From a virus: 64,000 bases of DNA. Every line of letters starts with the position of its first letter. Position 1 is the first letter of the stretch. The position numbers and the translations under genes are program-made. Below are positions 1-64,000 of this stretch, piece after piece. The stretch lies in the IMG/VR virus record IMGVR_UViG_3300046694_000291, positions 20,107-84,106 of that record; one strand, written 5' to 3'. The notes below the pieces were generated by a model. That model worked only from the letters and a program-made list of their open reading frames with translations. It had not been told where the DNA came from and ran no database searches.

Positions 1-287
1 ACCGTGACCGTCTCGTCGTCCCCGGCACCGGCGCCGGTCTGGTTGTCCCCGGAGTGGATGATCGCACCCGTCTGGAGGGGGTCCAGGGAGTCGAGACCGG
101 CGAGCCGCTTCGGGTCCCCGGCCACCTTGAGAATGGCGATCAGGTCCAGGTCGGTGCCCCGCTTGCGCTTGAGGAAGCCCATCGCGCCCCCGGACGCACC
201 GCTCGTCGGGTCCCAGGAGACCCCCACGGCCATGTGCGTCATGCCCTCCAGGTCGGCCGGGCCGTCTTCCTTCTTGAGCTGGATCAT
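1..287 (-). CDS. TerD-family protein, C-terminus cut off by the window edge
   Basis: Reading leftward from an ATG at 287, 95 codons are visible before the window ends, so this is an N-terminal part only. The frame begins MIQLKK and contains a GDNQTGAGAGDDE segment, which matches the acidic calcium-binding GDNLTGxGxGDDE signature of TerD/TerZ stress proteins. An AAGGGAA purine run precedes the start, and the ATG overlaps the stop of the upstream gene (284-589) as ATGA. TerD-like genes are frequent in large actinophages, where their role is not established. Telluride resistance itself should not be assumed. Confidence 0.8.
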   Translation of the reverse strand, partial: MIQLKKEDGPADLEGMTHMAVGVSWDPTSGASGGAMGFLKRKRGTDLDLIAILKVAGDPKRLAGLDSLDPLQTGAIIHSGDNQTGAGAGDDETVT

Positions 288-589
288 TCCGTGTTCCCTT
301 CGCTGAGCGATCCCATCACGTACACCGAGCACAGCTTGTCGAGCCGTGCCTCCTCGGCGGCCGTCAGACCTCCGAGGTCGTTCTTGAGGAGCAGCGCGCG
401 CAGCTCGGCCCGGCGGCGGACCGTCCGGGATCCGAGCTGCGCTTCGAAGTCGATGCCCCGGCCCGGCTGGCACTCGGGGCAGGGGCAGGCACGGGGGTGG
501 ACGAGCTGCTCCCTCCGGACCGTGCAGCCGGGGCAGGCGCACTGCGGCCAGGGCACCTCCACCGGAGCGGGAGACGGCAGCTCAGGCAT
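284..589 (-). CDS. small cysteine-rich protein, unknown function
   Basis: The 101-codon frame starts at ATG 589 (MPELPS). The frame is open further upstream, but that extension looks like shadow of the neighbouring gene. The N-terminal half has two cysteine clusters (CACPGC near residues 18-22 and CPCPEC near 35-40), which could form one zinc-binding knuckle. The C-terminal half is charged and probably helical (about residues 55-85). The stop overlaps the TerD start as ATGA and the start overlaps the end of the preceding gene, so it is part of a translationally coupled minus-strand operon. I do not recognise a family. Confidence 0.6.
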   Translation of the reverse strand: MPELPSPAPVEVPWPQCACPGCTVRREQLVHPRACPCPECQPGRGIDFEAQLGSRTVRRRAELRALLLKNDLGGLTAAEEARLDKLCSVYVMGSLSEGNTE

Positions 590-941
590 CGCTGGCCCTC
601 TTCTGTCCGGGGTGCAGGGGTACGACACCCGGGTGTCCTGCCAGGGCACAGACCTGGCGCATCTCAGGCGGGTCCCCAGGCTTGCACGTGCACTGCCCCC
701 GGCCGTAGTTCGGGTCGAGGCCGACGCGCAGATTCTCCTTGCGACGCCACTGGTCCCGGCCCGCTTCCGAGCGGCAGTTCCAGCACCAGTGGCGGCCCAG
801 CTTGTCCGGCGCGTTCCAGCCCCGGCGCCGGGCCTCCTTCTCCATCTCGGCCTTGGTCGGGGCACGGTCGCCACGTTCCGTGGCCCAGAGGATGGAAGCC
901 CCGCACAGGGCGTTGCACTGAACGCCGTGGACCTGGCTCAT
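582..941 (-). CDS. zinc-finger-like protein, unknown function
   Basis: 119 residues from ATG 941. The longer frame opens at 974, but 941 forms an ATGA overlap with the upstream gene, which is the rule in this operon. Cys and His residues are spread over the protein (C9 and C13 near the N-terminus, CWNC near residue 52, CTC near residue 84, and a later C), suggesting an HNH-like or zinc-ribbon fold. HWCWNCRSE followed by a basic stretch recalls HNH recognition segments, but the full HNH motif is not convincing. Function unknown. Confidence 0.6.
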   Translation of the reverse strand: MSQVHGVQCNALCGASILWATERGDRAPTKAEMEKEARRRGWNAPDKLGRHWCWNCRSEAGRDQWRRKENLRVGLDPNYGRGQCTCKPGDPPEMRQVCALAGHPGVVPLHPGQKRASDA

Positions 942-1066
942 GCCCCACCCCCGGGCAGCCGGGCGATGATGCACATCGCGATCACCCCGATGACCACCCA
1001 GCCGAACGGGCTGATGTGGAACAGGACCACCCTCTGGCGCGTGTGCCGCGCCCTGCGGCGCCCCAT
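938..1066 (-). CDS. 42-residue single-span membrane peptide
   Basis: ATG 1066 opens a 42-codon frame: a very basic N-terminus (MGRRRARHTRQR) followed by one hydrophobic stretch (about residues 13-35, rich in V/I/G/F). The charge distribution predicts one inner-membrane helix with the N-terminus inside. Both ends overlap neighbours by a few bases (stop TGA at 938-940 in an ATGA with the next gene). No family recognised. Small one-span proteins of this type are common in phage early operons. Confidence 0.55.
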   Translation of the reverse strand: MGRRRARHTRQRVVLFHISPFGWVVIGVIAMCIIARLPGGGA

Positions 1067-1530
1067 CACGTCACCGGCGAGTTGATGTAGGCGTCCCGGA
1101 CCTCTCGGTCGTGGGACGTGGCGGCGGCCAGCGCGCGCCGGGCAGGCATCGGGAGCACGGTCTGCCGGGTGCGCCGGTCGACCACGGTCAGGGACTCCAC
1201 CAGCTCGAACGGGGTCTCCACGAACGAGACCTGGATGAAGTCCCGCTCGCCGGGAACGTCCGAGGCGCCGCAGTTGACCACGTACAGCTTCCGGTCCTCG
1301 GCCCTGAAGAGCCGGACCTCCGTCCAGCGGCAGGTGGAGCAGTGGACCTTCTGCGGTGCCCACCCGGTGTCCGGGTGGCCCTTGTGCTCGGGCCGGTAGC
1401 TGGAGCCCATGCCGAGGAACGCGCCCGTGATCGTGTGCACGGTCCCGTCCCGGTCGGGGAAGACCCAGCGGGCGACGTCGCCGTGCTCGTCGGCCTCGGG
1501 CAGTTCGTTGCGGGTGTCGGGACTGGGCAT
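1066..1530 (-). CDS. unknown protein with a CxxC motif
   Basis: 154 residues from ATG 1530, which follows the leader GACCGAGGAGTCACGATC found in front of other genes here. An in-frame ATG at 1596 overlaps the stop of the upstream ParB-like gene (ATGA) and would add 22 residues, but the better ribosome-binding site favours 1530. The protein has a CSTC motif near residue 64 and a second cysteine near 87, and is otherwise a mixed alpha/beta sequence of normal composition. No recognised family. Confidence 0.6.
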   Translation of the reverse strand: MPSPDTRNELPEADEHGDVARWVFPDRDGTVHTITGAFLGMGSSYRPEHKGHPDTGWAPQKVHCSTCRWTEVRLFRAEDRKLYVVNCGASDVPGERDFIQVSFVETPFELVESLTVVDRRTRQTVLPMPARRALAAATSHDREVRDAYINSPVT

Positions 1531-1592
1531 GATCGTGACTCCTCGGTCCGTGGTCTCGTGATCCCTCGCAGGGATGGTACCCAGCGGGGTGC

Positions 1593-2441
1593 TCATGACC
1601 GGGGTCCCTGGGCCTGGAGCTTGTAGCGGTCCGACTTGCGGCCGAGGTTGTAGAGGCGCAGCGCGTACCGGTACGCGGCCTCGGTGCGGTGGATGGTGTC
1701 CGAGCCGTACAGCGCCAGCACACCGCCCTTGAACGTCTGCGGGGTGTCCAGACCGGCCAGCTTGCGGGCGAAGCCCACCGTGTCCACGGCCGCGCCGTGA
1801 CGCTGGTAGAGCAGGCCGATGCCGTCGATGGCCTCGGCGGAGGCGACGTTGCGGCGGTGGCCCCACGCCCGCACCAGCAGATCGAACGCCCGGTTGAGGG
1901 AGTCGGGGCCGTCGGGCAGGCTCATGATCCGGCGGGCCGAGGCGACCGCCGTGAACCGGTGGGTCGGCCGAGCACCCCGGCCGATCTCGAAACCGTGCTG
2001 CTTGACCATGCGGTCCAGGTCCAGCGCCCAGGGCTCCCTGGCGACGATGGCCAGGCGGAACTTGTCGATGGTGCGGACGGCCGCGCGGTCGTTGTGGCTC
2101 AGGAAGGTCTCCGCCTCCTGCTGGCGGGTCAGGCCGTAGTAGACCTGGCAGATGACGGGCAGGGTGGTCTCGTCCGTCCCGGTGAACCGGCGGATCGCGG
2201 CCAGGCGGGTCTGCCCGTCCAGCGTCACGTACCGGTAGCCGCTGGCGCCGGTCTCGGGGTCGAGGGTCCGGCGGGCCGAGACGGTGAAGATGCCCAGGGC
2301 GGACTCGTCGAAGTTGTCGGCCAGCCTGCGGACACGGTTCTCGTTCAGCATGCGCTGCACGTCCGGGTCCACGTCCAGCTCGTTGGCCGGGATGGTCCGC
2401 ACCTCGAACCGGCGTCCGGACACCTCTCCAGGAATGCTCAT
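1593..2441 (-). CDS. ParB-like nuclease-domain protein (DUF6551-like)
   Basis: 282 residues. The N-terminal about 110 residues look like a ParB/sulfiredoxin-type domain: a strand-helix start (IPANELDVDPDVQRMLNENRV), then LADNFDE, a valine-rich strand, and YVTLDGQTRLAAIRRF, which corresponds to the family's (I/V)xDGxxRxxA signature. The rest is helical. Such proteins in actinophages are usually labelled ParB-like nuclease or DUF6551; biochemical activity is unproven. The leader GACCAAAGGATCACAGACC precedes the ATG. It is the first gene of the leftward operon and is divergent from the RuvC-like gene. A second, different ParB-like protein lies at 17923. Confidence 0.75.
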   Translation of the reverse strand: MSIPGEVSGRRFEVRTIPANELDVDPDVQRMLNENRVRRLADNFDESALGIFTVSARRTLDPETGASGYRYVTLDGQTRLAAIRRFTGTDETTLPVICQVYYGLTRQQEAETFLSHNDRAAVRTIDKFRLAIVAREPWALDLDRMVKQHGFEIGRGARPTHRFTAVASARRIMSLPDGPDSLNRAFDLLVRAWGHRRNVASAEAIDGIGLLYQRHGAAVDTVGFARKLAGLDTPQTFKGGVLALYGSDTIHRTEAAYRYALRLYNLGRKSDRYKLQAQGPRS

Positions 2442-2516
2442 GGTCTGTGATCCTTTGGTCTGTGGTCCCCGTCGGCCGGGGCCGTGGGTAGTACGTCACA
2501 GAGGAGGGTACCTACC

Positions 2517-2527
2517 TTTAAGTAAAT
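2517..2527 (+). promoter_or_regulatory. TTTAAGTAAAT motif in the divergent ParB/RuvC intergenic region
   Basis: An A/T-rich TTTAAGTAAAT site stands out in GC-rich DNA, 30 nt upstream of the RuvC-like start. Near-identical sites occur at 17149 and 24783, and on the other strand at 63611. Position and recurrence suggest a -10-type element or an operator for a phage regulator. Confidence 0.4.
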
Positions 2528-2556
2528 CGAAACATCCCGAGCGAGAGGACCACGGA

Positions 2557-3156
2557 ATGAAGATCATGGGAGTCGACCCGAGCATCACCCGGACCGGCAT
2601 CGGCCTGCCGGACCAGACGACGTTCACCGTCTCGTCCCCGAAGCAGGTCACCGGCGACGACCGGCTGGAGTACTACGCCGACCACATCGGGCTCGCGGCC
2701 CGGACCTGCGGCGCGGACCTGGTGGTGATGGAGGACGCGCCGACGGCCCTCCAGGGCAACGCGGGCCGGGTGCTGCTGCACCTCCAGGGCGTCCTCCGGC
2801 TGGAGCTGAAGCGCCAGCACATCCCGTACATGATCCTGAGCCCGAGCACGCTCAAGAAGTTCGCCACCGGCAACGGCTCGGCCGACAAGACGGCGATGGC
2901 GATCGCCGCGATCAAGCGCCTTGGCCGCGAGTACGCCACGAACGACGAGTGCGACGCCGACTGGCTGCGGATCGCGGGCCGGTTCGCATACGGCTACGGG
3001 GAGCCGGTGCCGATCTGGTCGACCAGCTACGTCACCCTGCCCCAGGTGAACCTGGAAGCCCTGCGCTGGGCGGGCACCGGCAAGAAGAGGCACGAGATCG
3101 TGTGGCCGGAGATCGGCGGCCACACGCCGTGGCCCTTGGTGACGCTCAGGGCCTGA
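2557..3156 (+). CDS. ruvC: RuvC-like Holliday junction resolvase
   Basis: 199 residues from ATG 2557, preceded by GAGAGGACC. It has the RNase H-fold resolvase pattern: GVDPSITRTG at the N-terminus (catalytic Asp7), VVMEDAP (Glu59), a GNGSADK segment near residue 105, and CDADWLRIAG with the final acidic pair (Asp133/Asp135). It would cut four-way junctions arising in recombination-dependent replication or before packaging. It is the only plus-strand gene in the first 10 kb and is divergently transcribed from the ParB-like gene. A strong hairpin (3161-3199) follows immediately. An in-frame ATG at 2566 is a possible later start. Confidence 0.85.
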   Translation: MKIMGVDPSITRTGIGLPDQTTFTVSSPKQVTGDDRLEYYADHIGLAARTCGADLVVMEDAPTALQGNAGRVLLHLQGVLRLELKRQHIPYMILSPSTLKKFATGNGSADKTAMAIAAIKRLGREYATNDECDADWLRIAGRFAYGYGEPVPIWSTSYVTLPQVNLEALRWAGTGKKRHEIVWPEIGGHTPWPLVTLRA

Positions 3157-3160
3157 ACAG

Positions 3161-3199
3161 CCGAGAGCCCGGCCTCCCCCTAAGGAGCCGGGCTCTCGG
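3161..3199. terminator. bidirectional terminator between convergent genes
   Basis: A perfect 13-bp inverted repeat (arms 3161-3173 and 3187-3199, CCGAGAGCCCGGC) with a 13-nt loop lies between the convergent RuvC-like gene and the minus-strand gene ending at 3211, so it can serve both strands. Confidence 0.75.
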
Positions 3200-3210
3200 T
3201 GCCTGGTGGA

Positions 3211-3654
3211 TCAGGCCTTGGCGAACGGGTCGGCGGGCTCCGCCTTCTTCCCTGCGAGGTAGTCGCGCGCAAGCTGCGCCTGCTCCGCGTTCGGCTCGGC
3301 CAGGACCCACGGGGCCGACTGGCCCGGCTTCTTCTGGGCCTCGTCCTGGATCAGGACCCCGAGGATCATCTTCGGGTGCCCGGTGGCCTCGTCCACGCCG
3401 TGCTTCTCGTTGAAGAGCGCCTGGCGCTTCATGGCCGAGATGAGAACGCGCTGGAAGACCATCGTGTCCTCGACCTCCTCGACGCCGTCAGGACCGTCCA
3501 GGACGACGAAGTCGACGCGTACCGCGTCCGTCTCGCCGTGGACCGTCTTCTGGGCCTGGACGTACTCCGTGGGGGTGACCAGCAGGAGCTGGTCGGCGTA
3601 CTCGGTGATGCCCGCGCCCCCGGCGGAGCCGGACTTGAACGGGTCGTTGCCCAT
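3211..3654 (-). CDS. unknown early protein, possibly ssDNA-binding
   Basis: 147 residues from ATG 3654, with AAAGAGGAA upstream. The sequence is beta-rich in its first 100 residues (LLLVTPTEYVQAQKTV, VRVDFVVLDG, MILGVLIQ) and ends in an acidic/proline tail (ADPFAKA). The N-terminus also carries a DPF. This size, beta-rich core, terminal aromatic tail and location between a resolvase and a RecB/Cas4-type nuclease would suit a single-strand DNA-binding protein, but I see no family signature, so the function stays unassigned. Confidence 0.6.
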   Translation of the reverse strand: MGNDPFKSGSAGGAGITEYADQLLLVTPTEYVQAQKTVHGETDAVRVDFVVLDGPDGVEEVEDTMVFQRVLISAMKRQALFNEKHGVDEATGHPKMILGVLIQDEAQKKPGQSAPWVLAEPNAEQAQLARDYLAGKKAEPADPFAKA

Positions 3655-3791
3655 GAGCTTCCTCTTTCACTTGATCTTTGCTGGATGGTGAGGTGGAGGG
3701 CTGGACCAGGCGTACATCCGCCTGCCCTCACCGAGGTGGTTTGACCCGCCTGGCCCTCCTGTTGTGCACACCCTCAGCCTACCTGTCCCGG

Positions 3792-3805
3792 GGTTTGATT
3801 AAACC
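3792..3805. promoter_or_regulatory. palindromic GGTTTGATTAAACC site
   Basis: A symmetrical A/T-rich site (arms GGTTT and AAACC around GATT) in the 166-nt gap between the minus-strand genes at 3211 and 3821. It resembles the TTTARRTAAAT sites elsewhere in the window. It is about 140 nt upstream of the start at 3654, so an operator is more likely than a core promoter. Confidence 0.3.
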
Positions 3806-3820
3806 GGGTTCCGGTCCAGG

Positions 3821-5026
3821 TCAGGCACCTTTTTCCACCAGGCTGGCCAGCCTGGACTGCATGATCTGGACCAGCTTGTCGACCTCGGCCTTGGGGGTGC
3901 GGGCCGCGACCGCCTCCTTCCACACGGCCGAGGCCGCCTGCTGGGTGGTGACGATGCGTGCCTTGTCCTCCAGGGTCACCGGCCGGGACGCGACCACAGT
4001 CGAGACACGGGAGGCGGGCTCCTCCCCGTCATGGTCCCCGCCGACCGGCGCCCGGCGCACGACCTGAGCCGCGCTCTCCTCCACGTCCGCCACGCTCAGC
4101 GGGGTGGCCAGGCCACCGAGCTTGCGGGTGGCGCGGACCTGGCCGCACAGCACCGCCGCCGCCCACCCGGCGTCCAGGTCGATGGCATACAGGGTGGCGA
4201 GGTCGTCCTCGGGCTTGCGGTCGACCGGCAGGTGCGGCACGAGCGCGACGTCCGTACGCACCTTGAGCAGGACGTCCGGGTTGTCGGGCAGGGTCGGCTT
4301 GCCCCAGGTGCCGGTCTCCCAGCTCCACACACCCGAGGTGTTGAGGCCCTGGGCGTAGATGGCGAGCTGGATGCAGATCTCCACCCAGCCGTAGCTCAGG
4401 TCCGCGCCCGTCTTGACGTCGCCGATCACGTACTCACCGGCGTACAGGGTGACGGTCCGCTTGTTGAGCGTGAAGGTGATGTCCCGCGTCACCCGGTAGC
4501 AGCGGTCCGAGGTGCCCGCGATCTCGTACTGGACGACGCCGGTGGTGAACTCGATCAGTCCCGGGACGGGCTCCAGCCCGAAGTCGCGCAGCAGCAGCTC
4601 GTACGCGTCCACGGTCGGCCGCAGCTTGTCCGGGATGACCTTGGCCTTGACCGGCTGGCCGACCAGGGCCTTGTCCCGGTCCTCGGTGAAGGCGTGGACG
4701 GCCGTGCCGAGGTTGGCCGCGACCTTGTTGCCCGCTGCCTTCTTCGCGTCCTCGACGAGGGTGTTGACCTTGTCCTTGTCCTCCTTGACGTCCAGGGTGG
4801 ACACGGCGGCCACGATGTCCGGCCGCAGGGCCGCGCCCTTGAGCGTCATCCGCTGCGCCCACTGGGACAGCGCGAACGTGTCCTGGATGGACTTGGCGTA
4901 GGTGGTGGCGCGGGTCCAGTTGACCGCCTTGCCGGTGACGGGGTGCAGGAGCTTGTACCGGCCGTAGCGGTCGTACTTGTCGGACTCGCTGGTGGCCTGC
5001 TTGGCGGTGCTGAAGGCGTCGGCCAC
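3821..5026 (-). CDS. PD-(D/E)XK nuclease of the RecB/Cas4 type
   Basis: 401 residues if initiated at GTG 5026, which directly follows the stop of the 90-codon gene (5028) and has GAAGAGGA upstream. Family landmarks: GTAVHAF (about residue 107, the motif I histidine), an acidic residue in LIEF (about 159), GTSDR (Asp174), IGDVKTG (Asp203-Lys205, the D/ExK active site) and QLAIYAQ (Q220, Y224, the QxxxY motif). It would act as a recombination exonuclease on DNA ends, beside the RuvC-like resolvase and the SF2 helicase. The frame is open upstream without a stop to 6634 (see that entry), so this start is inferred from context. Confidence 0.65.
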   Translation of the reverse strand: MADAFSTAKQATSESDKYDRYGRYKLLHPVTGKAVNWTRATTYAKSIQDTFALSQWAQRMTLKGAALRPDIVAAVSTLDVKEDKDKVNTLVEDAKKAAGNKVAANLGTAVHAFTEDRDKALVGQPVKAKVIPDKLRPTVDAYELLLRDFGLEPVPGLIEFTTGVVQYEIAGTSDRCYRVTRDITFTLNKRTVTLYAGEYVIGDVKTGADLSYGWVEICIQLAIYAQGLNTSGVWSWETGTWGKPTLPDNPDVLLKVRTDVALVPHLPVDRKPEDDLATLYAIDLDAGWAAAVLCGQVRATRKLGGLATPLSVADVEESAAQVVRRAPVGGDHDGEEPASRVSTVVASRPVTLEDKARIVTTQQAASAVWKEAVAARTPKAEVDKLVQIMQSRLASLVEKGA

Positions 5027-6634
5027 CTCAGTCCTCTTCCGCGCACTCGGAGTGGATGAAGCCGCCCTCGCCGTCGGCCCGGATGAGGTCGCCCTCTTGG
5101 ATCCGGCCTCCTTCGGCGCAGTCGTCGGCGTCGCAGTCGGAGTCGTAGGTGGCGTAGAACTCGGGGCCGAGCTGCGGTCCGGTGTCCCCGGAACCGAGAG
5201 CGAAGGGGTTGGGGACTGCTGCGGGCCGGGGCTGCTCGGCGAGGTGCCGCCGGTAGCGCGGTCCCGCCGGGGGCGCGGCGTTCCGTTCAGATCCGTGCAT
5301 GTGATCTCCTCACTCAGGTCGGTCAGCTCACCGGTACGGCCAGCATGGGCCCCGGCACTGACAACCATGACTTGGACGCAGAAGTCGGTGACGGCCTGCA
5401 CCCGGTAGACGAGCTGGTTGAGCGGCGGCCGGGCGGTGTGCCGGACGAAGAGCATGCCCTCAGCCAGGTTGCCGAGGCGGTCCTGGTAGCTGAGCTGAGG
5501 ACGGCAGAACTGAGCCGTCTCGTCTGGACCGTGAGCACGGCAACCCACTCCGACCGAACAGCCCCAGACGACGTGCTTCACCGAACCGTCCGGCTCGAAC
5601 CGGTCGGCCAGTGGGGTCACCTCGTGCCCGCAGTCCCAGCACTCCGGGTTGAGCGCGGCAGTGCGCTGGACGTCCTCGGGCATCTTCTCCAGGATGTCCG
5701 GCGGGCAGTGCCAGTCGACCGGGCCGGGCTCGGGCTCGTCGGCTCCGCAGATCATGCACACGCTGCCGCTGTGTCCATTGCCGTCGTCCCCGTAGGTGAA
5801 GCCACCGGGGTGGGTGCAGCAGCCCGGGAGACGGCAGTCTCCGGCCTCTCCGGGGTGGATCTCGGGGCCGAGGTCGGTCGTGAGGACGTGCGTGGGGTCG
5901 AACAGGGCCGCGTCGCTCTGGCTCCGCAGTTCGTCCCGGTCGGCGTCCCGCATCTCCATGGCAGCGGCGGCACTGGAGGCGAGACGGTACTCGCCTTCTG
6001 CCTTGGCCAGGTCGGTCAGGTCGGCCCGGTTCAGCATCCGGAGCCGGGACTCGGCCAGGCCGTCCCGGAGGGCCTGGTCATAGTCGGCGTCCTCCTCGTT
6101 CCGGATACGCTCGACCTCGGCGATGGCGATGTCGGCCTCGTGCCGGTGAGGGTCCGGCTGCCGGTCGTGCGGCAGGCCGACGTCCTCCACGCGTCGGGTG
6201 GCCGGGGTGCCGGAGGGCCAGTGCAGTCCACGGGCGTCGGCCTGCTCCGGGGTCAGCAGCGCGCGCATCCAGTCCTCCTCGGACCACTCCGCCGTGTCGG
6301 CCCGGTATCCGTCCGGCCCGACCGCGATCGGGAAGGCGCTGCCGCCTTCGGCACACGGCTCACCGTGCGGGGTGAGGTGGCTGCGGGCGCGGTGGTTCGA
6401 GGTGAGCTGGACCTGGTGACCGCAGCCGGTCGGTCCGCTCGGCACCCGGCACAGGAACCGGACGTCCCCGGCGAGCTGTGCCTTGGCGCCCTCCGGGGGC
6501 TGGCCGACGCCCCGGCACTTCCGACTGTCCGGGGACTCGTGGCACTCCGGGTCGGTAGCCAGGTGGTACCTGACGGTGCCATCGGCGTTGACGTTGTACT
6601 CGTTCTTGCAGCAAGGGCAGTTACCGCGTGCCAT
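3821..6634 (-). CDS. uninterrupted zinc-ribbon/nuclease reading frame (possible read-through fusion)
   Basis: From ATG 6634 (MARGNCPCC) the frame runs 937 codons to 3821 with no stop. Residues 1-446 look truly coding and carry several Cys clusters (CPCC near residue 6, CMIC and CWDC near 5.7-5.6 kb) and helical segments. The next about 90 codons turn into a Pro/Ser/Thr-rich sequence typical of a shadow frame, while another frame (5028-5300) codes convincingly there. The last 401 codons are the nuclease. At 5297-5299 the codon is TGC where a TGA would give the ATGA overlap normal in this genome. Either a stop was lost or the three parts are a genuine fusion. The function of the N-terminal part is unknown. 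Confidence 0.5.
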   Translation of the reverse strand: MARGNCPCCKNEYNVNADGTVRYHLATDPECHESPDSRKCRGVGQPPEGAKAQLAGDVRFLCRVPSGPTGCGHQVQLTSNHRARSHLTPHGEPCAEGGSAFPIAVGPDGYRADTAEWSEEDWMRALLTPEQADARGLHWPSGTPATRRVEDVGLPHDRQPDPHRHEADIAIAEVERIRNEEDADYDQALRDGLAESRLRMLNRADLTDLAKAEGEYRLASSAAAAMEMRDADRDELRSQSDAALFDPTHVLTTDLGPEIHPGEAGDCRLPGCCTHPGGFTYGDDGNGHSGSVCMICGADEPEPGPVDWHCPPDILEKMPEDVQRTAALNPECWDCGHEVTPLADRFEPDGSVKHVVWGCSVGVGCRAHGPDETAQFCRPQLSYQDRLGNLAEGMLFVRHTARPPLNQLVYRVQAVTDFCVQVMVVSAGAHAGRTGELTDLSEEITCTDLNGTPRPRRDRATGGTSPSSPGPQQSPTPSLSVPGTPDRSSAPSSTPPTTPTATPTTAPKEAGSKRATSSGPTARAASSTPSARKRTEVADAFSTAKQATSESDKYDRYGRYKLLHPVTGKAVNWTRATTYAKSIQDTFALSQWAQRMTLKGAALRPDIVAAVSTLDVKEDKDKVNTLVEDAKKAAGNKVAANLGTAVHAFTEDRDKALVGQPVKAKVIPDKLRPTVDAYELLLRDFGLEPVPGLIEFTTGVVQYEIAGTSDRCYRVTRDITFTLNKRTVTLYAGEYVIGDVKTGADLSYGWVEICIQLAIYAQGLNTSGVWSWETGTWGKPTLPDNPDVLLKVRTDVALVPHLPVDRKPEDDLATLYAIDLDAGWAAAVLCGQVRATRKLGGLATPLSVADVEESAAQVVRRAPVGGDHDGEEPASRVSTVVASRPVTLEDKARIVTTQQAASAVWKEAVAARTPKAEVDKLVQIMQSRLASLVEKGA
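5028..5300 (-). CDS. 90-residue zinc-binding protein, overlapping frame
   Basis: ATG 5300 is preceded by GAGGAGATCAC, a good ribosome-binding site. The first 40 residues are Pro/Arg-rich. The rest (FYATYDSDCDADDC, then GDLIRADGEG and FIHSEC) reads as a small treble-clef or zinc-ribbon domain with paired cysteines, of the kind that recognises a modified or terminal polypeptide or nucleic acid in many phage proteins. The codons show high GC3. The stop is 1 nt before the GTG of the nuclease. It lies entirely inside the long frame 3821-6634 in a different phase. Confidence 0.6.
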   Translation of the reverse strand: MHGSERNAAPPAGPRYRRHLAEQPRPAAVPNPFALGSGDTGPQLGPEFYATYDSDCDADDCAEGGRIQEGDLIRADGEGGFIHSECAEED

Positions 6635-6965
6635 CGTTCTTCGTCCTGTCCTCGAAGGGGTTCTCGGGCTCGGGCACCGGAGCACCGCACCGGCGGCACG
6701 TGTCCCGGGGCTCGTCCCAGATGCTCTTGAAGGTGTGCCCCTCGGTCCAGCACTCCTTCAGCTCCCTGAGCGCCTGCTGGGCCACCTGCCGCCCGGCCTG
6801 GTACGCACGGGCGTCCAGCTCCGGGGTCTCGTAGTCGTCCAGGTCGTGCGCCGCGAGGTCCAGCGCCCCGAGGGCCTGGGCGATCTCCTCGCGCACGATG
6901 GCCCGGATGCGGACCGCCTCGGCCTCCTGTGCCAGAGCCTGCACGTTGTCGTCGTTCAGCCTCAT
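6621..6965 (-). CDS. helical protein with C-terminal zinc ribbon half
   Basis: 114 residues from ATG 6965, preceded by the typical leader GACCAAGGAAGAAGGAAC. The N-terminal 75 residues are charged and helical (ALAQEAEAVRIRAIVREEIAQAL). The C-terminal part has CRRCG near residue 90 and an acidic NPFED tail. Its last codons overlap the start of the 3821-6634 frame by 14 nt. No recognised family; a small accessory protein of the early operon. Confidence 0.65.
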   Translation of the reverse strand: MRLNDDNVQALAQEAEAVRIRAIVREEIAQALGALDLAAHDLDDYETPELDARAYQAGRQVAQQALRELKECWTEGHTFKSIWDEPRDTCRRCGAPVPEPENPFEDRTKNDGTR

Positions 6966-7007
6966 GTTCCTTCTTCCTTGGTCCAGTTGAGTGAGGACCT
7001 ACCCTGG

Positions 7008-8702
7008 TTACTGCTTGACGAACCGGTCGACCCGGCGGCTCGCCAGACCGACGGAGATCAGGTCGCCGACCTCTCCGGCGCGCATACTCTCGGTGATCTT
7101 CTGGTGGAGGTTGGTGGCGTAGCGGATCTGCGCCTCGGAGGCGGGCTTGCGGCGCCAGGAGGCGTTCTTGCCGGTGTTGATGGCGGAGCGCTCGTCGGCC
7201 TCCGACTCACCCCAGGCCATCGCCATGCCGAGGTCAAGGCAGGTGTGCAGCCGCTGCCAGGGCTTCTTGTCCTCGGGCACGTGGACGACGTCCCACAGGC
7301 CCTCCTGGTCCACGCACGGCCAGAGCAGGAGAAGACCGTTGCCCCCGAGGGGGATGAACTGCACGCCCTTGTCGGTGCGGAGCCACTGGTACGCGGCCGA
7401 GGCACCGAACAGGTCGAGGTCCTTGTGCTTCAGCTCGAACCGGACCGACCCGGCGGGCGCCTTGGCCTCCTTGCGCTCCTCCTCCCGCTCGTACGCCTCG
7501 GCCAGCGACTCGCCGTCCCTGACGCTGGGCACCTCGTCGGGGTCCAGGTCGACCAGGGTGGAGATCCGGCCGCCGCCGTCGGACATGATGAGCACCAGCG
7601 CGTCGGACTTGCCGGTCACCCGGCTCGGCCGCAGCACCCGCCCGACCATCTGGACGAACAGGGCCTGGTTCGAGGTCGGCCGGGCGATGACCGCGCAGTC
7701 CGCGAACGGGAAGTCGGCCCCCTCGGTCAGCACCATGCAGTTGACAATCACCCGGACCCGGCCGGTGCGGAACTGCTCGTAGGTGTGCAGCCGCTCCTCC
7801 CTCGGGGTGTGCCCAGCCACGACCTCTGTAGGGACTCCCGAGTGCACCAGGTGGTCGGCCGTCTCGTGCGCCATCGCCACCGTCGGCACGAACACCAGCA
7901 CCGAGCGCCGGTCGCGCGCCTGCGTCTGGAGCACCTGCCGGATGATCTCCGGCGCCCCTGCCGCCTGCATGGCCTCGCCGAGGGACTTGGCCTGGTAGTC
8001 CCCGCCGGAGCGCTTGACCGACTTCAGGTCCAGGTCGGCCATCTCGATCTGCCGGGCCCGGACGTCGACCAGGTACCCGTCGGCGATCATCTTGAGGATC
8101 GAGCGGGTGAAGACGACGTCCTCCCACACACCGCCAAGACCGCGTCCGTCGCCCCGGGCGAGCGTGGCCGTGAAGCCGACCGCGTGCCGGTTGGGCGCGC
8201 CGCTGTAGCAGCCCAGCGCCGCCATGATGTTCCGGTAGCTGACCGCCACGGCGTGATGGCACTCGTCGACGATCGTGAGCCCGATGGCCCCGGCGTACGA
8301 CTGCGCGTCCAGCAGCTCCTGAGCGCGCTTCTCCCGCGCCAGGGTCTGCACCGAGCACACCATCACGTCGGCGAACAGGTCGTTGTCGGCCGCCTTGACC
8401 TTGCCGAGGGACAGGTGCGGGGCGATGACGCGGAGCTTGGCGAGGGTCTGGTCGGCCAGTTCGTCCCGGTGCACCAGGATGACCACCCGGCCGCCCTTGA
8501 TCCGGCGGCCGTCGACCACGGACCGGGTCCACTCCATGTACTGACTCGCCAGGTGGCTGAAGACGACCGTCTTGCCCGAGCCGGTGGGCAGCACGACCGC
8601 CGGGCGCTGCATGCCCTCGGTCCAGGAGGAGAACACGGCCGTGATCGCCTGCTCCTGGTAGGGCCGCAGCCGGAGCATGTCCTTGGGTGCGGTGGTGGTC
8701 AC
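7008..8702 (-). CDS. SF2 DEAD/DEAH-type DNA helicase
   Basis: 564 residues from GTG 8702, overlapping the previous stop as GTGA. Motifs in order: RPYQEQAI (Q-like motif, residue 13), Walker A PTGSGKT (39-45), motif Ia VILVHRDELADQT, Walker B DECHH (146-150), motif III TAT (178-180), a second RecA fold with VLVFVPTVAMA and NCMVLTEGADFP, and motif VI QMVGRVLRPS. The tail of about 180 residues is of unknown role. This architecture is that of phage UvsW/RecQ/type III-restriction-like helicases acting in recombination or replication restart. It fits beside the resolvase and the nuclease. Confidence 0.88.
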   Translation of the reverse strand: MTTTAPKDMLRLRPYQEQAITAVFSSWTEGMQRPAVVLPTGSGKTVVFSHLASQYMEWTRSVVDGRRIKGGRVVILVHRDELADQTLAKLRVIAPHLSLGKVKAADNDLFADVMVCSVQTLAREKRAQELLDAQSYAGAIGLTIVDECHHAVAVSYRNIMAALGCYSGAPNRHAVGFTATLARGDGRGLGGVWEDVVFTRSILKMIADGYLVDVRARQIEMADLDLKSVKRSGGDYQAKSLGEAMQAAGAPEIIRQVLQTQARDRRSVLVFVPTVAMAHETADHLVHSGVPTEVVAGHTPREERLHTYEQFRTGRVRVIVNCMVLTEGADFPFADCAVIARPTSNQALFVQMVGRVLRPSRVTGKSDALVLIMSDGGGRISTLVDLDPDEVPSVRDGESLAEAYEREEERKEAKAPAGSVRFELKHKDLDLFGASAAYQWLRTDKGVQFIPLGGNGLLLLWPCVDQEGLWDVVHVPEDKKPWQRLHTCLDLGMAMAWGESEADERSAINTGKNASWRRKPASEAQIRYATNLHQKITESMRAGEVGDLISVGLASRRVDRFVKQ

Positions 8703-9136
8703 TGCTCGTCTCCTGACTCGGGAGCACGCCGGTGGTTGCCTGCCTTCAAAGCAGCTAGCCGGTTCGCTGTCCGCTCACCCACGCCGTCCCGGGCGTAGTG
8801 CCCGGACTCGAACCAGCCGCAGGAGCAGCGCACGAACCAGTCCCCGCCCGGCTGGTCCGGGTCGGGGTCCGTGCCGTGCTCGGTGATGTGCCGGGGGTTC
8901 TGCTGCTCCTCGGTGAAGGGGTGGAGGTCGATCGTACGGGCCGAGTCGGCCGGGACGGACAGGTGCGGCAGGCGTCCCGAGGGGTGCCGGTCCATGGCCT
9001 GCTGGAGGGGGTCGGGCCGGACAGGAAGATCTGCCGGGGCCCGGAACGCCTCCAGGAGCAGGGCACGGCACTTGGGGCAGTCGGTCTCCAGGCCGAGACG
9101 GTCCTCACCGTCCAGGCAGGTGTGCCGGAAGATCAT
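8699..9136 (-). CDS. unknown zinc-binding protein
   Basis: 145 residues. ATG 9136 is chosen over ATG 9142 because GAGGAGG is 7 nt upstream and the start overlaps the previous stop as ATGA. The N-terminus has C6 and CPKC (about 20-23) and the C-terminus has CSCGW (about 105), followed by FESGHYARDGVGERTANRLAALKAG. That tail resembles the CGW...A..A..H segment of small phage proteins annotated only as hypothetical. The stop overlaps the helicase start. Confidence 0.6.
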   Translation of the reverse strand: MIFRHTCLDGEDRLGLETDCPKCRALLLEAFRAPADLPVRPDPLQQAMDRHPSGRLPHLSVPADSARTIDLHPFTEEQQNPRHITEHGTDPDPDQPGGDWFVRCSCGWFESGHYARDGVGERTANRLAALKAGNHRRAPESGDEQ

Positions 9137-9522
9137 GTCCATTCCTCCTCGGGCAGCTCATCGACGAAGGTGACCCCGAGCGCCTGGGCAACAGCGTCCC
9201 TCATGTACCACCAGGGCTGCTCCGCGTTGCCGTCCCGGTCCTTCTCCAGCTCCAGCCGGTTCAGGTCCCGCAGCAGCTCCACCACAGGCGGCTCGGGCAC
9301 CCGGCCCCAGCCGAGCCAGTTCTTGAGGTAGACGGCGAAGTACGACACGGTCCCGATCAGGAAGCCGAACTGGAGCGTGCCGATGGCGTAGAAGGCCCAC
9401 AGCGCCTGAGTGGTCATGGACAGGACCCACCCCCAGCGCTTCTTGAGGCCGACCACGTACATGCCGAGCAGGCCGAACGGCGCCAGGCACCAGCTTCCGT
9501 AATGGATCAGCCAGTCAGCCAT
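9133..9522 (-). CDS. three-span membrane protein (PnuC-like half)
   Basis: 129 residues from ATG 9522. Residues 1-75 contain three hydrophobic segments (about 8-25, 31-48, 50-67) rich in Trp and Gly (KKRWGWVLSMTTQALWAFYAIGTLQFGFLIGTV cut by short loops). The remainder is a cytoplasmic charged tail ending in EEEWT. The pattern recalls small membrane proteins of Streptomyces phages and one half of a PnuC transporter, but it is too short for a transporter monomer of known type. Function unknown. It overlaps both neighbours. Confidence 0.65.
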   Translation of the reverse strand: MADWLIHYGSWCLAPFGLLGMYVVGLKKRWGWVLSMTTQALWAFYAIGTLQFGFLIGTVSYFAVYLKNWLGWGRVPEPPVVELLRDLNRLELEKDRDGNAEQPWWYMRDAVAQALGVTFVDELPEEEWT

Positions 9523-9718
9523 GGTCCATGTCCTCCGTACGCACGACGACGTCGGACCCCGGTTCCTCGGCCAGCCTCTGGAGGATCTCGGCGACCGCCT
9601 CGTAGCCCCGGTACTCGATCGCCCGGCGGAGCCGGAGCGCGGCCCGGTACAGGCGCCAGGCCTGCCACAGGGACAGCCCGCCGGAGGGGAAGACGTGGAT
9701 GCGGATGCGCTGTTTCAC
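9515..9718 (-). CDS. small basic protein, unknown function
   Basis: 67 residues from GTG 9718, overlapping the previous stop as GTGA. It is highly basic in its middle (WRLYRAALRLRRAIEYRGYEAVAEILQRL), probably two helices, with an acidic end. It may be a nucleic-acid- or membrane-surface-binding peptide; no family recognised. Position inside an unbroken chain of overlapping genes supports it as real. Confidence 0.55.
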   Translation of the reverse strand: MKQRIRIHVFPSGGLSLWQAWRLYRAALRLRRAIEYRGYEAVAEILQRLAEEPGSDVVVRTEDMDHG

Positions 9719-10059
9719 GTCAGGCCCCCGATCAGGTCCGTGAGCGCGCTCAGGTGCATCTCGAACACCGCGCGCTCGGTGTAGGTCATGGACGCGATGA
9801 TCCCCCGGGCCCGGTCGGGGTCACTGTTCATGACCGCCCACAAGGCGTTCGTCTCGTCGAAAGCGGTGACCTTGGGGACGACGGCCGACGGGGCCGGGTC
9901 GCGCTTGAGCAGCCGGTCCGCCTCGAACAGGCGCTCCGGATCCGTCCGGGACGGATCGGTGTGGTTCACATAGATGTGCCTGATGAACGCGTCCCAGCCC
10001 GTGATCGGCTCACAGACGTCCGGGGTGACGGGGCACTGACGGGTCTTCATGGTCTTCAC
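9715..10059 (-). CDS. unknown protein (114 residues)
   Basis: GTG 10059 is selected because GGAGG lies 8 nt upstream and the start overlaps the preceding stop as GTGA. An ATG three codons later (10050) is an alternative. The sequence is mixed and mainly helical, with two cysteines near the N-terminus (CPVTPDVC). No conserved motif that I recognise. It belongs to the leftward early operon. Confidence 0.6.
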   Translation of the reverse strand: MKTMKTRQCPVTPDVCEPITGWDAFIRHIYVNHTDPSRTDPERLFEADRLLKRDPAPSAVVPKVTAFDETNALWAVMNSDPDRARGIIASMTYTERAVFEMHLSALTDLIGGLT

Positions 10060-10307
10060 GATCCGTACCTCCGCAGTTCCTCGATCACCTCGGGGCTGAT
10101 CTCGATCTCCCGGTACATGCGCTCCTGGAGGGCCGCCTGCTCCGGGGTCATCGGCAGGTGCGGCCGGATGCCGTCGATCGTGTGACTGGCCTCGGCCGTG
10201 TCGTGCATCCGGTGCAGGTCGACGGCGATGTCCGGGTCGTGGTCCTCGATCTCGTCCGAGCCGAGCAGGTTGAGCCACCCGGCATAGACGGCGTCCTCGC
10301 CGGTCAC
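10056..10307 (-). CDS. unknown acidic protein (83 residues)
   Basis: The coding frame is clear from VTGEDAVYAGWLNLLG to the end EELRRYGS. The start is uncertain: GTG 10307 overlaps the upstream stop as GTGA, and GTG 10316 is also possible. The protein is acidic (DEIEDHDPDIAVD) and helical at its C-terminus (TPEQAALQERMYREIEISPEVIEEL). Function unknown. Confidence 0.5.
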   Translation of the reverse strand: MTGEDAVYAGWLNLLGSDEIEDHDPDIAVDLHRMHDTAEASHTIDGIRPHLPMTPEQAALQERMYREIEISPEVIEELRRYGS

Positions 10308-10489
10308 AGCGACCACGACCCACGCCGGTCCTCGGTCAGGCTGACGAGCTGGAGCGCTACGTTGCGCAGCCGGGCGATCTGCTTCTCGCTCAGGGCGGCC
10401 AGGGCCTGACGGACCTCGGTCTCCCCGCCGGTCAACGCGGCCCTGAGCAGGTTGAGGTACGGGTTCAGGTACCCCTCGGACTGGGGCAT
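10304..10489 (-). CDS. small helical protein, first gene of the leftward operon
   Basis: 61 residues from ATG 10489, with the purine-rich leader GATCCCGGAAGAAGGAGCACCCC. The sequence is mainly helix (YLNLLRAALTGGETEVRQALAALSEKQIARLRNVALQLVS broken by one Gly-Gly turn), with no recognised family. It is divergent from the HTH gene at 10604. The 114-nt gap between them must hold the leftward and rightward promoters, but I cannot fix -35/-10 boxes there. Confidence 0.6.
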   Translation of the reverse strand: MPQSEGYLNPYLNLLRAALTGGETEVRQALAALSEKQIARLRNVALQLVSLTEDRRGSWSL

Positions 10490-10603
10490 GGGGTGCTCCT
10501 TCTTCCGGGATCGGTGGTCTGTACCCGCAGCGTACCCTTACGTGTGCCGATGCACACATCCGGGTATGCCCGGGTAACCATGATTATCGCTGAGGAGGCG
10601 AGC

Positions 10604-10828
10604 ATGCCGAAGGAAGACGACTTCATCACCGTGGCGGGGGCGGCCCGGCTGGCCGGGGAGATCCGCCGCACCCCGGTGAGCCAGGGCACCATCCGCCGCT
10701 GGATGGACGACCCGGCGGTCAAGGTCCAGAAGTACCGGGACGGCTCGGGCCGCGTCTGGGTCGACCGCGAGGACATCATCAAGCACTGCACCCCGCAGCC
10801 GGTGCCGGTGACCGGAGCCGGGTCGTGA
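10604..10828 (+). CDS. small HTH DNA-binding protein (MerR/excisionase-like)
   Basis: 74 residues from ATG 10604, with GAGGAGGCGAGC upstream. The layout is that of a winged MerR/Xis-like helix-turn-helix: DFITVAGAARL (helix entry), then a spacer, then GTIRRWMDDPAV (recognition helix), then a wing-like hairpin VQKYRDGSGRVWVDREDI. It is the first gene of the rightward unit and faces the leftward operon, so a role in controlling the divergent promoters is plausible. Excisionase function is unlikely to be testable here because no integrase is visible. Confidence 0.65.
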   Translation: MPKEDDFITVAGAARLAGEIRRTPVSQGTIRRWMDDPAVKVQKYRDGSGRVWVDREDIIKHCTPQPVPVTGAGS

Positions 10829-11124
10829 GGGAGTACCAGATCCGGATGACCGTCCGGACCAACGAGAACGACGTCCCCGGGGCCGACACCTACTTCGGCG
10901 ACCAGGAGATGCCCCAGCGGCTGGCCGAGTGGTTCGCCTCGGCGCTGTTCGACCAGGACGACTCGCCGTACATCGTCTGGTCGGAGATCACGCTGCGGCC
11001 GACCGTGGCCGACCACACGCACGAGTTCAAGCTGCCGGTCAGGGGCGAGGACACGTGCGCTGCGTTCCCCGGCTGCACGGTGACCTGGAACCAGGAGCGG
11101 GCACGACAGGCGGCCCAGTCATGA
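10825..11124 (+). CDS. unknown protein (99 residues)
   Basis: It starts at GTG 10825 in a GTGA overlap with the HTH gene and ends in an ATGA overlap with the next gene. The sequence is a likely alpha/beta domain (YQIRMTVRTNEN, MPQRLAEWFASALF, YIVWSEITLRPT) with two cysteines near the C-terminus. No family recognised; coupled to the DNA metabolism genes. Confidence 0.6.
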   Translation: MREYQIRMTVRTNENDVPGADTYFGDQEMPQRLAEWFASALFDQDDSPYIVWSEITLRPTVADHTHEFKLPVRGEDTCAAFPGCTVTWNQERARQAAQS

Positions 11125-11618
11125 CCAATCCCCGCATCCCGGCGATCGAGACCCGGGCGTACGGCTGCCGGTTCCGGTCCCGGCTGGAGGCACGCTGGGC
11201 GATCTTCCTGACCGAGGCGGGGTTCGACTGGGAGTACGAGCCCGAGGGCGCGCAGCTCGACGCGGGCCGGTACCTGTGCGACTTCCGGGTCAAGGGACCG
11301 AACGGGGTCCAGGTCTGGCTGGAGGTGAAGCCGCCGGTCGACACGGAGGACGATCCGCGCTGGGCGGAGCTGGCTGCCCGGTCGGGCATGATGCTCTTCA
11401 CCGTCCGGGGGATGCACCGGCGGGGCGACCGGTGCGAGAGCGCGCACTCGTGCCGGGTGTGGCTGCCGGACGGCCAGGTGGCCGACGTGCACAGGCTGTG
11501 GCAGGGCACGGCGTACGAGCAGGCATGGGACAGGGCCTCGGAGGCCCGGTTCGACGGCACAGACGGGCTGAAGCACAAGCCGGGACGTGGGCCCCGGCGC
11601 CGCAGTCGCAGGAAGTAG
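11121..11618 (+). CDS. putative PD-(D/E)XK endonuclease
   Basis: 165 residues from ATG 11121 (ATGA overlap). The core is typical of small phage nucleases related to Vsr/T7 endonuclease I folds: YGCRFRSRLEARWAIFL (acidic E after a basic helix start), FDWEYEPEG, YLCDFRV (Asp), and VWLEVKPP (E-x-K), in the order and spacing of the restriction-like active site. The basic C-terminus (RGPRRRSRRK) would contact DNA. The substrate is unknown; junction trimming during replication or host DNA attack are both possible. Confidence in the fold is moderate. Confidence 0.6.
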   Translation: MTNPRIPAIETRAYGCRFRSRLEARWAIFLTEAGFDWEYEPEGAQLDAGRYLCDFRVKGPNGVQVWLEVKPPVDTEDDPRWAELAARSGMMLFTVRGMHRRGDRCESAHSCRVWLPDGQVADVHRLWQGTAYEQAWDRASEARFDGTDGLKHKPGRGPRRRSRRK

Positions 11619-11629
11619 GGAGACAGACG

Positions 11630-11929
11630 ATGGACTGGAGTGAGCGACTGCTCACCGTGGTCGGACCGGGGGCTTCTGTGAGCGGTCTGGAGACAGACCC
11701 CTTCACCGGAGCGGGGCTGACGATCTCTGTTCCCGAGCACTTTCCTGACAAGGACGAGGTGCTCTCGATCGCCCCGAATCACCCGTGCAGGCATGGCGAA
11801 GGTACGGGCTGTGACTGTGTCTGGTGCCATGCCTGCTGGAAGTGGAGCCGGGACAACGGTGCGGTGGATGAGAACGGTTGGCACTACCTGAGCTGTATGC
11901 ACCGGACAGGGTGGAGGAGCGAACCGTGA
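11630..11929 (+). CDS. unknown cysteine-rich protein
   Basis: 99 residues from ATG 11630, with GGGAGACAGACG upstream. The C-terminal half has the metal-ligand-rich segment HPCRHG, CDCVWCHACWKW, then a late Cys-Met-His. It resembles a zinc finger of the type found in primase-associated or nuclease-associated proteins. It ends in a GTGA overlap with the primase-polymerase frame, so it could be an accessory zinc subunit. This role is inference from position only. Confidence 0.55.
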   Translation: MDWSERLLTVVGPGASVSGLETDPFTGAGLTISVPEHFPDKDEVLSIAPNHPCRHGEGTGCDCVWCHACWKWSRDNGAVDENGWHYLSCMHRTGWRSEP

Positions 11930-14900
11930 CCACAGTAGAGGCACCTCCGGAGCTGTACGACTTCCACCAGCGTGAGCTGGAGGAGAGCTGCATCTCGGCC
12001 GAGGTGCAGACGGCCCGGCGGTACGAGACCCTGTACGGCACCGACGAGGACAAGGCCCGGCTCAAGGAGCTGCGGGTCCCGAGATGGGCCTGGCGGGACG
12101 AGACGGCGTTCCCGGCCCTGCTGCTGCCCATGTACCGGGTGACCGGCGAGGAGATCGGGGTCCAGTTCAAGCCCGCACTCCCGCAGGAGGCCCCCGGCGG
12201 CAAGCTCCAGAAGTACGCCAGCCAGTCCGGCACCCCGAACCGGCTGGACGTGCCGCCGGGCGTGGCGGACCTGGTGCGGGACCCGAGCGTGCCGCTCTGG
12301 ATCACCGAGGGGATCAAGAAGGCGGACTGCCTGGCCAGTCACGGCAAGGCAGCGCTGACACTGACCGGCGTGTTCAACTGGCGCAGCAAGATGGGCACGC
12401 TGGGGGACTGGGAGGACGTCCCGCTCCAGGGCCGTGACGTGGTGATCTGCTTCGATGCCGACACCCGGGACAAGCGCACTGTCATGCTCGCGATGCAGCG
12501 CCTCGGCCGCTGGCTGGAGAGCAAGCAGGCCCGGCCGCTGTACCTGATCGTGCCCCCCGAGGTGGAGCGGGAGGGCGGAGCCCGGGTCGCGGTCAAGGGG
12601 GTGGACGACTTTCTGTACGCGGGCGGGACGATGGACGGCCTGCGGGACGCGGCCGTGCGGCAGCTCGCCACCGGTACGCAGGACGCCGCGTTCACCGACG
12701 CGATGCTGACGGACACCGTGGTCAACGAGACGCTGGAGGGCCGCTTCAAGTGGGCCAAGGGCCTCGGGTGGATGCAGTGGACAGGCAAGCTGTGGGAGGA
12801 GGCGAGCGACGCCTCCGTGGTGGAGGCAGTACGGCAGTGGGGGCTGGAGCAGTTCCAGCTCGTGCTGGACGAGCAGCGGCGCGACGCCAACCGTGACCTC
12901 GGGGCACAGATCGAGGGCTGGCGGTCCACCCTGAGCAAGGCCAAGATCAGCAACCTGGTCAGCCTGGCGCGGGGACCGCTGGAGTGCGCGGCGGTGGACT
13001 TCGACGCGGACCCGGACAAGCTCAACTGCCCCAACGGGATCGTCGACCTGCGCACGGGGACACTGACCCCGGCCGACCCCGACGCCCTGATGACGAAGAT
13101 CACGGGAGCGGACTTCGTCAGGAACGCCCGGCACCCGGACTGGGACAAGGCACTGAAGGCCCTGCCGCCGGAGGTCGTGGACTGGTTCCAGATCCGCATC
13201 GGGCAGGCGATCACCGGTCACACGACGAGCGACGGCAAGGTGCTCGTGTGCCAGGGCGGCGGCGCGAACGGGAAGAGCACGGTGTACGACGGCATCGCCA
13301 TGAGCGTCGGCAAGTACGCCGTCCAGGTGAGTGACCGGGCGATGCTCGGCGGGGCGAGCGACAACCACCCGACCGAGATCATGGACCTGATGGGCGCGCG
13401 GTACGCGGTTCTGGAGGAGACGCCCGAGGCGCGCAGGCTCGACACCAACCGGCTCAAGAAGCTCGCCGACACCCGGGAGATCACCGGCAGGCGTATCCGG
13501 CAGGACCCGGTGACGTTCGAGGCCACGCACAGCCTGTTCATCAACTCCAACTACCGGCCGGTGGTCGACGAGACCGACCACGGCACCTGGAGGCGGCTGG
13601 CGCTGGTGGTGTGGCCGTACACCTTCCGGGAGCACCGGGGGCAGCTCAGGGGCCCGAACGACCGGCTCGGCGACCCGACCCTGCGGGAACGTATCAAGCT
13701 CGACCCGCAGGCCCTTGAGGCGGCGCTCGCGTGGGCGGCCGAGGGGGCCAGGCGCTGGTACGAGCTGGAGAAGATCATGCCCCACCTGCCGGAGCGGGTG
13801 GAGGCCGACACCCTGGCGTGGCGCAAGGAGTCGGACCTGATCCTGGCGTTCATCGACGACCATCTCCAGTTCGACCTGGAGGCGTGCGTACAGGGCACGG
13901 AACTACGGACCGTGTTCAACACCTGGGTCAAGGAGAAGGGCGGCCGGGAGTGGGGCGACAAGACGTTCAACACCCGGTTCGGCGGTCATGACCTGTGCGC
14001 CCAGAACAACGTCGAATACAAGGTCATGAAGAACCCCCGGGACCTCAGCTCGCTCGGGGGCCGGGGGCCGCACCAGGGGATGGTCCGAGCGTGGCTCGGA
14101 GTGGCCTGGAGGGCTGAAGAGCCCGGATCAGGCGAAAGTAATGGGCAGGTAAAAGACCCGTTCAGCGGCCCTAACCATGATCGGGTTACGGGAGTTACAC
14201 CTCCAGGTATAACGGAAAAGTTTCCTACGCGGGGAGCCGTTAACTCTCAAGGTGTAACTCCCGTAACCGGTAACAGTTGTACACCGAAAAACGAGGACCC
14301 GATGACCAAGGAAACCGACTACGGGACCGACCCGTTCGCGCCCGTCCAGGCGGCCCCGGAGGCCCCCTCTCCCGCCGTCTCCCGGCCTGCGCTCCCCGTC
14401 CTGGCCGGACCGGTCGGCTGGGACATCGAGGCCCCCTCGTCCAAGAAACTGTTCACGTTCCGTAGTCAGCCAGGTGCGCCGTACGCCCGGCTGAACGGAC
14501 TCGTGGACGAGAACGGACAGGAGGTGATCACCAACGACCCGGCCGAGCTGATCGAACTGCTGGAGCGGGCCCCGATGATCTACGGCCACAACATCTTCCG
14601 GTTCGACCTGATGGCACTGGCGTGGCACCACGGGGCCGACTACGACCGGCTGGCGAAGAAGGCCTGGGACTCCTACGTGGACGAGGCGACCTGCGACCCC
14701 TCGGGCGGGCAGTACCTCGCCCCCTGGAACCAGAAGGGCTACTACGGGCTGAACGACGCCCTGGTGCGCCGGGGCGAGCCCGGCAAGACCGACCACCTGC
14801 CCGAGCTGGCGAGGGAGTACGGTGACCCGTCCCTGGCGGGCAAGGCACGGGAGGAGGACGGGTACGAGAAGATCCCGCCGGACAACGAGCGTTACCGGTC

Positions 14901-16293
14901 GTACCTGTCCGGTGACCTTGGGGCCACCGGCCGCCTGTACCGCAAGCAGCAGGCCGAGCACCCCGAGCGTATGGACTACCGGCGCCGGGAGATGAAGGTC
15001 GCCTGGATCCAGAACCGGATGACGCTGTCCGGCTGGAAGATCGACGTACCCCTGCTGCGGGCCCGGGTGGCCGAGGAGGCGGAGAAGAAGCAGGCCAGCC
15101 TCCAGTGGCTGGCCGAGAACGCGGGCGTCCCCCTGACCGAGACCAAGAGCCGTGGACGCGGCTCCAGGAAGGAGTTCTACGAGGAGGCGCGCAAGAGCCC
15201 CCTCGGCTCGAACGCCGGACGTGAGGCGCTGGAGCGGGCGTTCAGGGACCGGGGCCTGCCGTACGTGCTCACCACGGAGAGCGGCGTGCTCGCGCTCAAC
15301 AAGGACGCCATGGGCGTGGGGAGCTACATGGTCGGCAAGGGCGCCAGTGGCCAGGTTCTGCCCGGCCTGCTGAACCCGCTGCGGAAGGAGCGCACCCCGG
15401 ACGCCGACTGGAACGCGATCGACGAGATGGCCGGTCATATCCGGACCGTCACCACCGCCGTGGCCAAGTACCAGGAGATCATGGACCACCTGACCGGCGA
15501 CCGGGTGCACGGCCACGTCGGCGAGACCCAGGGCTCGGGCCGGTGGGCGATGGTGAAGCCGAGCGTGACCAACCTCGGCAAGCGCGGCGGCAAGGTGATC
15601 CAGCGGGCGCCGTTCATCGCCGACGACGGCTGCGTGCTGATCGCCTTCGACCTCGACCAGGTGGACATGCGGGCGTTCGCCGGACACTGCGGCGACCCCG
15701 AGTACGCGGGCATGTTCATCCGGGGCGAGGACCCGCACTCCATGATCGCCACGATGGTGTTCGGACGGGCCGACGGCGAATGGCGCGACCGGGCCAAGGC
15801 CTCCGGTCACGGCTGGAACTACGGCCTGAGCGTGAACGGGCTCGTGAACCAGGGCATCGAGCGGTCGCTGGCGGAGCGGTTCGACGCCGGTATGAACGAG
15901 AGCTACCCGGCCCTGTGCTCCTGGCGCAGCGAGGTGCGCAGCCGGGGCGAGTCCGGGGAGCTGCTGGACAACGGCTTCGGGCGCCTGATGCGGGTGGACC
16001 CCCGCCGGGCCTACACCCAGGCACCGGCCCTGATGGGCCAGGGAACGGCGAGGGACATCCTGGTCGAGGGGCTGCTGCGGCTGCCGGACGAGTACGTGCC
16101 GTGGATGCGCGGCGTGGTGCATGACGAAGTGATCTTCAACGTTCCGGAGGACCGGGTGGAGGAGTGCATCACCACCGTGACCGCCGCCCTGACGTTCGAC
16201 CTGGCCGAGGTGAGCACGCTGCACCCGGTGCCGATCACGACCGGGGCCAGCAAGGCCGCACACAGTTGGGACGGTTGCTATGTCAAGGACTGA
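11926..16293 (+). CDS. primase-helicase / family A DNA polymerase in one frame
   Basis: 1,455 codons from GTG 11926. Part 1: a DUF3854/TOPRIM-like region (WITEGIKKADCL about residue 124; VVICFDAD about 171), then a P4-type SF3 helicase with Walker A GGGANGKST (about 445). Part 2 begins near Met793 (14302) and holds a 3'-5' exonuclease with GWDIE (Exo I), YGHN...FD (Exo II) and YLSGD (Exo III), all catalytic acids kept. The polymerase follows with motif A AFDLDQVDMR (about 1241), motif B RDRAKASGHGWNYG (about 1288) and motif C VVHDE (about 1397). A lower-GC linker with an inverted repeat separates the parts. GAGGA sits 5 nt before ATG 14302, so a free polymerase could also be made by internal initiation. 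Confidence 0.88.
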   Translation: MTTVEAPPELYDFHQRELEESCISAEVQTARRYETLYGTDEDKARLKELRVPRWAWRDETAFPALLLPMYRVTGEEIGVQFKPALPQEAPGGKLQKYASQSGTPNRLDVPPGVADLVRDPSVPLWITEGIKKADCLASHGKAALTLTGVFNWRSKMGTLGDWEDVPLQGRDVVICFDADTRDKRTVMLAMQRLGRWLESKQARPLYLIVPPEVEREGGARVAVKGVDDFLYAGGTMDGLRDAAVRQLATGTQDAAFTDAMLTDTVVNETLEGRFKWAKGLGWMQWTGKLWEEASDASVVEAVRQWGLEQFQLVLDEQRRDANRDLGAQIEGWRSTLSKAKISNLVSLARGPLECAAVDFDADPDKLNCPNGIVDLRTGTLTPADPDALMTKITGADFVRNARHPDWDKALKALPPEVVDWFQIRIGQAITGHTTSDGKVLVCQGGGANGKSTVYDGIAMSVGKYAVQVSDRAMLGGASDNHPTEIMDLMGARYAVLEETPEARRLDTNRLKKLADTREITGRRIRQDPVTFEATHSLFINSNYRPVVDETDHGTWRRLALVVWPYTFREHRGQLRGPNDRLGDPTLRERIKLDPQALEAALAWAAEGARRWYELEKIMPHLPERVEADTLAWRKESDLILAFIDDHLQFDLEACVQGTELRTVFNTWVKEKGGREWGDKTFNTRFGGHDLCAQNNVEYKVMKNPRDLSSLGGRGPHQGMVRAWLGVAWRAEEPGSGESNGQVKDPFSGPNHDRVTGVTPPGITEKFPTRGAVNSQGVTPVTGNSCTPKNEDPMTKETDYGTDPFAPVQAAPEAPSPAVSRPALPVLAGPVGWDIEAPSSKKLFTFRSQPGAPYARLNGLVDENGQEVITNDPAELIELLERAPMIYGHNIFRFDLMALAWHHGADYDRLAKKAWDSYVDEATCDPSGGQYLAPWNQKGYYGLNDALVRRGEPGKTDHLPELAREYGDPSLAGKAREEDGYEKIPPDNERYRSYLSGDLGATGRLYRKQQAEHPERMDYRRREMKVAWIQNRMTLSGWKIDVPLLRARVAEEAEKKQASLQWLAENAGVPLTETKSRGRGSRKEFYEEARKSPLGSNAGREALERAFRDRGLPYVLTTESGVLALNKDAMGVGSYMVGKGASGQVLPGLLNPLRKERTPDADWNAIDEMAGHIRTVTTAVAKYQEIMDHLTGDRVHGHVGETQGSGRWAMVKPSVTNLGKRGGKVIQRAPFIADDGCVLIAFDLDQVDMRAFAGHCGDPEYAGMFIRGEDPHSMIATMVFGRADGEWRDRAKASGHGWNYGLSVNGLVNQGIERSLAERFDAGMNESYPALCSWRSEVRSRGESGELLDNGFGRLMRVDPRRAYTQAPALMGQGTARDILVEGLLRLPDEYVPWMRGVVHDEVIFNVPEDRVEECITTVTAALTFDLAEVSTLHPVPITTGASKAAHSWDGCYVKD
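14184..14268. repeat. 19-bp perfect inverted repeat of GTTAC units, candidate replication origin
   Basis: Arms 14184-14202 (GGTTACGGGAGTTACACCT) and 14250-14268 are exact reverse complements separated by 47 nt. A further GTAAC follows at 14270. The stretch 14130-14300 is visibly lower in GC than the flanks and encodes a linker with no domain. Iterated short repeats inside or beside a primase gene recall P4-type origins. Origin function is inference. Confidence 0.45.
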
Positions 16294-16498
16294 GCGCTGG
16301 TGGGGTCAGAGGACCCTCGCCGAGGTCACCACGCTGCTGTGCCCGCTGTGCCGGGCGCCGCTGTACCTGGTCGTCTGGAGGGACGAGACCATGCTGCCCG
16401 GCCACCTGACCGAGTCCCTGGTCACCTGCTCGGGCAGTGGCAAGACCCTGGAAGCCGCCCGGGAGCTGGCCGCGCTCCGGCTCCGGGCTCACCCCTGA
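16280..16498 (+). CDS. small zinc-ribbon protein
   Basis: 72 residues from ATG 16280, overlapping the end of the polymerase frame by 14 nt. A CPLC motif (about 21-24) and one later cysteine suggest a partial zinc ribbon; the C-terminal 25 residues are helical (TLEAARELAALRLRAH). It shares the CPLCxxxL style with the next gene. Function unknown. Confidence 0.6.
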   Translation: MSRTERWWGQRTLAEVTTLLCPLCRAPLYLVVWRDETMLPGHLTESLVTCSGSGKTLEAARELAALRLRAHP

Positions 16499-16526
16499 AT
16501 CACCGACCAAGGAAAGGAAACTGACC

Positions 16527-16772
16527 ATGCATCGTGCCAAGTGCCCTTTGTGCAAAGGGTATGTGATAACGGTCTACGACAAGGACCACTTCGGGATCAA
16601 GGGCGTGATCCTGGCCGGGCACACCCCGAGCCGCTTCACCGACCGCCGGTACCAGGTCACGCACGCCGGGCAGTACCAGGGACTGTGCCTCGGCTCGGCC
16701 CTGACCCCGGACTTCGCTCAGGCCGTGGCGGACATGCGGGCCGAGGGGCGGCACCTGGCGGCGCACCCGTGA
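16527..16772 (+). CDS. small zinc-ribbon-like protein
   Basis: 81 residues from ATG 16527 after the leader GACCAAGGAAAGGAAACTGACC, the most complete copy of that leader in the window. The N-terminus has CPLCKGYVITVYDKDHF. The protein ends with a helical tail. The strong leader after a 28-nt gap suggests independent translation and perhaps its own transcript. Function unknown. Confidence 0.6.
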   Translation: MHRAKCPLCKGYVITVYDKDHFGIKGVILAGHTPSRFTDRRYQVTHAGQYQGLCLGSALTPDFAQAVADMRAEGRHLAAHP

Positions 16773-16990
16773 CCGGGATCCGGGGCGACGTGGTGTCGCG
16801 CATCTGCCCCGAGTGCGGGATGGAGATGTGGGTGTGGTCCGGGGAGGCGACCTCCCTCCATCGCATCCCCCTGCACGGGCCGACCCAGTCGCCCTGCTGG
16901 ATCTCGGGAGTGACCTGGGAGGAGGCCCGGGAGATGATCCGGATGCGCACCGAGAACGGGGGCGCGCTGCTCCGGGCGGCGCATCCGTGA
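16769..16990 (+). CDS. small CxxC protein
   Basis: 73 residues from GTG 16769 in a GTGA overlap. It has CPECGMEMWVW near residue 14, a probable zinc-ribbon half, then a helical end (WEEAREMIRMRTENG). It is the third small Cys protein in a row after the polymerase and shares the closing AAHP/AHP sequence with its two neighbours, which suggests that they are related by duplication. Function unknown. Confidence 0.55.
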   Translation: MTGIRGDVVSRICPECGMEMWVWSGEATSLHRIPLHGPTQSPCWISGVTWEEAREMIRMRTENGGALLRAAHP

Positions 16991-17040
16991 CCGTATGGTC
17001 ATACGGCACCGGCCGGGGTAACGCTCCGGACACCCACGCT

Positions 17041-17160
17041 GACCAGCCACACTGCGAACTCGGGCCGGGTGGTACGAGGCCACCACCGGGTCCGGGTTCG
17101 CTCCTCAGAAGGGAACCTCCGGACTCCGCTACGCTACGGACCGGTAGGTTTAGGTAAATC
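17041..17160 (+). repeat. conserved structured intergenic element, copy A
   Basis: It fills the gap upstream of the gene at 17219. A hairpin is closed by GCGAACTCGG (17054-17063) and CCGGGTTCGC (17092-17101), with an inner GGTGGT/ACCACC stem, followed by CAGAAGGGAA and the 13-mer CTACGGACCGGTA (17134-17146). The same order occurs in copies B (24271) and C (43796, minus strand), with base changes that keep pairing. A structured leader RNA or promoter/operator array is likely. Confidence 0.6.
17149..17159 (+). promoter_or_regulatory. TTTAGGTAAAT motif
   Basis: It lies directly after the 13-mer of element copy A and 60 nt upstream of the start at 17219. It is identical to the site at 24783 and close to those at 2517 and 63611 (reverse strand). 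Candidate -10-like element or operator. Confidence 0.4.
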
Positions 17161-17218
17161 GTACGGACGGTAACCGAGTAGGTATACGGCCCCGAACATG
17201 GACCAAGGAAGGACGATC

Positions 17219-17476
17219 ATGGCCGGACTCATCCGCAAGATCCTGCGCGCGGCCGTGGCGCAGCCGTGGGAGTACGTCGGCGACGGTGCGCCGGACGACT
17301 GGGAGTTCCGTATCAGCCCGGACGAGGAGACCCTGGCGGTCTACAACCCGAGCCGTGGCAAGTGGTACCTGTTCCACGACGTGATCATGCTGGCCGAGGT
17401 GACGAGCCTGGACGAGATGGACCGCAACACCACCCACTGGCGCCAGTTCCTGAGCGTGGAGGACCCGGATGACTGA
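17219..17476 (+). CDS. unknown acidic protein (85 residues)
   Basis: ATG 17219 follows the leader GACCAAGGAAGGACGATC. The sequence is a likely small alpha/beta fold (LIRKILRAAVAQPWEYVG, then EFRISPDEETLAVYN, WYLFHDVIMLAEV) with an acidic end (SVEDPDD). It is the first gene after element copy A, so it is probably the first gene of the base-modification transcript. No family recognised. Confidence 0.6.
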   Translation: MAGLIRKILRAAVAQPWEYVGDGAPDDWEFRISPDEETLAVYNPSRGKWYLFHDVIMLAEVTSLDEMDRNTTHWRQFLSVEDPDD

Positions 17477-17873
17477 CCCGTTCTGTCCCGAGGCCGGACC
17501 TTCCGGGGCGCTGTGCGGCGTGCTGGCCCGCATTACCCACTCCGAGCACTTCGCCCGGGACGGCTCGACCTGGACCACCGGCCGCGTCCATTCCGCTCCT
17601 GTGGTCCAGCCCGCTGACTGGCTCTGGGACAAGCTGGGCATCGACCCCGACCGCATCAGCCGGACGGAGTTCGGTGTCCTTCTGCGGGGGTATCTCCGGC
17701 GCATGAACCAGCAGGCCTCGGCTCCTCCCCAGGTGCTGATCCCCACCATCCAGGGAAAAGTCGGACGTGTCCCGATGATGCTGCGCCCGTGCATCTGCTG
17801 CCGCTGCACCGGCACCACCATGTGCTGGCACGCCGACGAGGGCGGCTGCCACTGGGGCGGACCCGGACGGTGA
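17469..17873 (+). CDS. unknown cysteine-rich protein (134 residues)
   Basis: It starts at ATG 17469, overlapping the previous gene by 8 nt. The C-terminus carries CICCRCTGTTMCWHADEGGC, a dense metal-binding-like segment. The N-terminal 100 residues show no motif. The gene sits between the leader protein and the ParB-like protein of the modification cluster. No function is assigned. Confidence 0.55.
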   Translation: MTDPFCPEAGPSGALCGVLARITHSEHFARDGSTWTTGRVHSAPVVQPADWLWDKLGIDPDRISRTEFGVLLRGYLRRMNQQASAPPQVLIPTIQGKVGRVPMMLRPCICCRCTGTTMCWHADEGGCHWGGPGR

Positions 17874-17922
17874 CCGGTGCAGCGTGTCATCATCTGTCCC
17901 GAGGCCGGACGAGAGGAACAGC

Positions 17923-18681
17923 ATGACCACGGAGTACATCGAGACCAGGATGATCCCGCTCAGTGAGCTGACCCTGTTCCCGGGCAACGCCCGGCGGGGC
18001 AACCGGAAGAAGCTCCTGGAGTCCCTGGAGGCCAACGGCCAGTACCGCTCCCTGATCGTGCGGGACACGGGTGGTGAGCTGATCGTGCTCGCGGGCAACA
18101 ACACCATGCAGGCCCTGGAGGAGCGCGGCGACGACCGGGCCCGCTGCGAGGTGGTCGAGTGCGATGATCAGACCGCGCTCCGGGTCAACCTGGTCGACAA
18201 CAAGGCCAACGACGAGGCCACCTACGACGACCGGGCGCGCGCCGAGCTGCTCGGCATGCTGGACGGGCTGGAGGGCACCGGCTACGACGAGGAAGAGGTC
18301 GACACGCTGGTCGCCCGGTTCGAGGAGGAGGAGTTCACCGAGGTCGCCGAGCCGGAGGTCGCCGAGTTCAACGACGACGCCGAGGAGCGCCAGGCCCGGG
18401 TCCGCTCCCACGGCGGGGACGACAGCAAGACCATGGAGTCCCGGGGTATCCGGGACATCTTCATCCCCCTGCCGGTGGCACAGGCCGACGAGCTGGGACG
18501 TCTGATCATGAAGCTGCGTGAGACCTGGGGCGCGGCACCACAGGGCGAAGTGCTGCTCAAGGCGGCACGGGTGGCGCTCGGGGTAGCGGTCCACGCCGGG
18601 GACAACCGGGCCGAGGCACCTCGGCCGGACGAGCTGATGAGCGCGGCCGAGGTCGTGTTCGACCCCCAGGACCCCGAGTGA
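17923..18681 (+). CDS. ParB-like domain protein of the base-modification cluster
   Basis: 252 residues from ATG 17923 (GAGAGGAACAGC upstream). The first 95 residues form a canonical ParB/Srx domain: MIPLSELTLFPGNARRGNRKKL cut at the NxRxG motif, then LLESLEANGQYRSLIVR, then LAGNNTMQALEE (the GNxxxxA signature). An acidic helical tail follows. In other phages ParB-like domains sit next to PLP enzymes, transferases and oxygenases that hypermodify DNA bases, and some ParB relatives hydrolyse nucleotides. That is also the setting here. The next gene starts inside its stop (GTGA). Confidence 0.75.
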   Translation: MTTEYIETRMIPLSELTLFPGNARRGNRKKLLESLEANGQYRSLIVRDTGGELIVLAGNNTMQALEERGDDRARCEVVECDDQTALRVNLVDNKANDEATYDDRARAELLGMLDGLEGTGYDEEEVDTLVARFEEEEFTEVAEPEVAEFNDDAEERQARVRSHGGDDSKTMESRGIRDIFIPLPVAQADELGRLIMKLRETWGAAPQGEVLLKAARVALGVAVHAGDNRAEAPRPDELMSAAEVVFDPQDPE

Positions 18682-19772
18682 TCGAGCTGACCGAGGGCAT
18701 GGACTTCCGGCGCATCGAGCTGCGTCAGGAGGTCTTCCTGCGCTTCTACGAGTGGAGCGTGAAGTACAACAGCTTCCCCGGCGGGGTGCACTACGTGCTC
18801 CCGTACGTGGCCGAGGCCCTGGAGCTGGACACAGAGAGCCGTTACTGGCTGGCCTGGCTCAACGCCAACACCCAGAACCCTGTCACCTCCCTCCTGCTCC
18901 TCCAGGCCGCCCCCCGGCCCCGGGACTGGAAGGCGGCCGTCGACTTCTGGCGCGCCAACTACCGCTCGCTCGACTGGGACACCGACCGCCGGTACCACAA
19001 GGCCCGCTTCGAGGACGCGCTCACCGGCTATGCCTCGGCCACGGACTGCTCCTGCTCCATGCCGCAGCACCGGTACTTCCGCTCGGCCGGGGGCGACTGG
19101 ACCGGCTGGTGGGAGCGGGCGTTCGCTCTGCCGACCATGGGCCGTCTGAGCACGTGGTCGTACCTGGAGTACCTGCGCATCCTGCTCGGCCCGGCTGTCG
19201 TGCCCGACGCCGACACGCTGATGGTCGAGGACATCCAGGGCAGCCGGTCGCACCGCAACGGGCTCGCACTCGTGCTCGGGCACGACCACCTGATCGTGGA
19301 CAAGCAGCTCGGTCGGCCCGGCATCACGGACGCGGTCTACGACCGGGACGTGCTGGAGTACCTGGGCGAGGAGGCGCACAGTCTGTTCTCCGTGGCGCAG
19401 CAGCGCATCGGGGCCGGGGCCGACCTGCTCTCCCTGGAGTCCGCTCTCTGCACGTACAAGAGCTGGCACAAGCCCAACCGCCGCTACCCCGGCGTCTACA
19501 ACGACATGCTGTACAACCGGCTGGTGGGGGCGGAGAACAGGTTCGGCTACCGGTTCGGTCTCATCTGGGAGGCACGGGCCGCGTCCCTGCCGGAGCGCCT
19601 GCTGCTGGAGAAGCAGACGTACGACCCGGGCCTGAGCCCGGTCAAGCAGAACTGGTACCTCCAGACGGGCCAGGTCATCAACATGACGGAGGACTGGTCA
19701 TGCTTCCGGAACGACTTCGAGCAGAAGGTGGCGCTCCACGAGTTCGGAAACCGGGGCCGTCCGTGGATCTGA
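18678..19772 (+). CDS. amino-acid:DNA transferase / aGPT-PPlase-like protein
   Basis: 364 residues from GTG 18678. The N-terminal 110 residues follow the helical pattern of alpha-glutamyl/putrescinyl thymine pyrophosphorylase-like proteins: FYEWSVKYNSFPGGVHY, then RYWLAWLNANTQNPVTS, then SLDWDTDRRYHKARF. The C-terminal half keeps regularly spaced Trp, Tyr and Arg. In phages with hypermodified thymine these enzymes displace the pyrophosphate on activated 5-hydroxymethyl bases with an amino acid. It overlaps the ParB-like gene by 4 nt and is followed directly by a PLP enzyme, as in known modification clusters. Family assignment comes from recognition of the pattern, not from a search. Confidence 0.6.
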   Translation: MIELTEGMDFRRIELRQEVFLRFYEWSVKYNSFPGGVHYVLPYVAEALELDTESRYWLAWLNANTQNPVTSLLLLQAAPRPRDWKAAVDFWRANYRSLDWDTDRRYHKARFEDALTGYASATDCSCSMPQHRYFRSAGGDWTGWWERAFALPTMGRLSTWSYLEYLRILLGPAVVPDADTLMVEDIQGSRSHRNGLALVLGHDHLIVDKQLGRPGITDAVYDRDVLEYLGEEAHSLFSVAQQRIGAGADLLSLESALCTYKSWHKPNRRYPGVYNDMLYNRLVGAENRFGYRFGLIWEARAASLPERLLLEKQTYDPGLSPVKQNWYLQTGQVINMTEDWSCFRNDFEQKVALHEFGNRGRPWI

Positions 19773-19780
19773 GGCACTGG

Positions 19781-20629
19781 ATGAGCCCGGTGCAGGAGCG
19801 CGACGGCCGCTGGTACAAGCGCGAGGACCTCTGCGCCCTCCCCGCCGGAGTCAACGGCGCCAAGCTCCGCGCCTGCGACCACCTGATCCGGCAGGGCGCC
19901 GCAGCGGGCAAGACCCGCGTCATCTCCGCCGCCTCGGTCCTGAGCCCGCAGAACGCCATGGCCTCGGTGCTCGCGCGCCGGTACGGCATGCGCTGCACGG
20001 TCGTGCTCGGAGGGGTCGGCCCCGGCTCCTGGCGCAAGCACACCGCCGTCCAGGTCGCCATCGACCACGGCGCCACCTTCGACTTCATCCGGGTGGGGTA
20101 CAACCCGGCGCTCCAGCGGCGCGCCCGGGACCTGCATGAGCTGGACCCGCAGGCCTACTGGCTCCAGTACGGCATCACCACCCCCGAGGACGCCTCGGCC
20201 CGGGAGCTGCGCGCCTTCCACCAGATCGCCGCAGACCAGGTCGCCAACCTGCCCGAGCAGATCAAGACGTTGGTCATCCCGTTCGGCTCGGGCAACACGG
20301 CCGCCGGGGTGCTCATGGGCCTGAACCAGCACCGTCCCCCGGCCCTGGAACGTGTCGTGCTCGTCGGCATCGGGCCCGACCGGCGCCGCTGGCTGCGCGA
20401 CCGCTTCGACTTCATGGGCGTGAGCCTGCCGGTGTTCCGTCACCTCGATCTGCACGGCACCGGCTACGCCCAGTACTCGGACAAGATGCCTGGCCAGGCC
20501 GATGGCATCGTGCTCCACCCGACCTACGAGGGCAAGGTCGTCCGCTACCTGGACGAGAAGGCACCCGACTGGTGGGTGCGCAGGGACGGCACCACTTGTC
20601 TCTGGATCGTAGGAGGGCCGCTCAAGTGA
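19781..20629 (+). CDS. type II-fold PLP-dependent enzyme (ACC deaminase/desulfhydrase-like)
   Basis: 282 residues from ATG 19781 (GAGG 6 nt upstream); GTG 19763 is an alternative. Family landmarks: WYKREDL (about 11-17), GVNGAKLR with the PLP-binding Lys28, SPQNAMASVLARRYGM (substrate loop), and FGSGNTAAG (168-176, phosphate-binding loop). It is shorter than typical ACC deaminases (about 330-340). In phage thymine-hypermodification clusters a PLP enzyme acts on the amino acid already joined to the base, for example by decarboxylation. Its place after the transferase suggests that role. Confidence 0.75.
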   Translation: MSPVQERDGRWYKREDLCALPAGVNGAKLRACDHLIRQGAAAGKTRVISAASVLSPQNAMASVLARRYGMRCTVVLGGVGPGSWRKHTAVQVAIDHGATFDFIRVGYNPALQRRARDLHELDPQAYWLQYGITTPEDASARELRAFHQIAADQVANLPEQIKTLVIPFGSGNTAAGVLMGLNQHRPPALERVVLVGIGPDRRRWLRDRFDFMGVSLPVFRHLDLHGTGYAQYSDKMPGQADGIVLHPTYEGKVVRYLDEKAPDWWVRRDGTTCLWIVGGPLK

Positions 20630-20712
20630 TCGAGTGCCGTTGCCCCCGCTGGCCGACCCCGGCCGAGGGCCACCGCCATAACTGCCCGATGAAGATCCTG
20701 GAGAGTCAGTGA
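20626..20712 (+). CDS. 28-residue Cys/His peptide
   Basis: GTG 20626 lies in a GTGA overlap and has AGGAGG 9 nt upstream. The peptide has four metal-ligand-type residues near the start and middle (CRC, then HRHNC), compatible with one zinc knuckle. It is directly followed by another short frame in a TGATG overlap. It is too short to assign and is kept because ribosome-binding site and spacing are good. Confidence 0.4.
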   Translation: MIECRCPRWPTPAEGHRHNCPMKILESQ

Positions 20713-20855
20713 TGACCAAGCAGAAGACCCTCGTACCGATGTCGCCGGAGCGCCGGGCAGCCGTCTACGCCCGGACCAACGGCACCGACCAGCGCCTGAC
20801 CCCGGCGCAGGACCGCCGCATCCGCAAGGCAGCCCGGAAGGCGCAGCGCTCATGA
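20712..20855 (+). CDS. small basic protein (47 residues)
   Basis: ATG 20712 overlaps the previous stop (TGATG) and the stop overlaps the next ATG. The sequence is strongly basic (RRAAVYARTNG, DRRIRKAARKAQR) with one long helix, compatible with nucleic-acid binding. Overlap on both sides supports reality. Function unknown. Confidence 0.5.
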   Translation: MTKQKTLVPMSPERRAAVYARTNGTDQRLTPAQDRRIRKAARKAQRS

Positions 20856-21013
20856 CGAAAGCAGGCACCCACGGAACCAAGGTCAAGCGCCTCGCACGCG
20901 AACTCCAGAAGCGCGAAGAGATCCCGTACACCGAGGCGTTGCGGCGCGTACTGGCCGCAGGCCCGAAGGAGAGTCCAGTGGTGAACCTCAGTCCGACCAA
21001 GGCGCAGCGATGA
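20852..21013 (+). CDS. small helical protein (53 residues)
   Basis: ATG 20852 overlaps the previous stop (ATGA), and its own stop overlaps the start at 21010. The protein is basic at the N-terminus (KVKRLARELQKREEIPYTEALRRVL), a possible ribbon-helix-helix or short DNA-binding helix pair. No family proven. Confidence 0.5.
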   Translation: MTKAGTHGTKVKRLARELQKREEIPYTEALRRVLAAGPKESPVVNLSPTKAQR

Positions 21014-21552
21014 CCTACCTTCCGCAGCCCGGGGACATCGGGCTCACCGTCATCACTGGCTGGGGGCGGTTCATCCGCCTCGGCCAGTGGCTCAACGGGG
21101 ACGGCTTCGCCGACTATGAACACGCCTTCGTCGTGTCCGAGTCCAGCAGCAAGTTCCAGGACAAGATGATCGTGGAGGCGATGCCCGGCGGGGCGCAGCA
21201 CGTGCGTAACTGGCACGACCCGGAGCACACGGTCTACCTGCGCTGCCCCGACCGGTACCGGGAGGCGGTCGCTGCCTCGGCCCGGGGGTTCGTGGGCGTG
21301 CCGTACTCCGTGGCCGACTACTTCGCGCTCGCCGCGCACCGGCTGCACATCCCCGCGCCCCACCTCAAGAAGTTCGTCCGCAGCTCCGGCCACATGATCT
21401 GCTCCCAGCTCGCCGACACTGCGGCGGCCGAGGGCGGCTGGCACCTGTTCGAGGACGGCCGCTGGCCCGGGGACGTCACGCCCGGCGACCTCTACCGGCT
21501 GTACCAGGCGCAGCGCGCTCAGCGCATGAGGACCGGGGACGTGTCACGGTGA
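21010..21552 (+). CDS. permuted NlpC/P60-like (YiiX-type) cysteine hydrolase
   Basis: 180 residues from ATG 21010. The start LPQPGDIGLTV, a middle EHAFVV (His), and a late HMICSQLADTAAAEGGW (Cys) give the His-before-Cys order of circularly permuted papain-like amidases. Family members cleave acyl or amide bonds. There is no signal peptide. The position inside the modification cluster raises the idea that it acts on an amide or ester of the modified base, but a lysis-related or host-directed role is equally open. Confidence 0.55.
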   Translation: MTYLPQPGDIGLTVITGWGRFIRLGQWLNGDGFADYEHAFVVSESSSKFQDKMIVEAMPGGAQHVRNWHDPEHTVYLRCPDRYREAVAASARGFVGVPYSVADYFALAAHRLHIPAPHLKKFVRSSGHMICSQLADTAAAEGGWHLFEDGRWPGDVTPGDLYRLYQAQRAQRMRTGDVSR

Positions 21553-21806
21553 CTGAGGATTGGAAGCGCTACGTCGTCACGGCAGGGGATCTGCGTGCGC
21601 AACTCTCCGCTGTACCCGATGACACCCCCGTCATCCTGAGCAAGGACGCGGAGGGCAACAGCTACTCGCCGCTCAGCTCGGTGGACGCGATCCATGTCTA
21701 CGAGCCTGAGAGCACCTGGTCCGGTGAAGTGCGCGACACCACGGACCCGGACTATGAGGCGGACCCCGGGGACACCCGGGTCGTACTGCTGGGACCGGTG
21801 AACTGA
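21549..21806 (+). CDS. unknown acidic protein (85 residues)
   Basis: It starts at GTG 21549 in a GTGA overlap and ends one base into the kinase start. The pattern VTAGDLRAQLSAVPDDTPVILSKD recalls small phage proteins of the DUF-type 'strand-helix-strand with VxL' fold, often found near nucleotide metabolism genes. No catalytic motif seen. Confidence 0.55.
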   Translation: MTEDWKRYVVTAGDLRAQLSAVPDDTPVILSKDAEGNSYSPLSSVDAIHVYEPESTWSGEVRDTTDPDYEADPGDTRVVLLGPVN

Positions 21807-22402
21807 TGATCAACAACCTGCTCTACCTCGTGGGCCCGCCGGGCGTCGGCAAGTCCACCGTCGCCCGGGAGCTGACCTCCGGCTGGGACAAGGAGGTGAT
21901 GCGCTCGGTCCCCGTGCCGCACACCCGGCTGCTGCACCCCAGCACGCGCCGGATGCTCGGGCTGGAGCTGGGCGTGCCCCGGGAGCAGTTCCCCGGCACC
22001 GACACCCTCGCCATGGACATCTCGCCCCGCGCGCTCGCCTTCCTGTCCACGGTGCTCGCCCCGTTCGCCCTCGGAGAGGGCTCACGGCTGGCTACGCGGC
22101 CGTTTCTGGGCGAGCTGGCACGGGCGGGCGTCGCAGTCACGCTCGTGCGCCTGACGGCAGACGAGGAGCTCCTCACCGCGCGCTGGCAGGGCCGGGGAGC
22201 CAAGCAGAACCCGAGCTGGCGCAAGGGCGCGGCCACGCGGTCCGACCGGCTGGCCGACTGGTTCCTCACCCAGACCTCGGAGCACCGCACCGGCTTCCGC
22301 ACCTACCTCGACCTCGACGCCACCGAGGCCACCCCGGCCGAGCTGGCCGACAGCATCCGGGACCGCTTCCCTCTCATCGACCTGAGAGAATCAGCGGCAT
22401 GA
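21806..22402 (+). CDS. P-loop kinase, candidate hydroxymethyl-base DNA kinase
   Basis: 198 residues from ATG 21806. It has a clean Walker A (GPPGVGKST, residues 10-18) after a hydrophobic strand, a middle VTLVRLTADEELLTARWQGR resembling the LID region of AAA-like/adenylate-kinase-type kinases, and a C-terminal YLDLDATEATPAELA typical of small nucleotide kinases. In phage hypermodification clusters such a kinase phosphorylates the 5-hydroxymethyl base in DNA before transfer. That function is inferred from the TET/JBP, transferase and PLP neighbours. Confidence 0.65.
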   Translation: MINNLLYLVGPPGVGKSTVARELTSGWDKEVMRSVPVPHTRLLHPSTRRMLGLELGVPREQFPGTDTLAMDISPRALAFLSTVLAPFALGEGSRLATRPFLGELARAGVAVTLVRLTADEELLTARWQGRGAKQNPSWRKGAATRSDRLADWFLTQTSEHRTGFRTYLDLDATEATPAELADSIRDRFPLIDLRESAA

Positions 22403-22605
22403 TTCGACGAGCCGTGTTCGTGCTGCTGTCCCCGGCGGTGTTCCTGCCGTTCGGGCTGCTGGCCGTGTGGTCGGGGCTGCGCAGCGTCGGGTGGTGGCTG
22501 AGCACCGGGGTGTGGAAGCTCCCCGAAGAGTTGCCGCCGTCCCGCCTCGACGCGCTGGGTGTCCGGGTCTGGAACAGGCTCTCCTCCTGGACGGAGGCTT
22601 CATGA
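22399..22605 (+). CDS. small membrane protein (68 residues)
   Basis: ATG 22399 (ATGA overlap) opens a frame with a hydrophobic N-terminus (residues 5-35, VFVLLSPAVFLPFGLLAVW then WWL) and a soluble C-terminus rich in Trp. One or two membrane segments are predicted. The stop overlaps the TET/JBP-like start. Function unknown. Confidence 0.55.
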   Translation: MIRRAVFVLLSPAVFLPFGLLAVWSGLRSVGWWLSTGVWKLPEELPPSRLDALGVRVWNRLSSWTEAS

Positions 22606-23495
22606 TCAGCATCCGTGCCCGCACCCGGGTCCCCCAGGCAGAGCTGGACCTCAAGGTCGGCAAGGTGCTCGGCCCGGACAGCTTCAACGTTCTCATGACC
22701 GGGCCGACCCGCGTCCTCCAGCCCAACGGCAAGCTGCTGTGCGTCTACCTGCCGGGGGCGATGAAGGGCTTCGTCACCGAGGAGCAGTACCAGATCCTCC
22801 ACGGCCTGCGCAGCCAGATGACCAACGCCCGGGGCGCGGCGTCCGGGTCGACCGCTGTGCGCGCCGGAGCGCAGAAGCGGCAGTACTACATGCACGTCAG
22901 TAGCAACATCATCGGGGCCATCGACCCCATCAGCACGTACAAGTACTGCCGCCTGACCTCCTGGACCGGCGCGAACCTGCCGAGCTGGAAGGCGCTCCAG
23001 CCCGCCCTTAAGCGGGTGGGCGACCAGCTCCACACCCACGTGCCGGAGCGGTACGACGCGCAGATGGAGGAGATCGAGCAGACGCACCCGGACTGGGTCG
23101 TACCCGGCACCCCGTTCACCACCATCACGGTCAACAACACCTACCCGACCGGCATGCACACCGACAAAGGCGACCTCGACAAGGGCCTGAGCACGATCTT
23201 CACCCTGCGCCGGGGCAGCTACACCGGGGGCACCTTCCTCTTCCCCGAGTTCCGCATCGGGGTCGACATGCAGGACAACGACCTGATCCTGATGGACGCG
23301 CACCAGTGGCACGCCAACACGGCCATCACCTGCGCCTGCGGCCGTAAGGTCACCCGGTACTGCGAGGAGTGCGGGGCCGAGCGGATCAGCGTGGTGAGCT
23401 ACATGCGCACCAACATGACCCGCTGCGCGAGCGAGGCAGAGGAGATCAAAAGGGCCCAGGATCACCGCGAGAAGTTCAAGGGCGCGGGCCGTTAG
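22602..23495 (+). CDS. TET/JBP-like 2-oxoglutarate/Fe(II) dioxygenase
   Basis: 297 residues from ATG 22602. The core has the double-stranded beta-helix iron site: YPTGMHTDKGD (His186-x-Asp188), GGTFLFPEFRIGVDMQDNDLIL (cut here), HQWHAN (His237), and a C-terminal RISVVSYMR with the 2OG-binding Arg. Between His237 and that Arg is a four-cysteine insert (C244, C246, C254, C257), probably a zinc knuckle. TET/JBP proteins oxidise the methyl of thymine or 5-methylcytosine in DNA. It closes the cluster begun at 17219 and precedes a possible terminase gene. Confidence 0.75.
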   Translation: MISIRARTRVPQAELDLKVGKVLGPDSFNVLMTGPTRVLQPNGKLLCVYLPGAMKGFVTEEQYQILHGLRSQMTNARGAASGSTAVRAGAQKRQYYMHVSSNIIGAIDPISTYKYCRLTSWTGANLPSWKALQPALKRVGDQLHTHVPERYDAQMEEIEQTHPDWVVPGTPFTTITVNNTYPTGMHTDKGDLDKGLSTIFTLRRGSYTGGTFLFPEFRIGVDMQDNDLILMDAHQWHANTAITCACGRKVTRYCEECGAERISVVSYMRTNMTRCASEAEEIKRAQDHREKFKGAGR

Positions 23496-23516
23496 CGTTC
23501 CTGGGAGGTTAGGATC

Positions 23517-24155
23517 ATGGTCACTCCGTACGACTCCGCCGATCATGCCCGGGTAGAAGCCCGCAGGTGGAAGGCCATCTCTCTGGCCAACCGGGGTCTC
23601 ACGCACCGCATGGTCGCCGAGCAGATGGAGGCTGACTACGCGCCGGGCCTCTCCCTGGAGCAGCGCACCGCTCAGGTGAGCGTCGACATCACCCGAGCGC
23701 TCAAGGTCTACCGCAAGCGCGTGGACCAGGGCATCGAGGAGAAGCTCACCGCCGCGACCCTGCGCCTCAACGAGGTCCGCCGTCGGCTGTACGCGGTCAT
23801 CGTGGCGGAGCACTACGTGCTCTACCAGGGCGAGATCGTCAAGGACAAGGAGGGCCGCCCTCTCCGGGACCACGGTCCCGTGCTCGCGGCGCTCGCTCAG
23901 CTCCGTGCCCTGGAGGAGCAGCAGGCCAAGCTGGAGGGCACCAACGCCCGGGAGAAGATCGATGTCGCGCTCGGCCGCCGGGTCGAGGAGGAGGCCACGG
24001 ACGTGGTCGAGGCGATCCTCGCCGGATTCAGTGCCGTGCCCGAGCTGGAGCCCGCCGTACGGCAGCGCGTGCTGGAGGCCGCCGGTGCGCACCTGCGCGC
24101 CCTGGAGGCTGGGCCGGGCGACGACGGGATTACGGACGCGGAGATCGTGGAATAG
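23517..24155 (+). CDS. possible small terminase subunit
   Basis: 212 residues from ATG 23517 with GGGAGGTTAGGATC upstream. The N-terminus contains a likely HTH (KAISLANRGLTHRMVAEQMEAD), followed by long charged helices (residues 55-150) suited to oligomerisation, and an acidic end (DDGITDAEIVE). This layout fits small terminase subunits. The large terminase lies 3 kb downstream, not adjacent, so the assignment is tentative. A strong hairpin terminator follows. Confidence 0.45.
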   Translation: MVTPYDSADHARVEARRWKAISLANRGLTHRMVAEQMEADYAPGLSLEQRTAQVSVDITRALKVYRKRVDQGIEEKLTAATLRLNEVRRRLYAVIVAEHYVLYQGEIVKDKEGRPLRDHGPVLAALAQLRALEEQQAKLEGTNAREKIDVALGRRVEEEATDVVEAILAGFSAVPELEPAVRQRVLEAAGAHLRALEAGPGDDGITDAEIVE

Positions 24156-24169
24156 ACCGGGAGTCAACA

Positions 24170-24208
24170 GGCCCTGGACGGTCACCCATGCCCCGTCCAG
24201 GGCCTTCG
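24170..24208 (+). terminator. terminator after the modification cluster
   Basis: A perfect 12-bp stem (24170-24181 with 24193-24204, GGCCCTGGACGG) and 11-nt loop followed by TTCGTCT, 15 nt after the stop at 24155. Confidence 0.75.
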
Positions 24209-24270
24209 TCTGCGGTATACCTATACCAGCTCCCCGCAGCCCGGAATGTCTGATTTAGTAAAACCACTCC

Positions 24271-24400
24271 CTGACCTGGGTGACTGCGAACTCGGAGTGG
24301 GTGGCCCAGGCGTACCACCGGGCTCAAGTTCCCTCCTGAGAAGGGAACCTCGTCCCCTCGCTACTCTACGGACCGGTAACCAGGGCCAGTTGTTACGCTC
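24271..24400 (+). repeat. conserved structured intergenic element, copy B
   Basis: Same element as at 17041. GAACT (24288-24292) pairs with AGTTC (24327-24331), GGTGG with CCACC inside, then GTTCCCT/AGGGAAC as a second hairpin, and the 13-mer CTACGGACCGGTA at 24366-24378. TGTTACGCTCCGGAC and CCCGTATAAG follow before the leader of the gene at 24450. An extra TTTAGTAAAA site lies at 24254. Confidence 0.6.
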
Positions 24401-24449
24401 CGGACCCGTATAAGCATGTCAACCGATGTATGACCGAGGAAGGCAGACC

Positions 24450-24758
24450 ATGAGCGAAGTGCCCGGGTTCCACTACCCGTCCGAGACCGAGCGGGACCCG
24501 GTCCTGCCCCGGACCATGGGCGACCCGATCGTCCTGTCCGAGCCGCAGTACGAGGAGATCACCGCCGAGAGGGAGCAGGTCGACCTGGAGCCGTTCCGGG
24601 ACTTCGAGTTCGACCTCCAGACCAACCGCCTGCGCGTGGCCGGGTACAGCCCCGAGGAGGCGGCCGAGATGCTGCGCATCTACCGCGAGCACCTCCGGCT
24701 CATGGCCGAGAACGCGCAGCTCTTCATGGCCGAACTGTCCCAGGCGGCAGAGACGTGA
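24450..24758 (+). CDS. unknown acidic protein (102 residues)
   Basis: ATG 24450 follows GACCGAGGAAGGCAGACC. The sequence is helical, acidic and Glu-rich (PQYEEITAEREQVDLEPFRDF; EEAAEMLRIYREHLRLMAENAQLF). The same arrangement (structured element, leader, small acidic protein) occurs at 17041-17476. No family recognised. Confidence 0.6.
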   Translation: MSEVPGFHYPSETERDPVLPRTMGDPIVLSEPQYEEITAEREQVDLEPFRDFEFDLQTNRLRVAGYSPEEAAEMLRIYREHLRLMAENAQLFMAELSQAAET

Positions 24759-24782
24759 CCTCCATGTTTGGCCGGACACCGG

Positions 24783-24793
24783 TTTAGGTAAAT
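24783..24793 (+). promoter_or_regulatory. TTTAGGTAAAT motif before the LuxR-like regulator
   Basis: Identical to the site at 17149. A TTTGGC hexamer lies upstream of the TAAATA end, which would permit a sigma-70-like promoter reading (TTTGGC, about 16 nt, TAAATA). It is 31 nt upstream of the in-frame ATG 24824. Confidence 0.4.
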
Positions 24794-24853
24794 ACTCACC
24801 AGTGTCCCGGGCCGCAGGAGGCGATGACCTTGCGGAGGTCGGTGACCACAACA

Positions 24854-24892
24854 GATGCCCTCGGGGGCAAGAGGCCCGGGGGCATCTTCCAA
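24854..24892 (+). terminator. attenuator-like hairpin ahead of the regulator start
   Basis: A 12-bp stem (24854-24865 with 24875-24886, one G-U pair) with a 9-nt loop, followed by TTCCAATT. It lies between the promoter-like motif and ATG 24914, in or after a possible leader frame that begins at 24824. Confidence 0.45.
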
Positions 24893-24913
24893 TTCCCGCC
24901 CAAGGACCATCCG

Positions 24914-26816
<1,903 letters not shown>

Positions 26817-26833
26817 TCTGGCCGTGCTCACTC

Positions 26834-26868
26834 CGCAGCCCCGGGGAAGTCCACGCTCCGGGGCTGCG
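26834..26868 (+). terminator. terminator after the Rpf/NlpC gene
   Basis: A perfect 11-bp stem CGCAGCCCCGG (26834-26844) with 26858-26868 and a 13-nt loop, 18 nt after the stop. Confidence 0.75.
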
Positions 26869-26879
26869 CCGTGTCCCGG

Positions 26880-26909
26880 TTGAATTGACCAGACCGGCAC
26901 TGCTAACCT
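26880..26909 (+). promoter_or_regulatory. sigma-70-like promoter for the candidate RNA
   Basis: TTGAAT (26880-26885), 18-nt spacer, TAACCT (26904-26909). The predicted start is near 26916, just at the beginning of a run of stable hairpins and with no good reading frame behind it. Confidence 0.45.
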
Positions 26910-26915
26910 CGCCCC

Positions 26916-27190
26916 AACGAGCGGGGGCACTCGCTCGGGGCGTGACGGAAGGCTGCTATGCGGAACGGCGGCCGAACGTGCGACCGGCGGAAGACAACCG
27001 CCCGGGTGGCTGGCCAACGGTGATCCACCCCGGCGGGACGAGGGTAGCGCCTCGGAATCTGTGCCTTCGCAGGCTAACGGTTGACCTGGATCTTCGCCTT
27101 GAACCCGAGGGCCGCGATCCAGTGGAGGTGGAATCCTCCCACCCACACAACCCCCGGCGCTGGGATCTTGCCCAGCTCACCGGGGGCTTC
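26916..27190 (+). ncRNA. candidate structured noncoding RNA upstream of the large terminase
   Basis: The 490-nt gap between the Rpf/NlpC gene and the terminase has no convincing reading frame. After the promoter-like site come hairpins at 26918-26937 (GAGCG/CGCTC), about 27002-27034 (GGGTGG/CCACCC), 27086-27122 (perfect CTGGATC/GATCCAG), 27122-27141 (GGAGG/CCTCC), then a terminator-like double stem 27151-27186. Promoter, stacked helices and terminator make a RNA of about 275 nt plausible. It could instead be a packaging (cos/pac) region, being next to the terminase. I cannot match it to a known RNA family. Confidence 0.45.
27151..27186 (+). terminator. strong hairpin at the end of the candidate RNA
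   Basis: The outer stem CCCCCGG/CCGGGGG encloses an inner stem GCTGGG/CCCAGC; CTTCGTGTG follows. It separates the candidate RNA from the terminase transcript. Confidence 0.65.
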
Positions 27191-27308
27191 GTGTGTCCGG
27201 GCAGGCCCGAGACCCCGCACTGTCCGGACAGCGACGAGGTCTCTTCGCTCGGGAGGCGCACGGCTCTGCCGGGCCGACCCTCACGATCCGTCGAGCATAC
27301 TGAGCCCC

Positions 27309-28676
27309 ATGAATGATCGTGCGCAGCGGGGACGTCAGGCCGGAGAGCGGCTCCTGATGCACGCGCGCACCCTGACCGAGCCCCGCTGGACCCCCCTGCC
27401 GCACCAGGTGCCGCCCACGGGCGACTGGTACGGCTGGATGCTCCTGGCAGGGCGAGGAGCCGGGAAGACCGACGCCTGCGCCCGCTACGTGCACGAACAC
27501 GTCAACGGACCGGCCTGTCTCCCGGGGCCCGTCCCCCACTGGGTCGGCATCATCGCCCCGACCCTGGGGGACGCGGCTACCGCTTGCTTCAGCGGTCCCT
27601 CGGGACTCAGTGCCCACTCCCCGGACGCCAAGATGATCAACACCACCGGCGGCACGGTCATCAAATGGCCCAACGGCTCGGTCGCCAAGCTCTTCGGTGC
27701 CCACACCCCGGAGGACGTGGAGCGCCTGCGCGCCGGTGGCAACCGTTGCCTCGCCTGGCTGGAGGAGATGGCCGCCTGGCGCTACCTCGACGACGCCTGG
27801 GCGCAGATGCGGTTCGGGCTCCGCTCGGGCCGCCGCCCGCACTGGATCGCCTCCACCACTCCCAAGCCCCGGCCGCTCATCAAGAAGATCGCCACCGGCG
27901 GGTACCGGAACGTGGTCAAGACCCACGCGTCCATGTACGACAACCCGCACATCCAGCCCGAGCTGAAGCAGGCGCTGGAGGAGGAGTACGCGGACACCGA
28001 CCTCGGCCGTCAGGAGCTGTACGCCGAGATCCTCGACGAGGACTCGAAGGCGCTCTGGACCCGGCAGTGGCTCAACACCTCGCGCATCCCCGTCGGCACC
28101 GAGCTGCCCCGGCTCGTGCGCGTCTCCGTGGGCGTGGACCCGAGCGGCGGCGCCGGGGAGCAGGGCATCGTCGTCGTCGGCAAGGCCATGCAGGAGTACG
28201 AGCGCGAAGGTGGCAAGAAGTCCACCCTCGCCCACGGCTACGTCCTCGGCGACCGCACCGTCCACCTCAAGCCCGAGGGCTGGGGCATGGCAGCGGTCAA
28301 GGCGGCGGTGGAGTTCGAGGCCGACGACATCGCGGTGGAGATCAACTACGGCGGGGAGATGGCCATCTCGACCATCCGGGCCGCCGCCGACAACATGGGC
28401 ATCAACATCCCGATCAAGATGGTGCGCGCCACCCGGGGCAAGCAGGTCCGCGCCCAGCCGGTCAGCGCGCTCACGTCGCAGAACCGCTGGCACCTGGTCG
28501 GGGTCATGCCCGAGCTGGAGGACCAGCTCTGCACCTGGTACCCCGAGCTGGACTGGTCGCCCGACCGGCTCGACGCGATGGTCTGGCCCGCGTGGCACAA
28601 CCGGATCGTCAAGCTGACCGCGACCACCGTCATCAGCTCCGGCGGCATGTCCGCCATGTCCCGCTCCGTTGGCTGA
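27309..28676 (+). CDS. terL: large terminase subunit
   Basis: 455 residues from ATG 27309. ATPase: Walker A LLAGRGAGKT (about 47-56), adenine-motif-like PLPHQVPP before it, Walker B CLAWLEEMAAW with the catalytic Glu pair, and a coupling STT (ASTTPKPRPL). Nuclease: VSVGVDPSGG (first Asp), VEINYGGE (second acid) and a late SPDRLDAMVWPAW (third acid). It powers DNA packaging into the prohead. The gap upstream holds a candidate RNA and a strong terminator, so it must be transcribed from a promoter in 27190-27308 (CATACT at 27296 is a possible -10). Confidence 0.9.
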   Translation: MNDRAQRGRQAGERLLMHARTLTEPRWTPLPHQVPPTGDWYGWMLLAGRGAGKTDACARYVHEHVNGPACLPGPVPHWVGIIAPTLGDAATACFSGPSGLSAHSPDAKMINTTGGTVIKWPNGSVAKLFGAHTPEDVERLRAGGNRCLAWLEEMAAWRYLDDAWAQMRFGLRSGRRPHWIASTTPKPRPLIKKIATGGYRNVVKTHASMYDNPHIQPELKQALEEEYADTDLGRQELYAEILDEDSKALWTRQWLNTSRIPVGTELPRLVRVSVGVDPSGGAGEQGIVVVGKAMQEYEREGGKKSTLAHGYVLGDRTVHLKPEGWGMAAVKAAVEFEADDIAVEINYGGEMAISTIRAAADNMGINIPIKMVRATRGKQVRAQPVSALTSQNRWHLVGVMPELEDQLCTWYPELDWSPDRLDAMVWPAWHNRIVKLTATTVISSGGMSAMSRSVG

Positions 28677-28844
28677 GGTGACCGACGCCTGGCCCGGGGT
28701 CATCGCCGCACCACCACGCGCCAGCTCGCCCGGACCAGACGGAGCGGCCAAGATCACCTGTAAGGGCCGGGCGTCCCCGGCGACCGCTCTTTGCTTCCGG
28801 CCCCTCGGGTTGGTGACCCTACTCACCGGACATGCCGAGCAGGA

Positions 28845-28850
28845 TAACCT
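28845..28850 (+). promoter_or_regulatory. -10 box of a possible leaderless transcript
   Basis: TAACCT ends 7 nt before ATG 28858, the spacing expected for a transcript beginning at the start codon, as is common in actinobacteria. No matching -35 was found. A GGTGA...TCACC inverted repeat lies at about 28812-28827. Confidence 0.35.
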
Positions 28851-28857
28851 AAATGCC

Positions 28858-29043
28858 ATGACGCTGTCCCTGTCACTGACCACGGTCCTCACCGTGTTCC
28901 TGCTCGGGTTTCTGCTGCACCGGCACGCCTCGGTGCGTATCGCTGCCGTCGGCTGTTTCGTGCTCGGGGTGCTGGTCTCGGCGAACCCGGTAGTCCACTC
29001 CGTGGTGCATACTCTCGACGGAGTATTCAGCTCCGTCACGTGA
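28858..29043 (+). CDS. two-span membrane protein, possible holin component
   Basis: 61 residues from ATG 28858. The frame is open to 28669, but the upstream 63 codons look non-coding. Two hydrophobic segments (about 3-20 and 27-45) are separated by HRHAS; the C-terminus carries HSVVHTLDG. Size and topology suit a small holin or antiholin, and the next gene is another small membrane protein. Function is not proven. Confidence 0.55.
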   Translation: MTLSLSLTTVLTVFLLGFLLHRHASVRIAAVGCFVLGVLVSANPVVHSVVHTLDGVFSSVT

Positions 29044-29061
29044 CCCCAGGAGGGGACCGAG

Positions 29062-29433
29062 ATGTTCAAGCTCTTCAACCGCGAGCAGGTGGTGTACCTC
29101 GCCATCATCGCGGCGGCGGCTCAGGTGCTCACCTCGTATGGGTTCGACTGGTCCGGCAAGGTCCAGGGCATCGCGACCGCCATCGTCGTGTTCGTGTTCG
29201 CCGTCGGCAACGCAGTCGTCGTGCATGACGGAGCCATCGCCCTGGCGACCGGCGTGCTCAACGCCCTGTTCGCGCTCTTCGCCGCGTTCAACCTGGACTG
29301 GACCGCCACCCATCAGACGGCGATCGTCGGCTTCGTGACCCTGGCGATCGGGTTCTTCACCCGGCAGGTGGTCACGAACCCCACCCCGGCAAAGGTGTCC
29401 CCGGCGGGCAAGCTCGTCGACCACGCCGCCTGA
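29062..29433 (+). CDS. holin-like membrane protein
   Basis: 123 residues from ATG 29062 with AGGAGGGGACCGAG upstream. Three to four hydrophobic segments (about 11-26, 34-53, 58-75, 85-100) rich in Ala, Val and Phe, with short polar ends and a soluble C-terminal tail (NPTPAKVSPAGKLVDHAA). The topology and length match actinophage holin-type proteins. It is followed by a terminator. Assignment as holin is by topology only; further membrane proteins next to the endolysin (55927, 56428) are competing candidates. Confidence 0.6.
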   Translation: MFKLFNREQVVYLAIIAAAAQVLTSYGFDWSGKVQGIATAIVVFVFAVGNAVVVHDGAIALATGVLNALFALFAAFNLDWTATHQTAIVGFVTLAIGFFTRQVVTNPTPAKVSPAGKLVDHAA

Positions 29434-29452
29434 GTGCAACCGCCACGTCCGT

Positions 29453-29484
29453 CCGGGCATCCTCTCCAGTAGCGGGATGCCCGG
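29453..29484 (+). terminator. hairpin terminator
   Basis: A perfect 10-bp stem CCGGGCATCC (29453-29462) with 29475-29484, 20 nt after the stop of the holin-like gene. Confidence 0.7.
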
Positions 29485-29538
29485 CCAGCGACCACCTCCA
29501 CCCGCTCCGTCGGGTGTCCCGCCCACAGAAAGAAGATC

Positions 29539-29793
29539 ATGGAAGCGCTCGTTTTCATCTCGGGGTTCATCGGCTTGTTCGTCCTCTGCTTCGCGCTGGC
29601 CCTCTGGGCTCGTCTCTGGAGCACGCTCGGTGCGCACCGCCGGGCCATGTATGCCCTGCACAACCGCCTGGAGCTGGACCGACTGGACAGGCTGTCCGGC
29701 CGGGCACGGGGCCTCGCGGCTGAGCAGTCCGGCTCGATCCCGTCGCAGGAGAGCCCGCACGCCCGCTGGAACCTGCCGGGGGACGGTCAGTGA
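29539..29793 (+). CDS. one-span membrane protein with soluble tail
   Basis: 84 residues from ATG 29539 (AGAAAGAAGATC upstream). Residues 4-28 are hydrophobic (VFISGFIGLFVLCFALALW), then a basic/helical cytoplasmic region (HRRAMYALHNRLELDRLDRLSG). The stop overlaps the next GTG. It resembles a spanin-like or anchor protein in shape but has no lipobox. Function unknown. Confidence 0.55.
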   Translation: MEALVFISGFIGLFVLCFALALWARLWSTLGAHRRAMYALHNRLELDRLDRLSGRARGLAAEQSGSIPSQESPHARWNLPGDGQ

Positions 29794-30194
29794 CCTGGTT
29801 CGTGTTCGTGCTCATGTGCCTGGCCGCCTACCGGCTCACGCGCCTGATCGTCAAGGACACCTTCCCGCCGGTGCTGTGGCTGCGGGACCGGCTGGTCGGC
29901 GGATGGCGTCCGTTGACGGAGCCGGAGCAGGAGACGGTGAGTCGGCAGCCCGGCGGGAATCAGCCGTTCCCGCTTACGAAGCAGGGGGACCGGACACTCC
30001 GCTGGAACACACGGCGTCCTTGGTCCCCGTACTGGCTGGCCGAGCTATTGAGCTGTCCGTGGTGCGCCTCGGCCTACGTCTCCGGCGGGCTCACGGCGGC
30101 CGTGGACGCGTTCTACGGCATCCCCGTCCCCTGGCTGGTGGGCCCGGCCGTGTGGGCCGTCTCCGCCGTCCTCGCGAGCAGGGAGTGGGCGTGA
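29790..30194 (+). CDS. DUF1360-like membrane protein
   Basis: 134 residues from GTG 29790. It begins with a hydrophobic segment (FVFVLMCLAAYRLTRLIV), has a charged loop, then ELLSCPWCASAYVSG, the CPWC motif typical of DUF1360 proteins, and two further hydrophobic segments near the end. DUF1360 members occur in Firmicute spores and in phages with unknown function. Overlaps on both sides (GTGA) show operon coupling. Confidence 0.7.
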   Translation: MTWFVFVLMCLAAYRLTRLIVKDTFPPVLWLRDRLVGGWRPLTEPEQETVSRQPGGNQPFPLTKQGDRTLRWNTRRPWSPYWLAELLSCPWCASAYVSGGLTAAVDAFYGIPVPWLVGPAVWAVSAVLASREWA

Positions 30195-30487
30195 GCATCC
30201 GCACTCTCCTGGAGCATGTCGGCCTCGACCTCCAGGGCAAGGACATCGAAGTCAGCGGGCACCTGGTCGACCTGTCTCCCCACGGCCGATGCTTCCATGA
30301 CCACGATCATCTCGGACCGTGCCTGGCGCCGGATCATCGGACCTGCGGTCCGGTGGTCGCCCGTATCCGCACAGCCGCTGGAAACTGGATCCGGCTGTGC
30401 CGGACCGATCTGGACGCCTGGTTCGATGCGGCTGATTCAGGTGATCTCGAAGAGCCCGCAGCTATCCGGTGGACGGAGAGTCACTGA
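30191..30487 (+). CDS. unknown protein (98 residues)
   Basis: It starts at GTG 30191 in a GTGA overlap. The sequence has a short helix, a His/Cys-rich middle (HGRCFHDHDHLGPCLAPDHRTCG) that may bind metal, and IRLCRTDLDAWF near the end. No family recognised. It is part of a chain of small genes between the holin-like protein and the methyltransferase. Confidence 0.5.
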   Translation: MSIRTLLEHVGLDLQGKDIEVSGHLVDLSPHGRCFHDHDHLGPCLAPDHRTCGPVVARIRTAAGNWIRLCRTDLDAWFDAADSGDLEEPAAIRWTESH

Positions 30488-30597
30488 TGCCCGACTGGGC
30501 CCTGGTCACCATCGGAGCGGTCGGCGGAGCCGTCACCGCGCTGTCCCTCGCATACGTCGGCCTGGTCTGGTACCTCAACCGCGACAATCACCTGTAG
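30487..30597 (+). CDS. 36-residue one-span membrane peptide
   Basis: ATG 30487 in a TGATG overlap. The 36 codons encode a single hydrophobic helix (about residues 5-30, VTIGAVGGAVTALSLAYVGL) with a short polar end. An ATP-synthase-stub-like shape without any motif. Function unknown. Confidence 0.5.
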   Translation: MPDWALVTIGAVGGAVTALSLAYVGLVWYLNRDNHL

Positions 30598-30605
30598 GAG
30601 ACCCC

Positions 30606-30998
30606 ATGAAGAAGATCCTCACCGTCGCCGGTACCGTGGGCGCGGCCGTGCTGCTGGCGCTCGGTACCAGCACCGCCGCCTTCGCCCACTCGGACGGTCC
30701 CCAGGTCTGCAACTCCGGCCCCCAGTCGGCGTGCGCGAAGTTCTACCACGACGGGGACGTCATCCGGGTGTGGGACACCGACTGTGACGCCCACGCGGCC
30801 GTGGGCCACGTGTGGGCGCCGGAGGCGGGCATCTACGACAACCTCTGGAACACCGGGGGCTGCGGCACCTACGCCGACTACGCCTACGGCACGAACATGC
30901 CGGAGGACGTCGCGGTGTACTACCAGGCCTGCTACGGCATCAAGCACGCCGACGGCACCTACACCCGCTGCTCCGGCACCGGCGGCGGCCGGTCGTGA
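30606..30998 (+). CDS. secreted small protein with disulphide-type cysteines
   Basis: 130 residues from ATG 30606 with GGAGACCCC upstream. A clear Sec signal peptide (MKKILTVAG start, hydrophobic 4-22, AFA-H cleavage). The mature part of about 105 residues has seven cysteines and a beta-rich pattern (VIRVWDTDCDAHAAVGHVW), compatible with a compact disulphide-bonded secreted protein. Secretion by the infected host suggests action outside the cell, for example superinfection exclusion. That is inference. Confidence 0.65.
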   Translation: MKKILTVAGTVGAAVLLALGTSTAAFAHSDGPQVCNSGPQSACAKFYHDGDVIRVWDTDCDAHAAVGHVWAPEAGIYDNLWNTGGCGTYADYAYGTNMPEDVAVYYQACYGIKHADGTYTRCSGTGGGRS

Positions 30999-31063
30999 CC
31001 CGCTGGCTCCGGCGTCTCCGCGACCGGCTGTACGAACATCTGATCAAAGGACTGGGCACATGA
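30995..31063 (+). CDS. 22-residue basic peptide
   Basis: GTG 30995 (GTGA overlap) to a stop that overlaps the next ATG (31060). The sequence TRWLRRLRDRLYEHLIKG is an amphipathic basic helix. The only support is the exact overlap at both ends; there is no clear ribosome-binding site. Confidence 0.3.
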   Translation: MTRWLRRLRDRLYEHLIKGLGT

Positions 31064-31332
31064 ACCAGCCGCTCCCCGCCAGGGCCGAGGGACCGACCTT
31101 CGACCGGGGCGTGCCCCCGGTCGACCCGGGCAACAAGTTCCTGTCCATCGTCCCGTGCGGGCTGACGGTCTCCGTCCAGCAGACCCCCATGGGCCAGAAG
31201 CTCGCCCTCACCATCCGCACCGTCGACACGACCCTCACCGTCTTCCTCGACAAGGACGAGGTCGAGTCCTGGGAGAAGGTCCTCGCGTCCGGCAAGGCAG
31301 GCATGACCGGACTGATCCTCGGAGGAATGTGA
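31060..31332 (+). CDS. unknown protein (90 residues)
   Basis: ATG 31060. The C-terminal two thirds look like a small beta-rich domain (FLSIVPCGLTVSVQQTP, LALTIRTVDTTLTVFLDKDEVESW broken at residue 20) that ends with a helix. It is directly coupled to the methyltransferase by a one-base overlap. No family recognised. Confidence 0.5.
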   Translation: MNQPLPARAEGPTFDRGVPPVDPGNKFLSIVPCGLTVSVQQTPMGQKLALTIRTVDTTLTVFLDKDEVESWEKVLASGKAGMTGLILGGM

Positions 31333-31937
31333 TGGAGCACAAGCTGTTCGAGGGCGACGTCCCGTTCGTGTCCACCTTCGAGTTCCACCAGGACCGGGAG
31401 CGCGCCCCGCACCTGGAGCAGGCGGCGCACCGGCCCCGGCTGGAGAAGGCGGCCGAGTTCGCCCGGCAGGCCGCACGGGAGTGCGGCGGTGCCTCGGTGT
31501 CCGACCTCGGCTGCGGGGACGGCGGCCTGCTCAGTCTCCTCAAGGGCGACCCGGACGTGCTCCTCGCCTGGGGGTACGACTTCTGTCCCGCCAACCAGGC
31601 CGGGTGGATCCAGCGTGGGGTGACCGCGTACGCCCGGGACGTCTTCAACGGGGAGAACCGGGGACTGAGCGACCCCGAGATCGGGACGGTCGTGGTGATG
31701 ACCGAGGTGCTGGAGCACCTGGCCGACCCGCACGGGGTGCTGGCGTCTCTTCTGCCCCGGGGCGCGGCCCGGCTGGTCTGCTCCAGCCCCTGGAACGAGA
31801 CCCCCAACGGCCACAGTCCCGAGCACGCGTGGGCCTGGGACCTGCCGGGGTACGCGGCCCTGATCGAGGGCGCCGGATGGACGATCGAGCGGCACGAGCC
31901 GGTCGGTCTGTTCCAGGTGGTGCTCGCCCGGAGGTGA
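31332..31937 (+). CDS. class I SAM-dependent methyltransferase
   Basis: 201 residues from ATG 31332. Motif I SDLGCGDGGLL (about residue 57) binds SAM; a VVVMTEVLEHLADPHGVL segment (about 120) is the motif IV/post region of UbiE-type enzymes. There is no N6-adenine (DPPY) or cytosine-C5 (PCQ) motif, so it is more likely a small-molecule or sugar methyltransferase than a DNA methylase. Its last codon abuts the stop of the minus-strand gene at 31938; the two stops together form the palindrome AGGTGATCACCT. Confidence 0.75.
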   Translation: MEHKLFEGDVPFVSTFEFHQDRERAPHLEQAAHRPRLEKAAEFARQAARECGGASVSDLGCGDGGLLSLLKGDPDVLLAWGYDFCPANQAGWIQRGVTAYARDVFNGENRGLSDPEIGTVVVMTEVLEHLADPHGVLASLLPRGAARLVCSSPWNETPNGHSPEHAWAWDLPGYAALIEGAGWTIERHEPVGLFQVVLARR

Positions 31938-32363
31938 TCACCTGGTCGCGATGATGACCACGGTCATGACGGCGACGATCGCCCCGACAGCCGAGATGAT
32001 CCACCCGTACGTGGAGCCGATGCCCCCGGCCCGGCCGGTCTGGCTCGACACGTACTCGGCGAGGGGCTTGATCGTCGCCGTCAGTTCCCGGACCGCGTTG
32101 CTCACGTCGTCCTTGGTCGCGTACAGGCCGCGTTCCCGGTTGATCTGCTCACGCAGCTCGTTGGCCTTCTCGTCCTTGTACGTCTGGATCTCCCGGGCAA
32201 GCTGGAGTGCGGCCAGGTCGGCCGTCTCCTTGATCTTCAGCGCCTTCTCCTTCTCGACGTTGACCTCGGCGTACCGCCGGTCACGTTCCTCGGCGAGCGC
32301 CGCGTACCAGCGGTCGCGTTCGTCGATCATCTCCCGCAGGTGCCGGACCTCTGCATCATTCAT
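31938..32363 (-). CDS. coiled-coil membrane-anchored protein, lone reverse gene
   Basis: 141 residues from ATG 32363 on the minus strand, the only leftward gene between 10.6 and 59.3 kb. Residues 1-75 form a charged coiled coil (RHLREMIDERDRWYAALAEE), followed by an ELREQINRERGLYATKDDV segment and, after a Gly-rich hinge (about 107-118), one C-terminal transmembrane helix (WIISAVGAIVAVMTVVIIA). The start is divergent from the portal gene, so both share the 72-nt gap for promoters. The form is that of tail-anchored exclusion-type phage proteins. Function unknown. Confidence 0.65.
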   Translation of the reverse strand: MNDAEVRHLREMIDERDRWYAALAEERDRRYAEVNVEKEKALKIKETADLAALQLAREIQTYKDEKANELREQINRERGLYATKDDVSNAVRELTATIKPLAEYVSSQTGRAGGIGSTYGWIISAVGAIVAVMTVVIIATR

Positions 32364-32435
32364 GGCATGAGCGTACGGGCGGCCGGAGCGGAGATCGCAG
32401 GTATCCTGCCCTCCGACAAGATCGGGAGGACGCCC

Positions 32436-34289
32436 ATGTCCTGGTACGACGTCTTCCGGCGGAGCAGCCCCGCACTCACGGCCGCCGGACTGCCGCAGGC
32501 GCCTCAGCCCGAGGCGCTCACCGCCGCCGCCGCCCCGCCCAAGGGACCCCAGGCCCAGTTCCTCCGCCACACCGACAAGTGGCAGAACGAAGTCTGGGCC
32601 TACTACGACAACCTCGGCGAGTTCAACTTCGGGGTCGGCTGGCAGGCGTCCATGCTCAGCCGGGTACGGCTGCGCGCCGCCCGGCTCCAGCCCGACGCCG
32701 ACGAGCCGGACATCCAGATGGAGGGTCCGGCGGCCGAACTGATGATGAACTTCGGGGGCGGTGTCACCGGCCAGGCGCAGCTCATGAAGCGTCTCACCGT
32801 CGGCCTCCAGGTCCCCGGCGAGTGCTACCTGATCGGCGAGGAGCAGTCCGACAAGACCGAGAAGTGGATGGTCCGGTCGGTCGACGAGATCCGCTCCCAG
32901 TCCAAGACCTACTACGTCATGGACGAGGAGTCGGTCAACGCGGGACAGGACTGGCGGGAGATCGCCAAGAACGCCCTCGTCACCCGGGTGTGGCGCCCGC
33001 ACGACCGGTACTACCACCTCGCCGACTCCCCGGCCCGCTCGGCCCGGGAGATCATGCGGGAGCTGGAGCTGGTCAACCGGAAGATCCAGGCTGAGTACCT
33101 GTCCCGGCTCGCCTCGGCCGGGCTGCTCGGTATCCCGGACGAGCTGACGTTCCCGGTGCGCGAGGAGTTCGCCGACGCGCCCAACCCGCTCGTCGCCGAG
33201 TTCATCGAGATCGCTGCCACGGCCATCGAGAAGCCCGGCACGGCCAGCTCCGTCATCCCGATCCCGATCATGGGCCCGGCCGAGGCCATCGACAGCCTCA
33301 AGCTGATCGACTTCACGCTCAAGCTGGACGAGAAGATCATCGAGAAGCGGGACAGCGCCATCAAGCGCCTGGCCACGAAGCTCGACATGCCCGCCGAGAT
33401 CCTGCTGGGCATGGGCGACGTGAACCACTGGGGGGCCTGGCAGCTCGAAGAGGGCGCGCTCAAGACGCACATCGCGCCGGTGGCGGAGCTGATCTGCGAC
33501 TCCCTCACCCGGGGCTACCTCAAGCCCCGGCTCGAAGCCTCCCACCAGGACCCCACCGGCTGGGTCGTCTGGTACGACATGAGCGAGCTGGCCCTCCAGC
33601 CGGACCGCAGCGCGAACGCCACCGAGGCCTACGACCGGATGGAGCTGTCGGGCTCCTCGTTCCGGCGCGAGCTGGGCTTCGACGAGGACGACATGCCCGA
33701 GGGGGACGATCTGAAGGAGCAGGTGCTCAAGAACCTGATCCGCAACGCCCCGCAGGCAGCGCCCTCGGCCGCCAACGAGCTGCTCGGGTCCGAGGTGCTG
33801 GACGTCGGAGCCTCTTCCACCTCCGGGGCCGAGGACGAGAAGGCCGACAACGACGCCAAGCAGGCGCAGCAGGAGGCTGCCGCTCCCGGGACCGGGAAGA
33901 ACGCGCCCAAGGCAGCGCCACCCGGCGGCCCTCCGGGGTCCGGAGGCGGGAAGGAGAGCACGCCTCCCGCCAAGGCCGCCGCCCAGGCCAAGTACCTCGA
34001 ACAGGCGCGCACCCAGCACATGGTCAGGTTCCCGGCCGTCGGGCACGAATGGGAGCTGATCCACCCCCAGCTCTGCCACGACCACGAGTACACCTGCCCG
34101 TACACGCACGTCGTGTCCCGGCGGGCGCCCGAGCAGGTTCCCGGATCTCCGGGCACGTACCTCGTCCACCTGGACGGCCTCGGTCTGCTGCGCATCGACG
34201 GGCGCGCGCCGTTCATCGACACCCGGAACCTGATCAGCACCCGTCTCCGTCCCCGGGACACGAACCGGATGGAGGCCGTCCGTGGCTGA
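32436..34289 (+). CDS. portal protein
   Basis: 617 residues from ATG 32436 with GGGAGGA 5 nt upstream. The order and composition fit actinophage portals: a variable N-terminus, then YYDNLGEFNFGVGWQASMLS, a wing with IQMEGPAAELMMNF, the stem helix region around AREIMRELELVNRKIQAEYL, and EILLGMGDVNHWGAWQLEE. The last about 170 residues are Ala/Pro-rich and end in a small domain with HEWELIHPQ and CHDHEY. The dodecameric ring would be the DNA gate and terminase dock. The C-terminus overlaps the next GTG by 8 nt. Confidence 0.85.
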   Translation: MSWYDVFRRSSPALTAAGLPQAPQPEALTAAAAPPKGPQAQFLRHTDKWQNEVWAYYDNLGEFNFGVGWQASMLSRVRLRAARLQPDADEPDIQMEGPAAELMMNFGGGVTGQAQLMKRLTVGLQVPGECYLIGEEQSDKTEKWMVRSVDEIRSQSKTYYVMDEESVNAGQDWREIAKNALVTRVWRPHDRYYHLADSPARSAREIMRELELVNRKIQAEYLSRLASAGLLGIPDELTFPVREEFADAPNPLVAEFIEIAATAIEKPGTASSVIPIPIMGPAEAIDSLKLIDFTLKLDEKIIEKRDSAIKRLATKLDMPAEILLGMGDVNHWGAWQLEEGALKTHIAPVAELICDSLTRGYLKPRLEASHQDPTGWVVWYDMSELALQPDRSANATEAYDRMELSGSSFRRELGFDEDDMPEGDDLKEQVLKNLIRNAPQAAPSAANELLGSEVLDVGASSTSGAEDEKADNDAKQAQQEAAAPGTGKNAPKAAPPGGPPGSGGGKESTPPAKAAAQAKYLEQARTQHMVRFPAVGHEWELIHPQLCHDHEYTCPYTHVVSRRAPEQVPGSPGTYLVHLDGLGLLRIDGRAPFIDTRNLISTRLRPRDTNRMEAVRG

Positions 34290-37068
34290 CGACCACCTCA
34301 ACGGATGCATGATCGCCCTCATGCCGACGGCCGAGGACGCTGCCCGGCTCAAGGTCCCGGGCGGTGAGGCGGCCGGGGACCTCCACCTGACGCTGCACTT
34401 CCTCGGGGAGCAGGACGTCTGGGACGAGGACGCCAAGGCCGACCTGCTGATGTGCATGCGGTACGCCCTCGACTGGTACGACGGCGGAGACATCACCGCG
34501 AACATCTTCGGCGTGGCGCACTGGGGAGCCAACACCACCAAACCGTCCTGGGTGTGGAACGTCGGCTCGGGACAGGTCGGCTCCTGGGAGGACCAGCTCC
34601 AGTGGATCAAGTCGGTGGCCACGTGCGCCCTGGAGGACATGCACAGGCAGCCCGAACTGCCCCAGCAGTACTGCCCGTGGGTGGCGCACATCTGCGCCTG
34701 GTACACCGCTGACCTGACCCCCGTCCGCAACCTGGAGAAGCGCCTCGGCCCGGTCACGTTCGACCGGCTGCGGGTCTCCTTCGGGCCGGAGGACCACGAC
34801 TTCCCGCTCAAGCCACCGGAGCCCGTCACGGCCGCCGGGATGCTGCGCCGACAGACCAAGCCCTACGAGGAGCACGTCAACTTCGCCGAGCAGAACAGGC
34901 AGTGGACCGAGGCCGTCAACAGCACCACCAACCGCCTGCACACGGAGCTGGCCGACTGGCGGCAGCAGATCCGCAACCAGCTCGCGGCCGGGCCGGACAA
35001 CCCCGCCACGCTGGCCTCCCTGCACGTCGACACCACGGCCGCCGCCCACGTCCTGCACGACGAGATGAAGTCCCTCGCCGAGCAGGCCGGACGGTCCGTG
35101 GAGCGGGAAGCGGAGGCACAGGGCGTCCAGGTGCCCGACTGGTCCCTGCCGGAGGATGCCTCCGAGGAAAGCCTCACGGCCGCCCTCGGCGGAAAAGCGC
35201 TGCTCCGGGGCATGTCCCAGATGACGGCCGACCTGATGGCGTCCAACATGGTCCAGAGCGCCAAGCGCTACACCATCGGGCTCATCACCCAGCGCCGGAG
35301 CGGGGACGACATCGCCGGGGCGGTCGACCGGCAGCTCCAGGCCGGACAGGAGCGCGCGGTCCAGGCGCCGGTCAAGGCGTCCATGTCCGCCGCCCAGACC
35401 CTCGGCCGCAACACCGTGCTCAGTGCGGCGCCGGAGGCGGAGAGCTACACCGCCTCCGAGTCCCTCGACCAGAACACCTGCAAGGCCTGCATCGCCGTGG
35501 ACGGCCAGGTGTTCACCGGGCTCGCTGCGGCCATCAGCGCGTACCCCGTCATGGGCTACGCCGGGTGCGCGGGCTCCGCTCACGGCAATCCCTGCCGGGG
35601 CTTCATCGTGGCGAACTGGGGCTCCGGCTCGGCCGCCACTGCCTCTGCGGCTATCCTGCGCGCAGATGATCGGCCCGAGGAGGCCCCCGTGACAACCGAG
35701 ACCGAGGCCCTGAAGAAGGGTGACCCCAACCCGGGGACCGACAAGGACAAGCGGCTCAAGGAGAACCAGAAGTCGGGCTCCGAGGAGACCGAGGAGTTCG
35801 CCGAGACGGCCGAGGCGAAGCCCTTCAGCGGCGCGACCCGGCCGTGGCGCGGCCCGCTCACCGTGGAGGGCATCGAGACCGGCGACGGCCGCGAGTTCGA
35901 CACCGACTCCCTCACGTGGGCCGACCTCCCGCTCCCGCTGCGCTGGAACCGCGTCGACTCCCACGGCGGTGAGGCGCGCACCGAGGCCGTCAACGTCGGC
36001 AACATCACCCGGATCTGGCGCGAGGACAGCGGCCTGATCATGGGGGAGGGTCTGCTCGACCTCGGGGACGACGACGGCCGCAACGTGGAGCGCAAGATCG
36101 AGGGCGAGTTCCTGCGGGGCGTCTCGGTGGACGTCGACTCCATCAAGGACGCCGACATGGAGCTGGTCTGGCCCGAGGCGCCGGATGGTGAGGACGCCGA
36201 CACCGACCCCTTCGCGCAGCTCTTCGCGTCTCCCGAGAAGGTCATCTTCCACAAGGGCCGTATCCGGGCCGCCACGCTGGTGGACATCCCGGCCTTTGCC
36301 GAGGCGTACATCGCCCTGCTGGACGAGGCGGGCGCGGTCGTCGCCGGGGGCACGCCGATCGGCTCGCTGCGGGAGTCCCGCCCGGTCAAGCACCGGACGC
36401 TGGGCGTCGAGGTCCGGGAGCGGCCGAGCCGGGACTGGTTCACCAACCCGGACCTGTCCGTCCCGACCGGCATCACCGTCACCCCCGAGGGCCGGGTCTA
36501 CGGCCACGCCGCTCTGTGGGGGACCTGCCACATCGGGCAGGCCGGACTGTGCGTCACCCCGCCGCAGGAGGACGCCCACCCGTACTTCATGACCGGGGCG
36601 GTCTACACCGACGAGGGCGACATGGTGAGCGTCGGCTCGATCACCCTCGGTACCGGGCACGCGGACATCACCGCCGGGCACCGGGCCGCCACGGAGCACT
36701 ACGACAACACCGGCACGGCCGTGGCGGACGTCGCCGTCGGCAACGACGCGCACGGCATCTGGGTCGCCGGGTCGGTCCGGCCGGGCACGGCGCCGGAGCG
36801 CATCCACGAACTGCGCGCCTCGGGCCAGGTCTCCGGTGACTGGCGCAACATCGGCGGCAAGCTCCGCCTCGTCGGCCTGCTCGCGGTCAACGTGCCCGGG
36901 TTCCCGGTGCCGAAGATCAAGGCCCAGTACACCGGTGGGCACCAGCTCGCGCTGGTGGCGGCCGGGCTCCCGGCCCTCACCGAGGGCTGGACGGAAGAGG
37001 ATCTGGATCAGTGGGCCTACGCTCGTATCCTGAGCAGGCTCGGTGACCGGGTGCACGGGAAGGGATGA
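34282..37068 (+). CDS. 2H phosphoesterase / MuF-like / capsid maturation protease fusion
   Basis: 928 residues from GTG 34282. Residues 1-185 resemble a 2H phosphoesterase: DLHLTLHFLG (H35-x-T37) and WVAHICAWY (H-x-C near 135 in place of H-x-T). Residues about 190-465 are helical and then MuF-like (QNTCKACIAVDGQVF about 396, GYAGCAGSAHGNPCRG). Residues about 500-928 match actinophage prohead protease-type regions (GEFLRGVSVDVD; GHAALWGTCHIGQAGLC). MuF-protease fusions are known; the attached 2H domain is less usual. It would open and mature the capsid during assembly. Confidence 0.75.
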   Translation: MADDHLNGCMIALMPTAEDAARLKVPGGEAAGDLHLTLHFLGEQDVWDEDAKADLLMCMRYALDWYDGGDITANIFGVAHWGANTTKPSWVWNVGSGQVGSWEDQLQWIKSVATCALEDMHRQPELPQQYCPWVAHICAWYTADLTPVRNLEKRLGPVTFDRLRVSFGPEDHDFPLKPPEPVTAAGMLRRQTKPYEEHVNFAEQNRQWTEAVNSTTNRLHTELADWRQQIRNQLAAGPDNPATLASLHVDTTAAAHVLHDEMKSLAEQAGRSVEREAEAQGVQVPDWSLPEDASEESLTAALGGKALLRGMSQMTADLMASNMVQSAKRYTIGLITQRRSGDDIAGAVDRQLQAGQERAVQAPVKASMSAAQTLGRNTVLSAAPEAESYTASESLDQNTCKACIAVDGQVFTGLAAAISAYPVMGYAGCAGSAHGNPCRGFIVANWGSGSAATASAAILRADDRPEEAPVTTETEALKKGDPNPGTDKDKRLKENQKSGSEETEEFAETAEAKPFSGATRPWRGPLTVEGIETGDGREFDTDSLTWADLPLPLRWNRVDSHGGEARTEAVNVGNITRIWREDSGLIMGEGLLDLGDDDGRNVERKIEGEFLRGVSVDVDSIKDADMELVWPEAPDGEDADTDPFAQLFASPEKVIFHKGRIRAATLVDIPAFAEAYIALLDEAGAVVAGGTPIGSLRESRPVKHRTLGVEVRERPSRDWFTNPDLSVPTGITVTPEGRVYGHAALWGTCHIGQAGLCVTPPQEDAHPYFMTGAVYTDEGDMVSVGSITLGTGHADITAGHRAATEHYDNTGTAVADVAVGNDAHGIWVAGSVRPGTAPERIHELRASGQVSGDWRNIGGKLRLVGLLAVNVPGFPVPKIKAQYTGGHQLALVAAGLPALTEGWTEEDLDQWAYARILSRLGDRVHGKG

Positions 37069-37154
37069 CCGACATGTGTGGCTGCAACCAGAACCCTCCG
37101 CCCCCGCCTCCGCCCCCTCCGGGGCCCGGCGGTGCCGGAGGCACGAACGGCTGA
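37065..37154 (+). CDS. 29-residue Cys/Pro-rich peptide
   Basis: ATG 37065 in an ATGA overlap. The peptide begins MTDMCGCNQN and continues with nine prolines and a Gly-rich end. Such minute CGC-proline proteins sit before capsid genes in some actinophages and have no known function. It is cut off from the capsid gene by a strong terminator. Confidence 0.5.
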   Translation: MTDMCGCNQNPPPPPPPPPGPGGAGGTNG

Positions 37155-37165
37155 CCAGGCATTTA

Positions 37166-37216
37166 CGCGTGCCGGTCCAAAGATATCGATCTTTGGCCGG
37201 TACGCGTTCTTGTGTT
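37166..37216 (+). terminator. strong terminator before the capsid gene
   Basis: An 18-bp stem (37166-37184 with 37189-37206) with one G-U pair, one bulge, a 4-nt loop and the T-rich GTTCTTGTGTT after it. Confidence 0.8.
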
Positions 37217-37237
37217 ACCTTCCGGCCGACGTAGATC
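37210..37237 (+). promoter_or_regulatory. promoter candidate for the major capsid gene
   Basis: TTGTGT (37210-37215), 16-nt spacer, TAGATC (37232-37237), directly after the terminator and 26 nt before the GTG start. A private promoter would let the capsid gene be transcribed more than upstream genes. Confidence 0.4.
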
Positions 37238-37262
37238 ATTCCGGTCGCCCCTGGAGGTTGCA

Positions 37263-39056
37263 GTGCCGGAGCCTGAGCTTTTCGAAGCACCCGCAGACCT
37301 CACGCTCTCGGGTGACACGGAACTGGCTGAGCTGGAGACGCAGGCCGTAGCGGCCTACGACAGCATCAACGCGCGCGGTTCGTACACCGCCGACGACGTG
37401 GCGTACGCGCAGCGTCTCGCCAAGGATCTGGACCGTATCCGGGCCGAGCTGCGGGTGCGCGCCACCCGGGCCCAGGAGCAGGCCACCCTCGCGCAGCAGG
37501 AGACCGAGCGCCAGATGGCGGCTCTGCGCCAGCGGGTGCACGGCGACGCCGAGGGCACCGAGCCCGTGACGGCCGCCGCTGCCGCCGGAGGCCAGACCAT
37601 CGACATGAGCGAGATCGCCAAGGCGACCGCCGCCGGTGTCGCCATGGCCCTGTTCGGCGACGACGAGTCGAAGATCCAGAAGGCGCAGCAGCGCTTCGCG
37701 AGCCTCGGGGACACGGCCGCCAAGGCGCCCAAGCCCCGGGTCCAGGAGGGCGTCCCGAACGCGGTCACCGCGTCCATCGACATCCCCGGCGTCGCGCACG
37801 GCACCGAGCTGGGCGACCTCGCCGCGCTGAGCGAGGCCTTCCAGCGCAAGGCCAAGGCCATCCCGATCACCCGGGACGGCAAGGGAGCCCCGCACCACCT
37901 CGTCGCCTCGGTCCGCAACTCGTTCGAGCACACGCTGGACGACCGCACCGACGCCGCCAAGGTCGAGAAGCTCTACCAGGAGATGACCAAGCCCGAGAAC
38001 CAGCGGGCCCTGGTCGCCGGTGGTGGCTGGTGCGCCCCGAGCCAGATCATGTACGACTTCTTCAACATCGCCGAGGCGAGCGACGGTCTCATCGACCTGC
38101 CCACCGTCGGCGTCAGCCGGGGCGGTATCCGCTTCCCGGTCAGCCCGGCCATCGGGGACGTGTTCTTCCAGAACGCGGGCTCCAGCCCGGCCTCGGGCTT
38201 CGGCGGCTTCGCGTTCAGCATGAGCAACGCGACCGATCCCTGGCTCTGGACGGAGACCGACGACCAGCTCACGGTCACCGGCTCGGTCAACAAGCCGACC
38301 CTCCGGGTCCCCTGCCCGACCTTCAGCGAGCAGCGCCTGGAGTGCTACGGCATCTCCCTCACGGCGGGCAACCTGACGGACGACGCCTACCCCGAGAGCA
38401 CCCAGAACTTCATCCGCCTGCTCCGGGCCGCGTACAGCCACGCGATCAACGCGCGCCTGATCGGCCTCATGGACACGGCGGCCGGTGGCGCGACCACCGT
38501 GGGCGCGGTCGCCACCGACGGCCCGGCCACCCGCTTGCTCAACGCGGTCGCGCTCGCCGCGATGGACTACCGGGCGAAGTTCGCCATGGGCACCACCTCG
38601 GTCCTCGAAGTGGTCATGCCGTACTGGATCCGGGACATCATCCGGGCCGACCTCACGCTCCGGCCGCTCACCGACCTGAGCGCTCTGGCCGTGGCGGACG
38701 CGCAGATCGGCGCGTTCTTCTCGGCCCGCAACGTCCGCGTCCAGTGGGTCAACGACTACCAGGTGCGCGGCGCCAACCAGCCCGGCGCCAGCTCCAACCT
38801 CACGGTCTGGCCCGCCACGGTGAACTTCCTCGTCTACGCGGCGGGGACGTTCCTCCACGGCACCGGCCTCCAGCTCGACCTCGGTGTCATCCGGGACTCG
38901 GTCCTGAACGCGGAGAACGACTACACCGCGCTCTGGGCGGAGGAGTGCCACCTGATCGCTCAGGTCGGCCACTCGGCCCGCAAGTACACCTGCGCCTTCG
39001 CGGTCTCCGGCCAGGTCGGCGGAACAGTCGCAACCCCGAACGTCGCCCACGTCTGA
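37263..39056 (+). CDS. major capsid protein with N-terminal scaffold-like region
   Basis: 597 residues from GTG 37263 (GGAGG 5 nt upstream). Residues 1-100 form a coiled-coil delta domain (DVAYAQRLAKDLDRIRAEL; QEQATLAQQETERQMAALRQRV broken by one turn), followed by an Ala-rich linker. The HK97-like body follows, with LIDLPTVGVSRGGIRFP, an E-loop region, and a C-terminal MPYWIRDIIRADLTLRPL and TFLHGTGLQLDLGVIRDS. A fused scaffold and about 600 residues are typical of large actinophage capsid proteins. It has its own promoter-like site and a terminator upstream, which suits high expression. Confidence 0.85.
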   Translation: MPEPELFEAPADLTLSGDTELAELETQAVAAYDSINARGSYTADDVAYAQRLAKDLDRIRAELRVRATRAQEQATLAQQETERQMAALRQRVHGDAEGTEPVTAAAAAGGQTIDMSEIAKATAAGVAMALFGDDESKIQKAQQRFASLGDTAAKAPKPRVQEGVPNAVTASIDIPGVAHGTELGDLAALSEAFQRKAKAIPITRDGKGAPHHLVASVRNSFEHTLDDRTDAAKVEKLYQEMTKPENQRALVAGGGWCAPSQIMYDFFNIAEASDGLIDLPTVGVSRGGIRFPVSPAIGDVFFQNAGSSPASGFGGFAFSMSNATDPWLWTETDDQLTVTGSVNKPTLRVPCPTFSEQRLECYGISLTAGNLTDDAYPESTQNFIRLLRAAYSHAINARLIGLMDTAAGGATTVGAVATDGPATRLLNAVALAAMDYRAKFAMGTTSVLEVVMPYWIRDIIRADLTLRPLTDLSALAVADAQIGAFFSARNVRVQWVNDYQVRGANQPGASSNLTVWPATVNFLVYAAGTFLHGTGLQLDLGVIRDSVLNAENDYTALWAEECHLIAQVGHSARKYTCAFAVSGQVGGTVATPNVAHV

Positions 39057-39089
39057 TCACCCCTCCTCACCCGGAGGGGGTGACCACCG

Positions 39090-39380
39090 ATGGCAGCCTT
39101 CACCAGTGCCGAAGTCAGCGTGGCTACCGCCACGCCGGTCAAGGTCGCGGACTCGGACGACTTCGCTCGACGGGTCTACACCTCGGACAACACGGCTGCT
39201 TTCAGGCTGGCGTTCTCCAGCGGAACCGCCTCGACCGGGGCGTTCGTCAGCAAGCTGTCCGGCTTCAACTCGGGGGCTGTCGACTTCCTGCTCCCGGCCG
39301 GACAGGAGCTGTGGGTGTTCCAGGCTTCCGGGTCCACCCAGACGATCAACGTGCTCGTGACTACGGACGGGGAGGTGTGA
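39090..39380 (+). CDS. small structural protein (capsid decoration candidate)
   Basis: 96 residues from ATG 39090 (GGAGGGGGTGACCACCG upstream). The protein is beta-rich with no cysteine or lysine-rich tail (VSVATATPVKVADSDDFARRVY; FRLAFSSGTASTGAFVSKLS), consistent with a jelly-roll or Ig-like head decoration or a head-tail fibre protein. Its position directly after the capsid gene supports a virion role. Confidence 0.55.
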   Translation: MAAFTSAEVSVATATPVKVADSDDFARRVYTSDNTAAFRLAFSSGTASTGAFVSKLSGFNSGAVDFLLPAGQELWVFQASGSTQTINVLVTTDGEV

Positions 39381-39383
39381 CCT

Positions 39384-40298
39384 GTGGCCGGAGTACGGCA
39401 GATCGTCGAGGGGCCGGGATTCGTCCCGCTCCCCAATTTCCTGTGGGACGCAGCGGAGCACCCGACGGCCGACGCGCACTGGCAGCAGGGCATCACCTGG
39501 ATCGAGCGCTGCGGCGGCGGAGGCACCGTCTACGACGAGTGCATCGCCGTCACAGGCACCGGGGGCACCCCGGGGGCCCAGGCGTCCATGGCCAGCAACG
39601 TCAACCAGGTCAACCGGGGCGCGACGCCGTTCACCGTCTACGCGGAGTTCGACTGCGCCCCGGTCGGCAACGGCCTGACCCAGGCAGATCTGACCGACAG
39701 GGCCGAGGAGGCCCTGCTCCGGATGGAGCCCTACATCGTCAGCCGGGCCTTCTGGACCGGCTCGGCGGGCAAGTCATCCACCACCCCGCAGAACACCGTC
39801 TGGCCCCACCTGGCCTCGAACTCCACCCTGGACGACACCTCGTCCATCCGCCTCCAGACGGCTGCGACCCAGCTCGTCACCGGCGGGGACGATGTGGCGA
39901 TCGCGCTCGGGGCGGTGGAGGCACAGCTCGCGAGCTGCTACGGCGGCCAGGGCGCCATCCACATCCCGTACGCGGCCCTGCCGACCTTCGTGGCCCGGGG
40001 CCTGGTGAAGCAGGAGTCGGTCGGCGGACCGATCTACACCACGGCCGGGAACCGGGTCATCCCGGGCCTCGGCTACTCCGGCTCGGGACCGGACGGCTCC
40101 GCCGCTGCCGCCGGAACGAGCTGGATCTACGGCACCGGCCCGGTGTTCGCCTACCGGTCGGACGTGTTCGCCCGGCCGTTCCCGAGCACCTTCGACCGGT
40201 CCGAGAACACAGTGAAGTACCTCGCCAGCCGGACGTACCTGCTCGGATTCGGGTGCTGCCACGTGGCAGCGCTCACCACGCTCGGCGTTCCCACGTAA
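39384..40298 (+). CDS. virion structural protein (head module)
   Basis: 304 residues from GTG 39384. A compact mixed sequence with FVPLPNFLWDAAEHP at the N-terminus, EEALLRMEPYIVSRAFWTG in the middle and GPVFAYRSDVFARPFPSTF near the end, which resembles encapsulin/HK97-like minor structural proteins of actinophages with a mixed fold. It lies between capsid and tail genes and is probably part of the head or portal vertex. Exact function unknown. Confidence 0.6.
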   Translation: MAGVRQIVEGPGFVPLPNFLWDAAEHPTADAHWQQGITWIERCGGGGTVYDECIAVTGTGGTPGAQASMASNVNQVNRGATPFTVYAEFDCAPVGNGLTQADLTDRAEEALLRMEPYIVSRAFWTGSAGKSSTTPQNTVWPHLASNSTLDDTSSIRLQTAATQLVTGGDDVAIALGAVEAQLASCYGGQGAIHIPYAALPTFVARGLVKQESVGGPIYTTAGNRVIPGLGYSGSGPDGSAAAAGTSWIYGTGPVFAYRSDVFARPFPSTFDRSENTVKYLASRTYLLGFGCCHVAALTTLGVPT

Positions 40299-40308
40299 GG
40301 GGTGAACA

Positions 40309-41007
40309 GTGGTAGCTACCGTTTCTACGTGCGTGACCCCGATCAAGGGAACGCACTACCGGGTCGTCAAGCTCGACGTCTGCGGCAACCCGGTGACCGG
40401 CACCGGGTCCATGCAGATCGTCAGCAAGGGCTTCGTCCAGGTCCAGATGGAGCCGCAGTACGAGGACGGCGAGGAGTTCTTCGAGCGCACCGCCGACGGC
40501 ACCCCCTGCGTCAACCAGAAGGACGACCCGGTCCTCAAGCGTATGCAGCTCACGATCGACTTCTGTGAGATCAACTCGACAGGTACCGCGTACCTGTCCA
40601 GTGCTCGCGAGCTGACCGTGAACGCGGCCGGGGTCACCGGCTCGGGCTTCGCCGTGGCCGAGGGCCAGCCCACCAACCGGTACTCCCTGGAGGTGTGGCA
40701 GAAGGTCGCCGGATCGTCCGCCTGCGACGCCACCGGTGCGCAGCGGTACATCTACAACGCCTGGCCCAACTGCGGCGCCTCCAAGTTCGGCACGTACACC
40801 GTGGAGAACGCCCGCTCGACGCTCCAGATCATGTCCGAGACCCAGGCCGGGTCGACCTCGGCCACCATCGGCTGGCTCCGGGGACCGGACGGCGCCACCT
40901 CCTGGCTCCCGACCGGGGACACCCTCGGCGCCGGAGAGCACTGGCTCTGGAACGTCACCACGACTGCTCCGCCCTCGCCTCAGTGCAACCCGAGTTCGGT
41001 CGCCTGA
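40309..41007 (+). CDS. major tail protein candidate
   Basis: 232 residues from GTG 40309 (GGGGTGAACA upstream). Beta-rich throughout, with VQVQMEPQYEDGEEFFERTADGT, VLKRMQLTIDFCEIN and a C-terminal SATIGWLRGPDGA segment. The first two match the shape of siphophage tail-tube proteins (long N-terminal strand and a CPV-type loop). It could instead be a head-tail structural protein, since the connectors lie downstream at 43974-45677. Confidence 0.5.
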   Translation: MVATVSTCVTPIKGTHYRVVKLDVCGNPVTGTGSMQIVSKGFVQVQMEPQYEDGEEFFERTADGTPCVNQKDDPVLKRMQLTIDFCEINSTGTAYLSSARELTVNAAGVTGSGFAVAEGQPTNRYSLEVWQKVAGSSACDATGAQRYIYNAWPNCGASKFGTYTVENARSTLQIMSETQAGSTSATIGWLRGPDGATSWLPTGDTLGAGEHWLWNVTTTAPPSPQCNPSSVA

Positions 41008-41309
41008 TGGGTGCGGTCCTTCATGCGGAGCAGCGGTGGGTCTGCCCCAACTGTCCGGCTGCCGTACGGACGGCGGGGCAGCCCAACCGCTTCCACAACT
41101 GCTCGGGGCTCGGGGGCCTCTCGGCTCCCATGGTCCTGGAGGGCGTGGACTGCAAGGTCGTCATGGTCGAGCGGGAAGACTACCTCGGCAACGAGGACGC
41201 CAGGCTCGTCAACGGGCGGCCGGTCATGGCCGTCAAGGTCGAACGGGCAGACGGCTCCAGCGACTGCGTCGTCTACGCCCCCACGGCGAAGGCGGTAGGG
41301 GAGAACTGA
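41007..41309 (+). CDS. small zinc-ribbon protein
   Basis: 100 residues from ATG 41007 (TGATG overlap). N-terminal CPNC (about 13-16) and HNC (about 30-32) give a four-ligand set, followed by a beta-rich part (CKVVMVEREDYLGNEDARLV cut at residue 20). It is coupled to the tail protein gene. Function unknown; possibly a virion assembly factor. Confidence 0.55.
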   Translation: MGAVLHAEQRWVCPNCPAAVRTAGQPNRFHNCSGLGGLSAPMVLEGVDCKVVMVEREDYLGNEDARLVNGRPVMAVKVERADGSSDCVVYAPTAKAVGEN

Positions 41310-41310
41310 G

Positions 41311-41817
41311 ATGGCCTTCACCAGCAGCAGCATGTTCCGGGCCTGGACGGCCGCTGTCCTGGGCCAGGGGCAGACCGCCGCCGTGCTCCCGGCCGCGTAC
41401 GCGGGCCTCGGGGCCGACACGGTCAACGTGGCGCTCTTCAACAACACGGGCACGCCGGACAAGGACGCCGCCCTCACCAGCACCGGCTACAACACCGGTC
41501 AGTGGGTCACGGCGAACGAGGTCACCGGCTCGGGTATCTGGGCTGCGGCCGGTCGGCCCCTGGCAGGCAAGACCATCACCAACCCGGCCACCGGCGTCAC
41601 CATGTTCGACGCCACGGACCTGGCCGGTGCGGGCACCGGCACCCTGGCCAACGTCTACGGCTGCCTGGTGTACGACGACACGATCACCGCCGGGACCGGC
41701 GGCGTAGCCGACGAGGGGATCTGCTTCAACTACTTCGGCGGTGCGCAGTCGGTGACCTCCGGCACTTTCACGATCGTCTGGAACGCCAACGGCATCGCCC
41801 GGATTACCTCGTCCTGA
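41311..41817 (+). CDS. virion structural protein (168 residues)
   Basis: ATG 41311, one base after the previous stop. It begins MAFTSSSMFRAWTAAVLG and is rich in Gly, Thr and Ala with predicted beta strands (TVNVALFNNTGTPDKDAALT; GTFTIVWNANGIARITSS), a composition typical of decoration or tail-associated phage proteins. No family motif recognised. Confidence 0.6.
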   Translation: MAFTSSSMFRAWTAAVLGQGQTAAVLPAAYAGLGADTVNVALFNNTGTPDKDAALTSTGYNTGQWVTANEVTGSGIWAAAGRPLAGKTITNPATGVTMFDATDLAGAGTGTLANVYGCLVYDDTITAGTGGVADEGICFNYFGGAQSVTSGTFTIVWNANGIARITSS

Positions 41818-41835
41818 TCGGTCGGGGGTGATGTC

Positions 41836-43410
41836 GTGACGAGCTTCAGCGACGACTTCAACCGAGCCAACGGAGCCCCCGGAGCAAACTGGGTCGACGG
41901 AACCGGCCTGTGGACCATCGTCTCCAACCAGCTCAGCTCTGGATCAGCAGGCGGCACAATCGTCATCCGTGCCGCTACTGCGATGGCCACCAACGACAAC
42001 AGCGCCCAGATCACGATCCCTGCTACTGCGGCCCTCAGCCACGGCGTCTGGTGCCGGGGCAACACCGGTTTCACCCAGGGCTACCTGTGGCGCAACGACG
42101 GCACCTCATGGAACCTCTTCAGCAACGTCGGCGGCTCGTTCACATCGATCGGGTCCTTTGCCGGAGCGGCCGTTGCAGGCGACATCGCCAAGGTGCAGGC
42201 CGTCGGCTCCACCATTAAAGGCTTCGTCAACGGTGTCGAGCGGGTCAGCGTTACGAATACTGCTGTCACGACCGGAACATCCGTTGGTCTCCGGGCAGAG
42301 TCGTCCAACTCTCTCCGGTTCGATGACTTCAGCGCGGCGGATGTCTCCAGCGGGACCACAGCCAACGCGGACGTGGCCGCTGCGACCGTCACCGGGTACG
42401 ACGCCACGGGGGCGGTCTCCGGTCTGCCCGGACAGGCAGCGACGGCAGCGGACGCGGGTGCGGCCCCAGCCTCCATCGGAGCATTGGCCGGGCAAGCCGC
42501 TGGAGCCGCTGACGCCAGTGTCTCAGGAGCCTCCTCGGGAGCCCAGGCCGGGATCTCCGGGGCTGCGGCGGACGCCCTGGCCCCGTCGGCCGCCCTGACC
42601 GTCCTGCCTCCGGAGACGGCCGCTCAGGCCGTTTCTCCCGGAATCGGGAACACGGACGCTACGGTGCAGGGGACCGAGGTTGCCGTGGTCGGCTCCTCCG
42701 CCCTGGATTCCTCGGTCGCGCTCGGGGTGTCGGCCGGTGCTGTGACCGTGTCGGCCGACGCCTACGACGCCACCACGACCTCCGCCCCGATCGTCAATGC
42801 CAGCGCGGAGGCCGCAACAGCCGGAGCCGCCGCTCTCGACGCCTCGGCCGCCGTGTCCGCCTCGGCAGGGACGGCCGCCGGGACAGCGGACGGACAGGAC
42901 GCCGGAACGTCCGTCACGGTCCAGGGCACCGGGACAACGGCCGGGACAGCCGACGCCGGGCAGGGGACACCCCTGGTGGGGGCGGTTCCTCCGGCCGGGA
43001 GTGCCACTGCCGCCGTGGACAACGCACTCGCGGCCGTTACCGTCCTCGCCGAAGCAGCTCAGGTGGTCGCCTCGGCCTGGGACGTGTCCTTTTCCACGCA
43101 CCTGGACGTGTCCGCCGGAGTGTCCCTGGTGTCCGCGTCCGCGTCCCCGGCACTGTCCGCCCACGGAGCTGTCCCCGGGACAGCAGGCGCGGTCGTCTCG
43201 GCCGGGGACATCAGTCTTCTGGAGCACGGCACGGACAGCCGGGAGCGTGTGTCCGGCACAGAGCCGGGTCCGGCGCGCGGCAGGGAGCCCGCCGCCTCGG
43301 CCGCCGGAACGGAACCGGGCGGGAGCAGGGGGCGGGCGCCGGTATCTTCGGTGCAGGGCGTCCGGCCGGTCGGCCGGGTCAGCGGAAGGGAACCGGGCAG
43401 TGGCCAGTGA
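41836..43410 (+). CDS. LamG-like domain plus long alanine-rich region
   Basis: 524 residues from GTG 41836. Residues 1-175 look like a concanavalin-like lectin domain: FSDDFNRANGAPGANWVDGT, beta strands around GYLWRNDG, and RAESSNSLRFDDFSA at the end. Residues 180-440 are Ala/Gly/Ser/Thr/Val-rich, with repeated ADA, AAS and GTA-type units and few charges. A basic/Pro/Gly tail follows. It could be a sugar-binding virion decoration or side fibre. The long degenerate part is unusual. Confidence 0.6.
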   Translation: MTSFSDDFNRANGAPGANWVDGTGLWTIVSNQLSSGSAGGTIVIRAATAMATNDNSAQITIPATAALSHGVWCRGNTGFTQGYLWRNDGTSWNLFSNVGGSFTSIGSFAGAAVAGDIAKVQAVGSTIKGFVNGVERVSVTNTAVTTGTSVGLRAESSNSLRFDDFSAADVSSGTTANADVAAATVTGYDATGAVSGLPGQAATAADAGAAPASIGALAGQAAGAADASVSGASSGAQAGISGAAADALAPSAALTVLPPETAAQAVSPGIGNTDATVQGTEVAVVGSSALDSSVALGVSAGAVTVSADAYDATTTSAPIVNASAEAATAGAAALDASAAVSASAGTAAGTADGQDAGTSVTVQGTGTTAGTADAGQGTPLVGAVPPAGSATAAVDNALAAVTVLAEAAQVVASAWDVSFSTHLDVSAGVSLVSASASPALSAHGAVPGTAGAVVSAGDISLLEHGTDSRERVSGTEPGPARGREPAASAAGTEPGGSRGRAPVSSVQGVRPVGRVSGREPGSGQ

Positions 43411-43741
43411 CCGCATCACCATCGGGCCGTACGTCGTCGGGGAGAAACCGGCTCCGCTGGAGTACACCTTCCTGGACTCGGACGGCGTGCCGATAGACCT
43501 CTCCGGTTACACAGCGAAGTTCATCGTGCGGCCGGTCGACAGCGACATCTCCGTCACCTACAACGCGACCGTCACGACCCCGGCCGCCGGGGAGGTGACC
43601 TACACCTGGGACGGAACGGAGTTCGCGGAGCAGGGCCCGCACTGGTCCGAGTTCTGGGTCGGCAACAGCACGAACCGCTTCGCGAGCCTGCGCCTGGAGT
43701 ACTCGGTCAGGGCCTCGGTCGGCCCGGTTCCTGCTGTTTAA
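43400..43741 (+). CDS. BppU-like N-terminal domain protein
   Basis: 113 residues from GTG 43400, overlapping the previous gene by 11 nt. The sequence EYTFLDSDGVPIDLSGYTAK, VRPVDSD, then EVTYTWDGTEFAEQG matches the beta-sandwich of BppU/DUF2479-type baseplate or fibre proteins. It is followed by the large gap with element copy C. A role in virion surface structure is likely. Confidence 0.6.
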   Translation: MASDRITIGPYVVGEKPAPLEYTFLDSDGVPIDLSGYTAKFIVRPVDSDISVTYNATVTTPAAGEVTYTWDGTEFAEQGPHWSEFWVGNSTNRFASLRLEYSVRASVGPVPAV

Positions 43742-43795
43742 CTTATTCGGTCCGACGAATACACATACGGTTCCGGAGAGCTACATTCCTTGAAA

Positions 43796-43911
43796 CTACC
43801 GGTCCGTAGCGTAACAACTTCCTCAGATTCCCTTCTGAGGAGCGAACTTCGAGGAGTGGCCCACTCGTACCACCCACTCCGAGTTCGCAGTCACCCAGGT
43901 CAGAGTGGGTG
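43796..43911 (-). repeat. conserved structured intergenic element, copy C (reverse strand)
   Basis: In the 232-nt gap 43742-43973. Read on the minus strand it matches copy B almost exactly from GACCTGGGTGACTGCGAACT on. GCGAACT/AGTTCGC (43882-43888 with 43842-43848) and GGAGTGG/CCACTCC pair, CAGAAGGGAA is at 43828-43837, and the 13-mer CTACGGACCGGTA at 43797-43809. Unlike copies A and B it points away from the next gene. Confidence 0.6.
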
Positions 43912-43973
43912 TGGAACGATCAACTGATACGGCGTAGGACACTGGGCCGTATAACGAACCGGTGGGAGAGACC

Positions 43974-44771
43974 ATGACGGCGGACTTCGGACCCTGCGAC
44001 CGCTGGCCTGTGCGTTGGGTCTGCGACGTGTCGGCGGAGTCCCCCTCCGCCACCGGATACGCGGTCTCCTCGGCCACCCGGATCCTGTGGGCACTGACCG
44101 GCCGTCAGTTCGGAACCTGCACCACGACCCTGCGCCCGTGCCGGGTCGACTGCCACGGCTCGTGGCCCGGCGGGGGCTGGGACATGTGGTCGATGCCGAC
44201 TACGTACGGTTACGGCTACCTGGACGGGATGTACTGGTACCCGCTCGGCTGCGGTGGCTGCAACGCGGGCGCGTGCGGCTGCGAGCGCGTGTCCGAGACC
44301 CGGCTGCCGGACGTCGTCAGCTCCATCGTGCAGGTCAAGGTGGACGGCTCGCCGCTCGTCACCGGTGCCTACCGGGTGGACAACAACCGGCTGCTGGTGC
44401 GGACCGACGGGGGCGAGTGGCCCCGGTGCAACAACCTGAGCAAGAACGACACCGAGGCGGGCACCTGGTCCGTCACCGCCGTCTACGGACAGCCGGTCCC
44501 CGAGGGCGGGCAGCTCGCGGCCGGGGAGCTGGCCTGCGAGATCCTCAAGGCGATGCGCGGCGAGGACTGCCGCCTCCCGGCCGGGGTCACCCAGCTCGTC
44601 CGGCAGGGAGTGACGATCTCCGTCCCGGACTTCGGCGACATCCTGATGAAGGGCCGCACCGGCCTGTACCTGTGCGACATGTTCATCATGTCCGAGAACC
44701 CCAAGGGACTCCGGCAACGCGCCCGGGTCTACAACATCGACCAGCCCGGCCCCCGGAGGGCGAACACATGA
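43974..44771 (+). CDS. head-to-tail adaptor
   Basis: 265 residues from ATG 43974 (GGGAGAG upstream). The N-terminal helical part (SATRILWALTGRQFG) followed by a Cys/Gly/Trp/Tyr-rich loop (GCGGCNAGACGCERV), then SSIVQVKVDGSPLVTGAYRV and a helical LAAGELACEILKAM, corresponds to the adaptor (gp6/gp15-like) of actinophages. It would dock under the portal. ATGA coupling with the next connector gene. Confidence 0.65.
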   Translation: MTADFGPCDRWPVRWVCDVSAESPSATGYAVSSATRILWALTGRQFGTCTTTLRPCRVDCHGSWPGGGWDMWSMPTTYGYGYLDGMYWYPLGCGGCNAGACGCERVSETRLPDVVSSIVQVKVDGSPLVTGAYRVDNNRLLVRTDGGEWPRCNNLSKNDTEAGTWSVTAVYGQPVPEGGQLAAGELACEILKAMRGEDCRLPAGVTQLVRQGVTISVPDFGDILMKGRTGLYLCDMFIMSENPKGLRQRARVYNIDQPGPRRANT

Positions 44772-45283
44772 GCAACCGCTACTCCGGCAACCTGCGCTGG
44801 TACACCCTGGCCAGTGACCTGCTGTCCTACGTGAACGCCAACACCACCTCGCGGTTCGAGCGCGTGGTGGTGACGCCGGGGCTCATCGCCTGGGACGGCT
44901 GCGACTGCGGCGCCCTGTACCTCATGGTCAACCAGACGTACGACTGCGAGGACTTCCCCATGCAGAAGGTCACCAACGACCTCAGCGACGGGTGCGGTGC
45001 TCCGTACGAGGCCAGCGAGCTGGTCCTCCAGTGCATGCAGTGCGCCCCGAGCCCGCAGGGCGGCGCCAATGCCCCGACCGTGGAGGCCGAGGACGCGGCC
45101 TCCCGCATCCTCCGGCGCGACGCGTACGAGATCCGCAAGGCCGTCCGGGGATGGCTGTGCCAGCAGCGCAACGACGACGAGATCACGGACTTCATCCTGG
45201 ACGTGCAGATCGTCCAGGGGCCGAGCGGCGGCTGCGTCGGGACCGAACTGCGGTTCCGGGTCGGCCTGGACATGGAGGTGTGA
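44768..45283 (+). CDS. head-tail connector protein
   Basis: 171 residues from ATG 44768. The segments LSYVNANTTSRFERVVVTPG, CDCGALYLMVNQTY and EASELVLQCMQCAP fit a small connector/stopper fold; a long helix (DAASRILRRDAYEIRKAV) and a beta C-terminus follow. It lies between the adaptor and the gp10-like protein, the usual connector order. Several paired cysteines are an oddity. Confidence 0.6.
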   Translation: MSNRYSGNLRWYTLASDLLSYVNANTTSRFERVVVTPGLIAWDGCDCGALYLMVNQTYDCEDFPMQKVTNDLSDGCGAPYEASELVLQCMQCAPSPQGGANAPTVEAEDAASRILRRDAYEIRKAVRGWLCQQRNDDEITDFILDVQIVQGPSGGCVGTELRFRVGLDMEV

Positions 45284-45284
45284 C

Positions 45285-45677
45285 ATGGCGATGACGAGGC
45301 GGGGCGACTTCCTGTCCATCGACCAGCGCAAGCTGCGCCAGGTCGCGGGCCGGGGCGCCGGGCTCAAGGTCCGGGAGATCACCGTGAAGACGGCCGTCGT
45401 CGCGAGCACCATCGCCCCCGGCTCCATGAAGCAGGCCGTCCGGCCGATCATCTCCGGGACCAAGAACGCCCCCTTCGGCATCGTGATGGTCGACCACCCG
45501 GCGGCCGGATTCGTCCTCAACGGGACCAAGGCCCACCCGATCTTCCCGAGCCGGAAGAAGGTGCTGCGCTTCGTGGTCGGGGGCCGGGTCGTCTACAGCA
45601 AGCGCGTCGACCACCCCGGCACCAAGCCGAACAACTTCCTCATGAAGGCCATGCTGATCGCGAGCGGCCGGAACTGA
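45285..45677 (+). CDS. HK97 gp10-like head-tail/tail-completion protein
   Basis: 130 residues from ATG 45285, two bases after the previous stop. It shows the gp10 pattern: VREITVKTAVVASTIAP, then VLNGTKAHPIFPSRKKVLRF (G-T-x-x-H-x-I) and VDHPGTKPNNFLMKAM (HPG.xxxxF). These proteins join the tail terminator to the head. The position directly before the tail chaperones agrees. Confidence 0.75.
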   Translation: MAMTRRGDFLSIDQRKLRQVAGRGAGLKVREITVKTAVVASTIAPGSMKQAVRPIISGTKNAPFGIVMVDHPAAGFVLNGTKAHPIFPSRKKVLRFVVGGRVVYSKRVDHPGTKPNNFLMKAMLIASGRN

Positions 45678-45717
45678 CCGGACCGATCTTGTCCCGCGAG
45701 CATCTATCGTGATCGCC

Positions 45718-46182
45718 ATGAAGGACTTCACCAGGCAGGCCCGAGTCGTCCAGTTCACGATGGACGGCGACACGTTCCGGGGAAAGCCCCATCTCCCCGC
45801 CCAGGTAATGATCGACTTCACGCTGAAGGTCGGTCAGGTCGAAGAAGAGTCGGCGACTCCCCAGCAGGGCTTCGACACGATGATGGAGTGCCTGGAAATG
45901 GTGCTCATGGCGGACAGCTACAAGCTGTTCCGGTCCCGCATGAAGGACCCCAAGACCGAGACGGGCCCGGACGCAGCCTCGGCCCCCGAGTTCGTGCCGA
46001 TCGAGCTGGACCAGGTCACCGAGGTGCTGGACTACGTGATGGGTGAGTACGGGCTGCGCCCTACGAAACCGTCGGAGGACTCGTCGCCTGGGCAGCCAAG
46101 CCCGGAGTCTGGCACGAACTCGACGGACAGTACCTCGGACGCGGTGTCGACCTCGGCGAACTCCCCTTCGACCGATTCCTGA
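45718..46182 (+). CDS. tail assembly chaperone (G-type frame)
   Basis: 154 residues from ATG 45718; GTG 45709 in frame is an alternative. The N-terminus (RQARVVQFTMDGDTFRGKPH) and TPQQGFDTMMECLEMVLM are typical of actinophage tail assembly chaperones, which carry a DUF7426/gpG-like fold. The end of the frame (after codon about 110) is Ser/Pro/Thr-rich, where a second frame opens (46047). Translation of the GT product by -1 frameshift is expected. Confidence 0.75.
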   Translation: MKDFTRQARVVQFTMDGDTFRGKPHLPAQVMIDFTLKVGQVEEESATPQQGFDTMMECLEMVLMADSYKLFRSRMKDPKTETGPDAASAPEFVPIELDQVTEVLDYVMGEYGLRPTKPSEDSSPGQPSPESGTNSTDSTSDAVSTSANSPSTDS

Positions 46183-46421
46183 ACATCGTCTACTACGAGC
46201 TGACGCAGCGGCTCGACTACGACCCCCAGAAGCAGGGGGACGCCGAGCGGGCGCGCAGGGAACTGGACGCCAAGCTCAAGACCAAGCGCTGGCGCGTCAG
46301 CCCGGCGGACGAAGACCCGTACGCAGGAGCCGTGGAGGACCCCGGAGCACCGTGGTGGTGGGACGGTGACGAAGAGGCCTCGGACTCCTTCCTCGCAGCA
46401 CAGGGGGTGAATCTCGACTGA
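46047..46421 (+). CDS. tail assembly chaperone (T-type extension, -1 frame)
   Basis: After a TGA at 46044-46046 the -1 frame is open to 46421 and has strong coding character: YETVGGLVAWAAKPGVWHEL, LPFDRFLNIVYYELTQRL and PWWWDGDEE, the standard second chaperone segment. It has no own start or ribosome-binding site, so it must be made by -1 frameshift in about 46047-46075. No perfect slippery heptamer is visible, which leaves the site open. The stop overlaps the tape measure ATG. Confidence 0.7.
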   Translation, partial: VRAAPYETVGGLVAWAAKPGVWHELDGQYLGRGVDLGELPFDRFLNIVYYELTQRLDYDPQKQGDAERARRELDAKLKTKRWRVSPADEDPYAGAVEDPGAPWWWDGDEEASDSFLAAQGVNLD

Positions 46422-49400
46422 TGGAGACTGGAGCGACAGCGGTCGTCGGCAGGGGTCTTGTCGAGATCCTCCCCGACTTCAAGAAGTGGGGCGCCCAGCT
46501 CGCGTCCGACATGCGGCTGGCCCGGACGCAGCTCGACGGCTCGGCCGCCGGGCTGCGCCGGTCGGCCGCCACGGTCGGCAAGTCCATGGCCGTGATCGGC
46601 AAGGGCACCACGGCCCTCGGCCTCGGGGTCGCGGCCGTGTCGGTCAAGATGGCCGCCGACTTCCAGAGCCACACCGCCGTGCTCCAGACGGCCGCCGGAG
46701 AGACGGCCGAGGGACTCAAGGTCGTCCGGTCCGGGATCAAGAACATCGCCGTCGGCACCGGCACAGGCATCGCCAACCTGACCGACGGCATGTACACGAT
46801 CGAGAAGGCGGGCTTCCGGGGCTCGGAGGGCCTCAAGGTGCTGAAGGCGGCGGCACAGGGCGCGCGCGAGGAGAACGCCAAGCTCAGTGACGTCACCAAC
46901 GCCATGACCTCGGTCATGGCCTCCTACCACCTCAAGGCCGACAAGTCGGTCCAGGTCATGAACGCGATGAAGACCGCCGCCGGTGAAGGCAAGATCACCA
47001 TGGAGGAGTTCTCCGGCGCGCTGTCCACCGTGCTCCCCATCGCCTCGGCCAACCACATCGCCTTCGAGGACGTGGCCGGGTCCATGGCCACCCTCACCCA
47101 GCACGGCACCTCCGCCCGTGAGGCCACCCACGAACTCGGCGCGACCATCCGCGCGCTCGCGTCCCCGAACCTGGTGGCGTCGCGCGAGATGACCCGGTTC
47201 GGCCTCTCCTCCGTCGACGTCTCCAGCAAGCTCGGTGAGCGCGGTCTGTCCGGCACCGTGAACCTGCTCGTCAAGACCATCCTCGACAAGATGGGCCCGG
47301 CCGGGGTCAAGCTCCAGAAGCTGTTCGAGGGCACCAAGCAGTCCAGCCAGGACGCCCAGATCATGCTCAAGAGCATGACCGGCGACCAGAAGAAGCTGGC
47401 CCAGGAGTACCTCAAGGGCGACATGATCCTTGAGGACTGGAACTCGACCATGAAGGGCATGCCGGTCTCCGCCCAGCCCGCCCTCCGCAACTTCAAGGTG
47501 CTGGTCGACCGGAGCCGGGGCTTCAGCCGGGAGCTGAAGAACGGCGGTCCGGCCAGCCAGACCTTCACCGACGCGCTCAAGAAGATGGCGGGCGGTGCGA
47601 TCGGCCTCAACACCGTCCTCCAGATCACCGGGGAGTCGGCCGAGGGCAACGCGGAGCGCATCAAGAAGGTCGGCGAGTCCTTCCACAACAACTCCAAGGA
47701 CGTGGAGGGCTGGAAGATCACCGCTGGCCTGCTCAACGTCCAGCTCGACCGGATGAAGGCCCAGTTCCAGGTCCTCGCGATCGACATCGGGACCAAGCTC
47801 ATCCCTGTGGTGAGCGCGATCGTCGGGTACTTCGCCGAGAACCGGCAGATCCTGCTCGCACTGGCCATCGCCATCGGCACCTTCATCACGGTCACCTCGG
47901 CCGCGTTCATCGCTACGAAGCTCTGGGCCGCCGCGATGAAGGTCGCTGCCATGGTCCAGGGGATCATCACCGCCGCCACGTTCGTCTGGACCGTCGCCAC
48001 GATGGCCCAGACCGACAGCTTGATCGCCATGCGGCTCCAGCTCGGGCTCCTCGCCATACAGGAGAAGGTCGTCGCGGCGTGGACCGCCATCACCTCGACC
48101 GCTTTCTGGGGCCTGGCTGCGGCCATCCTCGCCAACCCGATCACCTGGATCGTGGTCGGGGTGGCGGCGCTCGTCGCCGGGATCTACCTGCTGGCGACGA
48201 AGACGAAGTTCTTCCAGACGATCTGGTCGGCCACCTGGGGCTTCGTCAGGAAGGTGTTCTCGGCCTTCATCGGCTGGCTCAAGAACAACTGGCAGCTCGT
48301 CGTCTGGACCATCCTCACCGGCGGCATCGGTCTCGCGGTCGCGATGATCGTCCGGCACTGGGAGGGGGTCAAGCACGCCTTCTCCGTCAGCATCGACTGG
48401 ATCAAGCACAACTGGCCGCTCCTGCTCGCCATCCTCACCGGGCCGATCGGCCTGGCCACGTACTGGATCGTCACCCACTGGAAGATGATCAGCGACGGGG
48501 CCAAGAAGGCCTTCGACGCGACCATCGACTGGGCGGTCGGCTTCGGGAAGGCGATCGGCTCGTTCTTCTCCAAGCTGCCGGGGCAGATCGCCGACTTCTT
48601 CAAGGCCCTGCCGGACGCCATCGGCCACTGGTTCGCCACGACCGGGGTCAAGATCTTCGACTGGTTCCGGACCCTGCCCGTGAAGATCATGAATGCCGCG
48701 AACAGCTTCAACACGGCCCTGGAGAAGACCGGCCAGAGCCTGATCGAGGGCATGTTCCACGGCATCGCGACCTTCTTCACCAAGGGCATCCCGGCCGCCG
48801 CCAAGGCGGTCAAGGACGGGGTGGTGTCGTTCTTCAAGGCCGTGTTCGGGATCCACTCCCCGTCCACGGTCATGGCCGCCATCGGCATCGATCTGATCAA
48901 GGGGTTCTTCCAGGGCATCGCCCAGCAGGCGGCCGGGATCGCCACCTGGCTGCGGTCGCACGTCTACAACCCGGTCGTCAACTTCTTCGCCCGCGTCTCG
49001 GTGTGGATCTACACCCAGGGCCGCAACCTGTTCTTCGGGTTCCTGCGGGGTGCCCTCTCGGTCGTCCAGGGCATCGGTTCCTGGCTGCGGTCTCACGTCC
49101 GGACTCCGCTCCTCAACTACTTCGGACAGGCGGACACCTGGCTCAAGAGCCACGGCCGGGACATCATCAACGGACTCCTGAGCGGCTTCAAGCAGAAGTG
49201 GGCCGACGCCATCGACTGGATCAAGGGGATCAAGGACAAGGTCGTCGGAACGATCAAGAAGGCGTTCGGTATCAGCTCCCCGGCCAAGAGCATGATCCCC
49301 CTCGGCGTCCACATCATCGCCGGTCTGATGAAGGGCCTCCTCGGCTCGGGTCCGGTGCTCCGGTCGGCGGTGAAGACCATCTTCGGCAACATCACCGGCC

Positions 49401-50050
49401 TGATGAAGAAGGGCGGCAGCCTGGTCACCGGCCTGTTCGGGGACATCGGCGGATCCATCGGTCTCGGCGACTCCTCGGTGCGCGGGTCGGCCCAGCAGTA
49501 CGCCCAGCTCTACATGAAGACCCTCGGCTTCGGACCGTCCCAGTGGCCCGCGCTCAAGGCGCTCTGGATGGGTGAGTCCGGCTGGAACCCGCTCGCGCAC
49601 AACGCTTCCTCCGGCGCGCACGGCATCCCCCAGTCGCTCCCGGCGAGCAAGATGGCCTCCGAGGGCAGCGACTACATGACCAACGCCGCCACCCAGATCC
49701 GCTGGGGGCTGAAGTACATCAAGTCCCGGTACGGCTCCCCGGCGAGCGCCTACTCGGCTTGGCTCAACCGGAGCCCGCACTGGTACGACGCCGGAGGCAT
49801 CGCCAGGGGCGTCGGCGCGATCATGAAGAACACCAACAAGCCCGAGCGCGTCCTCTCGCCCCGGCAGACGGTCGCGTTCGAGAGCATGGTCGGGGCGCTT
49901 GCCGGACCCGGCCCGGCGCCCTCGTCCGGAGGTCTGACCATCGACAAGCTCGTGATCGAGAACCACGGGGTCATCGCGTCCAAGGCCGAGGCCGAGGACT
50001 GGCTGGTCGGTGCGCTCGTCTCGCTCAAGCGCAAGAACAGGCTCCCCTGA
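46421..50050 (+). CDS. tape measure protein with lytic transglycosylase domain
   Basis: 1,209 residues from ATG 46421. The N-terminal half is coiled-coil and TP901-like (AGETAEGLKVVRSGIKNIAV; GSEGLKVLKAAAQGAREENA), the centre has hydrophobic segments (about 465-600) and Trp-containing repeats (KHNWPLL, KNNWQLV), and the C-terminus (about 1,045-1,125) contains an SLT/goose-lysozyme-like domain with ALWMGESGWNPLAHN (catalytic Glu) and SAWLNRSPHWY. At about 1.5 angstrom per residue the tail would be near 180 nm. The enzyme domain would open the wall on DNA entry. Confidence 0.9.
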   Translation: METGATAVVGRGLVEILPDFKKWGAQLASDMRLARTQLDGSAAGLRRSAATVGKSMAVIGKGTTALGLGVAAVSVKMAADFQSHTAVLQTAAGETAEGLKVVRSGIKNIAVGTGTGIANLTDGMYTIEKAGFRGSEGLKVLKAAAQGAREENAKLSDVTNAMTSVMASYHLKADKSVQVMNAMKTAAGEGKITMEEFSGALSTVLPIASANHIAFEDVAGSMATLTQHGTSAREATHELGATIRALASPNLVASREMTRFGLSSVDVSSKLGERGLSGTVNLLVKTILDKMGPAGVKLQKLFEGTKQSSQDAQIMLKSMTGDQKKLAQEYLKGDMILEDWNSTMKGMPVSAQPALRNFKVLVDRSRGFSRELKNGGPASQTFTDALKKMAGGAIGLNTVLQITGESAEGNAERIKKVGESFHNNSKDVEGWKITAGLLNVQLDRMKAQFQVLAIDIGTKLIPVVSAIVGYFAENRQILLALAIAIGTFITVTSAAFIATKLWAAAMKVAAMVQGIITAATFVWTVATMAQTDSLIAMRLQLGLLAIQEKVVAAWTAITSTAFWGLAAAILANPITWIVVGVAALVAGIYLLATKTKFFQTIWSATWGFVRKVFSAFIGWLKNNWQLVVWTILTGGIGLAVAMIVRHWEGVKHAFSVSIDWIKHNWPLLLAILTGPIGLATYWIVTHWKMISDGAKKAFDATIDWAVGFGKAIGSFFSKLPGQIADFFKALPDAIGHWFATTGVKIFDWFRTLPVKIMNAANSFNTALEKTGQSLIEGMFHGIATFFTKGIPAAAKAVKDGVVSFFKAVFGIHSPSTVMAAIGIDLIKGFFQGIAQQAAGIATWLRSHVYNPVVNFFARVSVWIYTQGRNLFFGFLRGALSVVQGIGSWLRSHVRTPLLNYFGQADTWLKSHGRDIINGLLSGFKQKWADAIDWIKGIKDKVVGTIKKAFGISSPAKSMIPLGVHIIAGLMKGLLGSGPVLRSAVKTIFGNITGLMKKGGSLVTGLFGDIGGSIGLGDSSVRGSAQQYAQLYMKTLGFGPSQWPALKALWMGESGWNPLAHNASSGAHGIPQSLPASKMASEGSDYMTNAATQIRWGLKYIKSRYGSPASAYSAWLNRSPHWYDAGGIARGVGAIMKNTNKPERVLSPRQTVAFESMVGALAGPGPAPSSGGLTIDKLVIENHGVIASKAEAEDWLVGALVSLKRKNRLP

Positions 50051-53000
50051 TGGCCATCGCACGGGTAGCGGTCGGCACCCGGTCCAAAGTCGACACCTCC
50101 GCCACGCCGGGCCCGGTGTCCGTGGCGCTGCCCGCCGGGCACGCCTCGGGGCACACGCTGCTGCTGTTCGTGGTGACGGACGACAACAACAACACCTCGG
50201 CCGACCCGGCCGGGTGGACCCGGCTGTTCTACATCACCAACGGCCTGAGCGTGCAGACCCCGTACACGCCCCGGGTCCGGGTGAAGTGCTACATCCGCCA
50301 GGACAACGGCGCGCTGGGCTCCTCGGTGAGCCTGAGCTTCGACACCACCAGCTCCTGGCCGACGGGCAAGCCGTCGGTCATCGCATTCTGCGTCGCCTAC
50401 TCCGGCTGCGACCCGACCGGCCCCGTGGAGCGCTGGGACTTCAACTCCACGACGAGCACCGCGACCGCACAGGCCCACCCGCAGGAGACGACCGCCTCCG
50501 CCAACGACTGGCTCCTCAGCTTCCGGGCGGTGTCCTCCGACTCCCCCGGCGCCACCTTCACCAACTCGGTGGTCGGCGACACCGAGGTGCAGGACGACAT
50601 CGACGCGATCAACGAACTGGCGTGCGCGCTGTACGACTCGAACGCGGGGCTGTCCGCCGGTCTCCAGACCCAGCGCACCACCACGGCCAGCCGGGCCGCC
50701 ACGTACGGCGGGCTGGCCGTCAGCATCGTCCTCAAGCCTCCCGGCACCACGGCCGTCTTCGCCTCGGCAGGCGCGGCCGAGGCCATCGCCACGGCGTACA
50801 GCCCGTCCGTCACGGCCGTCAACGGCCCCTGGAACTTCTGCACGACCGGCGGCCTCCCGAGCTACGCCTTCGAGATCGACTGGGACGGGAGCGGCACCTT
50901 CGGGGACCCGTCCGACCTCGGGACGACCCTGGCGTCCGACAGCTTCAGCCGGACGGTGTCGAGCGGCTGGGGCTCGGCCGACACCAACCAGCCCTGGACC
51001 ACCAACGGCGGCTCGGCCTCGGACTATTCGGTCGGCTCGGGCGTCGGCGTCCACTCCTGCACCACCCGGGGCTCCTCCCGGTTCACCTACCTGGCCAATG
51101 CCGGAGGCACGGACCAGGACTGCCGAGTCTCCTTCAGCACGAGCCAGGTCGCGGCGGCCGACGACATCATCGCGTTCCTGCTCGCCCGGCTGACCGACCA
51201 GGACAACTGCTACATGGCCCGGGTGACGCTGTCGGCCGCCCAGGTGATGACGCTCGTCATCCGCAAGCGGATCGCCGGGGTGGAGACCCAGCTCGCCTCG
51301 TTCACGCTGCCGGACGTCCATGTGGCGGGCACCTTCTACACCGTGCGGATGCGCGTCTCCGGCACGAACATCTACGCCAAGGCATGGACCACCGCCAACG
51401 CCGAACCGGCCTGGCAGGCGTCCGTCACGGACTCCTCTATCGTCACCGGGTCCGGCGCCGGGGTCCGCACCTTCCTCGGCGCGGCGACGACCAACGTCCT
51501 GCCGGTGGCGTTCTCCTTCGAGAACCTGCTGGTGTCGGTGCCGGAGGACGCGGAGGACGCGGCCCGGAAGATCACATCCGACATCTCGATCAGCTACGGC
51601 CGCGACCAGTCCCGGCAGCTCAACCCGGCCGCCGTCGGCAACGCCTCGTACACCGTCATCAACGTGGACCGGACGTACTCCCCGGACTTCCCGACGTCCC
51701 CGTTGTCCGGCGACCTCGAACCTGCCCGGCAGGCCCGCGCCCAGGTCACCTTCGGCGGCACCACCTACCCCCTCATGTACGGCAAGATCGACGACTACAA
51801 CGTCAAGGCCGACATGACGGACCGGACCGTCGACTTCACCTTCCTCGACGGGATGGACGACCTCCAGAACTTCCAGCTCTCCACCGGGGTCTACAAAGCC
51901 CAGCGGACCGGAGAACTGATCAACACGGTCCTGGACCTGGCCGGGTGGACCGGGCCGAGGGACATCGACCTCGGCGCGACGCTGGTGGCGTACTGGTGGG
52001 TGGAGGGGACCGACGCGCTGAGCGCGATCAACGACCTGGTGAAGTCGGAGGGCCCTCCGTCCATCGCCTACCAGGCGCCGGACGGGACGTTCGTCTTCCG
52101 GGACCGGCACCACCGGCTCCTGCGCTCGCAGTCCATCGGGGTCCAGGCGACCTTCGCCCAGCCGACTCTCATGGACTGCACCGCCGCGCCCCTGCCCGGC
52201 CTCGACTTCACGGCCCCGTTCGTCTACGCCCACGGCGCGAAGGACATCGTCAACTCGGTCAGCTTCGAGGTCTCGGAGCGGATCGAGGACGCCGACCTGA
52301 CGCCCGTCTGGACCCAGGACGACCAGATCTCCCTCAGCAGCGGCGAGTCCACCTCCGTGGAGGTGAGCGCGGGGGACCCGTTCGTCGGCGCGGTGACGCC
52401 GGTGGTGGGGACGGACTTCACCGTCTCCGGCGCCGGGATCGTCAACGTGATCCTCTCCCGCACCTCGGGCGCCTCGGCCACGATCACCCTCCTGGCCGTC
52501 GGCGGCTCGGTCACCATCTCCGGTCTCCAGCTCCGGGCACGGACGATCTCCGTCCGCCGCAACATCAAGGTCAGCCGTCTCGACGCCGACTCCATCACCC
52601 GGCACGGCCAGCGGGCCTACCCCGAGACAGCCCCCTGGGCCAACGCCAACGACGCCGACGCCATCGCCGGGATGATCCTGCTGCACTACGCCCGGCGGCG
52701 GCCGACCGTCCAGCTCCGCATCACTTCCCAGGACCCGTCCCACTTCATCCAGGCGCTCACCCGGACCGTGTCGGACCGCATCCACATCACCTACGGGGAG
52801 ATGGGGATCGACGACGACTTCTTCGTGGAGTCGGTGCAGCACACGATCCGGAGGATGAACCAGGCGGGGAAGCCGCCGGTGCACTCGGTGGTGTTCGGGT
52901 GCGAGAAGGACCTGGTGACCACGTCCAACCCGTTCACCTTCGACAAGCGCGGTGCGGGATTCGACCAGGGCGTCTTCGACCCGATCCAGGCCGACCAGCC

Positions 53001-53067
53001 GGATACCGTGTTCATCTTCGACCACCCCACTCAGGGGATGTTCGACGTCGGACAGTTCGGGACGTGA
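50050..53067 (+). CDS. minor tail protein (large)
   Basis: 1,005 residues from ATG 50050 (TGATG overlap). A beta-rich first domain (SVALPAGHASGHTLLLFVVT; adhesin-like), a LamG-like middle (SDSFSRTVSSGWGSADTNQP and FYTVRMRVSGTNIYAKAW), then ITSDISISYGRDQSRQLNPA, the start of a tail-tip/baseplate hub-like region with FTFLDGMDDLQNFQLSTGV. It follows the tape measure as distal tail/tail-associated proteins do. Lectin-like insertions suggest host surface binding. Confidence 0.75.
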   Translation: MAIARVAVGTRSKVDTSATPGPVSVALPAGHASGHTLLLFVVTDDNNNTSADPAGWTRLFYITNGLSVQTPYTPRVRVKCYIRQDNGALGSSVSLSFDTTSSWPTGKPSVIAFCVAYSGCDPTGPVERWDFNSTTSTATAQAHPQETTASANDWLLSFRAVSSDSPGATFTNSVVGDTEVQDDIDAINELACALYDSNAGLSAGLQTQRTTTASRAATYGGLAVSIVLKPPGTTAVFASAGAAEAIATAYSPSVTAVNGPWNFCTTGGLPSYAFEIDWDGSGTFGDPSDLGTTLASDSFSRTVSSGWGSADTNQPWTTNGGSASDYSVGSGVGVHSCTTRGSSRFTYLANAGGTDQDCRVSFSTSQVAAADDIIAFLLARLTDQDNCYMARVTLSAAQVMTLVIRKRIAGVETQLASFTLPDVHVAGTFYTVRMRVSGTNIYAKAWTTANAEPAWQASVTDSSIVTGSGAGVRTFLGAATTNVLPVAFSFENLLVSVPEDAEDAARKITSDISISYGRDQSRQLNPAAVGNASYTVINVDRTYSPDFPTSPLSGDLEPARQARAQVTFGGTTYPLMYGKIDDYNVKADMTDRTVDFTFLDGMDDLQNFQLSTGVYKAQRTGELINTVLDLAGWTGPRDIDLGATLVAYWWVEGTDALSAINDLVKSEGPPSIAYQAPDGTFVFRDRHHRLLRSQSIGVQATFAQPTLMDCTAAPLPGLDFTAPFVYAHGAKDIVNSVSFEVSERIEDADLTPVWTQDDQISLSSGESTSVEVSAGDPFVGAVTPVVGTDFTVSGAGIVNVILSRTSGASATITLLAVGGSVTISGLQLRARTISVRRNIKVSRLDADSITRHGQRAYPETAPWANANDADAIAGMILLHYARRRPTVQLRITSQDPSHFIQALTRTVSDRIHITYGEMGIDDDFFVESVQHTIRRMNQAGKPPVHSVVFGCEKDLVTTSNPFTFDKRGAGFDQGVFDPIQADQPDTVFIFDHPTQGMFDVGQFGT

Positions 53068-53438
53068 TGACCATGTACGAAGTACCTGACGAGAAGCTGC
53101 CCGGCCCCGCTCGGGCCTGGGTGTACGCAGGGGACTGGGTGGCCGACTGCCCGGTGAACGGGTGCGGCAACGTGGAGTACCTCTACACCCCGGCCGTCCC
53201 CAACGGACCCAAGGTGCTCAAGAAGCCGATCTTCGTCTGCTCCAACTGCGGGCACCAGGCCGTCATCGACTGGCCGGACCATGAGATGGAGATCTTGGCG
53301 ATCCTGTCCAAGCGGCCGATCCCGCAGAACCGGAACTGGTTCCCGCAGGACCACCCCCTGGCCGTCAACTCCCGCGTTCCGCACGGACAGACGATCCGTG
53401 ACCTGATGAACGAAAACGAAGAGCACGGGGTGAGGTAG
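53067..53438 (+). CDS. zinc-ribbon tail-region protein
   Basis: 123 residues from ATG 53067 (TGATG overlap). Two CxxxxC/CxxC pairs (DCPVNGCGN about 27, FVCSNCG about 59) form a probable zinc ribbon. The C-terminus is Pro/Asn-rich (RPIPQNRNWFPQDHP). It is placed between the large minor tail protein and the four paralogues. Function unknown; possibly an assembly factor. Confidence 0.6.
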   Translation: MTMYEVPDEKLPGPARAWVYAGDWVADCPVNGCGNVEYLYTPAVPNGPKVLKKPIFVCSNCGHQAVIDWPDHEMEILAILSKRPIPQNRNWFPQDHPLAVNSRVPHGQTIRDLMNENEEHGVR

Positions 53439-53440
53439 CC

Positions 53441-53980
53441 ATGGCCTGGTCGGCACCGATGACGGCGGTGGCCGGAGCGACGTTCACCGCCGCCCAGTTC
53501 AACCAGTACGTCAGGGACAACCTGAACCAAACAGCTCCGGCGCTCGCCACGACCGCGAGCCAGTTGTTCGTGTCCACCGGTGCCAACGCCATTGCCACCC
53601 GGCAGCCCACTCAGAACGCGGTCGCCGCGAGCCAGTCGACAGCAAGCCCGACCTACACCGACCTGGCTACGGTCGGACCCTCGGTCACTGTCGACACCGG
53701 AACGATCGCCATGGTCTGGTTCTCCGCCGCCCAGGCGAACGCCACCGGGGACGCACAGAGCAACTCCAGCGTGGCCGTGTCGGGCGCGTCATCGGTCGCC
53801 GCGAACGACGCTTGGCGCCTGATGACGGACGGCATCACGGCGGGCAACTTCGTCCGCTACGGGCAGTTTCACTGCTTCACCGGACTCACCCCGGGGTCCA
53901 ACATCTTCACCATGAAGTACCGGGCCGGGTCGTCGACCTCCACCTTCCAGTCGCGCGAGCTTCTCGTGCTGCCCTTGTAG
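53441..53980 (+). CDS. tandem paralogue 1, tail fibre-like protein
   Basis: 179 residues from ATG 53441. It begins MAWSAPMTAVAGATFTAAQFNQYVRDNLNQTAPA, a segment (cut after 20) that recurs at 54275, 54818 and 55362. The N-terminal about 35 residues of this type are common in actinophage tail-fibre or appendage proteins. The rest is a beta sandwich ending in LTPGSNIFTMKYRA and a LLVLPL closing strand. The domain after residue 40 differs from its paralogues, as expected for surface proteins under diversifying selection. Confidence 0.65.
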   Translation: MAWSAPMTAVAGATFTAAQFNQYVRDNLNQTAPALATTASQLFVSTGANAIATRQPTQNAVAASQSTASPTYTDLATVGPSVTVDTGTIAMVWFSAAQANATGDAQSNSSVAVSGASSVAANDAWRLMTDGITAGNFVRYGQFHCFTGLTPGSNIFTMKYRAGSSTSTFQSRELLVLPL

Positions 53981-53988
53981 GAGCGGAC

Positions 53989-54273
53989 ATGGCCACGATC
54001 CCGCAGTACACAACGATCATGCGGAACACCGCGTGGGACATCGGCATGCGCCTCGGGGTGGACGTCCAGTACGAGAGCAAGGCCACCCGGGCGGAGCTGG
54101 TGTCGGTCCTCGCCGTGCAGGCCATCCTGATCGATCTCCTGGTGCGGAAGGGCGTGGTGACCGACCAGGAACTTCTCACCGCGATCAACACGGTCCGCGC
54201 CTCGGGCTGGCAGCCGGGCCACCTGTCCGACCGGCCGGAGAACTGGGACACGACCCCGGTCACGGGGGTGTGA
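53989..54273 (+). CDS. helical tail-region protein (94 residues)
   Basis: ATG 53989 (GGAGCGGAC upstream). It is helical, with RNTAWDIGMRLGVDVQYESK and LVSVLAVQAILIDLLVRKG, then an Asn/Asp-rich end. It sits between paralogue 1 and paralogue 2. The shape recalls a small chaperone or neck protein. No family recognised. Confidence 0.55.
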   Translation: MATIPQYTTIMRNTAWDIGMRLGVDVQYESKATRAELVSVLAVQAILIDLLVRKGVVTDQELLTAINTVRASGWQPGHLSDRPENWDTTPVTGV

Positions 54274-54274
54274 C

Positions 54275-54808
54275 GTGACATGGAGCGCACCGGCCACGGC
54301 CGTGGCCGGGGGTGTGTTCAGTGCGGCGCTGTTCAACCAGTACATCAGGGACAACCTGCTGGAGACGGCCCCCGCACTGGCCACGCAGGTCAGCAGTTGG
54401 TTCCCGGCCGACGGGGCCAACTCCCTGGCCGAACGGGTGCCCCTCCAGGACAACGACCAGGGCTCCAGCACCACCACCTCCACCTCGTACGGCAACCTCG
54501 CCGACGGCCTGTCCACCACGGTCACCGTCGCGACCGGCAACCGGGCCCTCGTCTCGATCTACGCCAACTTCCTGAACAGCGTCAACGGCAACCGGACCTG
54601 GGTCGGGTACGAGGTCTCCGGCGCGAGCACGATCGCCGCGAGCGACACCAACGCGATCGACCACTCCTTCAACGGGGGCATGCGCTGGGGTGCCTCGTTC
54701 CTCGTCACCGGCCTGACCCAGGGCTCCAACACCTTCACCCTCCGGTACCGCGTCACCGCCGGTACCGGCACCTACTCGGTCCGGCGCATCGCCGTGATCC
54801 CTTTCTGA
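54275..54808 (+). CDS. tandem paralogue 2, tail fibre-like protein
   Basis: 177 residues from GTG 54275. N-terminus TWSAPATAVAGGVFSAALFN as in the three other copies, then a variable centre, then the conserved TGLTQGSNTFTLRYRVTAGT and a final RRIAVIPF. Roughly one third of positions appear shared with paralogues 3 and 4. Confidence 0.65.
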   Translation: MTWSAPATAVAGGVFSAALFNQYIRDNLLETAPALATQVSSWFPADGANSLAERVPLQDNDQGSSTTTSTSYGNLADGLSTTVTVATGNRALVSIYANFLNSVNGNRTWVGYEVSGASTIAASDTNAIDHSFNGGMRWGASFLVTGLTQGSNTFTLRYRVTAGTGTYSVRRIAVIPF

Positions 54809-54817
54809 GGAGGCGGC

Positions 54818-55351
54818 ATGGCATGGACCGCGCCCATGACGGCCGTCTCCGGGAACGTCCTGATGGCCGCTCAGTGGAACCAGTTCGTCCGGGACAACCT
54901 GTTCACGACCGCCGTCGCCAACGCCACCGTCGAGGGGAGCTTCTTCGCCGGGAACGGGCTGAACAGCATCGTCCAGCGGACGCCGGACTGGGACTCGACC
55001 ACCGGCGGCAGCACGACCGCCTCCACCACGTATGCCGACCTGGCCGACGCGAACGGCCCCTCGGTCACCGTGGTGACCGGCCCGGTCGCCATGGTCTGGG
55101 TCTACTGCAACCAGTACAACACCGCCGGGAACGCGGCCTGGATGGGGTTCGAGGTGTCCGGCGCGAGCACGGTCGCGGCGACCGACATCTTCGCCGTCCA
55201 GATGCAGGGCACGGACGGGGACCGGGCCGGAGCAGGCTTCCTGCTGGACAACCTGACCGGCGGGACCAACACCTTCACCGCCAAGTACCGGGTCAGCACG
55301 GCGGGAACCGGCTACTTCAGCCAGCGGCGCATCACCGTCTGGCCGTTCTGA
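54818..55351 (+). CDS. tandem paralogue 3, tail fibre-like protein
   Basis: 177 residues from ATG 54818 (GAGGAGGCGGC upstream). It starts AWTAPMTAVSGNVLMAAQWN and closes with LTGGTNTFTAKYRVSTAGTG then RRITVWPF. The middle has a YCNQYNTAGNAAWMGFEVSG loop. Same family as 53441, 54275 and 55362. Confidence 0.65.
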   Translation: MAWTAPMTAVSGNVLMAAQWNQFVRDNLFTTAVANATVEGSFFAGNGLNSIVQRTPDWDSTTGGSTTASTTYADLADANGPSVTVVTGPVAMVWVYCNQYNTAGNAAWMGFEVSGASTVAATDIFAVQMQGTDGDRAGAGFLLDNLTGGTNTFTAKYRVSTAGTGYFSQRRITVWPF

Positions 55352-55361
55352 GGAGGATGGA

Positions 55362-55901
55362 ATGGCCTGGACAGCACCGATGACCGCCGTGGCCGGAGCC
55401 GTGCTCACGGCCGCCCAGTGGAACACCACCATCCGCGACAACCTCTCCGAGACCGAGGCGGGCAAAGCACAGACCATCAGCGGGTACAGCGTGGTGAGCG
55501 GGTACAACCGTCTCGTCGAGAGGGTCTCCGCGCTCGCGGAGGACGGCAGCACCGAGACCACGGCGGAGACCAGCTACACCGACCTGGAGGCGACCCCCGG
55601 GCCCGAGGTCACCGTGCTGACCGGGTCCCGGGCGCTGGTGTCCATCTTCGGCTCGGGCCGCACCTCGGGCGGGACCGCTGCGTGGCTCGCCTTCGCCGTC
55701 TCGGGCGCCAGCTCGATCGAGGCCAGTGACCCCTACGCCGTGCAGCTCCATGTCACCACGCCGGACCAGTGGCGCGCGGGCGCCGTGTTCGGCGTCGGCG
55801 GGCTGACACCCGGCCTCAACACCTTCACCATGAAGTACCGGGTCAGCACGTCCGGCACCGGTACGTTCTCTTCACGCAAGATCGCAGTCATCCCGTGGTG
55901 A
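55362..55901 (+). CDS. tandem paralogue 4, tail fibre-like protein
   Basis: 179 residues from ATG 55362 (GAGGAGGATGGA upstream). It starts AWTAPMTAVAGAVLTAAQWN and closes with LTPGLNTFTMKYRVSTSGTG then SRKIAVIPW. It is closest to paralogue 3 at its N-terminus and to paralogue 1 at TPG.NxFTMKYR, consistent with recombination among the copies. Confidence 0.65.
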   Translation: MAWTAPMTAVAGAVLTAAQWNTTIRDNLSETEAGKAQTISGYSVVSGYNRLVERVSALAEDGSTETTAETSYTDLEATPGPEVTVLTGSRALVSIFGSGRTSGGTAAWLAFAVSGASSIEASDPYAVQLHVTTPDQWRAGAVFGVGGLTPGLNTFTMKYRVSTSGTGTFSSRKIAVIPW

Positions 55902-55926
55902 CCGAGATTCAGGAGGTGCTGTTCCC

Positions 55927-56253
55927 ATGGACCTGCCCCTGTGGGTGAACGGGTCGCTGGGACTGAGCGGCATCGTGGTCCTGTTCGTGCTGTCCATCCT
56001 CTTCGGTTACCTCGTGCCGGTGTCCGTGGTGAAGGCACGGATCGAGGACAAGGACAAGGCCATCGACATGTGGAAGTCTGCGTACGAGAGGTCACTCGCC
56101 GCGCACGACGAGAAAGACCGGCAGATCAGGATCCTGTCCGACGCGGCCACGACCACCACGCACGTCATGGAGGCGGTCCGTGAAGCCGCCCAGCAACAGC
56201 AGTCGGGAAGGAGTAATCATGCTGAGCTGGCTCCGGCGCCGGAAGACGGATGA
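55927..56253 (+). CDS. membrane-anchored coiled-coil protein
   Basis: 108 residues from ATG 55927 (AGGAGGTGCTGTTCCC upstream). An N-terminal transmembrane helix (about 10-33, LGLSGIVVLFVLSILFGYLV), then a charged coiled coil (KARIEDKDKAIDMWKSAYER; HDEKDRQIRILSDAATTTT) and a polar tail. The position before the endolysin and the shape fit a phage membrane protein such as a holin-associated or spanin-like factor. No lipobox. Confidence 0.6.
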   Translation: MDLPLWVNGSLGLSGIVVLFVLSILFGYLVPVSVVKARIEDKDKAIDMWKSAYERSLAAHDEKDRQIRILSDAATTTTHVMEAVREAAQQQQSGRSNHAELAPAPEDG

Positions 56254-56431
56254 CGAACCCTCGCCCGACGTCTGTGAGGCCCGGGACGCCCTGGCATCCT
56301 CGATCGAACTGGTGCGCGCGACACAGTCGGACACGGGTGAGATCATTCGGGTGACGAACCGGCTCAAGGTAGTCTCCGCCGGGAACAACTTCGCTTCAGC
56401 GATCAGACAGGCCATGGGAGGGACGGGATGA
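56219..56431 (+). CDS. small soluble protein (70 residues)
   Basis: ATG 56219 (GGAAGGAGTAATC upstream), overlapping the previous gene by 35 nt. Basic start (MLSWLRRRKTDDEPS) and a helical body (EARDALASSIELVRATQSDT). It lies between two membrane proteins of the lysis region. Function unknown. Confidence 0.5.
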   Translation: MLSWLRRRKTDDEPSPDVCEARDALASSIELVRATQSDTGEIIRVTNRLKVVSAGNNFASAIRQAMGGTG

Positions 56432-56742
56432 GCGAATTCGAGACGTTGTATCTGATCTTCGGCTCGTACATCATCTCGGCCGGTGCGGTGATGGTCCTCG
56501 TCTACACGCTGACCAACCCGTGGTGGCGGAACCTGCTCGGCCGGATGCTGGTGACGTACGCGGTGGCCGAGATCATCATGTCCACGCTGCTGATGATCAC
56601 CGTGGTGGGCCACATCACCCCGTACTGGTTCCGGGCCGCCTGGTTCGTGCTCCAGACCGTGGTGGGCTCCACCTTCTGGTTCCAGACCTGGGCCATCCTC
56701 AAGCTGCACCGGGAGCGTCCCCGGACCGGGGAGACCCCGTGA
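56428..56742 (+). CDS. three-span membrane protein, holin candidate
   Basis: 104 residues from ATG 56428 (ATGA overlap). Three hydrophobic helices (about 8-28, 38-60, 65-88) with WW and charged turn (NPWWRNLLGR), and a basic end (LHRERPRTGETP). It directly precedes the endolysin with a GTGA overlap, the classic holin position. Holin status is inferred from topology and context. Confidence 0.65.
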   Translation: MSEFETLYLIFGSYIISAGAVMVLVYTLTNPWWRNLLGRMLVTYAVAEIIMSTLLMITVVGHITPYWFRAAWFVLQTVVGSTFWFQTWAILKLHRERPRTGETP

Positions 56743-58061
56743 GCACGGCCGTGAGCGTGGCTGACGTCCTCTCCCGTTGCCGCGCGACCACCCGGTGGGC
56801 CGTCGGCATGTGCGGGCAGTTCTGTGCCGTCATGTACGGCTACGGAGCCTCGGGCTACGTGGACGCGCTCACCCAGTGGCAGCGGATCCCCTCGGCCCTC
56901 AGGCACCCCGGCGCGACCGACGAGCCGCCCGGCGCGCTGCTGTTCTGGGGAGGGGGCTCGGCCGGACACGGCCACGTCGCGATCGCCGACGGGAACGGCT
57001 CCTGCTGGAGCATCGACATCCTCGGCGCCGGGACGGTCGGCCTGGCGCCGGTCCGCAGTATCAGCCAGCTCTGGGGCCTGCCGTACCTCGGCTGGTCCGA
57101 GCCGTACTTCCAGGGACAGAAATGGAGCCCGGCCATGATCTACGGCCTGGACATCGCCAGCTTCCAGTCGAGCGTCGTACCGAGCCGGACCCCGTCCGAC
57201 AGCAAGCCGGTCGACTTCTGCCTGATCAAGGCGACCCAGGGGACCAACTACATCAACCCGAAGATGGCACAGCAGGCCACCTCGGCCCGCGCACAGGGGA
57301 TGGTGGTGGGCTTCTACCACTTCCTGGAGAAAGGCAACGTCAACGCGCAGGTCGACTACTTCCTCCGGAACGCGGTGTCCGTGGACGGGGACCTGCTCGC
57401 CATCGACTGGGAGACCGACCCGGACACGGACACCTACCCGAGCAACGCCGAGAAGGACGCCGCGATCAAGCGCGTCCAGGCGCTCCGGCCGGGGCACAGG
57501 GTCCTGCTCTACTGCAACACCTCGTTCTGGAAGAACATCGACACGACCAACTTCGCCGGGGACGGCCTGTGGATCGCGACCGCCGGATATGCGGCGGGCT
57601 CCCCGCCGGTGCAGTCCGCATGGGTGATGCACCAGTACTCCACGGCCGGGTCCTACGACCACGACGTGGCACAATTCAGCAGCCGGGCCGCCCTGCGCGC
57701 CTGGGCAGAAGGAGGATCGGACGACGTGGCACTCACTGCCGAGGACAAGACCTGGATCAAGAGCACGGTCGAGAACGTGGTCAAGGATCTCGTGTACGAC
57801 CAGGTGTGGGGCCTGGACCAGATGACGCCCCCGGCCGGGCAGGCGACGGACGCGAACCCGAAGTGGTTCCCGCAGTCCCTCCTGCGGTACGCAGGGGAAC
57901 GCGGTGACGACGTGCTCGCGCAGTCCCGGGCCAACGGGGCGGCCCTGTCGGCGATCGCCCAGACCCTGGCCACGCTCGACCTGTCCCAGCTCCCGGAGGA
58001 GCTGCGCCAGCAGCTCGCCGACCTCAAGCTCGTCGTGACCGTGGAGGACACCCAGCCATGA
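56739..58061 (+). CDS. endolysin: CHAP-like domain plus GH25 muramidase
   Basis: 440 residues from GTG 56739. The N-terminal about 125 residues resemble a CHAP-like amidase/peptidase (WAVGMCGQFCAVMYG with Cys; GHGHVAIADG with His). The second domain (about 133-330) is a GH25 lysozyme: YGLDIASFQ, FCLIKATQGTNYINP, VGFYHFL, and LLAIDWE with the catalytic acids. The tail is helical. There is no signal peptide, so it needs a holin. It would cut glycan (muramidase) and peptide, ending infection. Dual-domain lysins of this type are known in Streptomyces phages. Confidence 0.85.
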   Translation: MSTAVSVADVLSRCRATTRWAVGMCGQFCAVMYGYGASGYVDALTQWQRIPSALRHPGATDEPPGALLFWGGGSAGHGHVAIADGNGSCWSIDILGAGTVGLAPVRSISQLWGLPYLGWSEPYFQGQKWSPAMIYGLDIASFQSSVVPSRTPSDSKPVDFCLIKATQGTNYINPKMAQQATSARAQGMVVGFYHFLEKGNVNAQVDYFLRNAVSVDGDLLAIDWETDPDTDTYPSNAEKDAAIKRVQALRPGHRVLLYCNTSFWKNIDTTNFAGDGLWIATAGYAAGSPPVQSAWVMHQYSTAGSYDHDVAQFSSRAALRAWAEGGSDDVALTAEDKTWIKSTVENVVKDLVYDQVWGLDQMTPPAGQATDANPKWFPQSLLRYAGERGDDVLAQSRANGAALSAIAQTLATLDLSQLPEELRQQLADLKLVVTVEDTQP

Positions 58062-58276
58062 GCGCCATCGGACAGATCCTGGGCGTGGTGGAGGACAAGG
58101 TGAGGGAACTCCTCACCGACTTCGTCCAGAAGAACAAGCAGCAGGACGACAGGCTCGACAAGATCGAGAAGCGCCTCGACGCGCTGGAGGCCCCGGCCTC
58201 GTCGGCGGCCCGCAAGACCACCCAGGCCAAGCCGTCGGCCGCCGCCCCCACCCCGAAGGCGACCGGCTCCAAGTGA
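58058..58276 (+). CDS. coiled-coil protein with Ala/Lys/Pro tail
   Basis: 72 residues from ATG 58058 (ATGA overlap). Residues 5-45 form a coiled coil (VVEDKVRELLTDFVQKNKQQ; DDRLDKIEKRLDALE); the tail is Ala/Lys/Pro/Thr-rich like a histone H1 tail. The gene overlaps the glycosyltransferase start. Function unknown. Confidence 0.55.
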   Translation: MSAIGQILGVVEDKVRELLTDFVQKNKQQDDRLDKIEKRLDALEAPASSAARKTTQAKPSAAAPTPKATGSK

Positions 58277-59337
58277 CGAAGATCGTCGTGTACCCGGCCG
58301 ACTCGGCCGGGTGCGGTCATTTCCGGCTCATCTGGCCCGGCCGGTACACGGGCTCGGCCGACGTGACCGTGCTCGGCCCGAAGCAGCGCGACCTCGTGCT
58401 CAAGATGGACGGCGAGCGGGTGGCCGACGTGCTGCACGTGGACCATGACGTCTACGTGTTCCAGCGGCTGACCAACAGCCGTATGGCGCAGGCGGTCGGC
58501 GTCCTGCGGAGCAAGGGCGTCGCGGTCGTGGTCGACGTGGACGACGATCTCAGCTCCATCCACCCGGGCAACCCGGCGCACGACGCCTACCACCCCCGGC
58601 GCGGGGACCCGCACCACTCCTGGGACAACCTCAAGCTGGCCTGCCGGGACGCGACACTCGTCACCGTGTCGACCCCGGCGCTGCTGGACGTCTACGCCCG
58701 GCACGGCCGGGGCCATGTGCTCTACAACTACCTGCCGGACCACTACTACGGCCTGCCCCGCACGGACAGCGACGTGATCGGCTGGCCCGCCGCTCTCCAG
58801 TCCCACCCGGACGACCCCTCGGCCGTAGGTGCCGCTGTCGCGCGCCTGAGCGACCGCCCTGGAGCCTTCCGGGTCGTGGGTGGCCCGACGGGCACCGGAG
58901 CCGCGTTCGGGCTCTCTGAGGACCCTCCAGGGCTTTCTCGGCCCGTCGGCCTGCTGGACTGGCCGGGCACGGTCGCGGAGCTGGGGATCGGGATCGCCCC
59001 GCTGGCCGACACCCGGTTCAACGCGTGCAAGAGCTGGCTCAAGCCGCTGGAGATGAGCGCGCTGGGGGTGCCGTGGGTCGCGAGCCCCCGGACCGAGTAC
59101 ACGCGCCTGTACCAGCACGGGCTCCGGCAGGGCTACGTCATGGGGGACCTGGCAGAGAACTCACGCCGCTGGTACCAGAAGCTCGACCGGCTGCGCGGGT
59201 CGGAGACCCTGCGGGCCGAGCGGTCCGAGGCGGGCCGGGCCGTGGCGGAGACGCTCCGTCTCCGCGATCACTCGTGGAGGTGGCTGGAGGCGTGGGAGCG
59301 GGCCCTGCGCCTCCAGCGCGGTCAGGCGGTGGCGTAG
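58273..59337 (+). CDS. glycosyltransferase (GT4/group 1-like)
   Basis: 354 residues from GTG 58273. The first half carries YPADSAGCGHFRLIWPGRYT and FQRLTNSRMAQAV, the second LDWPGTVAELGIGIAPLADT, FNACKSWLKPLEMSALGVPW (the acceptor/donor E-x7-E-type helix, cut after 20) and VASPRTEY, which is the GT-B layout. A DVDDD motif near residue 91 is an addition. The target may be virion proteins, a host glycan or a modified DNA base; the modification cluster is 35 kb away. The 3' end overlaps the convergent gene by 16 nt. Confidence 0.7.
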   Translation: MTKIVVYPADSAGCGHFRLIWPGRYTGSADVTVLGPKQRDLVLKMDGERVADVLHVDHDVYVFQRLTNSRMAQAVGVLRSKGVAVVVDVDDDLSSIHPGNPAHDAYHPRRGDPHHSWDNLKLACRDATLVTVSTPALLDVYARHGRGHVLYNYLPDHYYGLPRTDSDVIGWPAALQSHPDDPSAVGAAVARLSDRPGAFRVVGGPTGTGAAFGLSEDPPGLSRPVGLLDWPGTVAELGIGIAPLADTRFNACKSWLKPLEMSALGVPWVASPRTEYTRLYQHGLRQGYVMGDLAENSRRWYQKLDRLRGSETLRAERSEAGRAVAETLRLRDHSWRWLEAWERALRLQRGQAVA

Positions 59338-59495
59338 GCCCGTATCACCGCGTCGACCCTCTCCTGGGACTCCATCAGGTCCCGGGCGAGGGCCGATTTC
59401 ATTTCCGGCCCGAAGGAGCTGTGTTCGATGGCGACCCACAGCCCGTCCAGGTCGTCGTGCAGTTGCTGTGCTCTGGCGAGTATGTCCCCGTTCAT
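59322..59495 (-). CDS. small helical protein (57 residues)
   Basis: ATG 59495 in an ATGA overlap with the WhiB-like stop. Two helices (ILARAQQLHDDLDGLWVAIE; MKSALARDLMESQERVDAVI). It is convergent with the glycosyltransferase and overlaps its last codons. Function unknown, perhaps a WhiB partner. Confidence 0.55.
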   Translation of the reverse strand: MNGDILARAQQLHDDLDGLWVAIEHSSFGPEMKSALARDLMESQERVDAVIRAYATA

Positions 59496-59863
59496 CCGAC
59501 AGTCTCCTTTGACTGACGGGGGGCGGGATCCCCTGCCCACGACACGCCGCAGTGCTGGCAGATCTGGTGCCCCTCGGTTCTGATCACTGCCTTGCTCCGG
59601 CAGACCGGACACTTGGCCCGGTCGCGCCTCTTGCTGAGCTTCCTCCTCTCCTTGGTGTCGGTGCCGCCCCAGTAGCCGTGCTCGTTGTAGAGCAGGGCGT
59701 ACAGCAGGCACTCCGGCCTGACCGGGCAGAAGTTGCACCACAGGGACCTCACGATGGTGAGGTCCTTCGCCGTCTCCACCCCGGGCACGAACTCGAAGTC
59801 CGCACCGGAGCACTGGGCCGACGCCTGCCATCTCACGTCGGCCACGGACAGCGGCTCGCTCAC
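59492..59863 (-). CDS. WhiB-like transcription factor with added zinc ribbon
   Basis: 123 residues from GTG 59863 (AGGAGG 5 nt upstream); ATG 59881 is possible but has no ribosome-binding site. The WhiB core has one Cys (QCSGADF), then CNFCPVRPEC with C-x2-C-x5-C, and the GYWGGTD turn, giving the four [4Fe-4S] ligands. Unlike most WhiB proteins it has a C-terminal CPVC...CQHC zinc ribbon (about 75-105). WhiB-like phage proteins modulate host sigma factor use. A hairpin terminator (59934) insulates it from the upstream operon. Confidence 0.85.
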   Translation of the reverse strand: MSEPLSVADVRWQASAQCSGADFEFVPGVETAKDLTIVRSLWCNFCPVRPECLLYALLYNEHGYWGGTDTKERRKLSKRRDRAKCPVCRSKAVIRTEGHQICQHCGVSWAGDPAPRQSKETVG

Positions 59864-59933
59864 GGGACCCTCCTGGCACATGCCGATTTGGGTTAACTGT
59901 GCACCTGCCTGCCCCGGGAGTCACTACGACGAA

Positions 59934-59963
59934 AGGCCCGGCTCCGCAAGGGGAGCCGGGCCT
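59934..59963 (-). terminator. terminator upstream of WhiB
   Basis: A perfect 12-bp stem AGGCCCGGCTCC (59934-59945 with 59952-59963) and 6-nt loop; TTTCGTC follows on the minus strand. It ends the transcript of 59973-61862. Confidence 0.7.
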
Positions 59964-59972
59964 CGGGTTCAG

Positions 59973-60629
59973 CTACGGGTGGGAGCGCTCATGCCCGTCC
60001 AGATGAACTGCGCTCGGTGTGTAGTGCATGGCGTCTCCGGAGACGCCTTCGTACGCCGACCGGCGCTCCTCCGCCATGTCCCGTTCGTAGGACGTGTCAC
60101 GCTCCACCCGGGAGTCGTACCGCACGCCCCGGTGATTGGTCCGGAACCGATCGTCGGAGTCCGGCAAGTGGCCGTCCATGCCCCCGGCGCGGAGCCTGCG
60201 CTCCTGGCCGTAGACCTCCGCATTGCCCGGCACCCGGACGATCTCACGGCCACGGCTTGGCAGGCGACGGTAGGTCCCCTGCGAACGCATCTGGTCCGCC
60301 CACGCGTCCATGCAGGCCATCTGGTGCTGACCGGTGGTCGGGCTGTAGCCGACGTCCGGCACGGTGTACCAGTACGGGTTCCGGGGCCCGTTCTGAGGCG
60401 CCTCCCTGACCCAGGCGATCGGGGTGTCGTAGCTGTAGACGACGTACACCGCCTCCCGGACCTGCCGGTGCCAACGGCGGGGCAGGAGGCCGAGCGTCAC
60501 AGCCGGGCCGCTGTGCCCACTCCATCGGCGGGTGCCGTCCGGCAGACGGCCCTCGGACAGGAACGGCTGCATGGCGTGGATACGGCCGGGGATCTCCGTG
60601 TTGCTGTAGACGGTCTTCTTCGGCCTCAT
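59973..60629 (-). CDS. unknown protein, paralogue of the gene at 61269
   Basis: 218 residues from ATG 60629. The segment REAVYVVYSYDTPIAWVREA (about 58-78) is repeated as RATYVVWSYGTPIAFVSEDE in the gene at 61269, both followed by a YY/WY, a TTxxHQ motif and an RxLxx basic segment. The C-terminal half is polar and Arg/Asp-rich. I do not know the function; similar small proteins are widespread in Streptomyces phages. Confidence 0.65.
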   Translation of the reverse strand: MRPKKTVYSNTEIPGRIHAMQPFLSEGRLPDGTRRWSGHSGPAVTLGLLPRRWHRQVREAVYVVYSYDTPIAWVREAPQNGPRNPYWYTVPDVGYSPTTGQHQMACMDAWADQMRSQGTYRRLPSRGREIVRVPGNAEVYGQERRLRAGGMDGHLPDSDDRFRTNHRGVRYDSRVERDTSYERDMAEERRSAYEGVSGDAMHYTPSAVHLDGHERSHP

Positions 60630-60994
60630 GCCTCAACACCTCCTCGGGTGATCACCCGGATCGCCTTGACGTCCTTCTCGTCTGGCTCGGCTCCGGCTGC
60701 CGCCTTCTCACGGAGCGCGAGGATGAGCTTCTTCTCCTTCTCGACGATCAGCAGGAGGTGATCGATGTGGTCGAACAGAGCGGTCACCGTCGGGTGGTCG
60801 CCCTCCATCGGCTCGGGGTTGGTCGCCAGCTCCGCGTGCCGGTCCAGGTGGGCCGCGTACCGGCGCTCGGCCGCCGACCACAGGCTCCGGCGGGACTCGT
60901 AGGTGTTCGGGTGCGGGTAGAGGTGCGTCCCGTCCTTGGCGTGGAACTGGTTCCGGCGCAGTTCGGGCTTCCGCTCTCCGGGGATCTCACCCAT
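60626..60994 (-). CDS. unknown helical protein (122 residues)
   Basis: ATG 60994 (GGGAGG 8 nt upstream, TGATG overlap). A His/Asn/Tyr-rich N-terminus (QFHAKDGTHLYPHPNTYESR), then a helix with DHIDHLLLIVEKEKKLILAL and a final basic-acidic tail. No family recognised; coupled to genes on both sides. Confidence 0.55.
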   Translation of the reverse strand: MGEIPGERKPELRRNQFHAKDGTHLYPHPNTYESRRSLWSAAERRYAAHLDRHAELATNPEPMEGDHPTVTALFDHIDHLLLIVEKEKKLILALREKAAAGAEPDEKDVKAIRVITRGGVEA

Positions 60995-61281
60995 CAGAAC
61001 GACCTCCCGCCGCACCACTCGGACACGGCGCCCTCCAGGATCTTCTGGACAGTCGCCTCCGCCTCCTCGGTCCAGTCGTTCCAGCCCTCGTCCAGCCACT
61101 GGGCGAACGCCCGGCCCGAGGCACCGGGGAGCTGGCCCTGGTTCGGCCGCATGCCGATGGCCCACTCGTGGATCAGGCTCTCCAGGTACACGCCGAACGG
61201 CGGGTTGCTCAGCACCTTCCCGCAGGGGAGGGCCAGGAAATCCTTGAGCACCGGCCGTGTCTTGTGGCTCACAGCATCCAC
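60994..61281 (-). CDS. unknown protein (95 residues)
   Basis: ATG 61281, overlapping the previous gene by 13 nt. It contains KVLSNPPFGVYLESLIHEWA, LDEGWNDWTEEAEATVQKIL and a terminal Cys-Gly-Gly. NPPF resembles the (N/D)PPY/F motif of N6-adenine methyltransferases, but a 95-residue frame lacks the SAM-binding part, so this is probably coincidence. Function unknown. Confidence 0.5.
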   Translation of the reverse strand: MDAVSHKTRPVLKDFLALPCGKVLSNPPFGVYLESLIHEWAIGMRPNQGQLPGASGRAFAQWLDEGWNDWTEEAEATVQKILEGAVSEWCGGRSF

Positions 61282-61862
61282 ACCCCTTCACGGGCGATGC
61301 GCTCGACGTCCCGCATCTCCGCCTCGCGGTCGGCCTCCGGGTCCCGGCCGGGAACCCAGTTCGGGTCCGCGTACCTCGGGTCCAGGAGACGCTGGAGCGT
61401 GGCCTGCTGCTGGTCCTCGGTCCGGCCGAGCTGGTAGCCGGGGCTGTCCGCCGGGACGGGCTGACGCCTCGGCTGCCTCTCCCGGTACGCTCGCAGGGCG
61501 CCCCCGTGCTGGGTCCGGCTCCACGGCCCTGATCCGATCGTCTCGTACTCCCCCATGCCCACCCGGGCGATGGTCTGGTGGTGGGATGTGGTCCTGCTGT
61601 GACTCTCGTCCACGTAGTACGCGGTGCGCCCACCCTCCTCGTCCTCCGAGACGAAGGCGATCGGCGTGCCGTACGACCAGACCACGTAGGTCGCACGGCT
61701 CAGCAGCTCGCGGATGCGCCGGGCCTCGGTGTGTTGCTCCAGCCAGCCGAGGATGCGCGTGGATCCGCGTGTGCCCTTCAGGCTGCCGGTGCTGTTACTG
61801 AACGGTCGGCAGGCCGCGATGGCGTACTCCGCCTCTCGCTGACCTCGGCTTCCCATTGCCAT
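61269..61862 (-). CDS. unknown protein, paralogue of the gene at 59973
   Basis: 197 residues from ATG 61862 (GAGGAG 7 nt upstream); ATG 61856 is also possible. The core RATYVVWSYGTPIAFVSEDE (about 56-75), then YYVDESHSRTTSHHQ and a helical Arg/Glu-rich C-terminus (DREAEMRDVERIAREG), shares its motif order with the gene at 59973. First gene of the leftward unit after the tRNA terminator. Function unknown. Confidence 0.6.
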   Translation of the reverse strand: MAMGSRGQREAEYAIAACRPFSNSTGSLKGTRGSTRILGWLEQHTEARRIRELLSRATYVVWSYGTPIAFVSEDEEGGRTAYYVDESHSRTTSHHQTIARVGMGEYETIGSGPWSRTQHGGALRAYRERQPRRQPVPADSPGYQLGRTEDQQQATLQRLLDPRYADPNWVPGRDPEADREAEMRDVERIAREGVWML

Positions 61863-61881
61863 GTGCTCACTCCTCGCTGAG

Positions 61882-61907
61882 GGCCGGGGCTTCTGTGCGC
61901 CCCGGCC
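61882..61907 (-). terminator. terminator downstream of the Leu tRNA
   Basis: A perfect 9-bp stem GGCCGGGGC/GCCCCGGCC with an 8-nt loop, 12 nt beyond the tRNA 3' end on the minus strand. Confidence 0.55.
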
Positions 61908-61918
61908 GCGCTTGTGCG

Positions 61919-61991
61919 TGTCCCTGACGGGAGTCGAACCCGCATGCACCGGGGCTTGAGTCCGGCGGCTCGCCCGTTGGCCTACAGAGAC
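61919..61991 (-). tRNA. tRNA-Leu(CAA)-like
   Basis: Read on the minus strand: acceptor GTCTCTG/CAGGGAC (one G-U), D arm GGC...GCC with GGG in the loop, anticodon loop CTCAAGC (anticodon CAA, G37), T arm GCGGG-TTCGACT-CCCGT, discriminator A. The anticodon stem has one A-C mismatch, and the variable loop is short (TGCAT) where bacterial Leu tRNAs normally have a long arm. CCA is not encoded. The codon read, TTG, is rare in such GC-rich genomes. Confidence 0.7.
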
Positions 61992-61995
61992 GGGT

Positions 61996-62013
61996 GGGGC
62001 CCCGAGGGGCCCC
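61996..62013 (-). terminator. short GC hairpin after DUF397 gene
   Basis: GGGGCCC/GGGCCCC with a 4-nt loop, between the DUF397 stop (62024) and the Leu tRNA. It has no T-tract, so termination may be weak, and the tRNA may be co-transcribed. Confidence 0.4.
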
Positions 62014-62023
62014 GTGGTGCGGG

Positions 62024-62221
62024 TCAGACGCGGACGTAGCCGACCAGGGCGGTGAACGCGGCCGGGGAGACCGCGAGAACCGGACGGGCGGGGGTGTCCT
62101 CGACCTTGCTGTCCGTGACGGACACGGACGTGACCTCGGCCGACTTCACCTCGACGCACGCGCCGTTGCCGGTGCTGTAGGTCGACTTGGTCCATGCGTC
62201 GTGCTGGCCCAGCTTGATCAT
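62024..62221 (-). CDS. DUF397 protein
   Basis: 65 residues from ATG 62221 (GAGGGAGCC upstream). The sequence WTKSTYSTGNGACVEVKSAE, VSVTDSK and VLAVSPAAFTALVGYVR is the DUF397 consensus (W.KSSYS..NG.CVEV; V.V.DSK; F...F). DUF397 proteins are Streptomyces chromosomal partners of Xre-type regulators (including BldB/AbaA-like sets). A solitary copy between two tRNA genes in a phage suggests capture from a host. No Xre partner is visible in the window. Confidence 0.8.
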   Translation of the reverse strand: MIKLGQHDAWTKSTYSTGNGACVEVKSAEVTSVSVTDSKVEDTPARPVLAVSPAAFTALVGYVRV

Positions 62222-62273
62222 GAAAGGCTCCCTCGTGCTCGGTTCCGGTCCCGGCCGGTCGGCCGGTCCGTCG

Positions 62274-62344
62274 CACCCCTGGCAGGTATCGAACCCACGT
62301 CAGCCGCTTTGGAGACGGCTGCTCTGCCATTGAGCTACAGGGGC
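62274..62344 (-). tRNA. tRNA-Trp(CCA)
   Basis: On the minus strand: acceptor GCCCCTG/CAGGGGT (first pair G-U), D arm GCTC...GAGC with ATGGC loop, anticodon arm GCCGT-CTCCAAA-GCGGC (anticodon CCA), T arm GTGGG-TTCGATA-CCTGC, discriminator G as expected for Trp. CCA not encoded. All stems pair. Confidence 0.9.
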
Positions 62345-62348
62345 GGGT

Positions 62349-62380
62349 GCCGGGCCCTCCATGGGGGTGGAGGGCCCGGC
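62349..62380 (-). terminator. terminator after the DUF932-like gene
   Basis: A perfect 12-bp stem GCCGGGCCCTCC (62349-62360 with 62369-62380), 8-nt loop, immediately before the Trp tRNA 5' end. Confidence 0.65.
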
Positions 62381-62421
62381 GGGCCGAGGGGCGGGGGGCG
62401 GCTCCTCGGCCGGTCTGCGGA

Positions 62422-63579
62422 TCAGGCCATCAGCATGGCCGTGGCGCGCTCCTCCATGCGGAACGCGGTGTCGGCGTCGATGTCGTCGGACTGGGCGGCG
62501 GCGGTCACCGCGTGCATGATGCCACCCCGGCTCAGGTCCGCGCCCTTGATGAAGTGCGCCAGCACGTCGTCGTACAGGGCCGGGATCTCCAGCTTCCGGG
62601 TGACCTCCTTGACGGCCGCCTCAGGCTTGGCGACGGGCTCGCTCGCCTTCTCCTCCAGCTTGCGGATCACGCTCTGGAGGTAGTCCTCGGTCAGGAAGGT
62701 CCGGACCGTGTCCTCCGCCATGCGGGTGATCAGCTCGCGGTTGGCGCGGTGGGTCGCGTCGCTGTAGGTCACCAGGCCGTCGTCCAGCCGGGCCCCGAGG
62801 TGCCGCTGCACCAGCGCGCCCACGTCCTTCTTGATCGTCATACCGTTGGTGCAGACCTCGGCGACGATGCGCGGGTAGAGGAAGAACGTGCCGTCGCCGA
62901 CCTCGGAGTTGCCGAGGACGAACCCGGCGTGCACGATCGGATTGTCCGCGCCCCGGTTGCCGGTGAAGGGGCTGACATAGTCCTTGAGCAGGGTGGCCGC
63001 CTGCGCCTTCACCTCGGGCACCTCGACGGTCACGTACATGCGCCGGGCGGTCAGGTCGCACTGGGTGACGTTCTCCGCCCCGAGGCCCGCCGCACGCATG
63101 CCCTGCATGGCCGCGCGCAGGGTGTCGACGTGATCGATGATCTTGTACGCGTTGGACAGCAGCGCGCGGGCGGTGCCGACCGGCTGGCCGTCGGCGTCCT
63201 TGAACGCCCGCAGGAGGACCGACTTCGTCTGGGGCTCGCGGATGTCCGTCTTGCCGTGCAGGATCGCGTTCAGGGTGCCGTCGATGATGTCCGTCCACCC
63301 CTCGGCCCGCAGCTTGCGGATGTAGCTCGCGGTGACCGGGCCGCCGAGGCGGTCGGCGAACCCGGAGTCGAACACCTCGTTGGGGACGAACTCCTGGACC
63401 GGCTGGTCGACCCCGTGCTCCGTGAGGATCGGGGTCAGGTCCGAGCGACGGACCCGGAGGTTGCCCTTGGAGAAGCACATGTTGGTCGCCGGGAGGATCA
63501 CGTCGACCTTGCGCTCGGCCTGCTCGTCCAGCGTGGCGAGGAGGGTCTCGAAGTCCGTCTTGCGGAGGGTGTCGGTCAT
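62422..63579 (-). CDS. DUF932-like protein
   Basis: 385 residues from ATG 63579 after the leader GACCACGGAAGAAGGAACCGATC. Typical of plasmid and phage DUF932 proteins: an N-terminal domain (LRVRRSDLTPILTEHGVDQP), LRAFKDADGQPVGTARALLS with NAYKIIDHVD, then PFTGNRGADNPIVHAGFVLG and a TFFLYPRIVAEVCTNGM core (TNGM is the recurrent motif), and a helical C-terminus. Function of the family is unknown; members are abundant on mobile elements. A TTTGACTAAAT site is 32 nt upstream. Confidence 0.75.
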   Translation of the reverse strand: MTDTLRKTDFETLLATLDEQAERKVDVILPATNMCFSKGNLRVRRSDLTPILTEHGVDQPVQEFVPNEVFDSGFADRLGGPVTASYIRKLRAEGWTDIIDGTLNAILHGKTDIREPQTKSVLLRAFKDADGQPVGTARALLSNAYKIIDHVDTLRAAMQGMRAAGLGAENVTQCDLTARRMYVTVEVPEVKAQAATLLKDYVSPFTGNRGADNPIVHAGFVLGNSEVGDGTFFLYPRIVAEVCTNGMTIKKDVGALVQRHLGARLDDGLVTYSDATHRANRELITRMAEDTVRTFLTEDYLQSVIRKLEEKASEPVAKPEAAVKEVTRKLEIPALYDDVLAHFIKGADLSRGGIMHAVTAAAQSDDIDADTAFRMEERATAMLMA

Positions 63580-63610
63580 GATCGGTTCCTTCTTCCGTGG
63601 TCGGTCGTAC

Positions 63611-63621
63611 TTTGACTAAAT
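63611..63621 (-). promoter_or_regulatory. ATTTAGTCAAA motif before the DUF932-like gene
   Basis: Minus-strand version of the TTTARRTAAAT-type sites, 32 nt upstream of the start codon, the same distance as at 2517-2557. Confidence 0.4.
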
Positions 63622-63627
63622 ACCTCG

Positions 63628-63655
63628 GCCCCGGGAGGCCGAAACCTCCCGGGGC
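63628..63655 (-). terminator. terminator after the last minus-strand gene
   Basis: A perfect 11-bp stem GCCCCGGGAGG/CCTCCCGGGGC with a 6-nt loop, 30 nt beyond the stop of the gene at 63686. Confidence 0.65.
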
Positions 63656-63685
63656 ATGAACTTTACTGAGAGCGGCGCGAGTTGG

Positions 63686-63991
63686 CTACGACCGGTTCAG
63701 CCCGAACAGGTTCGTGAGCAGGACCAGGGCGATGGCTCCGGTCGGGACGGCGCAGCAGGCGATGGCGTCCGAGGTACCGAGGCCCTGTGCCGTCACCTCG
63801 TTGAAGATGCGGTACGCGACCCCGGCCGCGACCAGGAGCGCCACCAGCAGCCAGAAGAGCTGCCTGCCGGTCCAGGCGTGCGGGTCCCCGATCGGCCGCA
63901 GGTGCGCCGGGTCCACCCAGACCCCGTCCGACTTGTACGCGGGCTTCACCATCAGGTCCCGGCCGCCGACCTCGGCGATCTTGACTGCCAT
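63686..63991 (-). CDS. two-span membrane protein
   Basis: 101 residues from ATG 63991, only 9 nt from the window edge, so an upstream start cannot be excluded. A soluble N-terminal 40 residues (VGGRDLMVKPAYKSDGVWVD), then two hydrophobic helices (about 43-62 and 75-96) with an ACC pair and an end of FGLNRS. Function unknown. Confidence 0.6.
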   Translation of the reverse strand: MAVKIAEVGGRDLMVKPAYKSDGVWVDPAHLRPIGDPHAWTGRQLFWLLVALLVAAGVAYRIFNEVTAQGLGTSDAIACCAVPTGAIALVLLTNLFGLNRS

Positions 63992-64000
63992 GCCGGTGCG

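What the first reader, a model, noticed from the sequence alone, without database searches (positions are those of the whole stretch)
17923..23495. Candidate DNA-base hypermodification pathway built on a TET/JBP oxygenase
A ParB-like protein, an aGPT-PPlase/amino-acid:DNA transferase-like protein, a type II PLP enzyme, a P-loop kinase and a TET/JBP-like dioxygenase lie in one overlapping gene chain. In phages with hypermodified thymine, kinase, transferase and PLP enzyme act in that order on 5-hydroxymethyluracil that is made before replication. Here no dUMP hydroxymethylase is visible and the oxygenase would instead oxidise a methyl group in finished DNA. The combination predicts a base with an amino acid-derived side chain, possibly with a new chemistry.
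Basis: partly seen in the sequence, partly recalled or inferred. Interest (0 to 1): 0.88.

Follow-up and report, generated by a model that had tools for sequence, protein, structure and literature searches.

The report
TET-started thymine hypermodification in an actinophage
An uncultured phage, probably of Streptomyces-like bacteria, carries a compact gene set predicted to hang an amino acid-derived group on thymine in its DNA, starting with a TET/JBP-type oxygenase where well-studied phages use a nucleotide hydroxymethylase; the idea was already in print, but gene-content evidence across about 70 phage records now supports it and makes it testable.

Summary
The finding is real. The window is part of an 84-kb IMG/VR phage record. 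ParB-like, amino acid:DNA transferase (ADDT), type II PLP enzyme, P-loop kinase and TET/JBP oxygenase are all confirmed by profile, and the TET also by fold. Forty-five distinct viral loci carry ADDT, PLP, kinase and TET on one strand within 3.2-5.5 kb. The decisive new evidence is gene content: 0 of 37 TET-bearing records have a thymidylate-synthase-family hydroxymethylase, but 27 of 34 records with ADDT and PLP and no TET do (Fisher p = 2e-13). Those enzymes carry the dUMP-type Asn. The swap happened at least three times on the ADDT+PLP tree. C5-cytosine methyltransferases are nearly absent. So the TET most likely oxidises thymine in finished DNA to 5hmU; the kinase activates it, ADDT adds an amino acid and PLP decarboxylates it. 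ADDT and PLP belong to the phage ViI families, not the M6 ones, so the likeliest product is ViI-like 5-(2-aminoethoxy)methyl-dU, not a new base. The general idea is in print (Tonitrus, PMC11955845; from memory Iyer 2013). No enzyme activity or base analysis is available.

The parts
17923..18681 (+). ParB-like protein (252 aa), predicted DNA-binding or targeting partner
   Evidence: phrog_723 E 1.8e-38; precedes the cassette in most related loci
18678..19772 (+). Amino acid:DNA transferase (ADDT; aGPT-PPlase2-like), ViI-type family
   Evidence: PF18724 E 1.3e-12; phrog_3271 E 6.5e-75, the family of Vi01_199; distant to the solved glycinyltransferase 8z2m, profile E 8e-8
19781..20629 (+). Type II PLP enzyme, D-cysteine desulfhydrase/ACC deaminase-like; predicted decarboxylase of the DNA-bound amino acid
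   Evidence: PF00291 E 1.1e-9; phrog_3650 E 4.3e-74, the family of Vi01_182; candidate PLP-binding Lys28 and the HPxYEGK motif invariant in 10 sequences
21010..21552 (+). Permuted NlpC/P60-like cysteine hydrolase, accessory; role in the pathway unproven
   Evidence: AF2 model pLDDT 83.8; best fold 3kw0 cysteine peptidase, E 1.3e-3, prob 1.00, TM 0.56; H38, E56, C131 invariant; inside the cassette only in the nearer relatives
21549..21806 (+). DUF6225-like small protein, below the Pfam cut-off; probably a bystander
   Evidence: PF19735 E 1.8e-4
21806..22402 (+). P-loop kinase, predicted 5-hydroxymethyluracil-DNA kinase
   Evidence: PF18751 E 1.3e-27; phrog_800 E 2e-14, the family that holds M6 gp54 and Vi01 orf67; Walker A GPPGVGKST intact
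22414..22605 (+). Small hydrophobic protein between kinase and TET; function not assigned
   Evidence: gene call; a homologous stretch precedes TET in L010
22602..23495 (+). TET/JBP-family Fe(II)/2-oxoglutarate dioxygenase, predicted thymine hydroxylase acting on DNA
   Evidence: PF12851 E 5.2e-17; H186, D188, H237, R261 invariant; AF2 model pLDDT 92.8 with nearest folds NgTet1, CcTet, TET2, CMD1

Best explanation
The cassette is a post-replicative thymine hypermodification pathway. The TET/JBP oxygenase hydroxylates the methyl group of thymine in replicated phage DNA to give 5-hydroxymethyluracil, possibly guided by the ParB-like protein. The P-loop kinase phosphorylates the hydroxymethyl group, the ADDT displaces the phosphate with an amino acid, and the PLP enzyme decarboxylates it. 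Because transferase and PLP enzyme are of the phage ViI families, the likeliest amino acid is serine and the likeliest product is 5-(2-aminoethoxy)methyl-deoxyuridine, which would protect the DNA from host nucleases. Shown here: gene identities, conserved clustering, intact catalytic residues, and interchangeability of TET with dUMP-type hydroxymethylase. Inferred: thymine as substrate, order of steps, product, protective role. The NlpC/P60-like protein is accessory and may be unrelated.
For: Profiles and fold. Clustering of ADDT, PLP, kinase and TET on one strand in 45 of 45 distinct loci. TET-bearing records: 0 of 37 have PF00303 (the 38th record there, AlanGrant, has no TET in its cassette stretch). 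Records with ADDT and PLP but no TET: 27 of 34 have PF00303 (Fisher p 1.8e-13). Within the clade sharing the same kinase family it is 14 of 16 (p 5e-11). The TS-family enzymes examined, including those of M6 and ViI, carry Asn at the base-selecting position, not the Asp of dCMP hydroxymethylase (PMC6400193). At least 3 switches between TET and TS on the ADDT+PLP tree; a TS clade with cultured Glutamicibacter phage Montesquieu is nested within TET lineages, close to the window's clade. C5-MTase PF00145 in only 2 of 38 and 1 of 43 TET-set records, and not detected in the scanned proteins of this record. ViI-type ADDT and PLP.
Against: No base analysis or enzyme assay exists for this phage. The kinase family also occurs without TET, ADDT or PLP next to the terminase in cluster B1 mycobacteriophage Newman, so it is not exclusive to this pathway. 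ADDT identity to ViI is only about 25 percent, so serine is a guess from family placement. The record may be incomplete. Seven records with ADDT and PLP have neither TET nor a detectable TS-family member, so another 5hmU source may exist.
Confidence: 0.76

Rival explanations
1. Cytosine route: the TET oxidises 5-methylcytosine (made by host or phage) to 5hmC, and the kinase, transferase and PLP enzyme build on 5hmC.
For: Phage TETs that have been assayed act on 5mC (own knowledge of Burke 2021). Structural neighbours NgTet1, TET2, CcTet and CMD1 were solved with 5mC DNA. Three related records do hold a C5-methyltransferase.
Against: C5-MTase is absent from nearly all TET+ADDT/PLP records and was not found in this one. 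The same ADDT, PLP and kinase families work beside dUMP-type hydroxymethylases in TET-less phages.
Confidence: 0.09
2. The 5hmU comes from a hydroxymethylase missing from this incomplete record, or from the host, and the TET does another step such as further oxidation.
For: The record is linear and perhaps a fragment.
Against: 0 of 37 TET-bearing records have a TS-family enzyme, including whole cultured genomes Zemanar, LittleMunchkin, Tonitrus and LilMcDreamy.
Confidence: 0.06
3. The kinase belongs to DNA packaging or nucleotide metabolism and only sits near the cassette, so the pathway lacks an activation step or uses another one.
For: Same family beside the terminase in Newman without the other genes; PHROGs labels the family terminase small subunit.
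Against: It is in the cassette in 45 loci with TET+ADDT+PLP and 25 with ADDT+PLP but no TET. The same PHROG holds M6 gp54 and Vi01 orf67, the assigned 5hmdU kinases (assignment from own knowledge and PMC6449724).
Confidence: 0.08
4. The enzymes act on something other than DNA bases, for example tRNA, a nucleotide pool or a small molecule.
For: PLP and kinase families are broad.
Against: ADDT and TET/JBP are both nucleic-acid base modifiers and are linked in many phage lineages.
Confidence: 0.03

Closest known systems
Salmonella phage ViI thymidine hypermodification (5-(2-aminoethoxy)methyl-dU)
   Same: Same ADDT family (phrog_3271) and PLP family (phrog_3650); kinases in one broad family (phrog_800)
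   Different: ViI makes 5hmU before replication with a TS-family dUMP hydroxymethylase (Vi01_060c); here a TET replaces it. ViI genes are scattered; here they form one cassette.
Pseudomonas phage M6 pathway (5-(2-aminoethyl)-dU)
   Same: ADDT, PLP and kinase in the same order in one cassette
   Different: M6 has a TS-family enzyme, an extra gene (gp53) read as the radical SAM enzyme, and different ADDT (phrog_6364) and PLP (phrog_7093) families
Predicted system of Rhodococcus phage Tonitrus and related actinophages (LittleMunchkin, LilMcDreamy, Zemanar)
   Same: ParB, TET/JBP, ADDT (aGPT-PPlase2) and Ploopntkinase3 at one locus; published as a predicted thymine hypermodification system for Tonitrus
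   Different: No PLP enzyme of this family was found in those cassettes; Zemanar has the ADDT nearest to the window's (49 percent identity); the Tonitrus, LittleMunchkin and LilMcDreamy ADDTs are more distant
Glutamicibacter phage Montesquieu
   Same: ADDT 49 percent identical, PLP, and two Ploopntkinase3-like proteins in one run
   Different: Carries a 516-aa TS-family pyrimidine hydroxymethylase and no TET
Kinetoplastid JBP1/JBP2 (base J)
   Same: TET/JBP oxygenases that hydroxylate thymine in DNA (own knowledge)
   Different: No J-DNA-binding domain was found by Pfam here, and the next step is phosphorylation and amino acid transfer instead of glucosylation

Membership tests
TET/JBP dioxygenase | Profile match above curated cut-off | tested here: met
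   PF12851 62 bits against a cut-off of 34.9
TET/JBP dioxygenase | HxD...H iron site and 2OG-binding Arg | tested here: met
   H186, D188, H237, R261 invariant in 15 and in 52 sequences
TET/JBP dioxygenase | TET-like double-stranded beta-helix fold | tested here: met
   Foldseek best hits NgTet1, CcTet, TET2, CMD1, E 1e-12 to 5e-9
TET/JBP dioxygenase | Oxidation of a pyrimidine methyl group in DNA | not testable with these tools
   needs enzyme assay
Thymidine hypermodification pathway (M6/ViI type) | dUMP hydroxymethylase (TS family) supplying 5hmU | tested here: not met
   Not found in the scanned proteins of the record; 0 of 37 TET-bearing relatives
Thymidine hypermodification pathway (M6/ViI type) | 5hmU-DNA kinase family member | tested here: met
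   phrog_800 and PF18751; activity not tested
Thymidine hypermodification pathway (M6/ViI type) | Amino acid:DNA transferase | tested here: met
   PF18724 48.4 bits against a cut-off of 26.2; phrog_3271
Thymidine hypermodification pathway (M6/ViI type) | PLP enzyme of the ViI family | tested here: met
   phrog_3650 E 4.3e-74; candidate catalytic Lys conserved
Thymidine hypermodification pathway (M6/ViI type) | Hypermodified thymidine in virion DNA | not testable with these tools
   no virions; needs LC-MS
TET-based cytosine hypermodification of phages | C5-cytosine methyltransferase supplying 5mC | tested here: not met
   No PF00145 hit in the record's scanned proteins; 2 of 38 relatives
TET-based cytosine hypermodification of phages | TET-associated glycosyltransferase (PF20691) | tested here: not met
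   Not among the Pfam hits of the record; two GT2 proteins lie elsewhere in the record

The most novel reading that the evidence does not exclude
The final base is not the ViI base but a new one, either because this ADDT uses another amino acid or because the conserved NlpC/P60-like enzyme in the cassette trims or acylates the side chain, with ParB-guided, sequence-specific placement that only post-replicative oxidation of T allows.
Probability: 0.2. Interest if true: 0.82.

Novelty: new variant of a known kind. Interest (0 to 1): 0.62.

Why it matters
In the characterised amino acid-thymine phages, 5hmU is made as a nucleotide before replication. A TET entry would make the modification post-replicative and possibly sequence-directed, would give a bacterial-virus parallel to base J, and would assign a function to a gene set seen in cultured actinophages whose products carry labels such as queuine tRNA-ribosyltransferase, oxidoreductase, adenylate kinase and terminase small subunit. 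The exclusion pattern gives a clear test in cultured phages.

Tried and rejected
(1) The 5mC route, lowered because C5-MTases are nearly absent and because of the swap with dUMP-type hydroxymethylases. (2) Vi01_196 (guanylate kinase annotation) was first put in the kinase alignment A7 as the ViI kinase; it is a different PHROG (phrog_4409) and was dropped; Vi01 orf67 is the phrog_800 member. My Ploopntkinase3 profile does not directly match M6 gp54 or ViI orf67; the link runs through phrog_800 only. (3) AlanGrant was listed in the TET set for but the local profile finds no TET in its cassette stretch; counts here use 37. (4) PF12851 gave no control hits, so the TET-negative set was searched again with the A4 profile and three positive records. 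(5) A genome-contig search with the single TET protein found nothing; the alignment search found Streptomyces africanus and Haloechinothrix alba. (6) Near DNA search in phage records found no close cultured relative. (7) The key papers Iyer 2013, Lee 2018 and 2021 and Burke 2021 are not held, so statements from them rest on memory. (8) Base-recognition residues of the TET pocket were not decisive: D191 aligns near residues that differ among TETs, and no rule separates T from 5mC.
Full report
What was checked. The window is bases 20107-84106 of an 84,106-base IMG/VR virus record, about 69 percent G+C, with terminase, portal, tail, lysis, WhiB and DUF397 genes. Its nearest named relative by terminase and TET is a 92.7-kb contig in Streptomyces africanus, so a Streptomyces-like host is likely. 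Profile searches confirm ParB-like, ADDT, PLP, Ploopntkinase3 and TET/JBP proteins at the stated place. A Pfam scan of gene products of the whole record found no thymidylate synthase family member and no C5-cytosine methyltransferase.

Anatomy. ParB and ADDT overlap by 4 bases; PLP follows within 9 bases. Then come two small ORFs, a permuted NlpC/P60-like protein, a DUF6225-like protein, the kinase, a small ORF and TET. TET iron and 2-oxoglutarate ligands (H186, D188, H237, R261) are invariant among 52 relatives, and the AlphaFold model (pLDDT 92.8) is closest to NgTet1, CcTet, TET2 and CMD1. The PLP candidate catalytic lysine and the kinase Walker A motif are intact. The NlpC/P60-like protein keeps a His-Glu-Cys set and folds like Bacillus cereus cysteine peptidase 3kw0; it is in the cassette only in the nearer relatives, so its part in the pathway is open.

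Conservation. Three alignment-based scans of IMG/VR gave 171 distinct loci with at least one core gene. Forty-five carry all of ADDT, PLP, kinase and TET, all on one strand, median span 4.0 kb. Gene order varies (ParB-ADDT-PLP-kinase-TET in 19, ParB-TET-ADDT-PLP-kinase in 11), which argues that they are kept together for function and not by descent alone. A further 30 have ADDT, kinase and TET without PLP.

The deciding test. If TET makes 5hmU, phages with TET should not need a dUMP hydroxymethylase. Of 37 records with TET beside ADDT or PLP, none has a PF00303 match. Of 34 records with ADDT and PLP and no TET (checked with PF12851 and with the broader profile A4 and positive controls), 27 have one. 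Fisher p is 1.8e-13, and 5e-11 within the group sharing the same kinase family. Relatedness inflates such numbers, so a tree of concatenated ADDT and PLP was built: well supported branches force at least three changes between TET and hydroxymethylase. One hydroxymethylase clade, which includes cultured Glutamicibacter phage Montesquieu, is nested within TET-bearing lineages. The TS-family proteins read here have Asn at the position where T4 dCMP hydroxymethylase has the cytosine-selecting Asp (PMC6400193), as do those of ViI and M6, phages reported to use 5hmdU (PMC6449724). So the downstream enzymes take 5hmU, and the TET is the alternative way to make it. C5-methyltransferases are rare in TET records (2 of 38 and 1 of 43), against the cytosine route.

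Which product. The window's ADDT is in phrog_3271 and its PLP in phrog_3650, the families of the Vi01 proteins, not those of M6 (phrog_6364, the glycinyltransferase type, and phrog_7093). ViI DNA contains 5-(2-aminoethoxy)methyl-dU and M6 DNA 5-(2-aminoethyl)-dU (PMC6449724). No radical SAM gene, as in M6, is in the cassette. The best guess is the ViI base, made by serine transfer and decarboxylation (steps from own knowledge of Lee 2018 and 2021, not held here). This is an inference from family placement at 25-39 percent identity.

What is already known. [quoted passage not shown] Iyer and colleagues (2013, from memory) predicted pathways starting from TET/JBP-made hydroxymethyl pyrimidines. 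Cultured relatives with TET, ADDT and kinase include Zemanar, LittleMunchkin, LilMcDreamy and Tonitrus. New here, as far as I can tell, are the addition of the ViI-type PLP enzyme in a TET cassette, the mutual exclusion of TET and hydroxymethylase with repeated swaps, and the resulting product prediction.

Limits. No chemistry has been measured. Contigs may be incomplete. The kinase family also occurs alone next to the terminase in mycobacteriophage Newman. Seven ADDT+PLP records have neither TET nor a detectable TS-family member. The ParB-like protein's targeting role is conjecture.

Noticed in passing
window 11926-16293 (+): One 1455-aa protein joins a primase/helicase half (DUF3854, D5_N, DUF5906) to a family A DNA polymerase; the fusion is conserved full length at about 79 percent identity in L007 and L009.
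   Followed up: partly
G000:C1 8624-11642 and 16461-17108 (left of the window; L002): Two GT2 glycosyltransferases, an NAD-dependent sugar epimerase and methyltransferase-like genes; could decorate capsid or DNA. Not linked to the cassette here.
   Followed up: no
L025 (Mycobacterium phage Rich) 816-3594: ParB-like, TET, TET-associated glycosyltransferase (PF20691), a gene annotated glucosaminyl deacetylase, and Ploopntkinase3: a sugar-based alternative next to the same kinase and TET.
   Followed up: partly
L022 (Mycobacterium phage AlanGrant) 1-3152: A gene whose N-terminal part is ParB-like and whose C-terminal part resembles N4/N6 DNA methyltransferases, then PLP and kinase, but no TET or ADDT in this stretch and no TS family in the genome: source of the substrate unexplained.
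   Followed up: partly
L139, L140, L143, L146, L160: ADDT+PLP records with neither TET nor a detectable TS-family hydroxymethylase; another 5hmU source or a very diverged enzyme.
   Followed up: no
L024 (LilMcDreamy) 2656-3759; L020 3045-3926; L023 3761-4642: Extra enzymes in TET/ADDT cassettes: an aspartyl/asparaginyl hydroxylase-like protein, and 293-aa proteins with weak NAD-binding matches; candidates for further side-chain tailoring.
   Followed up: no
L016 3333-7318: A TET 49 percent identical to the window's, with ParB and, by eye, a radical SAM-like and a glycosyltransferase-like ORF, but no ADDT, PLP or kinase.
   Followed up: no
PHROGs and GenBank annotations: Kinases of this pathway are labelled terminase small subunit or adenylate kinase, and TET proteins queuine tRNA-ribosyltransferase, oxidoreductase or SNF2 DNA repair protein.
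   Followed up: yes
L031/L244 (Streptomyces africanus contig): A relative with TET, kinase and a more distant ADDT that also has two adjacent frames matching C5-cytosine methyltransferases.
   Followed up: no
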